The notes beneath the pieces were generated by a model. That model saw only the letters and a list, made by a program, of their open reading frames with translations. It searched no databases and had not been told where the DNA came from. Positions 1-40,245 of a DNA stretch of 40,245 nucleotides are shown piece by piece (the first letter of the stretch is position 1; each line of letters begins with the position of its first letter). The stretch lies in IMG/VR virus record IMGVR_UViG_3300045257_000135, positions 1 to 40,245 of that record; one strand, written 5' to 3'. The stretch comes from a virus. The position numbers and the translations under genes are program-made.

Positions 1-129
1 TCGGGTGAGGTGATCCTCCGACCGGAGGTAGTCGCGAATCTCGCCCTTGATACGCCACCAAGCGTAGGAGCCGAAGGCGCCACCACGGGCAGGGTCGAAG
101 TCGTGTGCGGCCTTCGTCAGCCCGAGTAG
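1..129. repeat. terminal direct repeat, left copy
   Basis: Bases 1-129 match 40117-40245 with a single difference (T at 127, C at 40243). The change is synonymous in the sigma factor (CTA versus CTG leucine). The repeat sits inside one continuous reading frame, so it marks a circular assembly overlap or a circularly permuted genome rather than a functional terminal repeat. Confidence 0.95.
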
Positions 130-237
130 GCCGGCGCCTCGCACGTCCTCCCACATTTCGCGTCCGGCGAAGCTAGGGAAGCAACGCGCCATGACGTTGT
201 TGACGATCTTCATGTGGTCACGCGTCAGTTCGACCAT
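1..237 (-). CDS. phage sigma-70 family factor, N-terminal part (split by contig junction)
   Basis: This is the N-terminal 79 codons of a 186-residue sigma factor that continues at 40116 down to 39793 once the circular contig is joined. The translated stretch carries a clear region 2: GLLGLTKAAHDFDPARG, then GSYAWWRIKGEIRDYLR, the pattern of group 3 sigma factors (FliA, WhiG, SigB). The role would be to bind host core RNA polymerase and direct it to a dedicated promoter class. The ATG at 237 lies 2 nt after the TAG of the small membrane protein gene (240-242), so translation is probably coupled; no independent ribosome site is evident. Because it lies last before the packaging and head genes in transcription order, late-gene activation is the likely task (inference). 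Family assignment is confident; target promoters are not identified. Confidence 0.85.
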   Translation of the reverse strand, partial: MVELTRDHMKIVNNVMARCFPSFAGREMWEDVRGAGLLGLTKAAHDFDPARGGAFGSYAWWRIKGEIRDYLRSEDHLTR

Positions 238-239
238 GG

Positions 240-359
240 CTAGGTGAGGGACGCGAACAGGACGAAGCCGACGCCGACGGTCGCACCGATGAGCGGGGCT
301 CCGCAGATGGCGCCGACGAGGGCACAGAAGATGATGAGGGTGAGCGCAACGGGGTTCAT
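240..359 (-). CDS. small single-span membrane protein
   Basis: A 39-residue protein starting MNPVALTLIIFC and consisting almost wholly of small hydrophobic residues, so it is one or two short membrane segments with no soluble domain. The start ATG at 359 is chosen because it follows AAAGGAT with a short spacer; a longer open frame upstream lacks a ribosome site and overlaps the HNH gene. Its stop almost touches the sigma factor start. The function is unknown; small membrane proteins of this type are common in actinophage early units. Confidence 0.6.
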   Translation of the reverse strand: MNPVALTLIIFCALVGAICGAPLIGATVGVGFVLFASLT

Positions 360-390
360 GGCAGATCCTTTGGACGAGGGACAGCGCGCC

Positions 391-696
391 TCAGCGGTCG
401 CGCTTACTGCTGTTGCAGGGCTGGCACATCGCCTGATAGTTGGCGAGTTCCTTAGTGCCGCCACGAGCCAGCGGCACAACGTGATCCGCGGTCGTAGCCC
501 GGCGCCCACAAGGGCTGCCGAGGCAAACCGCACAGCCGACACACCCGCACCGGTAGCCGTCCCGCTCGAGGGCCGCACGGCGGATCTGACGGTGCGTGTG
601 GTCGTACGCTTGGTCCTGCGTGCGCTCGCAGTTGCGACAGCGCGAACGAGGAGTCATGGCGCCACAGCCGAGACAGCGCTTTAGTGGTGCGGCCAT
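391..696 (-). CDS. HNH endonuclease
   Basis: A 101-residue protein with a Cys-rich start (CLGCGAMTPRSRCRNC, residues 8-23), two further cysteine pairs near residues 50-62 and the HNH core TTADHVVPLARGG followed by NYQAMCQPCNSSK. The DH pair, the central Asn and the final Cys-x2-Cys are all present. It should be a metal-dependent nickase or nuclease. In many actinophages such a free HNH protein is encoded near the terminase and supports cleavage or packaging of DNA; here it lies about 2 kb upstream of the small terminase across the junction, with the sigma factor between. The start at 696 follows GCGAGGTGAGCA, a good ribosome site. Confidence 0.85.
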   Translation of the reverse strand: MAAPLKRCLGCGAMTPRSRCRNCERTQDQAYDHTHRQIRRAALERDGYRCGCVGCAVCLGSPCGRRATTADHVVPLARGGTKELANYQAMCQPCNSSKRDR

Positions 697-893
697 TGCT
701 CACCTCGCTAGAAGTTGATGCCGCCCGGGCGCAGGGGAACGCCCGGGCGGCTCGATGGTGGGCACTCGTCCAAATGCCTCTAGCCCATCGCCGGTCGGGG
801 GACGCGGCTTACGAGTAGGCACGCACGAAGCGTGTCCACGAGCCACGGCAGTCCCTTTCAGCTAGGTAGCCGCCGCTCCTAGCACCGACACGT
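697..893. other. intergenic region with a GC-rich hairpin
   Basis: About 200 bp without a convincing gene on either strand. It holds the hairpin at 721-750 and the ribosome site of the HNH gene near 698-706. No tRNA cloverleaf and no clear promoter were found in it. Confidence 0.5.
721..750 (-). terminator. 11-bp GC-rich hairpin upstream of the HNH gene
   Basis: CCGCCCGGGCG (721-731) pairs perfectly with CGCCCGGGCGG (740-750) around an 8-nt loop. On the minus strand no T-run follows, so it is not a classic intrinsic terminator. It may attenuate or partly stop transcription between the gene ending at 894 and the HNH gene, or act as a processing site. Confidence 0.4.
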
Positions 894-1211
894 TTAGACG
901 GCTTCGCTCCGCATGGGGAGCTTCCGCATCCACTCACCCTCAACCGCAGCCTTCACCTCAAGGCCGGCGAGAATCACGAGAGTGATGGACGCACCCGTTG
1001 CCTTCGCCGCATCCATCGCAGCGTTAGCCTTCTGCCGCTGTGTGCGGAGTCGCCCTACGTGGAGGGCGTGACCGAAAGCGGGGACCGTGTGGCCCGCAGC
1101 GCCTCGGCGGACAGTGTCCAACGGGACACCCTTCGCGAGCGCTTCGGCTGCCATTTGGCAGAGCTTGCCGTACTCGCTTCGGAAGGCTGCAACCGACTCC
1201 GTTGGGCTCAT
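894..1211 (-). CDS. hypothetical early protein (105 aa)
   Basis: Not recognised. The protein begins MSPTESVAAFRSEYGKL, is alpha-helical in character and rich in Ala and basic residues, and has a hydrophobic patch (SITLVILAGLEVKAAV, near residues 77-92) too short and mixed to be a sure membrane span. The ATG at 1211 is preceded by AAGGTGCGAG and sits 12 nt after a TATAAC -10 box whose -35 lies inside a phage operator. The frame remains open upstream but would run through the promoter. Being first gene behind an operator-controlled promoter, it is probably an early lytic gene feeding the HNH and sigma genes. Confidence 0.6.
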   Translation of the reverse strand: MSPTESVAAFRSEYGKLCQMAAEALAKGVPLDTVRRGAAGHTVPAFGHALHVGRLRTQRQKANAAMDAAKATGASITLVILAGLEVKAAVEGEWMRKLPMRSEAV

Positions 1212-1223
1212 CTCGCACCTTGA

Positions 1224-1253
1224 GTTATATGGGACACTTGCACGATCTGCAAG
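1224..1253 (-). promoter_or_regulatory. operator-controlled early promoter (site O1)
   Basis: The palindrome CTTGCA-CGATC-TGCAAG spans 1237-1253. On the minus strand a -35 TTGCAG (1252-1247) lies inside it, then 17 bp, then -10 TATAAC (1229-1224), an almost ideal sigma-A spacing. A bound repressor would cover the -35 and spacer. The promoter drives the gene starting at 1211. Confidence 0.75.
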
Positions 1254-1272
1254 TCTTGGGACACGCGCACGG

Positions 1273-1752
1273 TCACGCGGCGACGAGGACGTTTTCGGCC
1301 TTGATACGAGCCACAGTCGACTTGCCAACGCCGTACACGTCAGCAAGCACGCGAACCGGCCGCGGGTCATTGCGAATCGCCGCCTTCCATTCCGGGGACT
1401 TGGGGACTAGCGACCGGTCGACGCTCATTGAGTGCCTGATGCCGCGTAGCGTCTCCTGCGCCTCTCGGATGACGGCGAGGCGATGCCGATGCGTCGCACA
1501 GCGGAAGTAGTCCGCCATGAGGTTGTGGTAATCCTCCCCACCCGACGGGGCCCGGGAGCCCGAGTGACCACCTGACACGCGCTCCTTCAGGGCCATGCTT
1601 CCCCCGTCCGCGCAGAGGTAGAGCCCGGTGACGGCCGCTGCCATGAGGTGGTCAAGGATCGGGTGCGGGTCGCTCTTTGCGTCGAGCAGGTTGCACCGCG
1701 GGATCTTGACTGTCTCCGCGTCGGCGTCGTGGATGATTCTCAGTCCGGGCAT
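1273..1752 (-). CDS. hypothetical protein with C-terminal helix-turn-helix
   Basis: A 159-residue protein, last gene of the SSB operon. The C-terminal 35 residues (NDPRPVRVLADVYGVGKSTV then ARIK) read as a resolvase-type helix-turn-helix, suggesting DNA binding. The N-terminal part resembles no family I recognise. The ATG at 1752 overlaps the end of the upstream gene by 13 nt, typical of coupled translation here. It ends only 20 bp before operator O1, so it could take part in controlling that promoter, but this is inference. Confidence 0.6.
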   Translation of the reverse strand: MPGLRIIHDADAETVKIPRCNLLDAKSDPHPILDHLMAAAVTGLYLCADGGSMALKERVSGGHSGSRAPSGGEDYHNLMADYFRCATHRHRLAVIREAQETLRGIRHSMSVDRSLVPKSPEWKAAIRNDPRPVRVLADVYGVGKSTVARIKAENVLVAA

Positions 1753-1943
1753 GCAACGTCCTTCAGTCCGAGTGAGTTCAACCGGTGCTGTAGCGCCGGG
1801 GTGACGTAGGGCGCGGCGAACGTGGTGACGCCGGCCGTGGTCCCTTCGGCTTTGAGGCCCTTTAGCGCGTCGATGACTGCGCTTCCGGCGCCGGGCTTAT
1901 CGAGGTCGAGCCAGAGGGCTGCGACGACTAGCGTCCTGCTCAC
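1740..1943 (-). CDS. hypothetical protein (67 aa)
   Basis: Not recognised. The start is taken as the GTG at 1943, which overlaps the TGA of the small membrane protein gene (GTGA), the arrangement used throughout this operon. The product begins VSRTLVVAALWLDLDKPG and contains an Ala/Gly/Thr-rich middle and a short helical end. There is no Cys pair, signal peptide or clear domain. Confidence 0.5.
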   Translation of the reverse strand: MSRTLVVAALWLDLDKPGAGSAVIDALKGLKAEGTTAGVTTFAAPYVTPALQHRLNSLGLKDVACPD

Positions 1944-2041
1944 AGTCCGTGGACGAGCATGTAGAGGAAGACGGACCCCCAGACGGTCGCCCACGCGAGG
2001 GCGAAGCGGAGTTCGGGGTCACGCCGGATCAGGTTCAGCAT
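1940..2041 (-). CDS. very small membrane protein (33 aa)
   Basis: ATG at 2041 gives 33 codons: a basic start (MLNLIRRDPELR) then a single membrane span, LAWATVWGSVFLYMLVHGL. It begins inside the end of the nuclease gene and its TGA overlaps the GTG of the next gene, so it fits the translational chain. Function unknown. Confidence 0.5.
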   Translation of the reverse strand: MLNLIRRDPELRFALAWATVWGSVFLYMLVHGL

Positions 2042-2384
2042 TGAGTACGGCTCCGTATGCGCGTTCGTAGAGGTCTAGGAAGGCGTCGAGGTCGAGGGCG
2101 ACCTTCCAACGCTTGCGGGATTGGCGCCATGCGACGACCCAGGGCTTCCCGGTGTGTGCTGCGTCCGCCGCGGCTTGGAGGCACCACGCTTCGATTGCCA
2201 CGCGTTCCTGCCGCTTGGATTCGATGTGAAAGGGCGGGAGGCCGGACACGTCGGCGTCACCTTTCGTGCCGCCCCACCCGGCTTGCATCTGTCCTTCACG
2301 GCGGGCGTCGTGCCCGCGGGCTTTGAGGAGGTTGGCTAGCTCGCGCTCGCCCGCGGCTCCTTTGTTCCGACTCGCCTTACCCAC
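2019..2384 (-). CDS. PD-(D/E)XK endonuclease, Holliday-junction-resolvase-like
   Basis: A 121-residue protein. The start GKASRNKGAAGERELANLL gives the conserved Glu of helix 1, GDADVSGL gives the metal-binding Asp, and FHIESKRQERV gives the E-x-K of the core, followed by a helix and the strand KPWVVAW. This order is that of Hjc-like and related small phage nucleases, which cut branched DNA during recombination and before packaging. Its place in an SSB operon supports a recombination or replication task. Which DNA structure it cuts cannot be read from the sequence. Confidence 0.75.
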   Translation of the reverse strand: MGKASRNKGAAGERELANLLKARGHDARREGQMQAGWGGTKGDADVSGLPPFHIESKRQERVAIEAWCLQAAADAAHTGKPWVVAWRQSRKRWKVALDLDAFLDLYERAYGAVLNAEPDPA

Positions 2385-2583
2385 GGGCCGGGCCGAGGTC
2401 TTCGACGGTGATGCGAAACCGCCAACCGCCAGTGGTCGAATCCTTGACCGGGGCGAATGCGTCTAGCAGCGCCGCGAGGTACATGCCGTTGACGTAGATC
2501 GTGTCATCGCGCAGGGACACCGACCCGGTAATCGAGAGCACCGGGCGGTCATCCGCCACGTCACACGCTGAGCGCCTATCCAC
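2377..2583 (-). CDS. hypothetical protein (68 aa)
   Basis: Not recognised. GTG start at 2583 overlaps the TAG of the methyltransferase gene and its end overlaps the nuclease start. The product is short and largely beta-strand in character (VLSITGSVSLRDDTIYVNGM), ending in a basic-acidic tail. Probably a small soluble accessory protein. Confidence 0.5.
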   Translation of the reverse strand: MDRRSACDVADDRPVLSITGSVSLRDDTIYVNGMYLAALLDAFAPVKDSTTGGWRFRITVEDLGPARG

Positions 2584-3109
2584 GACGCCACACGCCGAAC
2601 AGGGAGTCCGCCGGCTGCCCGTAGAACGACTGCTCCTGAACGTCGAAGCCCCACCGGCCCAGACAGTCCGTCGTGATGATGCTCCGGTGCGTCGCGTCCA
2701 TCCCGAGCACGTCCGTCGTCGCAGGGTTCGGCGTCGACACGATCACCGCCCGCTTCGCGTACGCCTTCAGCTTCGACATCAGGTGGGCGGGGTACCGCAT
2801 GTGCTCGATTAGCTCGAGCGCCACCACGAAGTCAGCCGGGCGGGGCGGCTGCCAAAAGCGGGCATCGATGTCAGCCCCGTCGTGGCCCGCATCCACCGGG
2901 ACGTATCGCCCTCGCCAATCGCCATCGACCCGGAGAGTGTGGTCAAGCTCCGTCCACCCGGCGCCAACGTCCATGATGGTGTGGCCGTCGTTCAGGCCGC
3001 ACGACCGGAGGGCGTCGAGCGTGGCGAGGTACCGGACGCGGCGCCATTCGTAGCAGCCGGTCCGGGCATCGAGGTACGTGTCAGCGTCGGCGACGCGCTG
3101 CGCCCTCAC
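2576..3109 (-). CDS. class I SAM-dependent methyltransferase
   Basis: A 177-residue protein with the Rossmann motif I IMDVGAGWTELDHTL (near residues 45-59), an acidic loop (YVPVDAGHDGADID) as motif II and the strand FVVALELIEHM as motif IV. No DPPY or Pro-Cys is present, so it is not a DNA base methyltransferase of the standard classes and more resembles small-molecule or protein methyltransferases. It lies between the small membrane protein and a hypothetical gene with GTGA overlaps at its start. The substrate is unknown; host or virion modification is possible. Confidence 0.75.
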   Translation of the reverse strand: MRAQRVADADTYLDARTGCYEWRRVRYLATLDALRSCGLNDGHTIMDVGAGWTELDHTLRVDGDWRGRYVPVDAGHDGADIDARFWQPPRPADFVVALELIEHMRYPAHLMSKLKAYAKRAVIVSTPNPATTDVLGMDATHRSIITTDCLGRWGFDVQEQSFYGQPADSLFGVWRRG

Positions 3110-3267
3110 GTCAGGCTCACGATCGCCCAGATAAAGAGCGAGTTCGCGATGACTACGGCAACCGCATCCTCACGCGTCAGCGCCTTCCGTGGCTCGCCGA
3201 TACGCCCGACCACCACAAGGGCGTTGAGCGCGAACAGAACGACAAGGATCCAAGCCTGCCACGGCAT
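3106..3267 (-). CDS. small two-span membrane protein
   Basis: A 53-residue protein: WILVVLFALNALVVV as first span, a polar loop with GRIGEPRKALTRED, then AVAVVIANSLFIWAIVSL as second span. ATG at 3267 overlaps the SSB stop (ATGA), and its TGA overlaps the GTG of the methyltransferase. Function unknown; the topology would suit a holin-like or membrane-anchored accessory, but it is an early gene. Confidence 0.6.
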   Translation of the reverse strand: MPWQAWILVVLFALNALVVVGRIGEPRKALTREDAVAVVIANSLFIWAIVSLT

Positions 3268-3665
3268 CAGAACAGATCCTCAGCCGGCGTGTCCTCCGTC
3301 ACCGGGGCGGGCTCGGGCTCGCGGGCCGGGGCGTCCGCCTTCGACCCAAGGAACTGAACCTCCGTCGCGACAATGCTCACCGCCTGACGCTTGCCGCCCT
3401 CCTTGTCCTCCCACTCGCGCCACTCGAGGCGGCCGGTAACGCCGACCTGACGGCCCTTCGCGAGATGGGTAGAGGCGTTCTCCCCCTGCGTGCCGAAAAC
3501 GGTCACGTCGAAGTAGTTGGGGCGCTCGCCCCATTCGCCGTTGGCGTCCTTCTGTCGGCTGTTGACGGCGATGCGGAGCGCACAGACGCTCATGCCGCTT
3601 CCGGTTGTGCGGAGGTCGGGGTCCCGCGTGAGGTTGCCGACGATCGTCACCGTGTTGATGCTCAT
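3267..3665 (-). CDS. ssb: single-stranded DNA-binding protein
   Basis: A 132-residue OB-fold SSB. It opens MSINTVTIVGNLTRDPDLR, continues with the strand LRIAVNSRQ and NYFDVTVFGTQGENASTHLAKG, then VTGRLEWREWEDKEGGKR and the last core strand VATEVQFLG. A disordered Pro/Glu linker ends in an acidic tip (EDTPAEDLF), the tail that contacts partner proteins in bacterial SSBs. It should protect single strands during phage replication and work with the annealing protein and exonuclease encoded at 9.5-12 kb. The ATG at 3665 follows AAAGGACGGCAGC; the longer upstream frame passes through the promoter. It is the first gene of its operon. Confidence 0.93.
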   Translation of the reverse strand: MSINTVTIVGNLTRDPDLRTTGSGMSVCALRIAVNSRQKDANGEWGERPNYFDVTVFGTQGENASTHLAKGRQVGVTGRLEWREWEDKEGGKRQAVSIVATEVQFLGSKADAPAREPEPAPVTEDTPAEDLF

Positions 3666-3724
3666 GCTGCCGTCCTTTGATGAGCCGGTCCGCGTGCGGA
3701 GTCCGGCGAGGTATGTGGAATATG

Positions 3725-3767
3725 ACGATAGAGGACTCTTGCATAATGTGCAAGACAGGAGTAGCGT
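3725..3767. promoter_or_regulatory. divergent operator-promoter (site O2)
   Basis: The palindrome CTTGCA-TAATG-TGCAAG lies at 3738-3754. Leftward: -35 TTGCAC (3753-3748), 17 bp, -10 TATCGT (3730-3725), driving SSB. Rightward: -35 TTGCAT (3739-3744), 17 bp, -10 TAGCGT (3762-3767), 7 nt before the ATG at 3775. One operator can therefore silence both directions. The rightward -10 is weak. Confidence 0.65.
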
Positions 3768-3774
3768 CGCGGCT

Positions 3775-4005
3775 ATGACTACTCCTATCGTCCAGCCCAT
3801 CCCCCACGCCGGCCCGTCGCCGCACGCCCCCGCGCCGCACTACATCGGAGAGGCGATCACTGATCCGTGCGGCGTGCCGTGCGTCGTCACGGGGTCGAGC
3901 ACGTGGCGCGACTGCGGAGCGCTCGTCACGCGTGTCGGAGCGCAGTACGCCGATGGCGGCACGACGTGCTTCTACTCACAGCGTCACGACCGAACCGCGG
4001 CGTGA
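3775..4005 (+). CDS. small hypothetical protein next to the integrase
   Basis: A 76-residue plus-strand protein beginning MTTPIVQPIPHAGPSPHAP, with four cysteines (PCGVPC, RDC, TTC) in its second half. It is not recognised. The ATG lies 7 nt after a candidate -10 box, so its transcript may be leaderless; a GGAG lies 13-16 nt upstream, rather far. It faces SSB across the shared operator and precedes the integrase by 73 bp. A role with the integrase (for example directionality control) is only a positional guess. Confidence 0.45.
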   Translation: MTTPIVQPIPHAGPSPHAPAPHYIGEAITDPCGVPCVVTGSSTWRDCGALVTRVGAQYADGGTTCFYSQRHDRTAA

Positions 4006-4078
4006 CATGGGGGTTCCGCGGATGGGGTCTAGGCGCTAGGCCCTATGTGGTCTAGGGATGTTTCTGAGTTGATTTGTC
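4006..4078. other. candidate attP region upstream of the integrase
   Basis: This 73-bp gap contains two copies of GGTCTAGG (in ATGGGGTCTAGGCGC and TGTGGTCTAGGGATG) and a near-palindromic TAGGCGCTAGGCCCTA between them. Serine integrase phages usually keep attP beside the integrase gene, so this or the gap after the gene is the likely site. No crossover dinucleotide can be assigned from one genome. Confidence 0.3.
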
Positions 4079-5536
4079 GTGATGAACACATTACCCTCGG
4101 AAGCTATGAACGCGGCCACCACTGAGCTTACGATGGACGGCTACATACGCGTGTCCCGCGTCATGGGTCGCGAGGGTGAGAGCTACATCTCACCCCACGT
4201 CCAACGCGAAGCCATCGAGAGGTGGGCCGAGTACAAGGGCGTCACCATCGCCGAATGGCACACCGACGAGGACCGGACCGGCGGGAACCACGACCGCCCC
4301 GGACTCACGCGAGCCGTCGCCCGCTGCCTTGACGGGGACACGGGCGGGATCGTCTCGTGGAAGATCGACCGTTTTTCGCGCCACACGGAAAGCGGGCTCC
4401 GCGACCTCGAGCGCTTGAGCGCCGCCGACGCGCGCCTTGCCTTCGTGGTGGAGGACATCGACACAAGCGGGCCAATGGGCCGATTCGTCTACACGATCAT
4501 GCTTGCCATGTCGACGTACTTCCTTGACCAGATCAAGGCCGGGTGGGTCACCGCTAAGGAGAGGGCGCACGCACGCGGGGCGAAGGTCGGCCCCACCCCG
4601 TTTGGCTACCGACGCGACGACGGCGGGGCGCTCTACGTCCACGAGGACGAGGCGGCCATCGTCCGAACGGTCTACGAGTACGCGGCGCGGGATGACCTCG
4701 GAGGGGCGGCCGACTTCCTCACCGGGCTCGTCATCCGTCACGACGGCGACGGGAAGCGCGCGGGGCAGGCGCGAACCTGGACGACCTCCACCGTCCGCCG
4801 GCTCGTCGGCCAACGCATCTACCTCGGGGACCTCGTCTACGAGGGGATGGAGGCGCAGCACTTCGACTCGCTCGCGATCGTCGGGCGGGCGGGATGGGAG
4901 GCGGCGCAGGCGCACGAGGCCCGGAGGCGTAAGCCGTCGCGAGACTTCCCGCTGTCCGGTATCGCGACGTGCGCCCAGTGTGGGGAAAACCTCGTGGGCG
5001 CCTCGGGCGGCAAGGGCCAGCGCACGTACCGTTGCCGCGCATCCCTCAAGTCATGGAAAGGCGAACGATGCGCCGAACCGACGAACGTCACCGCCACGCT
5101 CCTTGAGGAACACGTCCGGACCATCCTCGCCGACGCCCTCGGCACCGGCGAATGGGTCCGCTCCGAAGACACCGGGGACCTAGACGCCGCACTCTCCGCG
5201 CTCGAGGCCCGTGAGTCCGAGCTAGCCGAGTTCGTCGCCGACACGCAAGGCGCCGCGACCCTCCGACGCCTCGGGCTCTACAACTCCACGCTTGAGGCTC
5301 ACGCCACCGCCGTAGAGGAAGCCCGCGCCCTCGTGCAGTCCCTCGCGCGGGAGACGGCGGGCGAACTGTCCATGTCCCCGAGCGAACTGCTCGCGAGCGA
5401 CGACCCCGAAGCCCTAGCCCTCGTCGCGGGGCTGGTGCTCGACGGGCTTTCGGTTGCGCGCGGCAGGACGCCGCTTGCGGGGCGAGTCACGGTCACCGTC
5501 GCGCCACTCCCAATGCCCGCCGTGGCGGCTACGTAG
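4079..5536 (+). CDS. int: large serine recombinase (phage integrase)
   Basis: A 485-residue serine integrase. The catalytic domain opens GYIRVSRVMG with the nucleophile Ser near residue 26 (counted from the GTG), followed by WKIDRFSRH and the conserved arginines. A recombinase domain follows (GAKVGPTPFGYRRDDGGAL), then a zinc ribbon with Cys-x2-Cys near 298-301 and two more Cys near 318 and 330, and a coiled coil around 370-425 (LDAALSALEARESELAEF) typical of this family. It should join attP and attB to form the prophage. Start is uncertain: GTG 4079, ATG 4082, ATG 4109-4111 and ATG 4133 are all possible and none has a strong ribosome site. Confidence 0.95.
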   Translation: MMNTLPSEAMNAATTELTMDGYIRVSRVMGREGESYISPHVQREAIERWAEYKGVTIAEWHTDEDRTGGNHDRPGLTRAVARCLDGDTGGIVSWKIDRFSRHTESGLRDLERLSAADARLAFVVEDIDTSGPMGRFVYTIMLAMSTYFLDQIKAGWVTAKERAHARGAKVGPTPFGYRRDDGGALYVHEDEAAIVRTVYEYAARDDLGGAADFLTGLVIRHDGDGKRAGQARTWTTSTVRRLVGQRIYLGDLVYEGMEAQHFDSLAIVGRAGWEAAQAHEARRRKPSRDFPLSGIATCAQCGENLVGASGGKGQRTYRCRASLKSWKGERCAEPTNVTATLLEEHVRTILADALGTGEWVRSEDTGDLDAALSALEARESELAEFVADTQGAATLRRLGLYNSTLEAHATAVEEARALVQSLARETAGELSMSPSELLASDDPEALALVAGLVLDGLSVARGRTPLAGRVTVTVAPLPMPAVAAT

Positions 5537-5586
5537 GAGCTTGGCAACAGCCTCTCGTGCAGCGTTGATTGATCGGTCGTGGGGAT

Positions 5587-5602
5587 GGCGCCAAGCGGCG
5601 CC
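5587..5602. terminator. hairpin between convergent genes
   Basis: GGCGCC-AAGC-GGCGCC forms a 6-bp GC stem with a 4-nt loop, placed between the stops of the integrase (5536) and the leftward gene (5605). Position suggests two-way termination, but neither side has a clear T-run. Confidence 0.4.
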
Positions 5603-5604
5603 GG

Positions 5605-6000
5605 TCAAAGCCCCACGTCTACAGGATCAAGCCCCATCGCCTCGCACAACTTCAAGGCGTGCGCCAGGGGCGTACGAAGCGCGATCCGGTACGGCGCCCC
5701 CGGACCTCCCTGCCGTTGCGGCCGAAGTCCAAGCGAACGCGTCACCCCATCGGGAGAACTCCCAAGCCGCCGGCCAACCTGCGCCGCCGTCAAGCCCTCG
5801 GTTTCCCTCAGTTCTAGAAACGCCTCACGTAGCGGCGCGTTCTCAACCAGATCAGAACGGCGACCGGGATCGGGCACCGGCCAATGCCCGTAGACGTACC
5901 GCAGCGGCTCACCCTTCACGGCGCCGCGCGATCGGCGCGTTCTGCTAGCGATCGGCGCGGGAAGCCCACACCCGCACTCACACGGCTTAGGCGTCGTCAT
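5605..6000 (-). CDS. small Cys-rich protein with helix-turn-helix-like C-terminus
   Basis: A 131-residue protein, last gene of the replication operon. The start MTTPKPCECGCGLPAPIA carries a CxCGCG cluster, and a GEPLRYVYGH segment follows, a pairing often seen in small actinophage proteins that look like HNH-type zinc modules lacking the catalytic part. The second half contains GLTAAQVGRRLGSSPDGVTR, a plausible helix-turn-helix. A DNA-binding function is likely, but the family is not named with confidence. ATG at 6000 overlaps the previous stop by 14 nt. Confidence 0.6.
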   Translation of the reverse strand: MTTPKPCECGCGLPAPIASRTRRSRGAVKGEPLRYVYGHWPVPDPGRRSDLVENAPLREAFLELRETEGLTAAQVGRRLGSSPDGVTRSLGLRPQRQGGPGAPYRIALRTPLAHALKLCEAMGLDPVDVGL

Positions 6001-6514
6001 GCTTCGCGTCCTCCATGTCGGCAAGCTCAATGAACCGCTCCACGGACTTCTCATCCCGACAGATCAACTCAAGGTCATCGAACCGCTGCTTCGGCGTACC
6101 GGCCCGCACCCGGCCGCCCTGCCCCACGTAGGGGAACAGGGAGCACCCGTACACCGCCCGCTTGAGTTCGTCCACGCTGAACGCCTTGGGCTTCTGCGTG
6201 AGCCGCGCCCAGATCGCATCCGCGCGCTTGCCGTCCATCGACACCTTCGCCTTCGGGTGCCCGCACGTCTCGCGCCAGTAGGCCGCAATGTCCTCGATGA
6301 GTTTGCCGTCGCGCTTCTTGGCGACCTCGCGCTCGGCGTCGTTCTCAAGGCGCGTGATCTGCCGGCGTAGGTTCCGGATCACGACCTCGGCGTTCTGTAG
6401 GTCGACCTCGATGGCGTCCGCGCGGCGACGCTCGTCGGCCTGGACGCGCTGAATCTCAATGTCTGCGTCGGCGAACAGCACCCACGCTTCGCCGTCCCAC
6501 TCGCGTACTTCCAT
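5987..6514 (-). CDS. hypothetical coiled-coil protein of the replication operon
   Basis: A 175-residue protein. It begins MEVREWDGEAWVLFADADIE, has a strong coiled coil from about residue 20 to 70 (heptads around VIRNLRRQITRLENDAER), and a globular end containing FSVDELKRAVYGCSLFPYVG and RFDDLELICRDEKSVERF. The second half resembles proteins found beside primases in actinophages, but I cannot name a domain. ATG at 6514 follows a GAGGT inside the primase end, 3 nt after its stop, so the two are translated together. A replisome accessory is the likely class. Confidence 0.6.
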   Translation of the reverse strand: MEVREWDGEAWVLFADADIEIQRVQADERRRADAIEVDLQNAEVVIRNLRRQITRLENDAEREVAKKRDGKLIEDIAAYWRETCGHPKAKVSMDGKRADAIWARLTQKPKAFSVDELKRAVYGCSLFPYVGQGGRVRAGTPKQRFDDLELICRDEKSVERFIELADMEDAKHDDA

Positions 6515-6516
6515 CG

Positions 6517-7407
6517 CTACCTCAGTTCTTCCATGAGTCGGGCGCGTAGCTCCAAAAACTCGGGGCCGCGCGTATCGAGGCCCCAGAGCAGGCCCGCGAA
6601 GTTGTAGACGGACCCGGAGGAGTCGCAGCCGAAGCAATACCAACCGCGCTCAGGGTCCGCATACGCCATCAGGGACGGCGTGCGCTCGTTCCCGCCCCCG
6701 TGGAACGGGCACTTGACCTTGCCCCGCGAGTTCACCTCACGACCCGTCAGCGCCGGGATATACGTCCGAGCCGAAATCCCGAGCAGGCGATCAGGCCCCA
6801 CGTCCGTCCGAGGTGCGGAAGCCGGGGCCGCGCGCTTCTCCGGAGGGCCGGGGAGATCCGCCACAAGATCCGACAGGCGCACAATCTCGCCCGTGCCACC
6901 CGACAGGGTCACCGGGGTCGGCGGGTCGTGCTTGTGGTTCAGCGTCCCCGGTAGCCGCAAGATCCGCGCGGGGTCCGTCGCTTTCAGATCCGCCCCGATC
7001 GCAAACGCCAATCGTCGGTTCGCCCGAGCAATCAAACTCGCCGGGATCGGATGGGCGAGTGACCACCAAGCATGAGTGTGGCCGGGGGTCCCGCTCGCAA
7101 CCGTGAGCGTCGGCGGAACCGGGAAGGCCGCTAGCCGCTCCGTCGCCTCCGGGGTATCGCAGTCCGCCCACAACGCCCACGCCCGCGCCACATGGTCCGC
7201 GCCACCCCCACGGTTCGCCCTCACCGCGGCGCCCACATAGATGTTGGTGGTTACCCCCTGCTCGACCGCGAAGCGCTCCACCCGGTCAAGTTGCGAGGTC
7301 GGCCACCACGCCTGCCGCATCGACTCCGCGCCCTGCCAACGAAGCTCCACGTATCCCCCAGGCTCCCGGCCCGCGATCAGCCGCAAAAGCGGAAGCGAAC
7401 TCGACAT
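6517..7407 (-). CDS. AEP-type primase with C-terminal zinc-binding domain
   Basis: A 296-residue protein. The N-terminal half has the archaeo-eukaryotic primase motifs: ALWADCDTP with the acidic pair D82/D84, SGTPGHTHAWW (105-115) with the catalytic His, and RLPGTLNHK (151-159), as in RepB-like and PrimPol-like phage primases. A Pro/Ala linker follows. The C-terminal domain (about 225-280) has C233, H236, C258 and C261 in the form KCPFHGGGNERTPSL and YCFGCDSSG, the DnaG-type CHC2 zinc finger. So an AEP catalytic domain carries a bacterial-primase zinc finger at its C-terminus. It should make primers for phage replication. The start ATG at 7407 follows GGAAGGGAACATAT. Confidence 0.85.
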   Translation of the reverse strand: MSSSLPLLRLIAGREPGGYVELRWQGAESMRQAWWPTSQLDRVERFAVEQGVTTNIYVGAAVRANRGGGADHVARAWALWADCDTPEATERLAAFPVPPTLTVASGTPGHTHAWWSLAHPIPASLIARANRRLAFAIGADLKATDPARILRLPGTLNHKHDPPTPVTLSGGTGEIVRLSDLVADLPGPPEKRAAPASAPRTDVGPDRLLGISARTYIPALTGREVNSRGKVKCPFHGGGNERTPSLMAYADPERGWYCFGCDSSGSVYNFAGLLWGLDTRGPEFLELRARLMEELR

Positions 7408-7464
7408 ATATGTTCCCTTCCGTGTGGTGCTGGTGTGGTGTGGTGTGGGAGAGCTAATCGCTCT
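7408..7464. other. leader with tandem GGTGT repeats and hairpin
   Basis: This 57-bp gap between the replication initiator-like gene and the primase holds consecutive GGTGT units (near 7422-7447) and the hairpin GAGAGC-TAATC-GCTCTC at 7450-7466. It is the only sizeable non-coding stretch in the middle of the replication operon. A leader with regulatory structure or an origin element is possible. Confidence 0.35.
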
Positions 7465-7935
7465 CTATACCCTCGGGGCACCTTGGTAGGGACCCTCGGG
7501 GATGCTGTAAAGCGCCCGAATCTCAGCCGCTAGAAGGGGCTGATACCGGTCCGCGGCCTCAAGGAATCGACCGAACAGGCGAGGCGATCCGTTGACCTTC
7601 GCGAGCACGTTTAGAGCGCCCTTGATGGCCGGCGCTCCCTTGATGGTGTTCGCGTACTTGAGGGCTCGCACGATGAACACGACCCGGGGGGCTTCGTCTA
7701 CGTCGGCGAAGTCGTCGGCGATGAGTTCGGCGAGCGCGGGGCGTAGTCGGCTCATCGGCCAGGAGAGGTCCCCTGCGGCGGTTTCTAGCGCGAGGTGGAA
7801 GAACCCTTCCCCGGTGGAGTGTGGCCCGGTCATGAGGTAGAGGGCGAGGGCTCGGGCGTCTTCGCTCCATGCGCGCACTTTGAGGTCGTTCCAGAATGTG
7901 AGGCTGACCCGCCCGTATCTCCACCCGCTTGCCAT
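7465..7935 (-). CDS. phage replication initiator / replisome organiser-like protein
   Basis: A 156-residue protein. It starts MASGWRYGRVSLTFWNDLKV and continues with helices typical of phage replisome organisers: ALALYLMTGPHSTGEGFF, a winged-helix core with LSWPMSRLRPALAELIADDF, then VVFIVRALKYANTIKG. This pattern (FW-x3-KV, LYLLT-x-PH, GxF) is common to actinophage replication initiation proteins related to DnaD-type N-terminal domains. It is shorter than many relatives, which add a C-terminal helicase-binding part. Gene order (initiator, then primase) supports the role of origin recognition. Confidence 0.65.
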   Translation of the reverse strand: MASGWRYGRVSLTFWNDLKVRAWSEDARALALYLMTGPHSTGEGFFHLALETAAGDLSWPMSRLRPALAELIADDFADVDEAPRVVFIVRALKYANTIKGAPAIKGALNVLAKVNGSPRLFGRFLEAADRYQPLLAAEIRALYSIPEGPYQGAPRV

Positions 7936-7993
7936 GCCCTACGCGTCTCCGATGCTTGTGGTCGTGCTGCCCGGTTGTGGGGCTGCGAATGGG

Positions 7994-8218
7994 TCAGGCA
8001 TCGGGGCCTCCGTACTCGTAGTAGAGGACAGCGCCAGCGCCCAACAGCAGCGCGATCACGGCCGTCGCCGTGAGCTTGTCGCTGACCGCGCTGGAGTTGA
8101 CCCAGATGGCTGCGATGAACATGGCGACGCTGGCGGTGTCGAGCAGGACCCCGACGAGCGCCGCGAGCTTGCGGAGCAGGGACCTGCCCGAAGGTGTGGC
8201 TCCGCTAGTCGGTGTCAT
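7994..8218 (-). CDS. two-span membrane protein (74 aa)
   Basis: A polar start with Ser/Thr/Arg, then LAALVGVLLDTASVAMFIAAIW as first span and ATAVIALLLGAGAVLYYEY as second, with a short loop NSSAVSDKLT. Start ATG at 8218 overlaps the end of the previous gene by 14 nt. The function is unknown; its early location argues against a holin, and membrane-linked superinfection or replication roles are possible. Confidence 0.6.
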   Translation of the reverse strand: MTPTSGATPSGRSLLRKLAALVGVLLDTASVAMFIAAIWVNSSAVSDKLTATAVIALLLGAGAVLYYEYGGPDA

Positions 8219-8438
8219 CCGGTTTCCTTTCTCGGGCTAGGACGAGGTCGAGCACGTCGCGGGGGAGGACGGTGCGGGGCAGGTCGCCGTCCCAGATAAC
8301 GACGGGCTTGTCGTCCATGAGGACGGCAAGGGCGGCGGCGATGATCTCCCGCGCTTCCCACGGCTCGCAGACGGGCTGCGCCCTAAGCGCCGCGTCCACG
8401 GCGCGCTGCGAGATGCTGGAAGGGTCGATGTTGTTCAT
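8205..8438 (-). CDS. hypothetical protein (77 aa)
   Basis: Not recognised. I take the ATG at 8438 (MNNIDPSSISQRAVDAALRA); the frame is open further upstream to 8522 with an in-frame ATG at 8447, so the start is uncertain. The protein is helical at the N-terminus (EAREIIAAALAVLMDD) and ends in a charged tail. Confidence 0.5.
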   Translation of the reverse strand: MNNIDPSSISQRAVDAALRAQPVCEPWEAREIIAAALAVLMDDKPVVIWDGDLPRTVLPRDVLDLVLARERKPDDTD

Positions 8439-8487
8439 GCCGCACATTCTCTCGCGGCAGCCGTTGTGCACGATGGCGGGTGGAGGC

Positions 8488-8919
8488 TCATCGCTCCTCC
8501 GTGGGCAGGTCGCGCATCGCACGGCGGTAGGCAGGTGACAGCCAGCGCCAACGGCGAACCAGGGCGTAGGGAATCAGGACGGTTATGGAACGCGAGCCCC
8601 CTCGCCACTCGGTGAACAGGCGCCCGTAGCAGATGGTCGGGTTGAAGAACTCCCAGCCGTCCGGCATCCACCTCGGATGGGACGTCCAGCCGCTAAACCC
8701 CCGGAGGTGCAGCGCCACGTAGACCGCGCCGCGGTGCCGCCCGAAGTAGACGGTCGTCCCGTCGCCCTCGCCGCGCATGACGTGCCAGCCGCGGAGTCCG
8801 AAGATGGGGCCGGGCGGGGTCGTATCCCACGCCTCAGCCTTCTTCGCGGCGGCGTCAAGGATGGCCTGGGGGTCAGGAATCCCAGCCCCAGTTTCGTCAC
8901 TAGATGGAGTTGCGGTCAT
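8488..8919 (-). CDS. hypothetical protein (143 aa)
   Basis: Not recognised. Starts at ATG 8919, overlapping the upstream TGA (ATGA). The middle is rich in aromatic residues and looks like a small beta domain (GTTVYFGRHRGAVYVALHLR, then RWMPDGWEFFNP), followed by LIPYALVRRWRWLSPAYRRA, a basic-aromatic helix that might touch membrane or DNA. No catalytic signature is seen. Confidence 0.5.
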   Translation of the reverse strand: MTATPSSDETGAGIPDPQAILDAAAKKAEAWDTTPPGPIFGLRGWHVMRGEGDGTTVYFGRHRGAVYVALHLRGFSGWTSHPRWMPDGWEFFNPTICYGRLFTEWRGGSRSITVLIPYALVRRWRWLSPAYRRAMRDLPTEER

Positions 8920-9152
8920 GCGTACCAACCCCTCAACACGTAGGCCCGATCCGCGAGCGTCGAAATGACGTTCGCCTTGTGATCCAACTCCCGCTCAAGC
9001 TCCGCGATCCTCTGCTGAAGCTGCCTCACAAATCTTGCGTCTGACGCAAGAGTCGGGCGAGCCGCGGGGAACGGTCGGATCTGACAGCCCGTGGCCTCAG
9101 TGGGGCTGGAAATGGCCGCAGACGGGCAACCCTGCCCCTCGCACCGGATCAC
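8916..9152 (-). CDS. hypothetical coiled-coil protein carrying an internal operator
   Basis: A 78-residue protein with GTG start at 9152 overlapping the upstream stop. An N-terminal part with two Cys is followed by a coiled coil (FVRQLQQRIAELERELDHKA). Family unknown. Its coding sequence contains the perfect palindrome CTTGCGTCTGACGCAAG at 9034-9050, described separately. Confidence 0.5.
   Translation of the reverse strand: MIRCEGQGCPSAAISSPTEATGCQIRPFPAARPTLASDARFVRQLQQRIAELERELDHKANVISTLADRAYVLRGWYA
9034..9050. promoter_or_regulatory. intragenic operator-like palindrome (site O6)
   Basis: CTTGCG-TCTGA-CGCAAG has the same arm length and N5 spacing as the promoter operators, with G/C in place of A/T at the inner arm position. 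No -10 box lies 17 bp from either internal TTGCGT, so it appears not to be a promoter operator. It lies in mid-operon. Confidence 0.5.
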
Positions 9153-9559
9153 GCGGCAGCCCTCCCCGTCTCCTGCCCCTCGCCATGCGCCAAACGCAAC
9201 CGCTCAAGCTCAACCCCGTGATGCTCACACCACAACGGGCCAAACCGACCACGAGTCGCCAACCGGTCGCACCCATCCCCCGACGCGCACCGCTGAACCG
9301 TCCGACGTGAAGAAGCCGGCCGCGCCAACATCGCATGCGCATCCGGAGCCGAAATCGTCAGTCGACCCCGAACCGAGTCATCTCGGTCATACGCCGCGCG
9401 GAAATGATCCGCCATGAACGCACGAAGGGGCAACCACTCATCCGGACACGGAATCTCGGAGGCGATAGCCCAAGCGCCGAACCATCCAACGTCCCCCGTG
9501 GCCCTAGACGCTTCAAGCGACCGTCGAACCTGCGCCGGGTAACTATCGCGGTCGGGCAT
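9149..9559 (-). CDS. hypothetical protein with zinc-binding-like C-terminus
   Basis: A 136-residue protein. ATG at 9559 follows GGAG with good spacing and lies within the end of the exonuclease gene. The helical middle (WFGAWAIASEIPCPDEW, FMADHFRAAYDRDD) is not recognised. The end contains RCASGDGCDRLATRGRFGPL then WCEHH, giving a C-x5-C-x13-C-x2-H arrangement that could bind zinc. It follows the exonuclease in the recombination block. Confidence 0.5.
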   Translation of the reverse strand: MPDRDSYPAQVRRSLEASRATGDVGWFGAWAIASEIPCPDEWLPLRAFMADHFRAAYDRDDSVRGRLTISAPDAHAMLARPASSRRTVQRCASGDGCDRLATRGRFGPLWCEHHGVELERLRLAHGEGQETGRAAA

Positions 9560-10394
9560 ACGAAGACTCCATCGCCGAGATTGCATCCGCCGACGCCTTC
9601 AACGCGAGGAAATCCGCGAAGCACGCCAACCGGACATTGCCCTCCCCATCAACCGCCGTCGCCGGCACAAGCTCCATCCCGCCCGCACGAGTCACATGCA
9701 GCACCGCGCGCACATCAGACGGCTTCCCGCCCATCTCCACGTCCGCGCCCTCATACGCCTCAAGCTGCGCAAAGTGGCTCGCCGGATACACCCACTTGGA
9801 GGTCTTCAGATCCCCGCGGATCAACAGACGCGCATCCGCGTCCGGCACAAGGAATAGACGCTCCTTACGGGCACGCGGGCGCTTGATCGACACAAGACGC
9901 GCCTTCACGAACGCCAGGAAGTCATACGTCCCCGCGAACTCGTGCGCGAGAGACAGCACCCGGACCTCCGTCGCCACGAACTCGGGCTCATAGGTGGTAA
10001 AGAACTTGGCGAGCCCGCGGACATAGCCGCGGTCCTGCTCGGGGAAGGTCGCGGCCAGGGGAATGGTCCCCTTCGTGGCGTACGCCTCTAGCGCCTCATG
10101 GACGGCCGTGCCGCGAATACCGCCCGCGGTCAACTGATCCCGGACGGTCAGCTTCTCCGTCTGAAGCGCCGCCACCACATCGGTGGGCTTCAGCTTCGTG
10201 AAGTCATAGCCCCGCGTGGTGAGGACATGGGCGCCGGCCGCCCCGATCTGCATGCCCCACCACGAGAGGTCTTTCGGGACGGCTTTGCCGAGGATGGTTG
10301 TGACGGACTTGAAGACTTTTCCGGCGCACTCTGCGGACCCGCATGTGCATCGGTACTTGTGGTCCGGGCTCATCTCAAGCGTGTGCGCGCTCAC
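9543..10394 (-). CDS. RecE/Cas4-type PD-(D/E)XK exonuclease
   Basis: A 283-residue nuclease. Motifs in order: RGTAVHEALEAYA with His near 99, TEVRVLSLAHEFAGTYDFLA with the Glu near 143 and Asp near 158, then LIRGDLKTSKWVYPASHFAQ with D195-x-K197 and a following Gln-x3-Tyr helix. This is the RecB-family layout of phage exonucleases that resect double-strand ends for strand annealing. An N-terminal CTCGSAEC cluster may bind zinc or an iron-sulphur centre. It lies three small genes downstream of the RecT-like protein, and together they form a Rec E/T-type recombination pair. GTG at 10394 overlaps the upstream stop. Confidence 0.85.
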   Translation of the reverse strand: MSAHTLEMSPDHKYRCTCGSAECAGKVFKSVTTILGKAVPKDLSWWGMQIGAAGAHVLTTRGYDFTKLKPTDVVAALQTEKLTVRDQLTAGGIRGTAVHEALEAYATKGTIPLAATFPEQDRGYVRGLAKFFTTYEPEFVATEVRVLSLAHEFAGTYDFLAFVKARLVSIKRPRARKERLFLVPDADARLLIRGDLKTSKWVYPASHFAQLEAYEGADVEMGGKPSDVRAVLHVTRAGGMELVPATAVDGEGNVRLACFADFLALKASADAISAMESSYARPR

Positions 10395-10657
10395 GTTGCG
10401 TCACCCGGGCCGACGTTCTCGCCGCCGAGGCCGCGGTACGCCTCGTCGTTCTCCTTCGCGCGCTTACGCTCTATATGGCGCACCCGGTCCTGAAGGGCCG
10501 CAGCCGCACGCGGAAGCACATCGCGCCGCACGCCCCCGCGCTCCGTCTGCCACGAGCCATGCTCACGCGACGCGCGATAGTCGATGCCGTCCACGTTCAG
10601 GACCGCCGTCCAATGCCCGGACCGGTCGGAGAGGTCGATGACCGTAAAGCCGCTCAT
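10391..10657 (-). CDS. hypothetical protein (88 aa)
   Basis: Begins MSGFTVIDLSDRSGHWTAVL, a small beta-rich start, then a long basic helix (LQDRVRHIERKRAKENDEAY). ATG at 10657 follows GAAGGGACGCCG and overlaps the zinc ribbon stop (ATGA). Family unknown; it sits between the zinc ribbon protein and the exonuclease. Confidence 0.55.
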   Translation of the reverse strand: MSGFTVIDLSDRSGHWTAVLNVDGIDYRASREHGSWQTERGGVRRDVLPRAAAALQDRVRHIERKRAKENDEAYRGLGGENVGPGDAT

Positions 10658-10806
10658 CGGCGTCCCTTCCGCTTGCACACGCCACACTGTGCGCCGCTCG
10701 TGTTCGGCTCGATGACCTTCCCGCACGTACGGCAAAGCCACATGCCGGAAGCCACATGCACCGCGGCGCCCACGACCGTGTTCAGCGCACCGAAAAGGGA
10801 CCTCAT
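10654..10806 (-). CDS. small zinc ribbon protein
   Basis: A 50-residue protein bounded by ATGA overlaps on both sides. A hydrophobic N-terminal half (LFGALNTVVGAAVHVASG) is followed by LCRTCGK and CGVCKRKGRR, four cysteines in two C-x2-C knuckles 16 residues apart. This is a minimal zinc ribbon with a basic tail, so nucleic-acid or protein binding is likely. Confidence 0.6.
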   Translation of the reverse strand: MRSLFGALNTVVGAAVHVASGMWLCRTCGKVIEPNTSGAQCGVCKRKGRR

Positions 10807-11102
10807 CGGTTCGCCTTCCGTGCGCGCTTCACGGCCGACCGCTTCGCCTTCCGGCGCGCGTGATCCCGAGCCGCCACCTCGCGCACCAAGCGCGTGTAGT
10901 AATCGACGGGCGGCTCCCCAAGCTCGGGCGTCATCTCGCCCGTCATCAGGTCCCGCATGACGTTGGCCGTCCGGTTACGACGAGGGGACGCGCCCGTGGT
11001 GCGCGCTTTGCGGCGCTCAACCCGGTTCGGATCGCGCTTTGCGACGGGGGCGGGCTCTACCGCCGCGTCGGGCATGATCGGACCGCCCTCAACCGCGTTC
11101 AC
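10803..11102 (-). CDS. small basic protein (99 aa)
   Basis: Highly basic protein starting MNAVEGGPIMPDAAVEPAP from a GTG at 11102 that overlaps the RecT-like stop. It carries Arg/Lys-rich stretches (RDPNRVERRKARTTGASPRR and the C-terminal ARRKAKRSAVKRARKANR). It probably binds nucleic acid. No fold is recognised. Confidence 0.55.
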   Translation of the reverse strand: MNAVEGGPIMPDAAVEPAPVAKRDPNRVERRKARTTGASPRRNRTANVMRDLMTGEMTPELGEPPVDYYTRLVREVAARDHARRKAKRSAVKRARKANR

Positions 11103-12010
11103 GACGCACCCGCCGTCAGCCGCTCAAGCAACGCCACGCCCTGATCCAGGGACAGGGCCGCAATCGCCGCCTTCACGTCCGTCGCGTCCTCCACCCCAAG
11201 CTCAACCAGAGTCCAACGCATCTTGTCCGCCGACCAACCCGACACCTTGAACGCGTCACGGATCACGTCAATCGACGGGCCACCATCCGGAACCTGCGGG
11301 GCGTCCGCCGGCACGGGGTCAGTAACCACCACTGCATCGGAGATGACTTCGGGCTCGGGCTCGACGGGGCCGCTCACCGTCGCCTTCGGCTTCGTCTTGG
11401 CCTTCGGCGGCTTAACCTCCGCGGGCGCCTCCGCGGCGTACTCCCGGTCCACCTCAAGGCTTGCGTCCACGATCACGTCAGGCGCCGACAGTTCCTCAGG
11501 CGTGTACGCCGGGGCGCCGTTCAGAAGGTCCGGGCAGAACGTCCGCACGCCCGCCGTCAGGGCACGCGCGAAGTACATATCCCGCGGGTACTTGCGCCAG
11601 TTGCCTTTGCCGAGCAGGCCCGCCCGCGTCGCGTCCTTCTTGTCGAACGAAATGGTGCCCATCGAGCGCATGACTTCGCCGGACGGGTACTTGTCCGACG
11701 CCGGGACCCGGGCCACCTTGAAGAACTCAAGCGTGCAACCCTCGTCCGTGCGGGCCTTGACCTCATAGTCGTAGCGGCCCGACGACTTCACGAGCCCGGC
11801 TAGGAGGTTCGCCCCAAGCGACGGCTTCCCGTCAATGACATGAATACCAGTCATGGACGCCACCGGACCCACGCCGAACTCGCGGCCGGCGAGCACCTTC
11901 ACCACGGCCTGTTCGTACTTCTTCACGTCTGGGAACAGTCCCGATGCGTGAAGCGTGCGCCCGACCGCGATCGGGTCCTCAACGGCCACTCGGGCCAGTT
12001 CGGTGCTCAT
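11099..12010 (-). CDS. RecT-like single-strand annealing protein
   Basis: A 303-residue protein. Residues 1-190 show the pattern of actinophage RecT-like proteins: LHASGLFPDVK, VVKVLAGREFGVGPVASMTG, IHVIDGKPSLGANLLAGLVK, a GCTLEFF strand, SFDKKDATRAGLLGKGNWRK and YFARALTAGVRTFCPD. Then comes a long Pro/Ala/Val-rich linker (about 190-250) and a small helical C-terminal domain (DVIRDAFKVSGWSADKMRW) of separate character. It should coat single strands and anneal them with partners made by the exonuclease at 9543. The match is by pattern, so the exact family (RecT or a related annealer) is less certain than the role. ATG 12010 overlaps the upstream TGA and follows GGAAGG. Confidence 0.75.
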   Translation of the reverse strand: MSTELARVAVEDPIAVGRTLHASGLFPDVKKYEQAVVKVLAGREFGVGPVASMTGIHVIDGKPSLGANLLAGLVKSSGRYDYEVKARTDEGCTLEFFKVARVPASDKYPSGEVMRSMGTISFDKKDATRAGLLGKGNWRKYPRDMYFARALTAGVRTFCPDLLNGAPAYTPEELSAPDVIVDASLEVDREYAAEAPAEVKPPKAKTKPKATVSGPVEPEPEVISDAVVVTDPVPADAPQVPDGGPSIDVIRDAFKVSGWSADKMRWTLVELGVEDATDVKAAIAALSLDQGVALLERLTAGAS

Positions 12011-12222
12011 GCGATGCCTTCCGTGTTGTCATGGGGCACGAAACCGACCGCCCGACGCCCGTCCTTCAGGCGCCAGCCGTCGTCGTGCCGCTCGTATCCG
12101 CGCTTGAGCATCTGTGCCGCCATGCCCCGCGCGCCCTTCTTAGCCTTCCGCGCCGCCTCAGTTGACTCGCAAATCGCCTTCACGAGCAAAGCCGCGCGCA
12201 CCGTCGCCGTATGGGTGGTCAC
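12007..12222 (-). CDS. hypothetical protein (71 aa)
   Basis: GTG at 12222 overlaps the upstream TGA (GTGA), preferred over a longer open frame. It is a basic helical protein, TVRAALLVKAICESTEAARK then KKGARGMAAQMLKRGY, with a beta end. Not recognised. Confidence 0.5.
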   Translation of the reverse strand: MTTHTATVRAALLVKAICESTEAARKAKKGARGMAAQMLKRGYERHDDGWRLKDGRRAVGFVPHDNTEGIA

Positions 12223-12446
12223 GCGCCCGCCTCCCGGTTCGGCGCGATCAGACACTCGATGAGGTCCGACGCAAGAAGCATCATGTCCTCAGTGGCCGTC
12301 CGCCGAAAGAACGCGACGAACGACTCTGCGTCATGCGTCACACCGCTTACACTGTCGTGCAGAATCGCGGTAAGTTTGCCCGCGAACTCGTCACAAAGGC
12401 TTGCAATGGCGCAAACCCCCTCAACCTCATCGCTCTCGACCGACAT
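12219..12446 (-). CDS. first gene of the replication operon, hypothetical (75 aa)
   Basis: An acidic, helical 75-residue protein (MSVESDEVEGVCAIASLCDE). ATG at 12446 follows GGAGGT with 4 nt spacing, the best ribosome site in this operon. The promoter with operator O3 lies 36 bp upstream, so this is the first product of the leftward early transcript. The function is unknown; leading genes of this sort often act early on the host or on regulation. Confidence 0.6.
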   Translation of the reverse strand: MSVESDEVEGVCAIASLCDEFAGKLTAILHDSVSGVTHDAESFVAFFRRTATEDMMLLASDLIECLIAPNREAGA

Positions 12447-12464
12447 ACCAACCTCCGTCGTCGC

Positions 12465-12511
12465 CTTGCGTTTCGTGCAAGACGATACGGGGTACTTGCA
12501 GAATATGCAAG
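12465..12511. promoter_or_regulatory. tandem operators O4/O3 and leftward early promoter
   Basis: O3 is CTTGCA-GAATA-TGCAAG (12495-12511); O4 is CTTGCG-TTTCG-TGCAAG (12465-12481), 30 bp apart centre to centre. Leftward -35 TTGCAT (12510-12505), 17 bp, -10 TATCGT (12487-12482) matches the SSB promoter in both boxes. The XRE-type gene begins on the other side, so its product is the obvious candidate to bind here. Confidence 0.75.
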
Positions 12512-12519
12512 AGAGCAGG

Positions 12520-12548
12520 TTGGACGAAAGTCGTCCGAACGCTAGTGT
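12520..12548 (+). promoter_or_regulatory. possible repressor promoter with small inverted repeat
   Basis: TTGGAC (12520-12525), 17 bp, TAGTGT (12543-12548), 13 nt before the ATG at 12562. Both boxes match consensus at only half their positions. The inverted repeat GGACGA-AAG-TCGTCC (12522-12536) overlaps the -35 and could be a second kind of operator. Confidence 0.3.
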
Positions 12549-12561
12549 TCAGGCCACGGAC

Positions 12562-12870
12562 ATGCCGCAACCCGAAACCCAATCGCTCATGGAACGCTTC
12601 CTAGTGGCCGTGATCGAAGACCGAATGCGAGTCGCAGGCATCACGCCCGCCGACCTCTCACGGCACCCCGAGTTCACGCGCAGCGAAGCGACCCTTAGCC
12701 GCGTCCTCGCCGGCCGAATCAAATCCCCCAACGGCGGATGGGATGACTTCGTGGGCGACGTAGGGGCCGCCCTGGACGAGTCACCGCTAGCCCTTTGGGC
12801 CGACGCACTAGAACTCTGGCGCGCCGACCCGAAGGGAATAACGCTTCGCCGACGGCTACGCGGCGACTGA
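12562..12870 (+). CDS. XRE-type helix-turn-helix protein, candidate immunity repressor
   Basis: A 102-residue protein opening MPQPETQSLMERFLVAVIED. Residues about 22-60 fit a lambda-type helix-turn-helix: RVAGITPADLSRHPEFTRSE, TLSRVLAGRIKSPNGGW, then DDFVGDVGAALDESPLALW. There is no peptidase-like C-terminal domain, so it is not a self-cleaving repressor. The gene faces the replication operon across the two operators O3 and O4, the position expected of an immunity repressor. The ATG has no strong ribosome site; an in-frame ATG at 12505 lies inside O3 and is less likely. That it binds all CTTGCA palindromes is inference. Confidence 0.65.
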   Translation: MPQPETQSLMERFLVAVIEDRMRVAGITPADLSRHPEFTRSEATLSRVLAGRIKSPNGGWDDFVGDVGAALDESPLALWADALELWRADPKGITLRRRLRGD

Positions 12871-13038
12871 CACGACTGCGGAGCCATCGTCCGAGTCCGC
12901 AACCATCTCGGACAGGTCGGCGCTCAACTCACGCCACATACGGGCGATAGCCGGGGACACGCCATCCAAGCGCAGCCCCCGGTCTAATGCTGCCTGGACA
13001 AAGCCGATCGCATCATGATCGGCGGGGGTGATCTGCAT
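12856..13038 (-). CDS. hypothetical protein (60 aa)
   Basis: MQITPADHDAIGFVQAALDR, an acidic helical protein, whose end overlaps the end of the repressor gene on the opposite strand by 15 nt. A GAGAGAGG lies 11 nt before the ATG. Not recognised; it may be part of the lysogeny control region. Confidence 0.45.
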   Translation of the reverse strand: MQITPADHDAIGFVQAALDRGLRLDGVSPAIARMWRELSADLSEMVADSDDGSAVVSVAA

Positions 13039-13232
13039 TCCTCATACAGCCTCTCTCGCGTACGCCTAACACGCGCACTCCCGTGGTCGCGCTGACCCCG
13101 CGTCCCTGCTATTTCGCTGCCCCGCCGAGTACCCCTCAGCCTGGCAACCCACGGCACTAGAACAAGAACGAGTCCAAGATGAACTAGTTTCGACATGCCA
13201 AGTGTATCCGCATGCGCATACAATGCAACGCT
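13039..13232. other. control region between divergent small genes
   Basis: About 190 bp with no gene. It is less GC-rich than its surroundings near 13150-13230, as expected for promoters firing both ways. The palindrome at 13204-13221 is described separately; nothing else stands out. Confidence 0.4.
13204..13224 (+). promoter_or_regulatory. palindrome and -10 box ahead of the RHH gene
   Basis: GTATCCGCATGCGCATAC (13204-13221) is an 18-bp palindrome with one mismatched pair. TACAAT (13219-13224) overlaps its end and lies 8 nt before the ATG at 13233, so the transcript may be nearly leaderless. The -35 is weak. Autoregulation by the ribbon-helix-helix product is likely. Confidence 0.45.
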
Positions 13233-13490
13233 ATGAGCGACGAACCGCGCCGCGAGGTAGGGTTTCCGGGCGTGAGGGCCACGACCGTCAGGCTTGACGA
13301 TTCGCTACACGCGGCCGTGCGCGCCGAAGCAGAACGCCAAGGGACTAACCCCTCCGACTTCATTCGGCAAGCCGTAGCCTTCCGAGTCGGCTGGCTCGCA
13401 GCCCTACGCGCCAGCGGCGTAGACATTCCCGACGACGCCGCACTAGCGCAAGCCCTAGCCAAGCTCGCAGCCGAACCAGACGTGTCGTAG
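13233..13490 (+). CDS. ribbon-helix-helix (CopG/Arc-type) regulator
   Basis: An 85-residue protein. The strand ATTVRLDD is followed by LHAAVRAEAERQG, TNPSDFIRQAVAFRV, the arrangement of strand, helix A, turn and helix B of RHH dimers. A C-terminal helical extension (GVDIPDDAALAQALAKLAAE) follows. Such proteins bind palindromic DNA as dimers of dimers; one palindrome overlaps its own promoter. No toxin gene is next to it, so an antitoxin role is not supported. It could modulate the lysogeny-lysis decision along with the XRE protein. Confidence 0.75.
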   Translation: MSDEPRREVGFPGVRATTVRLDDSLHAAVRAEAERQGTNPSDFIRQAVAFRVGWLAALRASGVDIPDDAALAQALAKLAAEPDVS

Positions 13491-13501
13491 AACGAACGAA
13501 A

Positions 13502-13521
13502 GCCCCCGACGAATCGGGGGC
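13502..13521 (-). terminator. strong intrinsic terminator of the late operon
   Basis: On the minus strand GCCCCCGA-TTCG-TCGGGGGC forms a perfect 8-bp stem capped by a TTCG tetraloop, then TTTCGTTCGTTC. It lies 6 nt after the last late gene stop (13528). In the plus direction it may also stop the RHH transcript, though without a T-run. Confidence 0.85.
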
Positions 13522-13527
13522 CAACGC

Positions 13528-14205
13528 TCAAGCCGAAGCGTTAGCCTCGGACTCCTCAAACAGAACCTCCGCGATCACCGCATACACCGCCAGGTCCCGG
13601 AACGCATCAATCACGCCCTCGTTCGCCAACGTCCCGCGACTCGCGAACGTCTGAAGCCGGCGCACCTTGTCCGTAGCCCGGACCATCGCGCCAACCCACT
13701 CCGGAACACCCCACTCGTTCGCCGCCCGCACGTTCGCGAACGGATCATCGTCCCGCCCGTAATCGCGCTGCTTCCGGTTATGGAGGTCACCAAGCTCCCG
13801 AAGGATCGAATGGAACCGATCCGATGCCGGGTGACGGTCTGGGAGAGCAGGCTCAAGCGTCGGGTACAGAAGCACCGGCTTGCCAAGCTCCCGCGCCACA
13901 TGCACCTCTAGCTGAGCGCCGCGCGAGAACTCCCACCCGGGGAGCACAACCACCGCGTCGATGCGCTCGTCCGCAACGATCTTCACGTCACGCGCAAGGA
14001 ACCGGGACCACACGTCCGAGCCGGCGACGACGCCCGGGGCGCTCACCGAATCAAAACCGTCGTCCTCGTCCATCTCCACCGGGGACACGACCTCATACCC
14101 GCGCTGTCGTAGCGTGATCGCCGCCCGCTTGAACTCGGGGAAGTTGTGCTCCGGAAGGCCGCTCATCGGCCCCGCTAGGTACACCGCCTTCGGAATCACC
14201 TTCAT
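13528..14205 (-). CDS. two-domain protein: deoxyribosyltransferase-like plus nucleotide-associated helical domain
   Basis: A 225-residue protein. Residues 1-110 (KAVYLAGPMSGLPEHNFPEF, VVSPVEMDEDDG, DAVVVLPGWEFSRGAQLEV) match the DUF4406 / nucleoside 2-deoxyribosyltransferase-like fold, with the GPM loop and the GWExSxGAxxE motif. Residues about 130-220 (KQRDYGRDDDPFANVRAANE, RATDKVRRLQTFASRG, DAFRDLAVYAVIAEVLF) match a helical domain found alone in many actinophages and linked to nucleotide metabolism. It is thus a fusion. The last gene before the terminator. The ATG at 14205 has only a weak ribosome site and the frame is open upstream. Confidence 0.7.
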   Translation of the reverse strand: MKVIPKAVYLAGPMSGLPEHNFPEFKRAAITLRQRGYEVVSPVEMDEDDGFDSVSAPGVVAGSDVWSRFLARDVKIVADERIDAVVVLPGWEFSRGAQLEVHVARELGKPVLLYPTLEPALPDRHPASDRFHSILRELGDLHNRKQRDYGRDDDPFANVRAANEWGVPEWVGAMVRATDKVRRLQTFASRGTLANEGVIDAFRDLAVYAVIAEVLFEESEANASA

Positions 14206-14281
14206 GCCGTTACCGGACGCGCACGGCAGTAGAAGAACCGCGCCCGTCGTAGAAGCCTTGAAAGAGCCTGACCGGCCCCGA

Positions 14282-15487
14282 TTACGCGCGCCATCTGCGA
14301 TCCCTCCAATAGAGCGTCCCCTGATGGAACACCGCATGCTCGATAAGAAACGACCCGTCCGGCCAGCGCTCCACCGTGACGAAGCCCTGATGCCAGTTCG
14401 GGTTGATCGCGAAGTGCGGGAACACCTCATCGTTCCGGCTCATCGTCCCCGCCACAAACGCCTGCTGAAGACGCCGCTTCGGATACGTCAGGCGATACGT
14501 CGACTCCTTCTGATGCCCGTGGCCGACGATCACCGACCGGCCAAGCTTGCTCAGCGTCTTCCCGGCCGTGCCCGCGCCCGTCACGAAACCATGGCGAACC
14601 ACGAGCCCGTTGCCGCCGGGGACTAGCTCAACCTCCGCGTGCTCCCACCCCCGCTTGTCCTCCACGAGTTCGATGCCGAGCGCGTCAAGCTGAAGCAGAC
14701 GCCGCAGACTCAGCGCCGCAACCTCCTCGCCCGCCGGGCGGATGCCGCTCAGACGCTCGGAGCGGGACAGAAGCTCCCCCTCAACGCGCCAATCGTGGTT
14801 GCCCTTCAGCTTCGTCCGGATCGCGTTCGGCGCAGCCTCAGCGCGCCTACGAAGGATCCCGTACGCCGAGTCCAAACACTCCTGAACCGTGGCCGTAGCC
14901 GCCGGATGGTCCGCGTGCCGCGAAATCGTCGGGAAGTCCGCCGTATCCCCAAGGAACACATGCTCCACCGGCTGCATGTCCGCCACAAAAGCGGTCGTGC
15001 AAGCGTCAAGGTCCGGGTCGTAGTACGGGGCTTGGTGGTCACCCTCCACGACGATCAGTTCGGGCTTCCCCGCGGGCCGCTCGACCGGGACCGGCCGCAC
15101 AAGCTTGGGCACATGCCGAGCCGGCGTGATGATCGCCATAGCGACCCGTCGCCGGAACACGACCGTGAGCCTGTCCGCCCCGTGGTAGGTCTGCCACGCC
15201 TTGACCATGACGACGTACCACTCATCGGGGTCAAGGCCCTTGTCGGTGAGTAGCCGCTCATGGTCGCCGAGGCGGGAGCCCTCCACGACAATCTCAGCGT
15301 CGTCGCCCTTCACTGTCGCCGTGGACGTGTCCTGGTGGACGGGTGACCACCTCAAAGCCTTCAGTTCGGGGTCCGCGTTGACGTACTCCGACAGGCGCCG
15401 TCGCTCGCAGTCGAGAGCCCGAGCCGCAGCGGCAATCGAGCCCCCTTCCCGAAGTGCTGCCGCGACCTGTTCGCGGTCAAAGGACAC
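14282..15487 (-). CDS. calcineurin-like metallophosphoesterase with N-terminal helix-turn-helix
   Basis: A 401-residue protein. The catalytic metal-binding motifs are D150-H151 (VVEGDHQAPYYDP), G180-D181 (FLGDTADF), G229-N-H-D232 (KGNHDWR), H299 (VVRHGFV) and G322-H-G-H325, all five blocks of the calcineurin-like fold. The first 40 residues (ALREGGSIAAAARALDCERR) read as a helix-turn-helix. The substrate is unknown; phage members are often proposed to act on nucleic acid or nucleotides. It lies after the lysis genes in the late transcript, an unusual company. Confidence 0.85.
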   Translation of the reverse strand: MSFDREQVAAALREGGSIAAAARALDCERRRLSEYVNADPELKALRWSPVHQDTSTATVKGDDAEIVVEGSRLGDHERLLTDKGLDPDEWYVVMVKAWQTYHGADRLTVVFRRRVAMAIITPARHVPKLVRPVPVERPAGKPELIVVEGDHQAPYYDPDLDACTTAFVADMQPVEHVFLGDTADFPTISRHADHPAATATVQECLDSAYGILRRRAEAAPNAIRTKLKGNHDWRVEGELLSRSERLSGIRPAGEEVAALSLRRLLQLDALGIELVEDKRGWEHAEVELVPGGNGLVVRHGFVTGAGTAGKTLSKLGRSVIVGHGHQKESTYRLTYPKRRLQQAFVAGTMSRNDEVFPHFAINPNWHQGFVTVERWPDGSFLIEHAVFHQGTLYWRDRRWRA

Positions 15488-15490
15488 GGG

Positions 15491-15667
15491 CTACGCCTTC
15501 CGGTTGGGAACGAAGTACACCGCGAGCGCGGTGAGAATCCCCGTCACGTTCGTCTCAAGTTCAGCGCCGTCGTACGTGCCCGTGGAAGCCCACTGAAGGC
15601 CCGCCGCGACGAGCGACAGGGCGAAGGGCGCGATGGCCTTAGCGAACGGCTGAAGCTTCTTAGGCAT
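15491..15667 (-). CDS. holin-like membrane protein
   Basis: A 58-residue protein: basic start MPKKLQPFAKAI, first span APFALSLVAAGLQWA, loop STGTYDGAELE, second span TNVTGILTALAVYFV ending PNRKA. This form (two spans, PNR-like end) is a common actinophage holin type. It directly follows the transglycosylase gene, which supports the lysis role: opening the cell membrane to let the wall enzymes out. ATG at 15667 follows GGGGGTAGCGGC. Confidence 0.7.
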   Translation of the reverse strand: MPKKLQPFAKAIAPFALSLVAAGLQWASTGTYDGAELETNVTGILTALAVYFVPNRKA

Positions 15668-15671
15668 GCCG

Positions 15672-16190
15672 CTACCCCCGCAGTCGCGCGTGCCACTTGC
15701 GGGCAAGCACATCGTTTACATGGGCGGTGTAGTTGTCCGCGTCGGGACCCGCGCCGTTGTACGCCTTCACGCCAGCGCGCCGGCCGTTAGCGGCAATGAG
15801 CACCTTCAGGTGACTGAACCCAACGCGAAGGTTGTACTTCGGAATATGGCAGCCGCCGAGACGGTCGGCCAAGTCCTGGAACTCCCACCACGTAAGCTGC
15901 ATCGGACCGACGCCCTGCATGCCGCCCTGTCCGTGCGAGCCGCGGGACTGTCGGTAGAGCAGGTAACGCGCCTTCGTAACCCGGGCGTTGTTCAGTCCGG
16001 TCGTGGCACCGTTCGGACGCGGATCACCGCCCCAAATGTTCGCCCCGTTCCCGGACTCCTGCTCGACCATCGCGAAGGCGAGGCTCAAGGGGATATCCGC
16101 GCGGCGTGCCTCAAGCACGATCCGAAGACTGTTCTGCATGCCGTACCGCTTCGCGCGGCGGGCAAGCACCATGTCACGAGGGGTAATCAT
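15672..16190 (-). CDS. endolysin: lytic transglycosylase domain
   Basis: A 172-residue single-domain protein. FAMVEQESGNGANIWGGD places the catalytic Glu near residue 45 in the E-x-x-x-x-G/N setting of goose-type/SLT lysozymes, and GMQGVGPMQLTWWEFQDLA matches the second motif of that fold. It lacks a signal peptide, as usual for holin-dependent enzymes, and has no separate wall-binding domain. It should cleave the glycan strand of peptidoglycan. The neighbours are a peptidase upstream (overlap of 4 nt) and a holin downstream, making a lysis cassette with two complementary hydrolases. Confidence 0.8.
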   Translation of the reverse strand: MITPRDMVLARRAKRYGMQNSLRIVLEARRADIPLSLAFAMVEQESGNGANIWGGDPRPNGATTGLNNARVTKARYLLYRQSRGSHGQGGMQGVGPMQLTWWEFQDLADRLGGCHIPKYNLRVGFSHLKVLIAANGRRAGVKAYNGAGPDADNYTAHVNDVLARKWHARLRG

Positions 16191-16657
16191 CGACGCGGAA
16201 GGGTCGCGCGGATACGGATGAGCTTCGCCATGGTTCGGGGTCCTTTCGGGCGCGGCTTGCGCGCAAAGTTCAGGTGGTGGAACTCGACCCCGGCCTTGTA
16301 GGGCTGGACGAGATGCCAGCCCCGCGCGTGCGCGGCAACCATCATCAGGTGAACGTCAGAGTCGTTTACGTCAATGCCCTGCTGCCACCACTGAAGGCGC
16401 CGGCCGACAGGCCCCGGGTAGGCGACCCCATCGGAGCGCCGCTCATGCGTCGAGCGGCCGGGAGGGTTAGCGACACCGGGCGGGGAGGTAGCGAACACCT
16501 CAGCCTGCGTGTGCTTCCCGTGCGCATGCAGAATCGACGCGGCCTCTCGACTGCGGTCGATACTGTTCACCGTCGCGCCCGAGTCCTTCACGAGCACGGC
16601 GAAATAGGGAGCCGCCTGCGCATTGCACGGGCTCCCCTGAATAACTCGGAACGCCAT
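16187..16657 (-). CDS. peptidoglycan peptidase-like protein (second lysin)
   Basis: A 156-residue protein. GRSTHERRSDGVAY (68-80) places His71 and Asp76 in the S-x-H-x4-D arrangement of LAS/M15 peptidases, GIDVND (94-99) and VEFHHLNF with E125/H127/H128 supply the further metal ligands and catalytic acid. It should cut peptide stems of the host wall. Start ATG at 16657 follows AGGAGG, one of the best ribosome sites in the late region. The match is by motif rather than full-length similarity; another small metal hydrolase is possible. Confidence 0.6.
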   Translation of the reverse strand: MAFRVIQGSPCNAQAAPYFAVLVKDSGATVNSIDRSREAASILHAHGKHTQAEVFATSPPGVANPPGRSTHERRSDGVAYPGPVGRRLQWWQQGIDVNDSDVHLMMVAAHARGWHLVQPYKAGVEFHHLNFARKPRPKGPRTMAKLIRIRATLPRR

Positions 16658-16685
16658 TCTCGGCGCCTCCTTAGATGAGAGGTTG

Positions 16686-17129
16686 TTACACCACGCCGAA
16701 AGTGCGGAGCAGGGCCGCGAGCGCCAAACAGCCGCCGATGATCCGGTCCCACCGCCCGAACACCCGGTCACCCGAAACAGCGCGAGCGTTCCAGGCGTCC
16801 TGGGAATCCTTCTGTGCCTTCGCCAGTGTCGCGGCCGTGACCTGTTCGCGTTCTTCGCGGAGCCGGATACCCTCCGCGAGTTCTGCGGCGCCTTCGCGGA
16901 GCTTGTCGACGGAATCCTTGTATCCCTCAACCTGCGTCACCCGCACTTCAAGCAACGTGATCCGTTCGTGAAGCGCCGCGACCGCGGTCGGGAGGGTCGC
17001 GAGGTTGTCTAGCTGCCTCTGTACGTCGGTGAAGCCAGCTTTGGTGAGTTCCTTTAGCCCGTCTACGGCGTGGTAGACGAGCGCAACGGTGGCGCGATCC
17101 TTGGAACCGGAATCAGACTGATCGCTCAT
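16686..17129 (-). CDS. coiled-coil protein with C-terminal membrane anchor
   Basis: A 147-residue protein. Residues about 20-105 are continuous coiled coil (LPTAVAALHERITLLEVRVT, VDKLREGAAELAEG) and the end is a single span (IIGGCLALAALLRTFGVV). This is the layout of XhlA-like lysis accessory proteins and of some holins. It starts the lysis block, overlapping the last tail gene by ATGA. A second holin or a hydrolase-delivery partner is likely. Confidence 0.6.
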   Translation of the reverse strand: MSDQSDSGSKDRATVALVYHAVDGLKELTKAGFTDVQRQLDNLATLPTAVAALHERITLLEVRVTQVEGYKDSVDKLREGAAELAEGIRLREEREQVTAATLAKAQKDSQDAWNARAVSGDRVFGRWDRIIGGCLALAALLRTFGVV

Positions 17130-17473
17130 TCGATCCACGCCTCATAGTTGACGTTTACCACCGTGCCGGCCGTTGGGTTCGGCCCGCTCACTGTGACGAG
17201 GAACGCGAACGTGGTTGACCCGACCGAATACGGCTGAACCGTCGCAATCAGTGAAGCCAGTTCGAAGTATTCAGACAGTGAGCAGAGCACCCGGGGCGTG
17301 GCCCCCATGCCGTGAGTGACGGTGCTCGTGATGACCCACGTTTGGGTGCCCGCGAACGTGCCCGACACATGCCCTCGCTTGATGCCGTTCACCTGCCGCT
17401 CCACCGCTGCGAGACGGCTTGCCAAATCGAGCGTCCTGTCCCCCGGCTGAGGCGAGTCGAAGTATTGCCCCAC
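17126..17473 (-). CDS. small minor tail protein
   Basis: A 115-residue protein. A short coiled coil at the start (DLASRLAAVERQVNGIKRG) precedes a beta-rich domain with aromatic strands (TFAGTQTWVITSTVTHGMG, TTFAFLVTVSG), resembling small fibre or collar domains at the end of actinophage tail modules. GTG start at 17473 shares a base with the upstream stop. Confidence 0.6.
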   Translation of the reverse strand: MGQYFDSPQPGDRTLDLASRLAAVERQVNGIKRGHVSGTFAGTQTWVITSTVTHGMGATPRVLCSLSEYFELASLIATVQPYSVGSTTFAFLVTVSGPNPTAGTVVNVNYEAWIE

Positions 17474-18582
17474 TAGACCACCTCCGTTGACAGGCTCGCG
17501 TAAAGCCGCGACTGATCGTCGGGGCTCAACGGGTCCTCGATGGACGACGTTTCATTGCCGTTCTCATCCACCACAACTGTGAAGCCGTTGATGCGCACCG
17601 CCAAATCCTCAAGCAACGCGGACCGGCGGGCGTACACCCGGACAGTGTCACCAAGGTCATAGTCATCGAAGGGCTTGGGCGCGTTCAGACCCTCAGGCAC
17701 AAAGCGCACCGTCTTGATCGGTGCCACCCGAAGGAGCGCCGCCGCGCGCTCGTTCAACGTCGTCTGATCCGAAATGTTCGACATCTGGACCGACAGCGGA
17801 AAGTAACCGTAACTCGTCTGCGACGACGAGTCCGAGGCCGTCCCGATAAGGCCATTCGCGCCGACAACCCGCACGGCGTTGATGGGATTCTCGTTCGACC
17901 GAGAGAACTGCGAAACCGTGTTCCGCGTCGTCTGCCCATACTCAAACGTCTTACCGGTCTGAACCGTCCCGAAAAGCGGGTACTTGATATCGAGGATCGC
18001 GCCCGGCACCGTCGCGGACCACCGCTCGCGGAAGTCAAAGCCGCTCTGAACGTTCGACAGGTTCACGATCGCCTGACCAATGTTGGTGTCAGACGGATAC
18101 GTGATGGTGCGATTCACCGACGTGTTCAGTGTGCCGCCCGACGTAGACAGACCCGTCGAGCCCTGGGCGTTCGCCAGGGCCACGAGAGCAACCGCAATCG
18201 TGCCGGCGTCCGTCGCCGTGTACGTGACAGGCGCCGTCGTCACCCGGCCCGTCTGGCTCCCGTCTCCGATCAACCGCCAGAACGGCGAGCGAAACACGAG
18301 GTTCATGACGCTTGAGTCCGACGACTGCTCATCGAACGGCGCCGACCAACCGACGAAGCGCAAGGTACCGTTGCGGTAGGCGCGAAGCTGTGTCGCGCCC
18401 GCCCCGCCCGCGGACCACACGTTCAGGAACGCGGCGGCTGCCGGTTCCTCATGGCTCAACGTCAACTGTGCCTCGGCGTACCAGTTGCGCTTGTACGCGA
18501 TGCGCTTACCCGACGCCCGGGTGAAGTCGGCCACCATGTTGCCCGACGCATCCATAAGCGCGAACGCCCACGAAGCCGTCAT
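17473..18582 (-). CDS. minor tail protein (baseplate hub-like)
   Basis: A 369-residue protein. The opening (SWAFALMDASGNMVADFTRA, RNWYAEAQLTLSHEEPAA) and later features (FRSPFWRLIGDGSQTG, LFGTVQTGKTFEYGQTTRNT, FDDYDLGDTVRVYARRS) match the Gp37-like minor tail proteins that form the hub under the distal tail ring in siphoviruses of Gram-positive hosts. It lies directly after the distal tail protein in transcription order, as expected. ATGA overlap at its start. Confidence 0.75.
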   Translation of the reverse strand: MTASWAFALMDASGNMVADFTRASGKRIAYKRNWYAEAQLTLSHEEPAAAAFLNVWSAGGAGATQLRAYRNGTLRFVGWSAPFDEQSSDSSVMNLVFRSPFWRLIGDGSQTGRVTTAPVTYTATDAGTIAVALVALANAQGSTGLSTSGGTLNTSVNRTITYPSDTNIGQAIVNLSNVQSGFDFRERWSATVPGAILDIKYPLFGTVQTGKTFEYGQTTRNTVSQFSRSNENPINAVRVVGANGLIGTASDSSSQTSYGYFPLSVQMSNISDQTTLNERAAALLRVAPIKTVRFVPEGLNAPKPFDDYDLGDTVRVYARRSALLEDLAVRINGFTVVVDENGNETSSIEDPLSPDDQSRLYASLSTEVV

Positions 18583-19421
18583 GCGTAAGCGTCCCGCACG
18601 TACGCCTCAGCGTGCGGAGTTCCACCGTACGCGCCGGACACGGTGTTGTAAACCACGCGCACCGTCCACGAGCCCGGCGGAATATCGAACCACACGGTGT
18701 TAGCCGGGTCGATCGCCTGCGGGTAATCACCTAGGGCGCTGTGAGTTGCCGTGCGAGCCCACGAATCGAACTCGATGTAATCGGGAGTGCTGTAGCTTCG
18801 GAAACTCGCGTCCGTCGTGATGATCCCCGTCGTCCCCACAAGCGCGATAGACACCACTTTCGCGGTGCCATAAACCCGGATCTTCACCGCGGCGCGACGG
18901 TTACCGTTATTGGTTACCGTCATATCCTTCGTGTCCGCGGGCGTCACCGTCGCCGTGCCACCAACCACAGTCGTGAGCGCCTGAGCGTAAGACCGCGGGT
19001 CCTCGGCGAGGAGGGTGCAAGCGTAGTTCAGAACCGCCGCACCCTCCTGCAACACCGGCTCATCCATAGAGGCAAGCTTCACGAGCCGCTGAAGCTGTTT
19101 CCCGGACACGCCCTCCGTCCACTTCAGAAGCGCCGGCCCAACGTCGAGCGTTTCGATAAGCGCCTTATTGATGAGACGCAACTCCGAGATGGCGTCCGCC
19201 ACCGAAACGGTGCTGAACACCTCACCCTCGATAGAGACGATCTGCCCATCCGTGTACCGGCTCTCATTGATAGAGCCGTGCGAACTCGGGCGCACCCGCG
19301 AGGCGTCACGAACGGTCGAGATGCCGATGAGGCCCGTGACCTTCGTGAGCGCCCGCTTCGTCGTCTCGTGCAGGGTAACAGGGCTTCCCGCCCCATCGTC
19401 CAAGGTGACGCTCGACAGCAT
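18579..19421 (-). CDS. minor tail protein (distal tail-like)
   Basis: A 280-residue protein following the tape measure, the usual position of the distal tail protein. It begins with beta strands (LSSVTLDDGAGSPVTLHETT), a middle helical insertion (ELRLINKALIETLDVGPALL), and a C-terminal jelly-roll-like domain (TVWFDIPPGSWTVRVVYNTV). The C-terminal part of such proteins often forms a galactose-binding-like fold in distal tail rings. It shares one base with the tape measure stop. Confidence 0.7.
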   Translation of the reverse strand: MLSSVTLDDGAGSPVTLHETTKRALTKVTGLIGISTVRDASRVRPSSHGSINESRYTDGQIVSIEGEVFSTVSVADAISELRLINKALIETLDVGPALLKWTEGVSGKQLQRLVKLASMDEPVLQEGAAVLNYACTLLAEDPRSYAQALTTVVGGTATVTPADTKDMTVTNNGNRRAAVKIRVYGTAKVVSIALVGTTGIITTDASFRSYSTPDYIEFDSWARTATHSALGDYPQAIDPANTVWFDIPPGSWTVRVVYNTVSGAYGGTPHAEAYVRDAYA

Positions 19422-22400
19422 TAGCCATACCTCAACTTGCGTTCAAGGCGTGTCGCCAGGATTTCCGCATGCTGCGTGGAACCGATCGTGGCGTTCTCGA
19501 TGAACACGTTTCCGCCACCGCCCGCCATCGCCATCCCGGTGGGCGCGATCCGCCCGTTCTGGTCCGGGGTGAAGACCTCGCGGCCCCGCTCCCCCACCAC
19601 ATACGGGAAGCCCGCGCGAACAGGCCCGCCAACCGCGCGGTGCATCGGGTGACCACCCCACGCAGTCCACGGGCTAGAGACTCCCGGGCCGGCGTTGATG
19701 GTCGCCTCCTGATCCGAAGACCCCTCAAAGCCGAGGCCCAACGGTGCAAGGATCGCGTTCACCGCCTGCGCGAACTGCGCATACGTGTCCTGCTGTGCGG
19801 CGAGCGACATCACGAGCCAGTCGAGCTTTTGCTTTTCGGCCATCGCGAACGCCGCAACGTCAGTGTCACGCGCCGTCTGCCGGTCGGCCGCCTGCTTGTC
19901 CTCAAGCGCCTTCCGGTCGGCCGCGCGCTGCGCCCGAATGTTCAGTTCCTCGGCTGCCTGCGTTTCCTCAAGCGTGACCTCGTCCCGGGCGCGCTTCGTC
20001 GCGTCAATGGCAGCCTGCGCCGCAAGGATCGCAGTCTGATCGTGCGCGGCAACCGCATCGTCCATCGCCTTCTTGTTCGCCGCGTCCTCGTCGTCACGCT
20101 GCTTCTGCGTGTCCTCGGCTCGCATGAGCGCGAGCTTCTGCGCCGCGGTCCCCGTGAGAACCATCGCCTCGGTCTGCTGATCGAAGCCGTCGAGCGCCGC
20201 CGAGTTGGCGTCGTCAATGGCCTTCCCGATCGTCGCATCCCACTTCTCGCCGAACGCCTGAACTGCGGTGTTGAGCTTGTCGGTGATCTGCGCCCGAACG
20301 TCGGTGATCGCATCCTTGAACGCCTTGAGCTTTTCAAGGCCGGCAATCTTCACGTCGATCTTCGACAGCTTCGCCGAGCGCGTCGCCTCAAGGTCAAACG
20401 CCTTCAGCGCCTTGATCGCATCCGCGATGCTCGCACCGTCGCCGCCCTTGACCTTCCCGGACGCGCTTCCGACGTTCGCCCCGTGCCCGGAGCCCGTGTT
20501 GCCGAGGAACTTGCGGTAAGCGCCACTGTTGAACGTCGCCCAGTCCGCGAACCCTCCGCGCTTCTTGTAGAGCGAGTACGCGGCCTTAGCGTTGGCCGCG
20601 GTCCCGTAGGTCGACATGCCGCCGTGAACGCTGTTGATCTGAAACAGCCCGCGGTCAACGGTGCCGTTCGTGTTGTGGTTCGTCGCCCCGGTGTTCCCGC
20701 CGGACTCCGCCAGCGCGATTGCAACCGCCAAATCGAGAGCCTTGCCGCGGAAGCCGGCCGCGTAGGCAACCCCGCGGATCTGCTGAGCCGAAAGTTTCCC
20801 GGTCAGCTTCGTAGCGCCACCGCCACCGCCCGAGCGCCCGCCAGACTTCAGCGCCGCAAGGTTCGTGGCCGCGATGTGTACGTGGTCACTGTGCCCGCCG
20901 ATCGCACCCGCGACCGTCCGCCCGTTCTTCACGTACTTCCCAAGCGGGTCGTAGAACAGTTCCACGAGCTTCGGCCCGAACTCGGCCATCGCCTTTTTCG
21001 CGAACGCCATCATCTGCGCGGGGGTTCCCGCGAGGTCAACCGCGTCGCCCTTGTAGTGGTACGAGCCGGCGACATGCTTCCCGCCCGTGGTGCTCGTGAC
21101 CGACAGACCGTTCGCCCGGCCGAACCGCGAGAGCGCGTCCACGATGCTGCCACCGGAAAGCCCGGAAGCCTTGCCGCTGCCACTGCTGTAGGCGTAGCCG
21201 CCACCGCTCCCGGAGGACGAGGAACTACCGCCGCCCTTGCGTGCCGCCTTCACGGCCGCCACGAGGCCCTGCCGCTCGCGCTGCTTGTCGAGCTTGTCAA
21301 ACGTCGCCTGAAGGGCGTCACGCCGCTTCTGAAGCTCCGCAATCGCCCCGTCGATCGGGTACAGGAGCCCCGCCGTCAGACCGCTGCGCACGATCCCCGC
21401 GGACGCCATGATGCCGTCCCGCAACCCCTCGCCGATGCCGTAGCCGATGGCGTGAAACACCTTCGACGGCGAGTTGATATGGAGGATGCCCTTGGCGTGG
21501 TCGATGACGCTGTTTGCGACACCCTTGATGGCGTCGAGCGCCTTACCTGCCGCCGCACCGATGCCGTGCGCGAGGCCCGTCACGAGGTCGATACCGATGC
21601 GGTACGCGGCTCCGACGTACTGACGGAGCCCGTCCACGATCGCGCCACCGATCTTCGCGACCGGCGCAAGCACCTTCCCCGCGGCCGAACCGAGCGGACG
21701 AAGGATCGCCGCCACAACCTTGCCGACCGCCGAGCCGACCGCGCCGGCCCCGTTGGCGATCGTGCCAGAGATAGCAGTGACCACACGCCCAGCCATCTCG
21801 CGTGCGTGCCCCGGGAGGCTCCCGACTGCCGACACGAACTTGCGGACCATAGAGCCGCCCGCACGAGCCGCCCCGGGCGCAAGCTTGCTCATCTCCCCAA
21901 GGAAGCCGTCGACCGCCGCGCGCCCGGAGGTGCTGAGCAGATCAATGGCACCCTTGCCGGCGAACTTGACCGCGCGGAAGATCGGCTCCGAGATGAACCG
22001 CGACAGCGTCGCGAATCCCGGGATCTTGAAAATCTTTCCGAGCGGGATGACGAACGTGACGACGTTGAAAATCGCCGCAAAGTTCTTGATCCAAAACGAC
22101 GGCGACAACACCGCCGAAAGCGCCTGCGACAGCACCCGGAGGATCCCCGACAACGCCTTGCGGCCGTCGATGTGCGACACCGCCGCGTTGATGCCCTTCT
22201 CCATCGCGGGCGTCAGGCTCTTAGAGAAATCGAGGGCGCCTGAAAGGCCCGACCCGATCTTGTCGCCGACCGTTTTCCAGTCGATCGACGTGAAGCCGTC
22301 AACGATCATCTGCCCCAGGGCCGGAAGCGTCCCCATCCCCTTGGACTTCAGATCCTTGAACTTCCCGGCCGTGTCGCTGATAAAGCCACTGATCGCGCCG

Positions 22401-23449
22401 AGGCCCTTGGAGAACGCCGGCACGAGGATCGAACCGACCTCGATGGACGCCGCGCTGATCTGCGCCTTGATGTGCTGCCACCCATAGGAGATGGACTTCT
22501 GCTGTTCCTTCAGCGCCTTGTCCGTCGCGCCCGTGACCGTCTTGAAAGCGTTGAGGTCCCCGTGCGCGGTGCGAGCGTTCTTCCCCGTCAGCGCGAGCAC
22601 ACCGCCAAGCGCGCGGATATTCGGGAACAACTTAGCCACAGAAGACTTCGTGCCATCCGTGGTCTTCAGGACCGCCTCTAGGGCGCCCTGGTAGCCCTTC
22701 TGCTTCACGAGGGCTTCGCCAGACTCCGCGCCAGTCGCCTTGATCGCCGCGGAAAGATCCTTCCCCGGCTTCAGCATCGCAACCATGACGTTCTTGATGC
22801 GCGTCATCGTTTCTTCCGGCCCGATGCCCTCCTTAGTCATCGTGGAGACGGCCGCACCAACCTGCTGCAAGCTCACGCCGAGCGACGACGCGAACGGCAG
22901 AACATCGCCGAGCGTCGTAGACAACTGCTCAAACGAAATGACGCCCCGGTTGACCGTCTGGAAAAGCGTGTCCGACACCTTCGCCGCCTGCTGCGCCGGA
23001 AGGTGGTAGGCGTTCAAGACCGACGCAACAGCCTTCGTGCTGATTTCAGTGGTGGTCAACCCCGCCGTGGCAGCCTTCGCCGACGACGCAAGAATGAGCA
23101 TCGACTGATGCGCATTGAACCCCGACGACACGAGGTCATAGAGGCCCTTCGCGAGCGTGTCCGGAGCCTGCGCCGTCTTCCCCGCGAGCCCAAGCACAGC
23201 CTTGCTCAACTGCTTGAACTTCTTTTCGTTCAGCCCCGCGATGGAGTTGACGTTCCGCATCGACCGGTCAAAGCCAACGGTCGCGCTCGCGGCCTTCGTG
23301 ATAGCTGCCGCGACCCCGGTGATACCGACCGTGGCGCCCGTGAACTTCAGCGCCTTACCGAAACGGTTAGCCGACGCCTCCCCCTGCCGAAACGCGCGCG
23401 AGAGGGACGACGCATCGCCCACGATCTGAACCTCGATCTTGCGGGCCAT
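19421..23449 (-). CDS. tape measure protein with two embedded wall-hydrolase domains
   Basis: A 1342-residue tail-length protein. The start IEVQIVGDASSLSRAFRQGE and the helical first 350 residues (tail tape measure core with ALGGVLALTGKN) are typical. Hydrophobic repeats rich in Gly/Ala/Val span about 440-680. Around 785-860 a peptidase M15-like domain is seen (GSYHYKGDAVDLAG, GGHSDHVHIA), and around 880-985 a transglycosylase domain (VAIALAESGGNTG, VDRGLFQINSVHGG). A long coiled coil (1010-1240, AEELNIRAQRAADRKALEDK) and a C-terminal segment GFPYVVGERGREVFTP follow. It sets tail length and probably opens the wall during DNA entry. AGGAGGTGACGT precedes the ATG. Confidence 0.93.
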   Translation of the reverse strand: MARKIEVQIVGDASSLSRAFRQGEASANRFGKALKFTGATVGITGVAAAITKAASATVGFDRSMRNVNSIAGLNEKKFKQLSKAVLGLAGKTAQAPDTLAKGLYDLVSSGFNAHQSMLILASSAKAATAGLTTTEISTKAVASVLNAYHLPAQQAAKVSDTLFQTVNRGVISFEQLSTTLGDVLPFASSLGVSLQQVGAAVSTMTKEGIGPEETMTRIKNVMVAMLKPGKDLSAAIKATGAESGEALVKQKGYQGALEAVLKTTDGTKSSVAKLFPNIRALGGVLALTGKNARTAHGDLNAFKTVTGATDKALKEQQKSISYGWQHIKAQISAASIEVGSILVPAFSKGLGAISGFISDTAGKFKDLKSKGMGTLPALGQMIVDGFTSIDWKTVGDKIGSGLSGALDFSKSLTPAMEKGINAAVSHIDGRKALSGILRVLSQALSAVLSPSFWIKNFAAIFNVVTFVIPLGKIFKIPGFATLSRFISEPIFRAVKFAGKGAIDLLSTSGRAAVDGFLGEMSKLAPGAARAGGSMVRKFVSAVGSLPGHAREMAGRVVTAISGTIANGAGAVGSAVGKVVAAILRPLGSAAGKVLAPVAKIGGAIVDGLRQYVGAAYRIGIDLVTGLAHGIGAAAGKALDAIKGVANSVIDHAKGILHINSPSKVFHAIGYGIGEGLRDGIMASAGIVRSGLTAGLLYPIDGAIAELQKRRDALQATFDKLDKQRERQGLVAAVKAARKGGGSSSSSGSGGGYAYSSGSGKASGLSGGSIVDALSRFGRANGLSVTSTTGGKHVAGSYHYKGDAVDLAGTPAQMMAFAKKAMAEFGPKLVELFYDPLGKYVKNGRTVAGAIGGHSDHVHIAATNLAALKSGGRSGGGGGATKLTGKLSAQQIRGVAYAAGFRGKALDLAVAIALAESGGNTGATNHNTNGTVDRGLFQINSVHGGMSTYGTAANAKAAYSLYKKRGGFADWATFNSGAYRKFLGNTGSGHGANVGSASGKVKGGDGASIADAIKALKAFDLEATRSAKLSKIDVKIAGLEKLKAFKDAITDVRAQITDKLNTAVQAFGEKWDATIGKAIDDANSAALDGFDQQTEAMVLTGTAAQKLALMRAEDTQKQRDDEDAANKKAMDDAVAAHDQTAILAAQAAIDATKRARDEVTLEETQAAEELNIRAQRAADRKALEDKQAADRQTARDTDVAAFAMAEKQKLDWLVMSLAAQQDTYAQFAQAVNAILAPLGLGFEGSSDQEATINAGPGVSSPWTAWGGHPMHRAVGGPVRAGFPYVVGERGREVFTPDQNGRIAPTGMAMAGGGGNVFIENATIGSTQHAEILATRLERKLRYG

Positions 23450-23452
23450 ACG

Positions 23453-23660
23453 TCACCTCCTCTTAGACGCCGCGTCCTCGGCGCTCATTTCTTCTTGCAA
23501 CTTCTGAAAATCATCGGCCGTAAGCCGACCCATCTCCCACGGCCGAATGCCGTAGACCCGTGCTAGCCGGGGATGCCAGAGGTCGGCGGGGTCGTCTCCG
23601 AGTTGCCAGCCGCGACGGCCACGACGGGTGCCGCGACGGCGGACGTAGGGTCCGGCTCAA
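23453..23660 (-). CDS. tail assembly chaperone, frameshifted C-terminal part
   Basis: A frame in the -1 register of the chaperone gene, open from just after a TGA near 23660 to a TGA at 23455-23453, with no own ribosome site near its beginning. It encodes the familiar ending of such proteins: LARVYGIRPWEMGRLTADDF then QKLQEEMSAEDAASKRR. It should be made only as a fusion with the upstream part by ribosome slippage. A run of four C at the codons ATC CCC, six codons before the zero-frame stop's end, allows perfect -1 re-pairing of proline tRNA. The exact slip site is inferred. Confidence 0.65.
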
Positions 23661-23904
23661 CCTCGGCCGCCGACTCCTCAAGCGTCACGATGTCGATGCC
23701 CTCAGCCTCCGCAAGCGCCGCCTCAGGCGACGAGCCGGCCTGAATCAGGGCGAGGTAAATGAGCCCGACAAGCTGGTCAGGGTCAGTGGGGTTCAGATCC
23801 TCGATGTCCGCAAGGTCGAACTCACGCTTCAGCGTGCGAGCCTGACCAAGGGTGAGCTTCGTAAGCTCATAGCGCTTACCGGCGGCAGTACATGCAAAAA
23901 ACAT
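23563..23904 (-). CDS. tail assembly chaperone, zero-frame product
   Basis: A 113-residue acidic protein: MFFACTAAGKRYELTKLTLG, a helical core with DLADIEDLNPTDPDQLVGLI and YLALIQAGSSPEAALAEAEG, then an Ala/Pro/Thr-rich tail. Position between major tail/neck genes and the tape measure is diagnostic of the G chaperone that coats the tape measure protein during assembly. ATG at 23904 is preferred over the longer frame because GAGGGGAAC lies upstream at suitable distance. Confidence 0.8.
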   Translation of the reverse strand: MFFACTAAGKRYELTKLTLGQARTLKREFDLADIEDLNPTDPDQLVGLIYLALIQAGSSPEAALAEAEGIDIVTLEESAAEVEPDPTSAVAAPVVAVAAGNSETTPPTSGIPG

Positions 23905-23920
23905 ACGGGGGTTCCCCTCG

Positions 23921-24328
23921 TTATAGGTCAAAGTCACGGCCAAGCCGGTTGAGCATTCCCTCAACCCGGTGACTCACATACGGACGGCCGTCGTGAGCGG
24001 CGCGGGTCATGTAGTGGCTCATATCGCCGCGACGAAGCAACGTCGCGTGATTTCGTCCCACCCGGCCGCCACTGTCCAACACGTAGGCGTACGGGAGGTT
24101 TGAGTACACAGACCCGCCCTTTTGCGTGACGCTCTTACGCACGCTGCGCTCAAGTGCGCCCGAGCGGTGCGGGGCGTTGCGCTTCGCGAGCGCACGGACG
24201 TATTCGACCGCAACGCCGATTTCGCGCTTTAGCTGAGGGCCAACTTCACCCTCAGCGCGGCGCAATGCCCGTTGTGTCTCGCGTAGCCCCGTGATCCGTA
24301 CTGAATCACCATCGAACGTGCGAGGCAC
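23921..24328 (-). CDS. HK97 gp10-like tail completion protein
   Basis: A 135-residue protein: VRITGLRETQRALRRAEGEV, a helix VAVEYVRALAKRNAPHRSGA and the beta region SVTQKGGSVYSNLPYAYVLD, then a basic end. This is the HK97 gp10 pattern (helix, APxxSGxL, then strands). It would close the head-tail joint or tail tube end. Its location after the major tail protein is slightly unusual, since gp10-like genes normally precede it. GTG at 24328, weak ribosome site. Confidence 0.7.
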   Translation of the reverse strand: MPRTFDGDSVRITGLRETQRALRRAEGEVGPQLKREIGVAVEYVRALAKRNAPHRSGALERSVRKSVTQKGGSVYSNLPYAYVLDSGGRVGRNHATLLRRGDMSHYMTRAAHDGRPYVSHRVEGMLNRLGRDFDL

Positions 24329-24334
24329 CGGAAA

Positions 24335-25330
24335 TCAGGGAGTCGTATCAGTCGTGCGGTACACAATCGACACGGGGCCGTCCGTCGCCGACGAATCCAG
24401 CACCTTGAACGGGAGCGTCTGCGTGATGATCCCCGGGCCGCCGACGTTCGGCGTCTCACCGTCGAAACGCACCGCCGCGCACGTCACCTCAACCGCATAG
24501 TTGTAGGTGCTCGCGATGTTCGACCCGGTGAAGAACGCCGTGAACGCGCCAATCGTGCCGTTCACAAACCGGTTGTACGCGGTCAGGTCAGTGAACTCGG
24601 CGTCCATCGTGCCGGCGTACTCGCGAAGGTCCGCACCCTCAAGCTGTTCCTTCTTCAGCGTCGGGGTGGTCGCCCGGATAAGGACACGATCCTTGTTCAG
24701 GTTGTTATTCCCGCTGAGCGAGAACTTCTGAACGTCGGTCGCCGTGCCGCCGACCGTGATGGCGCCACCGACATACGCGAGCGGGACGCTCGACGCGGCG
24801 TAGGACGCGGACGCAAGCGCCGTGCCGGTCGCCTCGGACTGCGCGTCAAGCGACAGCTTGAGCATGAGGAGGCCGTTCACGTCAAGGCCAAGCTCCCAAG
24901 TGTCAACCTTGGACCCGGCATACGTGAAGGCGCGCGTGGTGCCATCGACACCCGTGCGGCCAACCTGACAAGTGAACGACTTACCGTCAAGCTGCCCAAC
25001 GGTCGCCTTGTGCTCATATACCGTGGGGAACGACCCGGCGTTGGGCTGCGAGGTGGCGATAGTGCCCATCATGTGCTTGAACACGAGGCCGAACCCCTTG
25101 TTCGCCACCTCAAAGTTCACGTCACCATCGGCCGTCTGTCGGCCGGCGACCCAATCGTCAACGGAGAGAACGCGACGGTTCGGGCGAAGACCCTTGGACT
25201 CGATGCGCTGAATGTCAAGCTTCAGCGATTCATCGGTGAACTCAAGGAACCGGGTCGGCGTCGTAATGGTGCCGTACGTCGTTTCGTCGGCCATGCCGAA
25301 CTGTGCGGAAAGACCGCCTGCAATACTCAT
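24335..25330 (-). CDS. major tail (tube) protein
   Basis: A 331-residue protein. GLSAQFGMADETTYGTITTP and RFLEFTDESLKLDIQRIESK at the start, ADGDVNFEVANKGFGLVFKH in the middle and KVDTWELGLDVNGLLMLKLS, then YNRFVNGTIGAFTAFFTG, are typical of the tail tube proteins of long-tailed actinophages. It forms stacked hexameric rings of the tail. ATG at 25330 overlaps the upstream stop. Confidence 0.85.
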   Translation of the reverse strand: MSIAGGLSAQFGMADETTYGTITTPTRFLEFTDESLKLDIQRIESKGLRPNRRVLSVDDWVAGRQTADGDVNFEVANKGFGLVFKHMMGTIATSQPNAGSFPTVYEHKATVGQLDGKSFTCQVGRTGVDGTTRAFTYAGSKVDTWELGLDVNGLLMLKLSLDAQSEATGTALASASYAASSVPLAYVGGAITVGGTATDVQKFSLSGNNNLNKDRVLIRATTPTLKKEQLEGADLREYAGTMDAEFTDLTAYNRFVNGTIGAFTAFFTGSNIASTYNYAVEVTCAAVRFDGETPNVGGPGIITQTLPFKVLDSSATDGPVSIVYRTTDTTP

Positions 25331-25512
25331 GAGTTACTGTCTCCCTTCGGCTTGGCCGGGGTCTTGGGGTCGGGGACCTTCGTCCAGGTGTCCTGGTCAA
25401 GCAGTCGAACCGCAACGTGGTCCGGGACCTGCACCGATTCGCCGCGGATCGCGATGAGGTCGGCGTCGGGCACCTCAACCACATCGTGTGGTCCGGTGTA
25501 ACGAATCTGCAT
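25327..25512 (-). CDS. small hypothetical head-tail protein (61 aa)
   Basis: MQIRYTGPHDVVEVPDADLI and a Lys/Pro-rich end. The short beta start with YTGP-x-DxVEVP is a type seen in small actinophage proteins near the connector genes. ATG at 25512 follows GGGGAGCAC. Exact role unknown. Confidence 0.6.
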   Translation of the reverse strand: MQIRYTGPHDVVEVPDADLIAIRGESVQVPDHVAVRLLDQDTWTKVPDPKTPAKPKGDSNS

Positions 25513-25671
25513 GTGCTCCCCTTCGGGGTTAGTGAGTGCAGGGACTCTCGTCCCTTCGGGGTAAGTCGTGGACACGCCCCCACCTCTGCGCATCCGTGGT
25601 GTCTCATTGCCACTTTCGGCGGCACCGGCCGATGCGCCAGTCCCTACCTATCGAGAGCACCGCCCAGGCTT
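25513..25671. other. intergenic stretch with duplicated CCCTTCGGGG hairpins
   Basis: About 160 bp without a supported gene. Two copies of CCCTTCGGGGT with similar flanks (near 25520 and 25553) can each form a small C3-TTC-G3 hairpin, separated by GGGACTCTCGTCCC, another hairpin. No T-run follows. Possibly an attenuator between connector and tail tube genes. Confidence 0.4.
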
Positions 25672-26124
25672 TTACTTACGGTGCTGACAGCGGATCATGC
25701 AGACCGCTTCAGCGATTCTTTGACCACCCTCAATGGTGGGGGTCATCTCGACGGATTCCAGTACCGCCCAGAGGTTTACGGCGCCCGCGAGGTTGGCGGA
25801 CACGGCACCGGTTGCGCCGGTCGGCGGTCGTAGCGCGTTCTCGACTACGGCGACGAGCGCCCAGCATCGTTCTTCGCACACCTGTGCGTTGTCGCCATCT
25901 TGGGCGACACTGACGACTAGCTCTAGGGCGTAGGACTCGTTTCGACGCTGTTGCCCGAGGGCGCCGGCTACTTCGTCTAGGAAGGTGCGTCCGAAGAAAA
26001 CGGATTCCTGTTGGATGCTCGCGCCGGGGTGTGAGTATTCGATCTGCACCCCTGCCATGCCGGATGCGGCGGTGAGGATCGTGATGAGGCTTGCCTTCGC
26101 GGCCGGCGCGGACGATGCGGCCAT
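25672..26124 (-). CDS. tail terminator-like protein
   Basis: A 150-residue protein: SLITILTAASGMAGVQIEYS, FFGRTFLDEVAGALGQQR then YALELVVSVAQDGDNAQV and a final helix-strand pair. The sequence style (start helix, GVxVxY, ESYxLxxxV, W near the end) fits tail terminator / completion proteins of siphoviruses. TAATG overlap links it to the connector gene upstream. Confidence 0.55.
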   Translation of the reverse strand: MAASSAPAAKASLITILTAASGMAGVQIEYSHPGASIQQESVFFGRTFLDEVAGALGQQRRNESYALELVVSVAQDGDNAQVCEERCWALVAVVENALRPPTGATGAVSANLAGAVNLWAVLESVEMTPTIEGGQRIAEAVCMIRCQHRK

Positions 26125-26999
26125 TAGGCGACGCCTGCTCGCTTGAACCGGCCGAGCAGGTCCCACGCTTCGGGCGGGATGCCGCGCTTAGGCGGTGCGT
26201 ACCCGTCGGGGTTGTCGTCGGGCCGTCGGAAGGCGGCGGCGTTGACGGTGAGCCAGTGGACGACGGTGATGGCGCACGCCATGTTCACGTCAGGGTGGAC
26301 GGTTGCGAATCCCCAGTTACCGGTGATCTGCACTTGCCGGTTGCCCCACATATTGCGTCCGAGCGCCGCGGAGAACGGGCGCAGACGAAGTGCCATGTAG
26401 GTTCCGTCTCGCGCCGGCTGAGGCCAGTAGCGCCACTCGTCGTTTGAGAGCGTGATGGGCGACGCCTGATCGGTGTCCACGACGACCGCGGTTGCTACCC
26501 GGAGGTCGTATGGGGCGAGCGACAGGAACTCGCCTTCCCAGCGCCATTCAAAGGTGCGGGTGACGCCGGTCGTGGCGGGCGCGAACTCGCGTTCGAGCTT
26601 GCCCATGATCGCCACGGACGCGGCGGTGATGAGCGTCCCGATCAGGGCGTCTTGGGACGTGTCGACGGTCTTCTTTTGGAGTAGCCTTCGCACGTCGGCG
26701 AGCGTGCATAGGTCGCCCCCGGTGGGCGCCGTGCCGGTTGTGGAGACGGTGAGGTCTTCCCCGACTTCGGCCCCGCTTCCGCGGCTCCATACGACGACGT
26801 ATTGTCCGACGGGGACGGGCGCGGCCAGGGTCGCGGTGTAGACCCCGGTTGCGGTTTCTACGATGCCGGCGGTTGTCGCGGCGGTGACGATGTTGTTTTG
26901 TCCGTCTTCGATTCGGACGGTGATCGTGCCGACGAGTCCGGTTGCGGCGTTGTTTACGGTCGCCTCAAACGTGGCGCCGGGGGTTGCGGTGATGCTCAT
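26124..26999 (-). CDS. head-tail connector with N-terminal Ig-like domain
   Basis: A 291-residue protein with two parts. Residues 1-95 (GATFEATVNNAATGLVGTIT, VYTATLAAPVPVGQYVVVW) read as an Ig-like beta sandwich. Residues about 103-290 (CTLADVRRLLQKKTVDTSQD, ALIGTLITAASVAIMGKLER, a domain with EWRWEGEFLSLAPYDLRVAT) match HK97 gp6-like adaptor proteins that extend the portal. ATG at 26999 follows GGGAGGTGACCGC. The Ig-like extension would project from the neck and may bind surface sugars (inference). Confidence 0.7.
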   Translation of the reverse strand: MSITATPGATFEATVNNAATGLVGTITVRIEDGQNNIVTAATTAGIVETATGVYTATLAAPVPVGQYVVVWSRGSGAEVGEDLTVSTTGTAPTGGDLCTLADVRRLLQKKTVDTSQDALIGTLITAASVAIMGKLEREFAPATTGVTRTFEWRWEGEFLSLAPYDLRVATAVVVDTDQASPITLSNDEWRYWPQPARDGTYMALRLRPFSAALGRNMWGNRQVQITGNWGFATVHPDVNMACAITVVHWLTVNAAAFRRPDDNPDGYAPPKRGIPPEAWDLLGRFKRAGVA

Positions 27000-27059
27000 G
27001 CGGTCACCTCCCGGCGACAATCGTTGTAATGCTTCTCACGCAACCTGGGGGTGCGATCA

Positions 27060-27087
27060 GACCGGCGACGTTGCCGGTCGATATACG
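27060..27087 (+). promoter_or_regulatory. palindrome and -10-like box ahead of a plus-strand gene
   Basis: GACCGGC-GACGTT-GCCGGTC (27060-27079) has perfect 7-bp arms. TATACG (27082-27087) follows, 8 nt before the ATG at 27096. No good -35 box is present. It could be an operator or, in the minus direction, a hairpin affecting late transcription. Confidence 0.35.
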
Positions 27088-27095
27088 CTTCGCCG

Positions 27096-27284
27096 ATGTT
27101 CGACTCAGACACGATGTACTTCGTGACCGATCAGGTGACAGGCGATCGGCGCGGACCGTTCCCGGGCGAGAAGGTTCACCAGGTCGCGGCAACGCTCAAC
27201 GCCAAGACGGGGAACGAGATGTCGATCACCGCTGCCGACGGGGCGTTGGTCGCCACGACTGGGAAGTTCAAGCCGCGGGACTGA
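27096..27284 (+). CDS. small plus-strand gene inside the late operon
   Basis: A 62-residue protein, MFDSDTMYFVTDQVTGDRRG, then PGEKVHQVAATLNAKTGNEM, of mixed alpha-beta character. It lies in the only gap of the head-gene block (27000-27268) and runs opposite to all neighbours, overlapping the end of the next leftward gene by 17 nt. This is the form of a moron, a gene with its own promoter expressed from the prophage. The function is unknown. Confidence 0.5.
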   Translation: MFDSDTMYFVTDQVTGDRRGPFPGEKVHQVAATLNAKTGNEMSITAADGALVATTGKFKPRD

Positions 27285-27645
27285 GCGTGTCCGCGCCCAG
27301 TGCTGTGAGCACGTCTGCGGGCGCCCAGCCGACGCCTTCGCGGCCGTCGAAGAAGTACACGCGGTTCCCGGGAGTGGGGGTCTGCCCGAGCAGGATCGGG
27401 GTCGTCTCGGCGGCGGTGGCGCCTCGCGCCTGAAGGCGGGTACGAAGGGCGGTGACCATCGCAGCCGTGAGCGCCCAGGAGCACCAATAGCCGACGATGG
27501 TGTTCGTGGCGTCTCCCGAGGCCCGGAGCGGGACGGTGAAGGTCTGCGCTCCCCCGAGTACGTCCACGTCGGCGGCGGCCTGGTTCATCGCGTTCGCGAC
27601 TGCGGGGCGCGCGACGATGATCGCGCGCTGCGTGTAGCCGGCCAT
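27268..27645 (-). CDS. hypothetical protein of the surface module (125 aa)
   Basis: MAGYTQRAIIVARPAVANAM, then FTVPLRASGDATNTIVGYWC and TPILLGQTPTPGNRVYFFDG. It is a mixed fold without recognised motif, coded directly after the lectin-like protein with a one-base overlap. Given its neighbours it is probably a virion accessory. Confidence 0.55.
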   Translation of the reverse strand: MAGYTQRAIIVARPAVANAMNQAAADVDVLGGAQTFTVPLRASGDATNTIVGYWCSWALTAAMVTALRTRLQARGATAAETTPILLGQTPTPGNRVYFFDGREGVGWAPADVLTALGADTLSPAA

Positions 27646-28358
27646 CAGACCACCGTGATCCCGTACTTAGCACCGAGATACGCCTCTACCAGCCGTCGGT
27701 TGGTAGACGACAGGGCGCTGTTGTAGATCAGATACTCGGCGAAGTCGACCTGCGCAAAGTTGCCCGACAGGCGGTTGCACCCGAGGCGCGGCCCGACCGT
27801 GTAGCCGCTCGATCCTGCCGCACCCGAGGCCGAAGTCCCATTGATCGTCACGACCGACGAGGCGGCGCTGTAGATGCCTCCCGTGACGACCGGAGTTCCG
27901 GTGGCTACTGCGGTGCCAGAGTTCAGGTCCGTCCCGGCGTTCAGGGTGTAGTTGCCTGCCCCTGCCCCGCGGTAGATGGTGCATGGGGACCCGGAGGTCG
28001 AGACGTCGTCGTAGTAAGCGGGCGTGCCGGTGTTGGTCCGCGGCACGAGCACGCTGAAGACCGAAAGGCCCTGCGCCACTACGTAGGCAGCGTCGAGACG
28101 ATCGTCAACCCCGTCGAACCGAACGACGGGCTTCCCGTTGAGGATGCTGACCTTGTACGTCGGTCGCTGAGCCGAAGTCGCTTGCGCGAAGTTGCGGCCG
28201 TTCCCCGAAAGGTCAGACCACGTCGCTACGGGGTCACCATCGGCGAGGCCGGTGATCTGCGAGGCATCCACCCACAGGCCTAGTCCGGCGATTGAGGACG
28301 GGCTGAACGCGGTCGGCTTCGCCATGGCGCCGCGCCTGACGGTCATCATCGACGTCAT
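27645..28358 (-). CDS. lectin-like (concanavalin/LamG-type) virion protein
   Basis: A 237-residue protein. GLGLWVDASQITGLADGDPV, TWSDLSGNGRNFAQATSAQR, then VVRFDGVDDRLDA and FAEYLIYNSALSSTNRRLVE follow the pattern of LamG/concanavalin-like domains, including the final AEYLIYNxALS strand and the C-terminal YLxxKYGI ending of phage and bacterial surface proteins. It likely binds carbohydrate. It is coded just after the fibre gene (ATGA overlap), in the head gene cluster rather than with the tail tip. Confidence 0.75.
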   Translation of the reverse strand: MTSMMTVRRGAMAKPTAFSPSSIAGLGLWVDASQITGLADGDPVATWSDLSGNGRNFAQATSAQRPTYKVSILNGKPVVRFDGVDDRLDAAYVVAQGLSVFSVLVPRTNTGTPAYYDDVSTSGSPCTIYRGAGAGNYTLNAGTDLNSGTAVATGTPVVTGGIYSAASSVVTINGTSASGAAGSSGYTVGPRLGCNRLSGNFAQVDFAEYLIYNSALSSTNRRLVEAYLGAKYGITVV

Positions 28359-29392
28359 CAGGCGATGTCCCCGACGAGCACCCACACGTCCGTGGCGCGC
28401 TTGCGCAGCGCGGCCGAGGACCACTGGTTCGCGATCGTCCGAGAGGTCGTCCCCGCGGCCTCCAGGCGGTTCGGGATCGTGACCCCGGAGCCGTCCGTGA
28501 TCGTGACCGACCCGGCGCCGATGCGGCAGATTTCGATCACGGTGCCGACGGGGAACGCGACCGACGAGTTCGGCGGGATCGTCACCACGGTCGCCGAGGC
28601 GGAGTTCATCTCGATCGTCTTGCCCGCGTCGCCAAGGACGAGCGTGTAGCTGCCCGTCTGCGTGTTTGCGGTGATCGTCGTGTCCGCGAGCGTGCGGGCG
28701 GCGGCCTCGGTCGCGATGCCGCCCGCCGCCTCAAACGCCGAGGATGGCTGCGTCGCCGCCGATCCGAGCCCCAGGTTCGTTCGCGCCGTACCGGCGTTCG
28801 CGAGATCCGAGAGGTTCGCCGACTTCTGCGCGGCCTCCGAAGCTACCTCAGCCAGCGCGGCCTGTGCGTCGGTCGCCGCGATCGTCCCCACGGGGGTGAC
28901 CGTGACCGAACTCGCAGCCACACTTCCCCCCGAAGGGGGCGCTGCAAGGGTCCCGTCGTCCCGGACGAACTTCGTGCCATCCGGCGTGCCCGACGCGAGG
29001 TTCGCGATCGGCACGAGCGACAACCCATTCAGTGGCGCCACGCCATTGGCCGCACCCTTCGCCGTCGTCGCGATGGCGCCAATGTCGGCCGGCGAAAGAA
29101 CGTCGCTACCGCCAGTCGCGTGAGACGACTTATGAGCGGTTGGCGTCCGAGCATCCGAGAGGCGCGAATCGGCCGTCACCACAGCCGTGCCCGTGATCTT
29201 CGCCGGGGAAAGCGTGGTCGCGATCTTCGCGTCCGTAACGCTCGCGTCAGCCGGCGTGCGCGCATCGCTCAGACGAGCGTCCGCGGTAACGACTGCGGTA
29301 CCGGCGATCTTCGCCGGGTTGATGGCCGCACCGCTCGCAACCTTGATGTCGGTAACGGAACCGTCGGGCGGCTCGGGGAATGTGGAGGTCAT
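28358..29392 (-). CDS. repeat-containing fibre protein
   Basis: A 344-residue protein. Two near-identical repeats in the first 90 residues (PAKIAGTAVVTADARLSDAR and PAKITGTAVVTADSRLSDAR) precede TAHKSSHATGGSDVLSPADI, a motif common in phage tail-fibre shafts. A helical section (AALAEVASEAAQKSANLSDL) and a beta C-terminus with TNTQTGSYTLVLGDAG-like strands (TGSYTLVLGDAGKTIEMNSA) complete it; the last part is a typical trimeric fibre tip. It should be a receptor-binding or decoration fibre. Confidence 0.75.
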   Translation of the reverse strand: MTSTFPEPPDGSVTDIKVASGAAINPAKIAGTAVVTADARLSDARTPADASVTDAKIATTLSPAKITGTAVVTADSRLSDARTPTAHKSSHATGGSDVLSPADIGAIATTAKGAANGVAPLNGLSLVPIANLASGTPDGTKFVRDDGTLAAPPSGGSVAASSVTVTPVGTIAATDAQAALAEVASEAAQKSANLSDLANAGTARTNLGLGSAATQPSSAFEAAGGIATEAAARTLADTTITANTQTGSYTLVLGDAGKTIEMNSASATVVTIPPNSSVAFPVGTVIEICRIGAGSVTITDGSGVTIPNRLEAAGTTSRTIANQWSSAALRKRATDVWVLVGDIA

Positions 29393-30252
29393 CGGGACCG
29401 CCTCTCCGCGCGCCCGGCGGGCGCCTTAGCCTCGCCACGCACACGGGCAAGCTCCGCATCCACGCACGCAACCTGCTCCGGGGTGCCGGTCCGCACGTAG
29501 CCCTCACGCTCAACCACAAGGCCCTTGATGTACGCCTCACGCTGTTCCGTGGTCTGCATTTCAAGCCCCTCAATGTTCAGGTCGTCGCGCGTCGCGTAGT
29601 AGTCGCGGGATTCCTTCGCCCGCCACAAATCGCGCTGCCCGTTCCGATGCTCGAGCCGAACCGTGGTGAAGTCCTCGGCGGGCTCAAGGTTCTCTTTGCC
29701 CCAGAGGAAACGACCGTCCGGGGTGACGTACGTGTAATGGTTCCCGACCACGGAAAGCCCGCGGATGGCGCGGAACATGACCCGGATCGTCTGCGACTCC
29801 ACAAGGGGTGTGACGAACGGCCGCTCAGAGGGGTGGTAAAGGTCCCTGTGCTTCCACAAGGTGACTTCCCCTACGTCACGCCGCGCCTCGGCAACTCGCG
29901 CCCGCAGATCGCCCCCAGTGTCAGTAACCACCTCATCGCCGTCGATGACGAAGTACCAATCCTCGGAGGTCGTCGCGCATTCGCCGAGCCGGAACATGGT
30001 GGACCGCTTCTCGGTTTCGTTGCCGGCCCATCGCTTCTGCGGCTCGTGGATGGTGCATCCCATGTTCAGGGAGCGCGCCGTCTCGCGGATCGCTTCGGCC
30101 TGATCGGTTCCGGAGTGTGCCCGGCCACCGGGGTAGAGGAAGTACGCCCCGTCCACGGCAACGATGTGGTCACAGAACGGCTGCATGGACGCGACGGTTG
30201 CCGCGAGCCACCCGGGCTTTTCCTGATACCAACTCAGTAGGCCGCAGATCAT
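29389..30252 (-). CDS. GT-A-type glycosyltransferase
   Basis: A 287-residue protein. MICGLLSWYQEKPGWLAATV and DHIVAVDGAYFLYPG form the nucleotide-sugar-binding start of family 2-like enzymes, and WYFVIDGDEVV gives the metal-binding D104-G-D106. The rest includes RVMFRAIRGLSVVGNHYTYV, the acceptor side. It should transfer a sugar from a nucleotide donor. Lying between an acyltransferase and a fibre gene it probably decorates a virion protein or masks the host surface receptor; which one cannot be told. Confidence 0.8.
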   Translation of the reverse strand: MICGLLSWYQEKPGWLAATVASMQPFCDHIVAVDGAYFLYPGGRAHSGTDQAEAIRETARSLNMGCTIHEPQKRWAGNETEKRSTMFRLGECATTSEDWYFVIDGDEVVTDTGGDLRARVAEARRDVGEVTLWKHRDLYHPSERPFVTPLVESQTIRVMFRAIRGLSVVGNHYTYVTPDGRFLWGKENLEPAEDFTTVRLEHRNGQRDLWRAKESRDYYATRDDLNIEGLEMQTTEQREAYIKGLVVEREGYVRTGTPEQVACVDAELARVRGEAKAPAGRAERRSR

Positions 30253-30734
30253 GCGTCGTAGTCGGGCATCTGCCCGTTGACGCGACAGTCGGGCAGGGTG
30301 GCGGTGTGCAGGCGCCGTGCGGGGTTACCTGCCCACGTCTCCCCCGCCGGCACGTTCTTCGTGACCACGGACCCAGCGCCGATCCGCGCCCCCGCACCGA
30401 CCACGATCCGCGGGAGGATGGAGGCGTTCACGCCGACCTTCACGCCGTCGCCGAGCCGCGCAAAGCCGCAGATCACGGCGCCCGGGGAAACCTCACAGTC
30501 GGCCCCGATCACCGCGTCGTGCCCAACGTGCGCGTGCTTCATAAGCCACGTCCGCGGACCCACGTAGGTGCTGACCTCGAGCCCGCCATCAACAGTGACG
30601 TACGCCTCAACGCGCGCGGTGTGATGAATGCTCGGCGTGTACGTCGGGTCCCACGGACGCCATTCGCGCCCTTCGGGTGCGTGGCCGATCACCGCTGTCT
30701 GGTCGATACCGCCGCCAAATGTGTGTGTGGTCAC
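30249..30734 (-). CDS. left-handed beta-helix (hexapeptide) acyltransferase
   Basis: A 161-residue protein. Hexapeptide repeats run from about residue 35 to 140: IHHTARVEAYVTVDGG, HAHVGHDAVIGADCEVSPGA, VKVGVNASILPRIVVGAGAR, IGAGSVVTKNVPAGETWAG then NPARRL, the exact ending of sugar O/N-acyltransferases. A His in the VGHDAVIG turn is a candidate catalytic base. It presumably acetylates the sugar that the next gene's enzyme handles. GTG at 30734 follows GGAGGG; the longer frame starting at a TTG is less likely. Confidence 0.85.
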   Translation of the reverse strand: MTTHTFGGGIDQTAVIGHAPEGREWRPWDPTYTPSIHHTARVEAYVTVDGGLEVSTYVGPRTWLMKHAHVGHDAVIGADCEVSPGAVICGFARLGDGVKVGVNASILPRIVVGAGARIGAGSVVTKNVPAGETWAGNPARRLHTATLPDCRVNGQMPDYDA

Positions 30735-30760
30735 CCTTACTCCCTCCGGGGTCAACGAAA

Positions 30761-30831
30761 TGCGGCGCCGGGGGAATCGAACCCCCGCGAACTGCCCATT
30801 GCGCCGCCAACTGCTAGAAGCTCGGCGCCGC
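30761..30831 (-). other. tRNA-like element (acceptor and T arm without anticodon arm)
   Basis: On the minus strand GCGGCGCC (30831-30824) pairs with GGCGCCGC (30769-30762), and between them lies GGGGG-TTCGATT-CCCCC, a perfect T arm with consensus T loop (30786-30770) set directly against the 3' acceptor strand. The remaining 37 nt contain AGTTGG as in D loops but cannot be folded into a 5-bp anticodon stem with a 7-nt loop. The 5' part overlaps the end of the capsid gene. A decayed tRNA or a folded terminator that mimics one are both possible. Confidence 0.45.
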
Positions 30832-32175
30832 GAGGCCCGTGCCGGAAATGACCGTCACAGCCTTCGGAAGCCGACCCGCCATAAAGGCGTAGTAGTTGTA
30901 CAGCTGGAAACGCACCTGAAGGGTGCCCGAAAGCACCTCAGTGAGCATCCGGACTCGGGGGCTCTCGCCCTCCCAGAACTTCACCTCGTCGGTACGGAGG
31001 ACCGTCACAACGTCCTCGTTCGTGCCGGCGCCGTTCGTGGTCGGAACGGACGCATCGGCAATCACCGGGAGCGCCTGCATCGAACCGACAAGCGCCTCAG
31101 ACGCCACACGGTCCGCGAGGCCCGCCGCGTTGAACCCGGGCTGACCCGAGGGCACCACAAGCGGACGGTTCTGCGAATCGAGGGACGCGAGGATCCACGC
31201 CCACCGAAGCGGATGCATGATGACGAGGTTCGGGGTGCGGAACACGTTGGTGTGAATGTCCGCAATGGCCCCGGCGAGCTTCGGGTAAAACAGCGGCACC
31301 GTGGGCGAACCCGAGGTGAAGGCCCGCGAGTTCGTGCCCGAAACCTGAAGCAGGCCCTTGGCGTTCGTCACAGCGCCGTTGAGCACGAGAGAGTCAATCT
31401 TCGTGTCGTAGGCGCGGGTGATGTCGTCCCAAATGACCCGCTCGATGCCAGGGTTGGAAAAGTCCACAAGCTGCATGGACACGTCCTGCTGACCCGCGAC
31501 CGTCTGCACCGCCGCCGTGACGATGGTGTCCGTCAGGTCGGTAGAGGACACGGAACCGCCATCCGTCTGGACCGCGACGGTGGTACCCGTGGCGACCTTC
31601 GGAATGTTGATCGTGTCGGTACCGGCCGGGAGGGGCTGGGCGCCGATCGCGTCCGCGGTGGGGCGGTGCGCGCGCGGGAGGCCAATCCACTCCTCCTGAA
31701 GGTAGATCGGCGGGACGAACTGTCCGCCGGTACCGTCAGAGATGTTCAGCGCACGCGCCCCGACCCGGGGGTTGTGCTGGTCGACCATCTGCCGGCCGTG
31801 CCGCTCAAGGCGCTCACGGGCGGCGGTGTCGCCGTGGTGCTCGGCGTGGGCCATGTCCCGGAAGAACGTGGGCGCGTCGCGGTGACGGGGCTTCTCGTAG
31901 GTGAGTTCCGTCTCAGTGACTCGGAGGCTTCCGGCGGGCGCGGTGCGCTCGGCGGGCTCCTCAATGGCGGCCGGAAGCGAGGCCTTCGCAGCCTCGAGCG
32001 CGGTCCGCTGGTCGAACGCCTTGAGGGCGTCGGCGTGTGCCGTCTCGGCGGCCGTAAGCTCGGCGGATCGCTCCGCGTGAGTCTCGTCGGTCGCGGCCTC
32101 AAACGCCGTGAGTGCGGCGTCCCATCGCTCCGTTGCGGCGACGATGGCCGCGCGAAGCTGTGCAAGGGTCTTCAC
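30814..32175 (-). CDS. HK97-type major capsid protein
   Basis: A 453-residue protein. The first 65 residues are coiled coil (LAQLRAAIVAATERWDAALT), equal to the scaffolding delta domain that is cut off. The mature fold then appears: PPIYLQEEWIGLPRAHRPTA, TINIPKVATGTTVAVQTDGG, QQDVSMQLVDFSNPGIERVI, FRTPNLVIMHPLRWAWILAS and the end FQLYNYYAFMAGRLPKAV. The GTG at 32175 is selected because AAGGAGG lies 8 nt upstream. It forms the icosahedral shell. Strong order: portal, protease, capsid. Confidence 0.95.
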   Translation of the reverse strand: MKTLAQLRAAIVAATERWDAALTAFEAATDETHAERSAELTAAETAHADALKAFDQRTALEAAKASLPAAIEEPAERTAPAGSLRVTETELTYEKPRHRDAPTFFRDMAHAEHHGDTAARERLERHGRQMVDQHNPRVGARALNISDGTGGQFVPPIYLQEEWIGLPRAHRPTADAIGAQPLPAGTDTINIPKVATGTTVAVQTDGGSVSSTDLTDTIVTAAVQTVAGQQDVSMQLVDFSNPGIERVIWDDITRAYDTKIDSLVLNGAVTNAKGLLQVSGTNSRAFTSGSPTVPLFYPKLAGAIADIHTNVFRTPNLVIMHPLRWAWILASLDSQNRPLVVPSGQPGFNAAGLADRVASEALVGSMQALPVIADASVPTTNGAGTNEDVVTVLRTDEVKFWEGESPRVRMLTEVLSGTLQVRFQLYNYYAFMAGRLPKAVTVISGTGLAAPSF

Positions 32176-32200
32176 GTGGAAGACCTCCTTTTGACTGCTG

Positions 32201-32926
32201 CTAGGGCGTGCGTGCCCCAGCGCGACGACGCTTCGCTTGTTCCACCCGTGAGGCGTGGGCGATGGCGTCAGTCGGATTGGTGACCACCTCTGAAGGTGCG
32301 TCACCCTCGGAGCCCGTTGCCGGCGCTCCGTCCCTACCTTCGGCCCATCCGGGGATGCGACCTGAAGTTTTGGCGTCCTCAAAGCGGGATGCGCGGAGCA
32401 TCGCTAGGGACGAGTCTGCCTGCGGGTATGCGCCCCGCCCGGCAACGGTCACGTCGTACAGTTCGCCGATTTCCTCAATGGTGGCGGTAACTGTTTCGGT
32501 GCCGTCGGCGTTCTCAACAATCTCCCACCGTTCGCGCTCGATGGTGAACATGAACGACGCCCCGGTGATGTCTCCGCGCTCCATGAGCACGCGGAGGTCC
32601 GCGGCGTAGGAGGTCGGCGCGACGCGGCACCAGTAGTGGAGGCCCTGCGGCGTCTCGCGGAGTTCAAGGGTGCCGTTGGCGGTGTTGCCGAGAATCCATC
32701 GGGTGTCGTGATCCCAGTCGGCGAGCACGGACGGGTTGCGGTCGAGCACGTTCTTGAAAGCGCCCGGGTCGATCTTCTCGCGGAAGCCGCCGAGGTCGAG
32801 CGACAGGCGGTTGAACACGGCTGCGTGCCCGCGGATGGTGTACGACCCGTCCCCGGCGCCACTGTCGCGCACCTCAACGTTCTCGAGGGGGGCGATGATG
32901 CCGGATCGGCGCTCAATCATTTTCAT
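32201..32926 (-). CDS. HK97-type prohead protease
   Basis: A 241-residue serine protease of the S78 type. YTIRGHAAVFNRLSLDLGGF starts the fold, DWDHDTRWILG gives the catalytic His near 73, DITGASFMFTIE gives the Ser near 124, and GELYDVTVAGRGAYPQ supplies the third motif. A Gly/Glu/Arg-rich tail (about 195-241) is probably self-cleaved. It removes the delta domain of the capsid protein during maturation. ATGA overlap with the portal gene. Confidence 0.9.
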   Translation of the reverse strand: MKMIERRSGIIAPLENVEVRDSGAGDGSYTIRGHAAVFNRLSLDLGGFREKIDPGAFKNVLDRNPSVLADWDHDTRWILGNTANGTLELRETPQGLHYWCRVAPTSYAADLRVLMERGDITGASFMFTIERERWEIVENADGTETVTATIEEIGELYDVTVAGRGAYPQADSSLAMLRASRFEDAKTSGRIPGWAEGRDGAPATGSEGDAPSEVVTNPTDAIAHASRVEQAKRRRAGARTP

Positions 32927-34173
32927 GCGTCAGTCTCCGATGGCTCAACCGCGTCAGGGTTCGCGCCCGGTTGTAGGTTTGGCGCCCCGCCAACGGGCGT
33001 GGACTGGTACTCGTCGCCTGCCGGCCCGATGCCGGGCTCGTTTTCCTTGCGGCGAATGTCATTGACGCTTAGCCACCCCGCCTGCCGCGCCTGAAGGTAG
33101 GCCGCGTACCGGGCTGCAAGCTCGGCGCGCATCAAGCCTTCGACTAGGAACTCAGCCCCGAGGGACTTGTCCGGGAACAGGTCGTCATCGGCCACGATCG
33201 CCTGCTCAAACCCGACCGTCTCGGGAAGGATTGAGTACCGCACGAGGTCTTCCGACCTCTGCTCGGGCGTGGCGCGCGGGTTGAGGTCTGTTCCGCCGAG
33301 GATCCAGGCGGGAAGCCCAATGACTCGTGCGGTCTGGTCAACGTTCCACCGCTGCGATTCAACGATCTGCGCGGCCTGAGCGTCTAGCCCAATCTGCTTG
33401 TAGGTGGCGCCACCGAACAGAACACCGGTCTTGTGCGCGTTCTTGGAGCCGCGGTGCCCGTCGTCCCAAACCTCTTTGGTGTCGCGGGCTACCTGCGTGT
33501 CCGCCCCGAACGGCATTTCGATCACGCCACCGGGGGTTGCGTCATTGGAGTAGAACCGGCCGGCGTACTCCTCCCCCGCGAGCGCCGCCCCGACCGCGTT
33601 AGCGGCCACGAGGATGGGCGAAACCCCGATGTAGGGGTCGTCCAGAAGCATCCCGGGAATGTGCAGAATGCTGTCCCGGTAGAGGGTGACTGCGGGCTCT
33701 GTGCCCTGCCGGACCTTGTACTCCATGACGCCGTCTACGCACTTCGGCGTGACGCGCGACGGGTGAAGAATGTAGAGCGCGAGAACTTCACCGGTCTTCG
33801 GGTGCTTCGCCTTCATAATGTAGGCGTTGCCGTGCGCGATCCGGTGGGCCGCAACCACACGCTTGAACGCGTACGGTGTCTGAATGTCGTTCGGCTTGTC
33901 GTGGAGTAGCCGCCACTGTGACGTTTCGCGGGCTCGCAGGCGTTCGTCTTCTACGTTCTGGTAGACGAGTAGCGGCAGGACCCCGAGGATTTCGGCCTTG
34001 ACGGTGATCGCGCGGAGCATTGCCGGCAGTCCGACGGAGCTAGCGGCGGACACGCGTCGGCCAGAGTTGCTGAAGCTGCCTGTTTCCTGCGAGGGCATCG
34101 GGATTACGTCGGTGCCCCCGAACATCTGCGAGCGGATCTGAACGGTTCCGCCGCCGGGCGTGCGGATAATCAT
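32923..34173 (-). CDS. portal protein
   Basis: A 416-residue HK97-type portal. GLPAMLRAITVKAEILGVLP, then LVYQNVEDERLRA, VVAAHRIAHGNAYIMKAKHP, YILHPSRVTPK and SILHIPGMLLDDPYIGVSPI are all classic. It forms the dodecameric gate for DNA packaging. ATG at 34173 overlaps the upstream TGA; a longer frame exists but would run into the preceding gene. Confidence 0.93.
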   Translation of the reverse strand: MIIRTPGGGTVQIRSQMFGGTDVIPMPSQETGSFSNSGRRVSAASSVGLPAMLRAITVKAEILGVLPLLVYQNVEDERLRARETSQWRLLHDKPNDIQTPYAFKRVVAAHRIAHGNAYIMKAKHPKTGEVLALYILHPSRVTPKCVDGVMEYKVRQGTEPAVTLYRDSILHIPGMLLDDPYIGVSPILVAANAVGAALAGEEYAGRFYSNDATPGGVIEMPFGADTQVARDTKEVWDDGHRGSKNAHKTGVLFGGATYKQIGLDAQAAQIVESQRWNVDQTARVIGLPAWILGGTDLNPRATPEQRSEDLVRYSILPETVGFEQAIVADDDLFPDKSLGAEFLVEGLMRAELAARYAAYLQARQAGWLSVNDIRRKENEPGIGPAGDEYQSTPVGGAPNLQPGANPDAVEPSETDA

Positions 34174-34373
34174 GCGTCCAGCACTTGATAGAACAGGACT
34201 CGCCCGACCGGAATCAGGCACTCACCCGCGGGGTAGGACGTTTCCGCGTCCTGGAAGATCCGCGTCGTGTGAAGCACGTAGTGCCCGCGCGAGCGACCCA
34301 TGAGGATCCCCTCAAGGGTCGGCCCGTCCGCAATCTTCACGCTGACTTTGCGCTTGCGCTTTGACAGTTTCAT
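34170..34373 (-). CDS. small basic protein between methyltransferase and portal
   Basis: A 67-residue protein: MKLSKRKRKVSVKIADGPTL, then EGILMGRSRGHYVLHTTRIF. The short beta pattern with a basic start resembles small SH3-like proteins often coded just before actinophage portals. It is linked by ATGA overlaps on both sides. Role not known. Confidence 0.6.
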   Translation of the reverse strand: MKLSKRKRKVSVKIADGPTLEGILMGRSRGHYVLHTTRIFQDAETSYPAGECLIPVGRVLFYQVLDA

Positions 34374-34867
34374 ACCGAACCCCCAGAAAAGTCCATGACC
34401 TCTTGGCCGAGCCGTCTTGCCGCTACCTCGCAGTAGCGTTCATCTAGCTCAATCCCGATGGCGGGCCGACCTAGATCCTTCGCCGCTCGCAGTGTCGATC
34501 CCGAGCCCATGAATGGGTCAACGATCACCCCAGGCGGGCACTTACCGATTAGCTCCCGCATGAGCGTTACCGGCTTCTCGGTCGGGTGAAGACGGCCGCC
34601 GTCTGCCTCGCGACCAACCGTCCCGGCTATCGCTAGGTGTCGCAGGACGGAGGTGCCGCGTTCAAGCGCGCGGTCACGGGCCACGGTGTCGCCGTCGTTA
34701 GCGATGGCGCTTGCACCGAACGCGCCGCCACGACCGGACTTGAAGGCCATTCCGTAGGGCGGGTCGCTCACCAACACGTCGGCGGTGACGTGCGGCAGAA
34801 TCTCCCGGCAGTCGCCGTGGTAGATCGTGACACCCCCCGCCTCGTAGTACGGCTCCGGTAGTGCCAT
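34370..34867 (-). CDS. DNA N4/N6 methyltransferase, shortened
   Basis: A 165-residue beta-class amino-methyltransferase. Motif IV SDPPYGMAF (34-42) and motif I VDPFMGSGSTL (116-126) are both present, with HPTEKPVTLM (94-103) and IGIELDERYCEVAARRL following as in intact enzymes. Between motif IV and HPTEKP only about 54 residues remain, where relatives in phages have about 110-120; the section carrying the IWDK-like strand and target contact loop is missing. The reading frame is intact, so this is an internal in-frame deletion. Activity is doubtful; SAM binding may survive. Confidence 0.75.
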   Translation of the reverse strand: MALPEPYYEAGGVTIYHGDCREILPHVTADVLVSDPPYGMAFKSGRGGAFGASAIANDGDTVARDRALERGTSVLRHLAIAGTVGREADGGRLHPTEKPVTLMRELIGKCPPGVIVDPFMGSGSTLRAAKDLGRPAIGIELDERYCEVAARRLGQEVMDFSGGSV

Positions 34868-34893
34868 GTCGACGCTTCCCTAGATGTATGTGG

Positions 34894-36531
34894 CTACCAA
34901 AACGCCGCGCCCGGCTTCGGCGCCGGGGTGATAGACAGCGCGCGCGCCATCAGAAGGGCAACGCAAGCGTCGATCGGCGGCCCGGACTCCTCCGCTTTGC
35001 CGACACGGAACGCGCCAGGGCCAACGTCGATCGCCGAAGCCGCTTCGACATGAGCGCGGAGGATCGGGTCCCCGTCGTGCGCCCATGCGGCCTCGATGAT
35101 TTCGGTTCGGGCGTCGCCCGCGGCGGGGCACATGCGCTCCGGTGACTGCGGGAACTGCACCATCGCCAGCCCTTCGCCCGTGAGGGTTTCGGCTGCCTGA
35201 TCGAAGTACTTGGGGTCCCACCCGACGGCCATGAGCCGGTACCCGCTGTTGAGGTCGCGCAGGGCGTCCATGACGGGCGTGTACTCAATGGGTTGGTCGG
35301 TTCCACCGGAGCGCCAAATGAGGGCGCGTACGATCGGATTGAGGTCACCCCTTGGGAAGACAAGGCCGACGGCCGCGCAGTCCCGGTAGCGGGCCATATC
35401 GACCGCTGCGTACACCTCGTCGCCGAGTCCCCCCATGGCGGCGATGCACTCGCGGATTTCGTCGCGCGTGGCGCCTTCCCAGGTGCGATGTTCGACCACG
35501 GGTACGGTGTCGTCGTACATCTTCTGCCAGGACCCGCCGGGGATCCATGACCGGAAGGCGAGCGTCCAGACGTTGCATCGCCAGCGGAGGAAGTCCCATG
35601 TGGTGATGCCGGGCGCTTCGCGGGCGTCGCGGAGACTGTCGGGGGTGACGAAGCTCGCGGGGTTGGCGAGTTTGACCACCCTCATGTCGTCGGGGTCGTC
35701 TGCTGGCCCGAGTCCTTCGGTGCCGTCGCGGAGCGCCCATTGCAACATGACGTTGCGGCCGGTCGCCGTGGTCGCGATGGTGAGGCGGCCGTCCCCTTGC
35801 TCGGGGTTCCCTTCGCCGTTGATGACGAGGGCGTGTTGGATGGTGCCGCCCTTTTGCTCTACGGCTAGGAACTGTGCGCGTAGCTGTCCAAGCACACCGT
35901 TGATGTTGTGGCCGGCGGTGGAGATGACGGCGCAGATTCCGGACTCAAGGCCGATTTCGGGCCGCTTGCCCTTGAACACGGCGGACCGGAGCGCCACGTA
36001 AATGCTTGTGTTCTCGTGGGCGTGTAGCTCGTCAATGAGGGCGAGCGTCGGCGAGTAAGAGTGCTTCTTGCCCTTGCCGCGTGACTTGTCGGAGGCGAGG
36101 ACGCGAATCTTGCCGGTGCGCCGCCCCGTTTTGGGGTCGGGACGCAGGGTGATGACCCGCATGGATTCGGCGATGTTGACCATGCGCCGAATGGAGGGCT
36201 TCGACTCGCAGAAGTGCTGCGCGAATCGGAACATTTCGGTCGCCTGCTCGAGGTCCGCGGCCGCAATGAACACCTGCGGTGACGGGACGGTGAGGAGGTG
36301 GAAGACCGAGAGGCCCGCCATGATGGTCGTCTTGCCGTTGCCCTTGGGGAGCAACGTGAGGAGTTCGACTAGCCCGGTCCGGAAGATGGTCCGGAGGATG
36401 AGTTTGGCGTATCCCTCTAGGAGTACGGGGCCGCCTTCGGGTAGGTCGAACTGCTGAATGAACCAGACGCAGTCTTCGTAGCACCACGCGAGCTTGCCGC
36501 TACGTGTCCTCTTGGGGCGTGTCGCTTGCAT
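34894..36531 (-). CDS. terminase large subunit
   Basis: A 545-residue packaging motor. Walker A is LPKGNGKTT (61-69), an adenine-side motif follows, and Walker B is LALIDELHAH with D167-E168. The C-terminal nuclease domain starts near residue 375 (VYAAVDMARYRDCAAVGLVF) with Asp residues again at AVGWDPKYFDQAAE and GPPIDACVALLMARAL. It pumps and cuts concatemeric DNA. The start overlaps the end of the methyltransferase C-part by 32 nt. Confidence 0.95.
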   Translation of the reverse strand: MQATRPKRTRSGKLAWCYEDCVWFIQQFDLPEGGPVLLEGYAKLILRTIFRTGLVELLTLLPKGNGKTTIMAGLSVFHLLTVPSPQVFIAAADLEQATEMFRFAQHFCESKPSIRRMVNIAESMRVITLRPDPKTGRRTGKIRVLASDKSRGKGKKHSYSPTLALIDELHAHENTSIYVALRSAVFKGKRPEIGLESGICAVISTAGHNINGVLGQLRAQFLAVEQKGGTIQHALVINGEGNPEQGDGRLTIATTATGRNVMLQWALRDGTEGLGPADDPDDMRVVKLANPASFVTPDSLRDAREAPGITTWDFLRWRCNVWTLAFRSWIPGGSWQKMYDDTVPVVEHRTWEGATRDEIRECIAAMGGLGDEVYAAVDMARYRDCAAVGLVFPRGDLNPIVRALIWRSGGTDQPIEYTPVMDALRDLNSGYRLMAVGWDPKYFDQAAETLTGEGLAMVQFPQSPERMCPAAGDARTEIIEAAWAHDGDPILRAHVEAASAIDVGPGAFRVGKAEESGPPIDACVALLMARALSITPAPKPGAAFW

Positions 36532-36907
36532 CCGTGCCCCCTTGGAGGTGCTGAATCAGGCGGCGCCCGATCCATTCCGCTACCGGCTTGACCACTCCGT
36601 CACCACATGCGGCGTAGCGCGGCCCGTCGGGCGGGTGCTTGCCGTCGCGGGGTTCCTCGATGACGGTCCAGTCGTCGGGCCAGCCCATGAGGCGTTCGCA
36701 CTCCGTGGGCGTCAGTCGCCGCACTCCGTGCCCGATCCTCACCGCTGCGTAGCCCTGCCCGGGCTTGCCCCCGCCCTTTGTGAGCGACCCTGAGATAGGA
36801 GATTCCACGAGCTCACCCCTCTGGTTCTCCGCGAACATCTGGGGGGCTGACGATGAGGTGTCCGCCGGCTGCGCCTTCGGCGTCGATTCGGTATCCACGT
36901 TTCCCAC
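36500..36907 (-). pseudogene. cytosine-5 DNA methyltransferase, C-terminal part
   Basis: A 135-residue frame beginning at GTG 36907. It contains ENQRGELVESPISGSLTKGG and GYAAVRIGHGVRRLTPTECE, RLMGWPDDWTVIEEP and RYAACGDGVVKPVAEWIGRR, which are the end of the target domain and motifs IX and X of m5C methyltransferases. It is in the same frame as the segment ending at 36926, divided from it by one TGA. AAGGCG lies close before the GTG, so re-initiation is possible, making it a beta subunit, but loss of function is as likely. Confidence 0.7.
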
Positions 36908-36925
36908 CGCCTTGGAGGGTCGATA

Positions 36926-37264
36926 TCACGTCACGATGATGTGACCCGCCTGCGCCGAGTTGTCGTCTACCCCCCCCCGCTGTTTATCGAGGGTTCCGAC
37001 GATCCGGGGCTCTATGACGAAGTCTTCGCCCTCAGCGTCGATTCGCCCCCCTGGTGAGTGTGCGAGCGTTTCGAGCGCCATCCGCAACCGAACCGGCAAC
37101 ACCCGACCGCGCTTCGCTGCGCGGCGCAGGATGCCCGCCGCCGCCCGCGAACTCAAGAAGAATCTCGGGTGGGCATTCGCCTCCAAGATGTGCGACAACG
37201 AAGACTCGACGGCGGCGTTGGGGCACTCCGAAGTGTTGAGCGTCGAGAAGTCGCCAGACGGCAC
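36926..37264 (-). other. second open frame across the methyltransferase (middle segment)
   Basis: This frame is open from 37699 to 36926. Its last 40 codons (GEDFVIEPRIVGTLDKQRGG then VDDNSAQAGHIIVT) continue the methyltransferase beyond the stop of the N-terminal part, after a shift at the C6 run 37046-37051. Its earlier part (TLNTSECPNAAVESSLSHIL, FFLSSRAAAGILRRAAKRG) lies in a different frame on the very bases that code methyltransferase motif VIII. A GTG at 37264 is the best start if it is translated alone. Confidence 0.4.
36970..36978. repeat. C9 homopolymer inside the methyltransferase
   Basis: Nine C on the plus strand (G9 in the coding direction), read as CGG GGG GGG GTA. Such a run can slip in replication and change the reading frame, or be miscounted in sequencing. 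Confidence 0.85.
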
Positions 37265-37730
37265 CGCCCCACGGACCGGTGACCACACCTGCGCTTGCCC
37301 ACCCCCCGGCGGGAACATCGACGGTTGCGCCCACGAAGGCACCCAAGATGAGTGCGAAGTCCAAGCCTTTGTTGCTGGATAGAGCGCCTGCGACGTTCTC
37401 CCATATGCACCATTCGATGCTTCGTGCATGGCGCACCCGTATGTAGTCGAAGAACAGGCCCGAGCGTGCCCCGTCGAGCCCCGCGCGTTTGCCGGCGTGA
37501 CTGAGGTCTTGGCAGGGTGTCCCGCCAATAAGCACGTCAGCTTCAGGAAGGTCGGCAGGGTCAAGCGTCGTGAGGTCGGGGAAGATCGGAACACCGGGCC
37601 AGTGATGCGCGAGCACCTTCCGTCGCCACGGGTCCGCCTCGCAGAACGCGACGGTTTGGAAGCCCGCTGCGTCCATGCCTTGGTCAAACCCGCCAACACC
37701 CGAGCAGACCGAGATAACCCTTGGCTTCAC
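37032..37730 (-). pseudogene. cytosine-5 DNA methyltransferase, N-terminal part
   Basis: A 232-residue frame with motif I SVCSGVGGFDQGM (7-19), motif IV GGTPCQDLS with the catalytic Cys73, motif VI WENV (110-113) and motif VIII FGVPQRRRRVFVV (167-179). It ends prematurely at 37032 in an Arg-rich tail. Together with the segments at 36926 and 36500 it makes about 410 codons, the normal length of such enzymes, so the gene is interrupted by one frameshift and one stop. A split enzyme of the M.AquI kind, where motifs I-VIII and IX-X lie on two chains, is the alternative. GTG at 37730 follows GGAGGG. Confidence 0.75.
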
Positions 37731-37750
37731 GCGCCCTCCAACTTTCTTTG

Positions 37751-37796
37751 TGTCTAGCGCTTGACAGGTGCGCGGAGGGTGTCTATAACTAGACAC
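37751..37796 (+). promoter_or_regulatory. consensus promoter with TGTCTA operators, leaderless start
   Basis: -35 TTGACA (37761-37766), 17 bp, -10 TATAAC (37784-37789), then 7 nt to the ATG at 37797: the best promoter in the window, giving a leaderless mRNA. GTGTCTA-TAAC-TAGACAC (37779-37796) is a perfect palindrome over the -10; TGTC at 37751 with GACA at 37763 forms a second, weaker site over the -35. Confidence 0.85.
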
Positions 37797-37979
37797 ATGG
37801 ACGCCACCGCAACTCCCGCCCGCCGCTACTACGACAACATTGCAGCGCTGCGCAAGGGCAAGATCACGCCCGATGAGTACCGCGCCGCAAACCGCGCTAT
37901 GCGCGACGAGTTCGGCGAGGACGGATACGAAGCCGCGAAGCTCAAGGCCATCTGCTTTGACATCAACGCCAACGGTTAG
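37797..37979 (+). CDS. small hypothetical protein, leaderless
   Basis: A 60-residue protein: MDATATPARRYYDNIAALRK, then GKITPDEYRAANRAMRDEFG. It is helical and charged, ending DINANG. It begins at the transcription start and its TAG is followed at once by the ATG of the helix-turn-helix gene, so both come from one short transcript. Not recognised; the gene pair lies opposite to the late genes and is likely expressed from the prophage. Confidence 0.65.
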   Translation: MDATATPARRYYDNIAALRKGKITPDEYRAANRAMRDEFGEDGYEAAKLKAICFDINANG

Positions 37980-38171
37980 ATGGCGGACATACGGGCCGAA
38001 CTCGCCGATGCGGCGCGTCGTAAGGTAGACGCCGAGTCCGCACGCGCCGAGGCCATTGCGGACATCACGCGCCTTTTGAGGTCACGTCGCAGCACGGATA
38101 TTCCCGTTGCCGAACTCGCGCGCCTCTCGGGCGTGACGCGACAGACGATCTACACGCTCAGAAGCAACTAG
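37980..38171 (+). CDS. small helix-turn-helix regulator
   Basis: A 63-residue protein. The first half is a charged helix (IRAELADAARRKVDAESARA); the second is a helix-turn-helix, DIPVAELARLSGVTRQTIYT then LRSN, of the resolvase/Cro type. It probably binds the TGTCTA palindromes of its own promoter. Its end overlaps the small terminase end by 4 nt. It may be a second control switch separate from the CTTGCA system. Confidence 0.7.
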   Translation: MADIRAELADAARRKVDAESARAEAIADITRLLRSRRSTDIPVAELARLSGVTRQTIYTLRSN

Positions 38172-38554
38172 AGCAGGCCCCCGAGGTCGTCCCCGTCCTC
38201 GCTTGATGCTGTGGTCGCGTCGATCCCGAGACGGGACCTAGCCGACGGTGTGAAGCCAAGCTCCTTGAGCGCGTCCACGTAGGACTTCTCAGCCCCGTCC
38301 GCGGTCTTCAGGTTCGGGTGTTGGACAAGCTGCCCTTTGTACCCGCGCTCCACCAGGGTTGGCCGACCGTCCTCGTCCACCATGCCGGCACGTGCAAGTC
38401 GAGCGCGTTGTGACCACCTACACGCCTGAGCTAGCATCTCCCTGTCTGAGTCGTGCCAGCGGCCGAACTCCCGGAGGTACTTGCGGAGCTTGTAATATAA
38501 AGCCTTCGCTGTGCGGTCCAGGTCGCTCGGGGCGGTGGTTGGGTCGGTAGGCAC
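38168..38554 (-). CDS. P27-type terminase small subunit
   Basis: A 128-residue protein. SDREMLAQACRWSQRARLAR, then LVQHPNLKTADGAEKSYVDA and LKELGFTPSARSRLGI are the conserved blocks of the P27 small terminase family, which recognises the packaging site and hands DNA to the large subunit. GTG at 38554 has GGAGG 9 nt upstream; an ATG nearer the GGAGG is in another frame. It lies apart from the large subunit by the methyltransferase and the small HTH unit. It is the first late gene after the sigma factor, two small genes and the protease. Confidence 0.8.
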   Translation of the reverse strand: MPTDPTTAPSDLDRTAKALYYKLRKYLREFGRWHDSDREMLAQACRWSQRARLARAGMVDEDGRPTLVERGYKGQLVQHPNLKTADGAEKSYVDALKELGFTPSARSRLGIDATTASSEDGDDLGGLL

Positions 38555-38836
38555 CTCGCATCGCCTCCACGGGCCTGCTAGACCCCTCTGCGGGCCTGTC
38601 TGTGTGTGGCTTTGGGCAGGCGAATACCCGACAGCACCCGAACGAGGTGCGGCCAGGGGAAACCCTAAACCCTGTCGCCATAAAGGTATTTCCAACACGC
38701 AACCGGTGGGTTGCGCTCAAAAGTGAAGCGTTTTCGTGCAGACTTGGCGGGTGAACTCACCACCCTTGTGTGATGTCTGATCCCCCCCCCGTCACACTTC
38801 TCGGGGTGGTCGGGGTGTGTCATCGGTCACGTCTGT
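38555..38836. other. long control region before the late genes
   Basis: About 280 bp without a supported gene. It holds the hairpin CGCAACC-GGTG-GGTTGCG (38698-38715), the AT-richer segment CCATAAAGGTATTTCC (near 38679), a C9 run at 38782-38790 and GTGTGA/TCACAC inverted bits around it. It is the natural place for late promoters (leftward) and packaging site; no exact promoter could be assigned. Confidence 0.5.
38782..38790. repeat. C9 homopolymer in the late control region
   Basis: Nine consecutive C between the divergent terminase and protease genes, the second such run in the window. Its length may vary between copies and alter promoter spacing, or be a sequencing uncertainty. Confidence 0.8.
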
Positions 38837-38866
38837 GTTGCGTTTCGTGCAAGGCGTGCGTACGGT
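38837..38866 (+). promoter_or_regulatory. operator-controlled leaderless promoter of the protease (site O5)
   Basis: GTTGCG-TTTCG-TGCAAG (38837-38853) is a two-mismatch form of the phage operator and shares 16 bases, TTGCGTTTCGTGCAAG, with O4. -35 TTGCGT (38838-38843), 17 bp, -10 TACGGT (38861-38866), then 7 nt to ATG 38874. Confidence 0.65.
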
Positions 38867-38873
38867 GGTGCCC

Positions 38874-39362
38874 ATGTTGAGGGTCGCTACCGTGGTGGTG
38901 TGTCTGACGGTGTGTGTCGCGTCGCCGGCTGAGGCTGCGCCTTCACATTCGTCGTGGTTTGATCGTGCGGTGGCGGTGGCGGACGCGCATTGGCCGTTGT
39001 CGCCTTGCCATGGTCGCGTGAGCGTGGTGTCTGCTACGGATGAGCAGATCGTGGCGTGGACGGGCGAGGCGTCAGCGGGTGCGGGTGCGTCCGTGGATGG
39101 GTCGTGCCGTGTGTTTGTGGCGTGGGACTTGTGGTCTGCTCGTCCGGTGCGTCAGCGTTGCCGCTTGCTTGAGCATGAGTTCGGCCACCTTGCGGGTGTT
39201 GACCATTCACTGAACCCGGCGTCGGTGATGTTCCCTGTGATCCTTGATCTTGGGCGGGGCAGTACGGATTGTGTGCGTGCGTTCCCTGAGCGCAGGGCGT
39301 GGCCGATGTTCGACACGTTGCCGGACTGGCGTGCGCTCGCGCTGGACAGGCTCACGCTTTAG
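38874..39362 (+). CDS. secreted metzincin-type metalloprotease
   Basis: A 162-residue protein. Residues 1-22 are a signal peptide (LRVATVVVCLTVCVASPAEA, cut likely after AEA). The zinc site is HEFGHLAGVDH with H101, E102, H105 and H111, and SVMFP with Met119 is the Met-turn: the full metzincin signature, closest in style to matrixins and small archaemetzincin-like forms. Four cysteines in the mature part (45, 78, 96, and near 130) could form two disulphides. It has no prodomain. Codon choice, with many GTG, TGT and GCG codons, differs from its neighbours, suggesting separate origin. It would be exported by the host cell; target unknown. Confidence 0.8.
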   Translation: MLRVATVVVCLTVCVASPAEAAPSHSSWFDRAVAVADAHWPLSPCHGRVSVVSATDEQIVAWTGEASAGAGASVDGSCRVFVAWDLWSARPVRQRCRLLEHEFGHLAGVDHSLNPASVMFPVILDLGRGSTDCVRAFPERRAWPMFDTLPDWRALALDRLTL

Positions 39363-39594
39363 TGGCGTGCCATTCCTCAAAGGGGCCACACTGAACACGG
39401 TACGCACCGGGGCGTTCCCAACCGTCGGAGAACTCTGAGCCTGCCCATGAGTCAGCAGGGATGACTTCCGCGACGTAGAGCGTGGTCGGCTCGGGCTTGT
39501 CGAGCTTGATGTATCGCTCGTGCATGCTCGGCCTGCGCTTGGCGTGCGACCACTTGCCGCATGCGTGGCAACGCCAGAGGACTTCAGTTGCCAT
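39352..39594 (-). CDS. small hypothetical protein with one Cys knuckle
   Basis: An 80-residue protein: MATEVLWRCHACGKWSHAKR, then a beta-rich stretch (EPTTLYVAEVIPADSWAG) and an aromatic end (YRVQCGPFEEWHATKA). One C-x2-C plus a later Cys may hold zinc. Start ATG 39594 lies inside the end of the previous gene; its end overlaps the end of the protease gene by 11 nt. Not recognised. Confidence 0.55.
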   Translation of the reverse strand: MATEVLWRCHACGKWSHAKRRPSMHERYIKLDKPEPTTLYVAEVIPADSWAGSEFSDGWERPGAYRVQCGPFEEWHATKA

Positions 39595-39796
39595 AGTGCA
39601 ACCACAGCGCAGGCAGTTCGTCGGCGTGCGAGTTACCCGGATTGAGGGCAGTCGCGGCGAATGCGCCACGGACAAACGAATCATCGGGTACGACAATCGT
39701 AGCCCATTCACTTACGCGCGCTAGGTGCGCCTCAATGTCCGTACGGAAGCCGTCTTCCTCGTGTCCGGGGAACCTCATATCGCACGGCCTGTTCAT
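39584..39796 (-). CDS. small hypothetical protein (70 aa)
   Basis: MNRPCDMRFPGHEEDGFRTD, then HLARVSEWATIVVPDDSFVR. ATG at 39796 overlaps the sigma factor TGA (ATGA), so it is translated with it. Mixed fold, no motif recognised. Confidence 0.55.
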   Translation of the reverse strand: MNRPCDMRFPGHEEDGFRTDIEAHLARVSEWATIVVPDDSFVRGAFAATALNPGNSHADELPALWLHYGN

Positions 39797-40245
39797 GCCG
39801 CATCCATCACGGCCGGCGCCAGCATCACACGCAAACGATCATGCCCAGCCTTACGAAGCTGCGACACACGCGACTCCGACACATCAAGCACGCTCCCAAT
39901 ATGGGCCAACGTCTCGCCCTCAATGTCGTGCTGCCACACCGAATAGAACTCGCGCGGCGGAAGGTTGATGACCGTGGCCTGGATCGCGTCCGCGTCGCAA
40001 AGCGCTGCGTACTCGTCCGCCGGGTCAGCCGCGCACTCCGCGTACTTCTGCATGTCAAGCCAACCGGGCATGCCGGGGTCTTCCATCAACCCAGCCTGCA
40101 CCTTGCGGCGCTCAGATCGGGTGAGGTGATCCTCCGACCGGAGGTAGTCGCGAATCTCGCCCTTGATACGCCACCAAGCGTAGGAGCCGAAGGCGCCACC
40201 ACGGGCAGGGTCGAAGTCGTGTGCGGCCTTCGTCAGCCCGAGCAG
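39793..40245 (-). CDS. phage sigma-70 family factor, C-terminal part (split by contig junction)
   Basis: The continuation of the sigma factor from position 1-237; bases 40117-40245 repeat 1-129. After region 2 and LTRSERRKVQAG (a short remnant of region 3), a 40-residue linker leads to region 4: NLPPREFYSVWQHDIEGETL, then AHIGSVLDVSESRVSQLRKA, GHDRLRVML, with the -35-binding helix-turn-helix in SESRVSQLR. At 186 residues it is shorter than FliA (about 240) because region 3 is almost absent. It retains both core-binding and promoter-binding parts, so it should be active. The next genes in its direction are two small genes and, after the protease, the small terminase. Confidence 0.85.
   Translation of the reverse strand: MLGLTKAAHDFDPARGGAFGSYAWWRIKGEIRDYLRSEDHLTRSERRKVQAGLMEDPGMPGWLDMQKYAECAADPADEYAALCDADAIQATVINLPPREFYSVWQHDIEGETLAHIGSVLDVSESRVSQLRKAGHDRLRVMLAPAVMDAA
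40117..40245. repeat. terminal direct repeat, right copy
   Basis: Second copy of the 129-bp end overlap, identical to bases 1-129 save for C at 40243. It closes the circle and restores the sigma factor reading frame. Confidence 0.95.

Follow-up and report, generated by a model that had tools for sequence, protein, structure and literature searches.

A phage sigma factor related to FliA and WhiG, reduced to regions 2 and 4 and encoded at the boundary between early and late genes

The stretch of DNA analysed here, referred to as the window, is a viral record of 40,245 bases whose two ends carry the parts of a single gene. Positions 1-129 and 40117-40245 are the same apart from one synonymous mismatch at position 127, three bases before the end of the repeat. 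This terminal overlap of 129 bp fits circular assembly of the record into a closed circle of approximately 40,116 bp and, because it falls within coding sequence, is more likely to represent an assembly overlap than a biological terminus. The open reading frame that crosses the join is on the minus strand, beginning with an ATG at 237, running to position 1 and then from 40116 to a stop at 39793, and encodes 186 amino acids. Residues 1-79 (1-237) contain regions 2.1-2.4 and the start of region 3.0 of a sigma factor, while the larger share of the gene, at the opposite end of the contig (39793-40245), encodes the last part of region 2, then a short linker where region 3 would be expected, and then region 4. 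An identical frame is obtained by either way of joining the ends, in agreement with the first-pass annotation, which had proposed that the joined ends encode one 186-residue protein. The frame has a codon score of 0.174 per codon, within the range of the other phage genes (0.16-0.34), compared with a mean of -0.47 (sd 0.28) for shifted frames. This phage-like codon usage indicates that it is a genuine sigma-70-family gene and not a chance ORF.

Matches to Pfam Sigma70_r2 (residues 28-75, E=2.6e-10) and Sigma70_r4 (residues 131-175, E=2e-6) both exceed the curated cut-offs, with no Pfam match to region 3 in the 186-residue protein. The top-scoring of 49 NCBIfam models was FliA_WhiG (81.3 bits, E=8e-23, a score well below the family cut-off of 189.6), and a profile search of the genome matched positions 2-83 and 166-223 of this model, leaving positions 84-165, which correspond to region 3, unmatched. 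These results agree with the original description of a FliA/WhiG-like sigma factor that has both region 2 and region 4 but hardly any of region 3. The score of 81 bits against FliA_WhiG, compared with 64 bits for the general sigma70-ECF superfamily model, places the protein closer to group 3 than to the ECF factors; its architecture, with sigma2 and sigma4 alone and a short linker between them, resembles that of the ECF or group 4 factors. In an alignment with other phage sigmas the signature for core binding and promoter melting (GLxxA..FD..F.SYA.WRI.GEI.DYLR) is kept intact, and divergence is high in region 4 and in the linker. The best solved-structure matches to the sequence are FliA and WhiG. 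An AlphaFold2 model of residues 37-186 (13 sequences, mean pLDDT 75.5) gave confident helices for region 4, a fair prediction for the part of region 2 covered and a linker with pLDDT below 50. When this model was searched with Foldseek the top match was WhiG of Streptomyces venezuelae, and the matches listed were sigma factors or complexes containing them. TM-scores were low because the domains are differently arranged, so the fold match backs the domains alone. From these sequence matches the ORF is predicted to be an initiation factor of the sigma-70 family, a relative of FliA/WhiG that has been cut down to sigma2 and sigma4.

Genes in the surrounding region were assigned from PHROG matches. 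The terS, terL, portal, head protease, major capsid and tail genes occupy the minus strand from 38.5 kb downwards, with exonuclease, RecT, primase, helicase loader and SSB genes beyond them in the same orientation. Once the record is closed into a circle, the early unit extends from 12.4 kb through position 1 to 39352, with the sigma gene near its distal end, and the late unit starts at terS (38554); the gene order therefore bears out the earlier claim that the sigma gene is at the end of an early unit, upstream of the packaging and head genes. The sigma gene is preceded by a gene for a 39-residue hydrophobic membrane microprotein (240-359, minus strand; TAGCCATG) that ends 2 bp before the sigma ATG, has its own Shine-Dalgarno sequence (AAAGGA) and has a codon score of 0.238. 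Its translation is probably coupled to that of the sigma factor, for which the microprotein might serve as a partner in the membrane or as an anti-sigma factor. On the other side, the ATG of a 70-residue ORF (39584-39796, minus strand; no Pfam match), which shares the transcription unit of the sigma gene, overlaps the sigma stop codon (ATGA). The close spacing at the sigma start and the overlap at its stop thus define a tightly packed unit, the final gene of which is an 80-residue ORF with a CxxC motif (39352-39594, minus strand) overlapping the end of the 70-residue ORF.

The sigma gene is located approximately 1.2 kb upstream of terS, separated from it by these two small ORFs, a protease gene on the opposite strand and a gap of approximately 320 bp. 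The protease gene (38874-39362, plus strand) sits between the early and late units and encodes a secreted metzincin-like protein of 162 residues with the motif HEFGHLAGVDH (Peptidase_M10, E=7.6e-5, slightly under the cut-off); a copy of the palindrome described below is found approximately 22 bp ahead of its start. The gap (38555-38873) is divergent, between terS on the minus strand and the protease gene on the plus strand, and is the candidate site for both a late promoter (minus strand) and a protease promoter (plus strand). The first late gene, terS (38168-38554, minus strand; phrog_83, E=3.8e-15), has a GTG start preceded by GGAGG and is followed on the same strand by terL (34894-36531), portal (32923-34173), head protease (32201-32920) and major capsid (30814-32175). 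Several other genes are interspersed in this region. Two small plus-strand ORFs (37797-38171), the second with a helix-turn-helix, are convergent with terS inside the minus-strand late unit. Matches to a C5 cytosine methyltransferase extend across two minus-strand ORFs (37032-37796 and 36500-36907), which may represent one gene that has been broken or interrupted. Between the capsid and tail genes (29389-30734, minus strand) are genes for a glycosyltransferase and an acyltransferase-like hexapeptide-repeat protein; homologues of both are found upstream of terL in L039, one of the terminase relatives considered below.

The phage is temperate, as indicated by a serine integrase (4106-5536, plus strand; PHROG), a repressor-like ORF and a palindromic operator. 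The repressor-like ORF (12562-12870, plus strand), recognised by its helix-turn-helix from reading of the sequence alone, is divergent from the early operon and faces the first early gene (12446, minus strand). Comparison of the gap ahead of the early operon with that ahead of terS revealed an exact 16-mer common to both (16/16, reached in none of 40 shuffles). The corresponding palindrome, TTGC-N7-GCAA, has six exact copies of 15 bp in the window (0.41 expected; 0 of 100 shuffles), at 1238, 3739, 9035, 12466, 12496 and 38838; the motif was derived from two of these copies, and the other four are independent of it. The copies at 12466 and 12496 lie in the interval that separates the repressor-like ORF from the first early gene, that at 9035 is inside the early region, that at 1238 is upstream of the genes leading to the sigma gene, and one copy is near ssb. 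The copy in the gap ahead of terS (38838-38852; TTGCGTTTCGTGCAA) is identical to that at 12466. TTGC-N7-GCAA is probably the operator of the phage repressor, judged by its sequence and positions. Its presence ahead of terS links the late region with immunity and is uninformative on the promoter used by the sigma factor itself. An actinobacterial host is plausible given a GC content of 65% and the many actinophages among phages with a similar integrase; a genome scan with terminase alignment found no prophage relative.

The FliA/WhiG promoter consensus, TAAA-N15-GCCGATAA, is not enriched in the phage (19 sites, versus 18.4 in shuffles). Region 3 contacts the extended -10 element of FliA promoters, and absence of enrichment is expected if a factor without most of this region reads another sequence. 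No promoter resembling the FliA/WhiG or the sigma-A type was detected near terS, and a search of 37600-40245 found no sigma-70-type promoters or intrinsic terminators. The first-pass annotation had suggested searching late start sites for a shared motif; pairwise comparison of gaps gave a single real repeat, the operator-like palindrome, and no motif that recurred ahead of several late genes. This palindrome was considered as the sigma promoter and rejected because it is operator-like and is also present at the immunity region. Computational prediction of the promoters of the phage 7-11 sigma factor likewise failed for its authors (PMC8948821). The position of the sigma gene before terS would suit a target in the adjoining gap, and the search of the rest of the late region revealed no large gap in which a shared promoter could be recognised. 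Both observations weigh against a reading in which the factor serves other phage genes, either the protease gene that diverges from terS or some late genes further in, for instance those for tail or lysis, with terS to capsid driven by host sigma-A or by read-through. The protease gene does, however, open onto the same gap close to the operator copy, and this reading gains further from the positions of related phage sigmas described below; we regard it as unlikely.

Relatives of the window sigma were sought in several ways. Peptide patterns found no close relatives in the viral and genome contigs. Alignment searches returned relatives only in L008 and in the contig listed as both L024 and L034, and further phage FliA-like sigmas were recovered with degenerate DNA patterns, among them one in the contig listed as both L029 and L037. 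The viral library contains many phage sigmas built in a similar way. No GenBank actinophage protein matched the window sigma at E <= 0.01, in keeping with the statement of the first-pass annotation that most actinophages of this layout have no recognisable sigma factor, although that statement has to be qualified for gp83 of KaiHaiDragon, a Microbacterium phage, which is annotated as a sigma factor (PMC6460016). Fecal 'phage' records with sigma matches (MT83...) were set aside, as those read resemble full-length bacterial sigmas.

In the sigmas of L008, L034 and L037 an alignment gap shows the same region 3 block to be absent as in the window sigma, with identities to the latter of 25-34% over regions 2 and 4. 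A 169-residue ORF in LR756511, an uncultured phage of 595 kb, matches the L008 sigma and is also short. These four carriers of short sigmas are unrelated phages with the gene at differing genome positions. In L008 (3513-4547, minus strand) the region-3-less sigma forms an in-frame fusion with a protein that carries a segment resembling a signal peptide. The short sigmas of L008, L034 and L037 are placed within late modules, that of L008 behind the portal gene and that of L034 ahead of a large putative tail gene; these positions argue for roles other than switching on the first late promoter. L035 and L036 have full-length sigmas, the genes for which precede terL in the same orientation. In L035, an unrelated phage, the FliA-like sigma gene is approximately 2.2 kb ahead of a terS-like gene, the placement seen in the window. 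In a FastTree phylogeny of regions 2 and 4, in which branches are long and support is weak, the short forms do not form one clade and L037 groups with the full-length L035 (0.90), hinting that region 3 has been lost more than once. The recurrence of the reduced form in one huge phage and in no fewer than three further phage contigs also bears on whether the window gene is a decayed or accessory one, a captured host sigma that has lost region 3 and no longer initiates alone. The missing region and the lack of a known target promoter would fit such decay. Against it are the intact 186-codon frame, the phage-like codon usage, the retained signature residues and the fact that sigma2 and sigma4 alone suffice in ECF factors and in Xpf (PMC10141391), and we consider decay very improbable.

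Among the best terminase relatives, L038, L039 and L043, no sigma was found in the sequenced parts. TerL identity to the window is 45% for L038 and 40% for L039; with the gene absent from their sequenced parts, these two phages use something else. A weak two-region sigma-like protein was present in one of 30 terminase-related records (L051), and the remainder had at most region-4-like helix-turn-helix matches, several at chance level. The sigma gene therefore appears to travel separately from the packaging genes. This lack of joint conservation would be compatible with a factor directed at the host, by which host polymerase is captured for host genes such as a WhiG-like developmental regulon or those for dormancy or motility. 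Its nearest relatives, FliA and WhiG, regulate flagella and actinomycete sporulation. Phage-encoded sporulation-like sigmas have been described that alter host dormancy (PMC9429907); the host-directed factors of that study are of the sporulation type found in Bacillota. The high divergence of region 4 and the linker and the loss of most of region 3 also count against a host-directed role, and the position at the early/late boundary suits a phage target better than a host one. A host-directed role seems to us improbable.

We consider a role in late-gene transcription the probable one for the window protein. It is favoured by the detection of regions 2 and 4, the intact signature, the gene order, the matching placement in L035, the position ahead of terL in L036 and the precedents of phage 7-11 and PBSX. 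Counting against it are the lack of an enriched FliA/WhiG-type promoter or of a recurrent late motif, the absence of the gene from the sequenced parts of L038 and L039, the 1.2 kb with two small ORFs and an opposite-strand gene that separate sigma from terS, and the late-module positions of other short sigmas. In a lysogen, the repressor would silence the early operon through the TTGC-N7-GCAA sites. After induction or infection, host polymerase would transcribe the early operon, reaching the sigma gene at its distal end, and the factor would be produced by translation coupled with that of the 39-residue membrane peptide. It may then bind the host core polymerase via region 2 and guide it to a single promoter, or a small number of them, within the gap at 38555-38873, so that terS, terL and the genes for head and tail would be turned on; the repressor in this scheme would be the product of the helix-turn-helix ORF, and the timing would follow from the place of the sigma gene in the early unit. 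A bolder and doubtful extension is that region-3-less FliA/WhiG sigmas are a recurrent phage invention, a phage-specific minimal class that here acts as a late switch gated by the lysis-lysogeny decision. In this doubtful reading, region 3 was deleted more than once from group 3 factors, giving an ECF-like architecture with FliA-like recognition, and the coupled membrane peptide possibly tunes the switch as an anti-sigma factor. If the factor is a late switch, a compact sigma and a target region of approximately 320 bp would be testable with purified parts, in a temperate, probably actinobacterial, phage lineage for which late control has yet to be described. The absence of region 3 from sigmas of unrelated phages opens the question of why group 3 sigmas need it.

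Phage-encoded late sigmas are an established kind of regulator, with examples in phages 7-11 and phiEco32, Xpf of PBSX and gp55 of T4, a phage late sigma. The window sigma gene is at the early/late boundary, the position of late activators such as Xpf, the gene for which is located between the PBSX early genes and terminase genes and the product of which drives the late operon. The 'distinct control scheme' of the first-pass annotation is thus overstated in view of 7-11 and phiEco32 (PMC8948821), Xpf (PMC10141391) and cyanophage P-SS2 (PMC2784084). Xpf (positive control factor), from a Bacillus subtilis prophage, is a sigma2-sigma4 factor listed in group IV (PMC10141391) and resembles the window sigma in being a small phage factor with these two domains alone; Xpf is classed with ECF-type factors whereas the window sigma scores best with FliA/WhiG. 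SaPh711_gp47 of phage 7-11 and gp36 of phiEco32 direct host polymerase to late promoters, those of 7-11 being dependent on gp47 (PMC8948821). These are lytic podoviruses in which the late role is proven, whereas it is proposed for the window sigma; gp36 is without region 4 homology and uses a single-element promoter, and the gp47 promoters are bipartite (GTAAtg-(16)-aCTA). The siphovirus P-SS2 encodes a group 3 sigma of approximately 214 residues (ORF 003) directly behind terL (PMC2784084). It resembles the window sigma, which is closest to group 3, in its place near terS/terL and in 28% identity in region 2, but it follows terL, and it aligns over region 2 and part of region 3, with region 4 unaligned. 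FliA (sigma-28) and WhiG are the best sequence and fold matches of the window sigma but retain region 3 and are approximately 240-280 residues long, and the window sigma scores 81 bits against their family cut-off of 189.6. What is less usual is the combination of a FliA/WhiG-like sequence with a two-domain ECF build, found across several unrelated phages.

Follow-up and report, generated by a model that had tools for sequence, protein, structure and literature searches.

The described system that most resembles the one reported here is the mtz-tim locus of Listeria monocytogenes, which encodes the secreted, prophage-derived metzincin Mtz (Boichis et al. 2021; PMC8235301). In prophages mtz is an accessory gene, often found downstream of the holin-lysin genes, and its control is by a CI/Cro-like phage switch (PMC8235301). 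Together with its TIMP-like partner, Tim, Mtz enhances phage lysis and raises virion release by about 5-fold; the active site is needed for this effect (PMC8235301).

How does a second phage-borne metzincin gene compare? We examined one in an IMG/VR virus record, the whole 40,245 bp of which were analysed and are referred to below as the window.

The phage and its genome

No exact repeat was found at the record ends. A 129-bp direct repeat with one mismatch is nevertheless present at both (1-129 and 40117-40245), for which reason the record is probably a complete genome, circularly closed or permuted. A sigma-factor gene (FliA/WhiG-like) spans the ends. The window encodes a serine integrase, small and large terminase, portal, major capsid and tape measure proteins, as well as RecT-like, exonuclease and SSB proteins; by this gene content the phage is a temperate siphovirus. 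Mycobacteriophage capsids share 35-39% identity with its capsid protein, and the phages of its group presumably have actinobacterial hosts. A terminase-based genome scan for a prophage found none.

The late genes, from terminase to tape measure, all lie on the (-) strand. Between the small and large terminase genes a cytosine-C5 DNA methyltransferase is encoded in two pieces (36500-37796, -), and since these lie in different frames the gene may be split or broken. Two small (+) genes stand amid the (-) late genes at 37761-38171, adjoining the small terminase gene; the second encodes an HTH protein (phrog_686, HTH_11-like). A glycosyltransferase-like gene (29389-30252, -; phrog_7009) lies between the head and tail genes and has a 43% relative in L004, one of the genomes related through TerL.

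The metzincin gene and its product

A sequence-only reading of this DNA had proposed a secreted metzincin of 162 residues, with a signal peptide, the full HExxHxxGxxH site and a Met-turn, on the strand opposite to the late genes. The open reading frame, motif counts and hydropathy agree with that description, and the strands are indeed opposed. The features are:

38874-39362 (+): metzincin coding sequence, 162 residues from ATG (open reading frame; family profile, 67 bits; matrixin fold)
38874-38936 (+): predicted signal peptide, residues 1-21, predicted cut AEA/AP (inspection and hydropathy scan; junction A-x-A/P common to family members)
39174-39206 (+): zinc-binding site HEFGHLAGVDH, residues 101-111 (motif counts; invariant in the family alignment)
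39222-39233 (+): Met-turn S-V-M-F, residues 117-120 (motif scan; family alignment)

The frame opens at GTG 38817 and is closed by a stop at 39362, and the 162-residue form begins at ATG 38874. Position 38837, where the region described in the earlier reading begins, is the start of the promoter region and not of the protein. The GTG at 38817 could be an alternative in-frame start; the operator described below would then fall within the coding region.

The signal peptide (MLRVATVVVCLTVCVASPAEA, cut before AP) was called by inspection and hydropathy rather than by a trained predictor. It has a short N-region, a hydrophobic core (mean hydropathy 2.87 over 12 residues) and an A-E-A/A-P junction. 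When back-translated, HExxHxxGxxH occurs once in the window against 0.01 expected (1 in 100 shuffles), and the fuller motif with Pro and Met-turn once against 0.00 expected. The third zinc histidine, His111, is followed directly by Ser112, which is nearly invariant across the family, as Met119 of the Met-turn (S117-V-M119-F) is wholly so. A prodomain with a cysteine switch, of the vertebrate MMP type, is absent; the mature chain opens with the catalytic domain.

To which known proteases is this protein related? Fold prediction and a search among metzincin families had been suggested as checks. An AlphaFold model built from 31 family sequences (pLDDT 74.5) aligns over residues 24-132 with matrixin catalytic domains at Z 8-9.3 (101 aligned residues, rmsd 2.9), the best structural alignment being with MMP-11 (Z 9.3 over 101 residues); the best Foldseek match of the metzincin model has E 0.011. 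The match to Pfam PF00413 (M10) has E 7.6e-5, and at 23.1 bits it does not reach the cutoff of 24; the ATG form, at 23.3 bits, is also under 24. A profile of the viral family described below picks up MMPs, matrilysin among them, at E 5e-10, the matched part being the active site. Full-length profile matches to snapalysin, M7, are weak (NCBIfam E 2.3e-4; Pfam M7 E 0.0035) and far under the family cutoffs. A single-sequence search found no relatives in isolate phages, IMG/VR or plasmids, and PHROGs gave no match. Predicted signal peptide, zinc site, Met-turn and fold together support the assignment as a secreted metzincin.

A family of small viral metzincins

We searched viral contigs with a degenerate DNA pattern for HExGHxxGxxHxxxPxxxM[YF], which matched 94 viral DNA stretches; a narrower HEFGH scan gave no matches. 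About 30 of the 94 encode small proteins, mostly with a signal peptide, with W..P..C and with cysteines at shared positions: in the middle strand, before the zinc helix and after the Met-turn. Their signature is HExGHLxGxxHSxDPxSVMYP followed by a Cys after the Met-turn (L160, L146, L165, L106 and others, all IMG/VR). Members were initially chosen by eye from the motif scan, and the family boundaries are soft.

Does the target belong to this family? A profile of 23 members from which it had been left out gives it 67 bits; most unrelated metzincins fall at 26-45 and the highest borderline ones at 54-60. With the half upstream of the motif alone, the target has E 0.019 and ranks immediately after the true members. 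Its Cys45, Cys78 and Cys96 are conserved in the family alignment, over which it is nonetheless divergent from the other members (19-36% identity). In the tree it pairs with L165 (95/85) within a clade that includes L106, L169, L136 and L129, all on long branches.

The only match of family members among the isolate phages in the collection was an Acinetobacter matrixin, and this through the active site. In cellular genomes the family is rarely met: two copies occur in one of the actinobacterial genomes sampled and there are few others, a genome scan with the family alignment returning mostly matrixins alike solely in the active site. As far as these searches indicate, the family of small secreted viral metzincins is uncatalogued. 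Three further loci (L090, L094, L142) encode short metzincins of 106-108 residues with HEYGHL/HEFGHL and HSxNPxSxMYPV and no obvious signal peptide; the L090 gene lies 3' of tail genes and 5' of a gene for a small two-helix membrane protein.

The operator and its regulon

What controls the gene? A leaderless promoter containing an operator-like site had been read upstream of it, and palindrome counts with the spacing of the -10 boxes substantiate this. The relevant features are:

1238-1252 (-): operator, imperfect -10 TATAAC at 17 bp (read by eye)
3739-3753 (-): operator for ssb, -35 TTGCAC, -10 TATCGT at 17 bp
9035-9049: perfect palindrome TTGCGTCTGACGCAA, no -10 at 17 bp
12466-12480 (+): operator, 15-mer identical to the 38838 site, covering the point where the leftward early transcript is expected to begin (palindrome count)
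12496-12510 (-): operator, first hexamer the -35 (12510-12505) of the leftward early promoter; -10 TATCGT at 12487-12482
12505-12870 (+): candidate repressor gene, diverging from the early operon; small, predicted helical (position only)
38838-38852 (+): operator TTGCGTTTCGTGCAA, first hexamer the -35 box (palindrome count; spacing statistics)
38861-38866 (+): -10 box TACGGT, 17 bp past the -35 and 7 bp ahead of the ATG (spacing statistics)

The palindrome TTGC-N7-GCAA occurs six times in the window against 0.41 expected, a count never reached in 100 shuffles. In four of the 12 orientations of these six sites, TANNNT lies exactly 17 bp past the first hexamer, and at spacings of 10-16 or 18-25 it is never found (background about 0.001 per position). 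The metzincin promoter reads TTGCGT-17-TACGGT-7-ATG, with TTGCGTTTCGTGCAA over the -35; that of the early operon reads TTGCAT-17-TATCGT. At the ssb operator a rightward TAGCGT also lies at 17 bp, the fourth matching orientation. The sites at 12466 and 12496 are 30 bp apart, directly upstream of the leftward early operon, and that at 9035-9049 is possibly stoperator-like or due to chance. A generic sigma-70 scan found nothing at the metzincin promoter, which does not reach its consensus threshold.

Since the -10 falls exactly 17 bp on, the palindrome appears to double as the -35 box in the metzincin, early operon and ssb promoters. The predicted metzincin promoter is thus leaderless, with a phage operator as its -35 box, an arrangement from which we infer steric repression by the phage repressor. 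For the candidate repressor (12505-12870) neither a family nor a PDB or viral relative was found, and its model is of low confidence. Downstream of it a ribbon-helix-helix protein is encoded (13212-13490, +; PF01402, E 4e-7), and this is an alternative candidate for the operator-binding protein.

The gene had been described as a moron under a phage operator. Both the operator and the accessory status (below) stand; the operator, however, ties the gene to early lytic promoters. Because the ssb and leftward early operon promoters have the same operator, the metzincin gene looks like part of the phage lytic regulon and not like a moron expressed in the lysogen, and expression would be expected in lytic growth or after induction. 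A lysogeny-expressed moron had been the first idea, and was demoted after the operator analysis.

Accessory status and codon use

The metzincin gene is an accessory, moron-type gene, as had been proposed. Four TerL relatives (L002, L003, L004 and L008) carry no metzincin within the DNA available. L101, the sole family locus that shares clear structural genes with the window, has tail genes in common with the target phage (the two tape measure proteins are about 50% identical over 308 residues); its family member is located elsewhere, with an HNH endonuclease as neighbour and in an orientation opposed to that of the tail genes.

Codon use had been called unlike that of the other genes. It is deviant, and only moderately so: fifth most deviant among 48 genes, z 2.8. 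Third codon positions in the metzincin gene are G 0.52, T 0.27, C 0.19 and A 0.02, against C 0.41, G 0.39 and T 0.12 overall.

Neighbourhoods of the relatives

Where do the relatives lie? Three members of the target's clade (L165, L169 and L106) have the co-directional order metzincin, small membrane protein, NlpC/P60 or CHAP hydrolase, so that the family's nearest members sit at the head of lysis cassettes. In L165 there is one extra small gene between, and the NlpC/P60 score is just below the cutoff. An apparent transglycosylase and an apparent amidase, recognised by eye, lie nearby in L129 and L136; searches of the PDB gave no confirmation that these proteins are endolysins. Most other members have no recognised lysis genes alongside, and most of their neighbours match no family in PHROGs or Pfam. 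At several of these relatives missing neighbours say little, because the loci are short. In the target phage the gene stands alone, away from the lysis genes.

Directly upstream of the L106 metzincin is a gene for a membrane-anchored collagen-repeat protein (L106:3085-3795, -; PF01391, E 3e-15). It is conceivable that the two are an enzyme-substrate or anchor pair.

A proposed role

What might the protease do? The sequence-only reading had offered action on the host surface, other cells, phage receptors or released virion components. We favour envelope weakening and virion release, to which the genes around the nearest relatives and the precedent in Listeria point. The protein family, the fold class, the operator-promoter regulon, the accessory status and the lysis-gene neighbours of the closest relatives were all computed here, and on them the following scheme may be built. 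The metzincin would be a single-domain, matrixin-like enzyme made without a prodomain and exported by its signal peptide. In the lysogen a phage repressor would silence it through the operator at the -35; at the start of lytic growth it would be derepressed along with ssb and the recombination and replication operon. Once exported from a host not yet lysed, the enzyme would cleave cell-surface or wall proteins, and the envelope so weakened would aid the action of endolysin and the release of virions. We give this reading, an exported accessory lysis or release protease of the lytic programme, a probability of about 0.5. Against it, the gene does not adjoin lysis genes here, and to judge from its operator, expression should be early and not late; a TIMP-like partner lipoprotein is not to be seen, the branches of the tree are long and most family members lie away from recognised lysis genes.

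An alternative is a protease that modifies the surface or excludes other phages. Expressed early and exported, it might trim host surface proteins such as phage receptors or the S-layer, and so block the adsorption of further phages or prevent released virions from binding to debris. A signal peptide and a promoter of the early regulon would suit an enzyme at work on the surface ahead of lysis, and the gene is solitary and distant from the lysis genes. The nearest relatives, however, have holin-like and peptidoglycan hydrolase genes linked to them, and we hold this reading to be unlikely. Somewhat less likely again is lysogenic conversion, in which the lysogen would make the protease and the host would gain an activity outside the cell, for example in scavenging nutrients or in antagonism. 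Among bacteria, secreted matrixins are common, and the gene has its own promoter, deviant codon use and an orientation opposite to the late genes; yet the operator and spacing common to the early operon and ssb promoters predict that the gene is silent in the lysogen, except if the operator is bound by an activator. Might the gene have no function at all, having been recently acquired or being in decay, and so be unexpressed or inactive? Its sequence and composition are divergent and no close homolog was found, but the catalytic residues, the four cysteines, the signal peptide and the promoter-operator are all intact, and we regard this as very improbable.

Returning to the lysis and release protease, a stronger form of the proposal is more tentative: that in phages of this group the metzincin is a previously unrecognised lysis factor, acting on the protein layer of the envelope with holin and endolysin, and in the target phage encoded outside the lysis cassette under the early-gene repressor and softening the envelope from the start of the lytic cycle. 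Accounts of phage lysis deal mainly with the membrane, peptidoglycan and lipids as targets, to which an exported protease under repressor control would add a protein target.

Comparison with known systems

The target resembles the catalytic domains of matrixins and MMPs (PF00413, MEROPS M10) in its zinc site with the following Ser, in the Met-turn and in fold. It differs from them in having neither prodomain nor cysteine switch, in its shorter N-terminal half and in falling below the PF00413 cutoff, and the sequence match is limited to the active site. Snapalysin (M7), the small neutral protease of Streptomyces, is likewise a small secreted actinobacterial metzincin. Its third zinc ligand is Asp, unlike His111 of the target.

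The likeness to Listeria Mtz is in described features: both are metzincins of phage origin with HExxHxxGxxH/D and a Met-turn, Mtz being secreted and the target predicted to be so. The target differs in lacking a visible adjacent TIMP-like lipoprotein; no ORF for such a partner with an export signal adjoins the gene, and a scan gave no lipoprotein candidate. Its operator, moreover, lies within its own leaderless promoter and is common to ssb and the early operon. As to the CI/Cro-like control of mtz, the metzincin operator here is also present at the early promoter, while the candidate repressor has no family match. The analysis yields a defined gene family and a predicted regulon, and, if the proposed role is true, the target would parallel Listeria Mtz in an unrelated group of phages.
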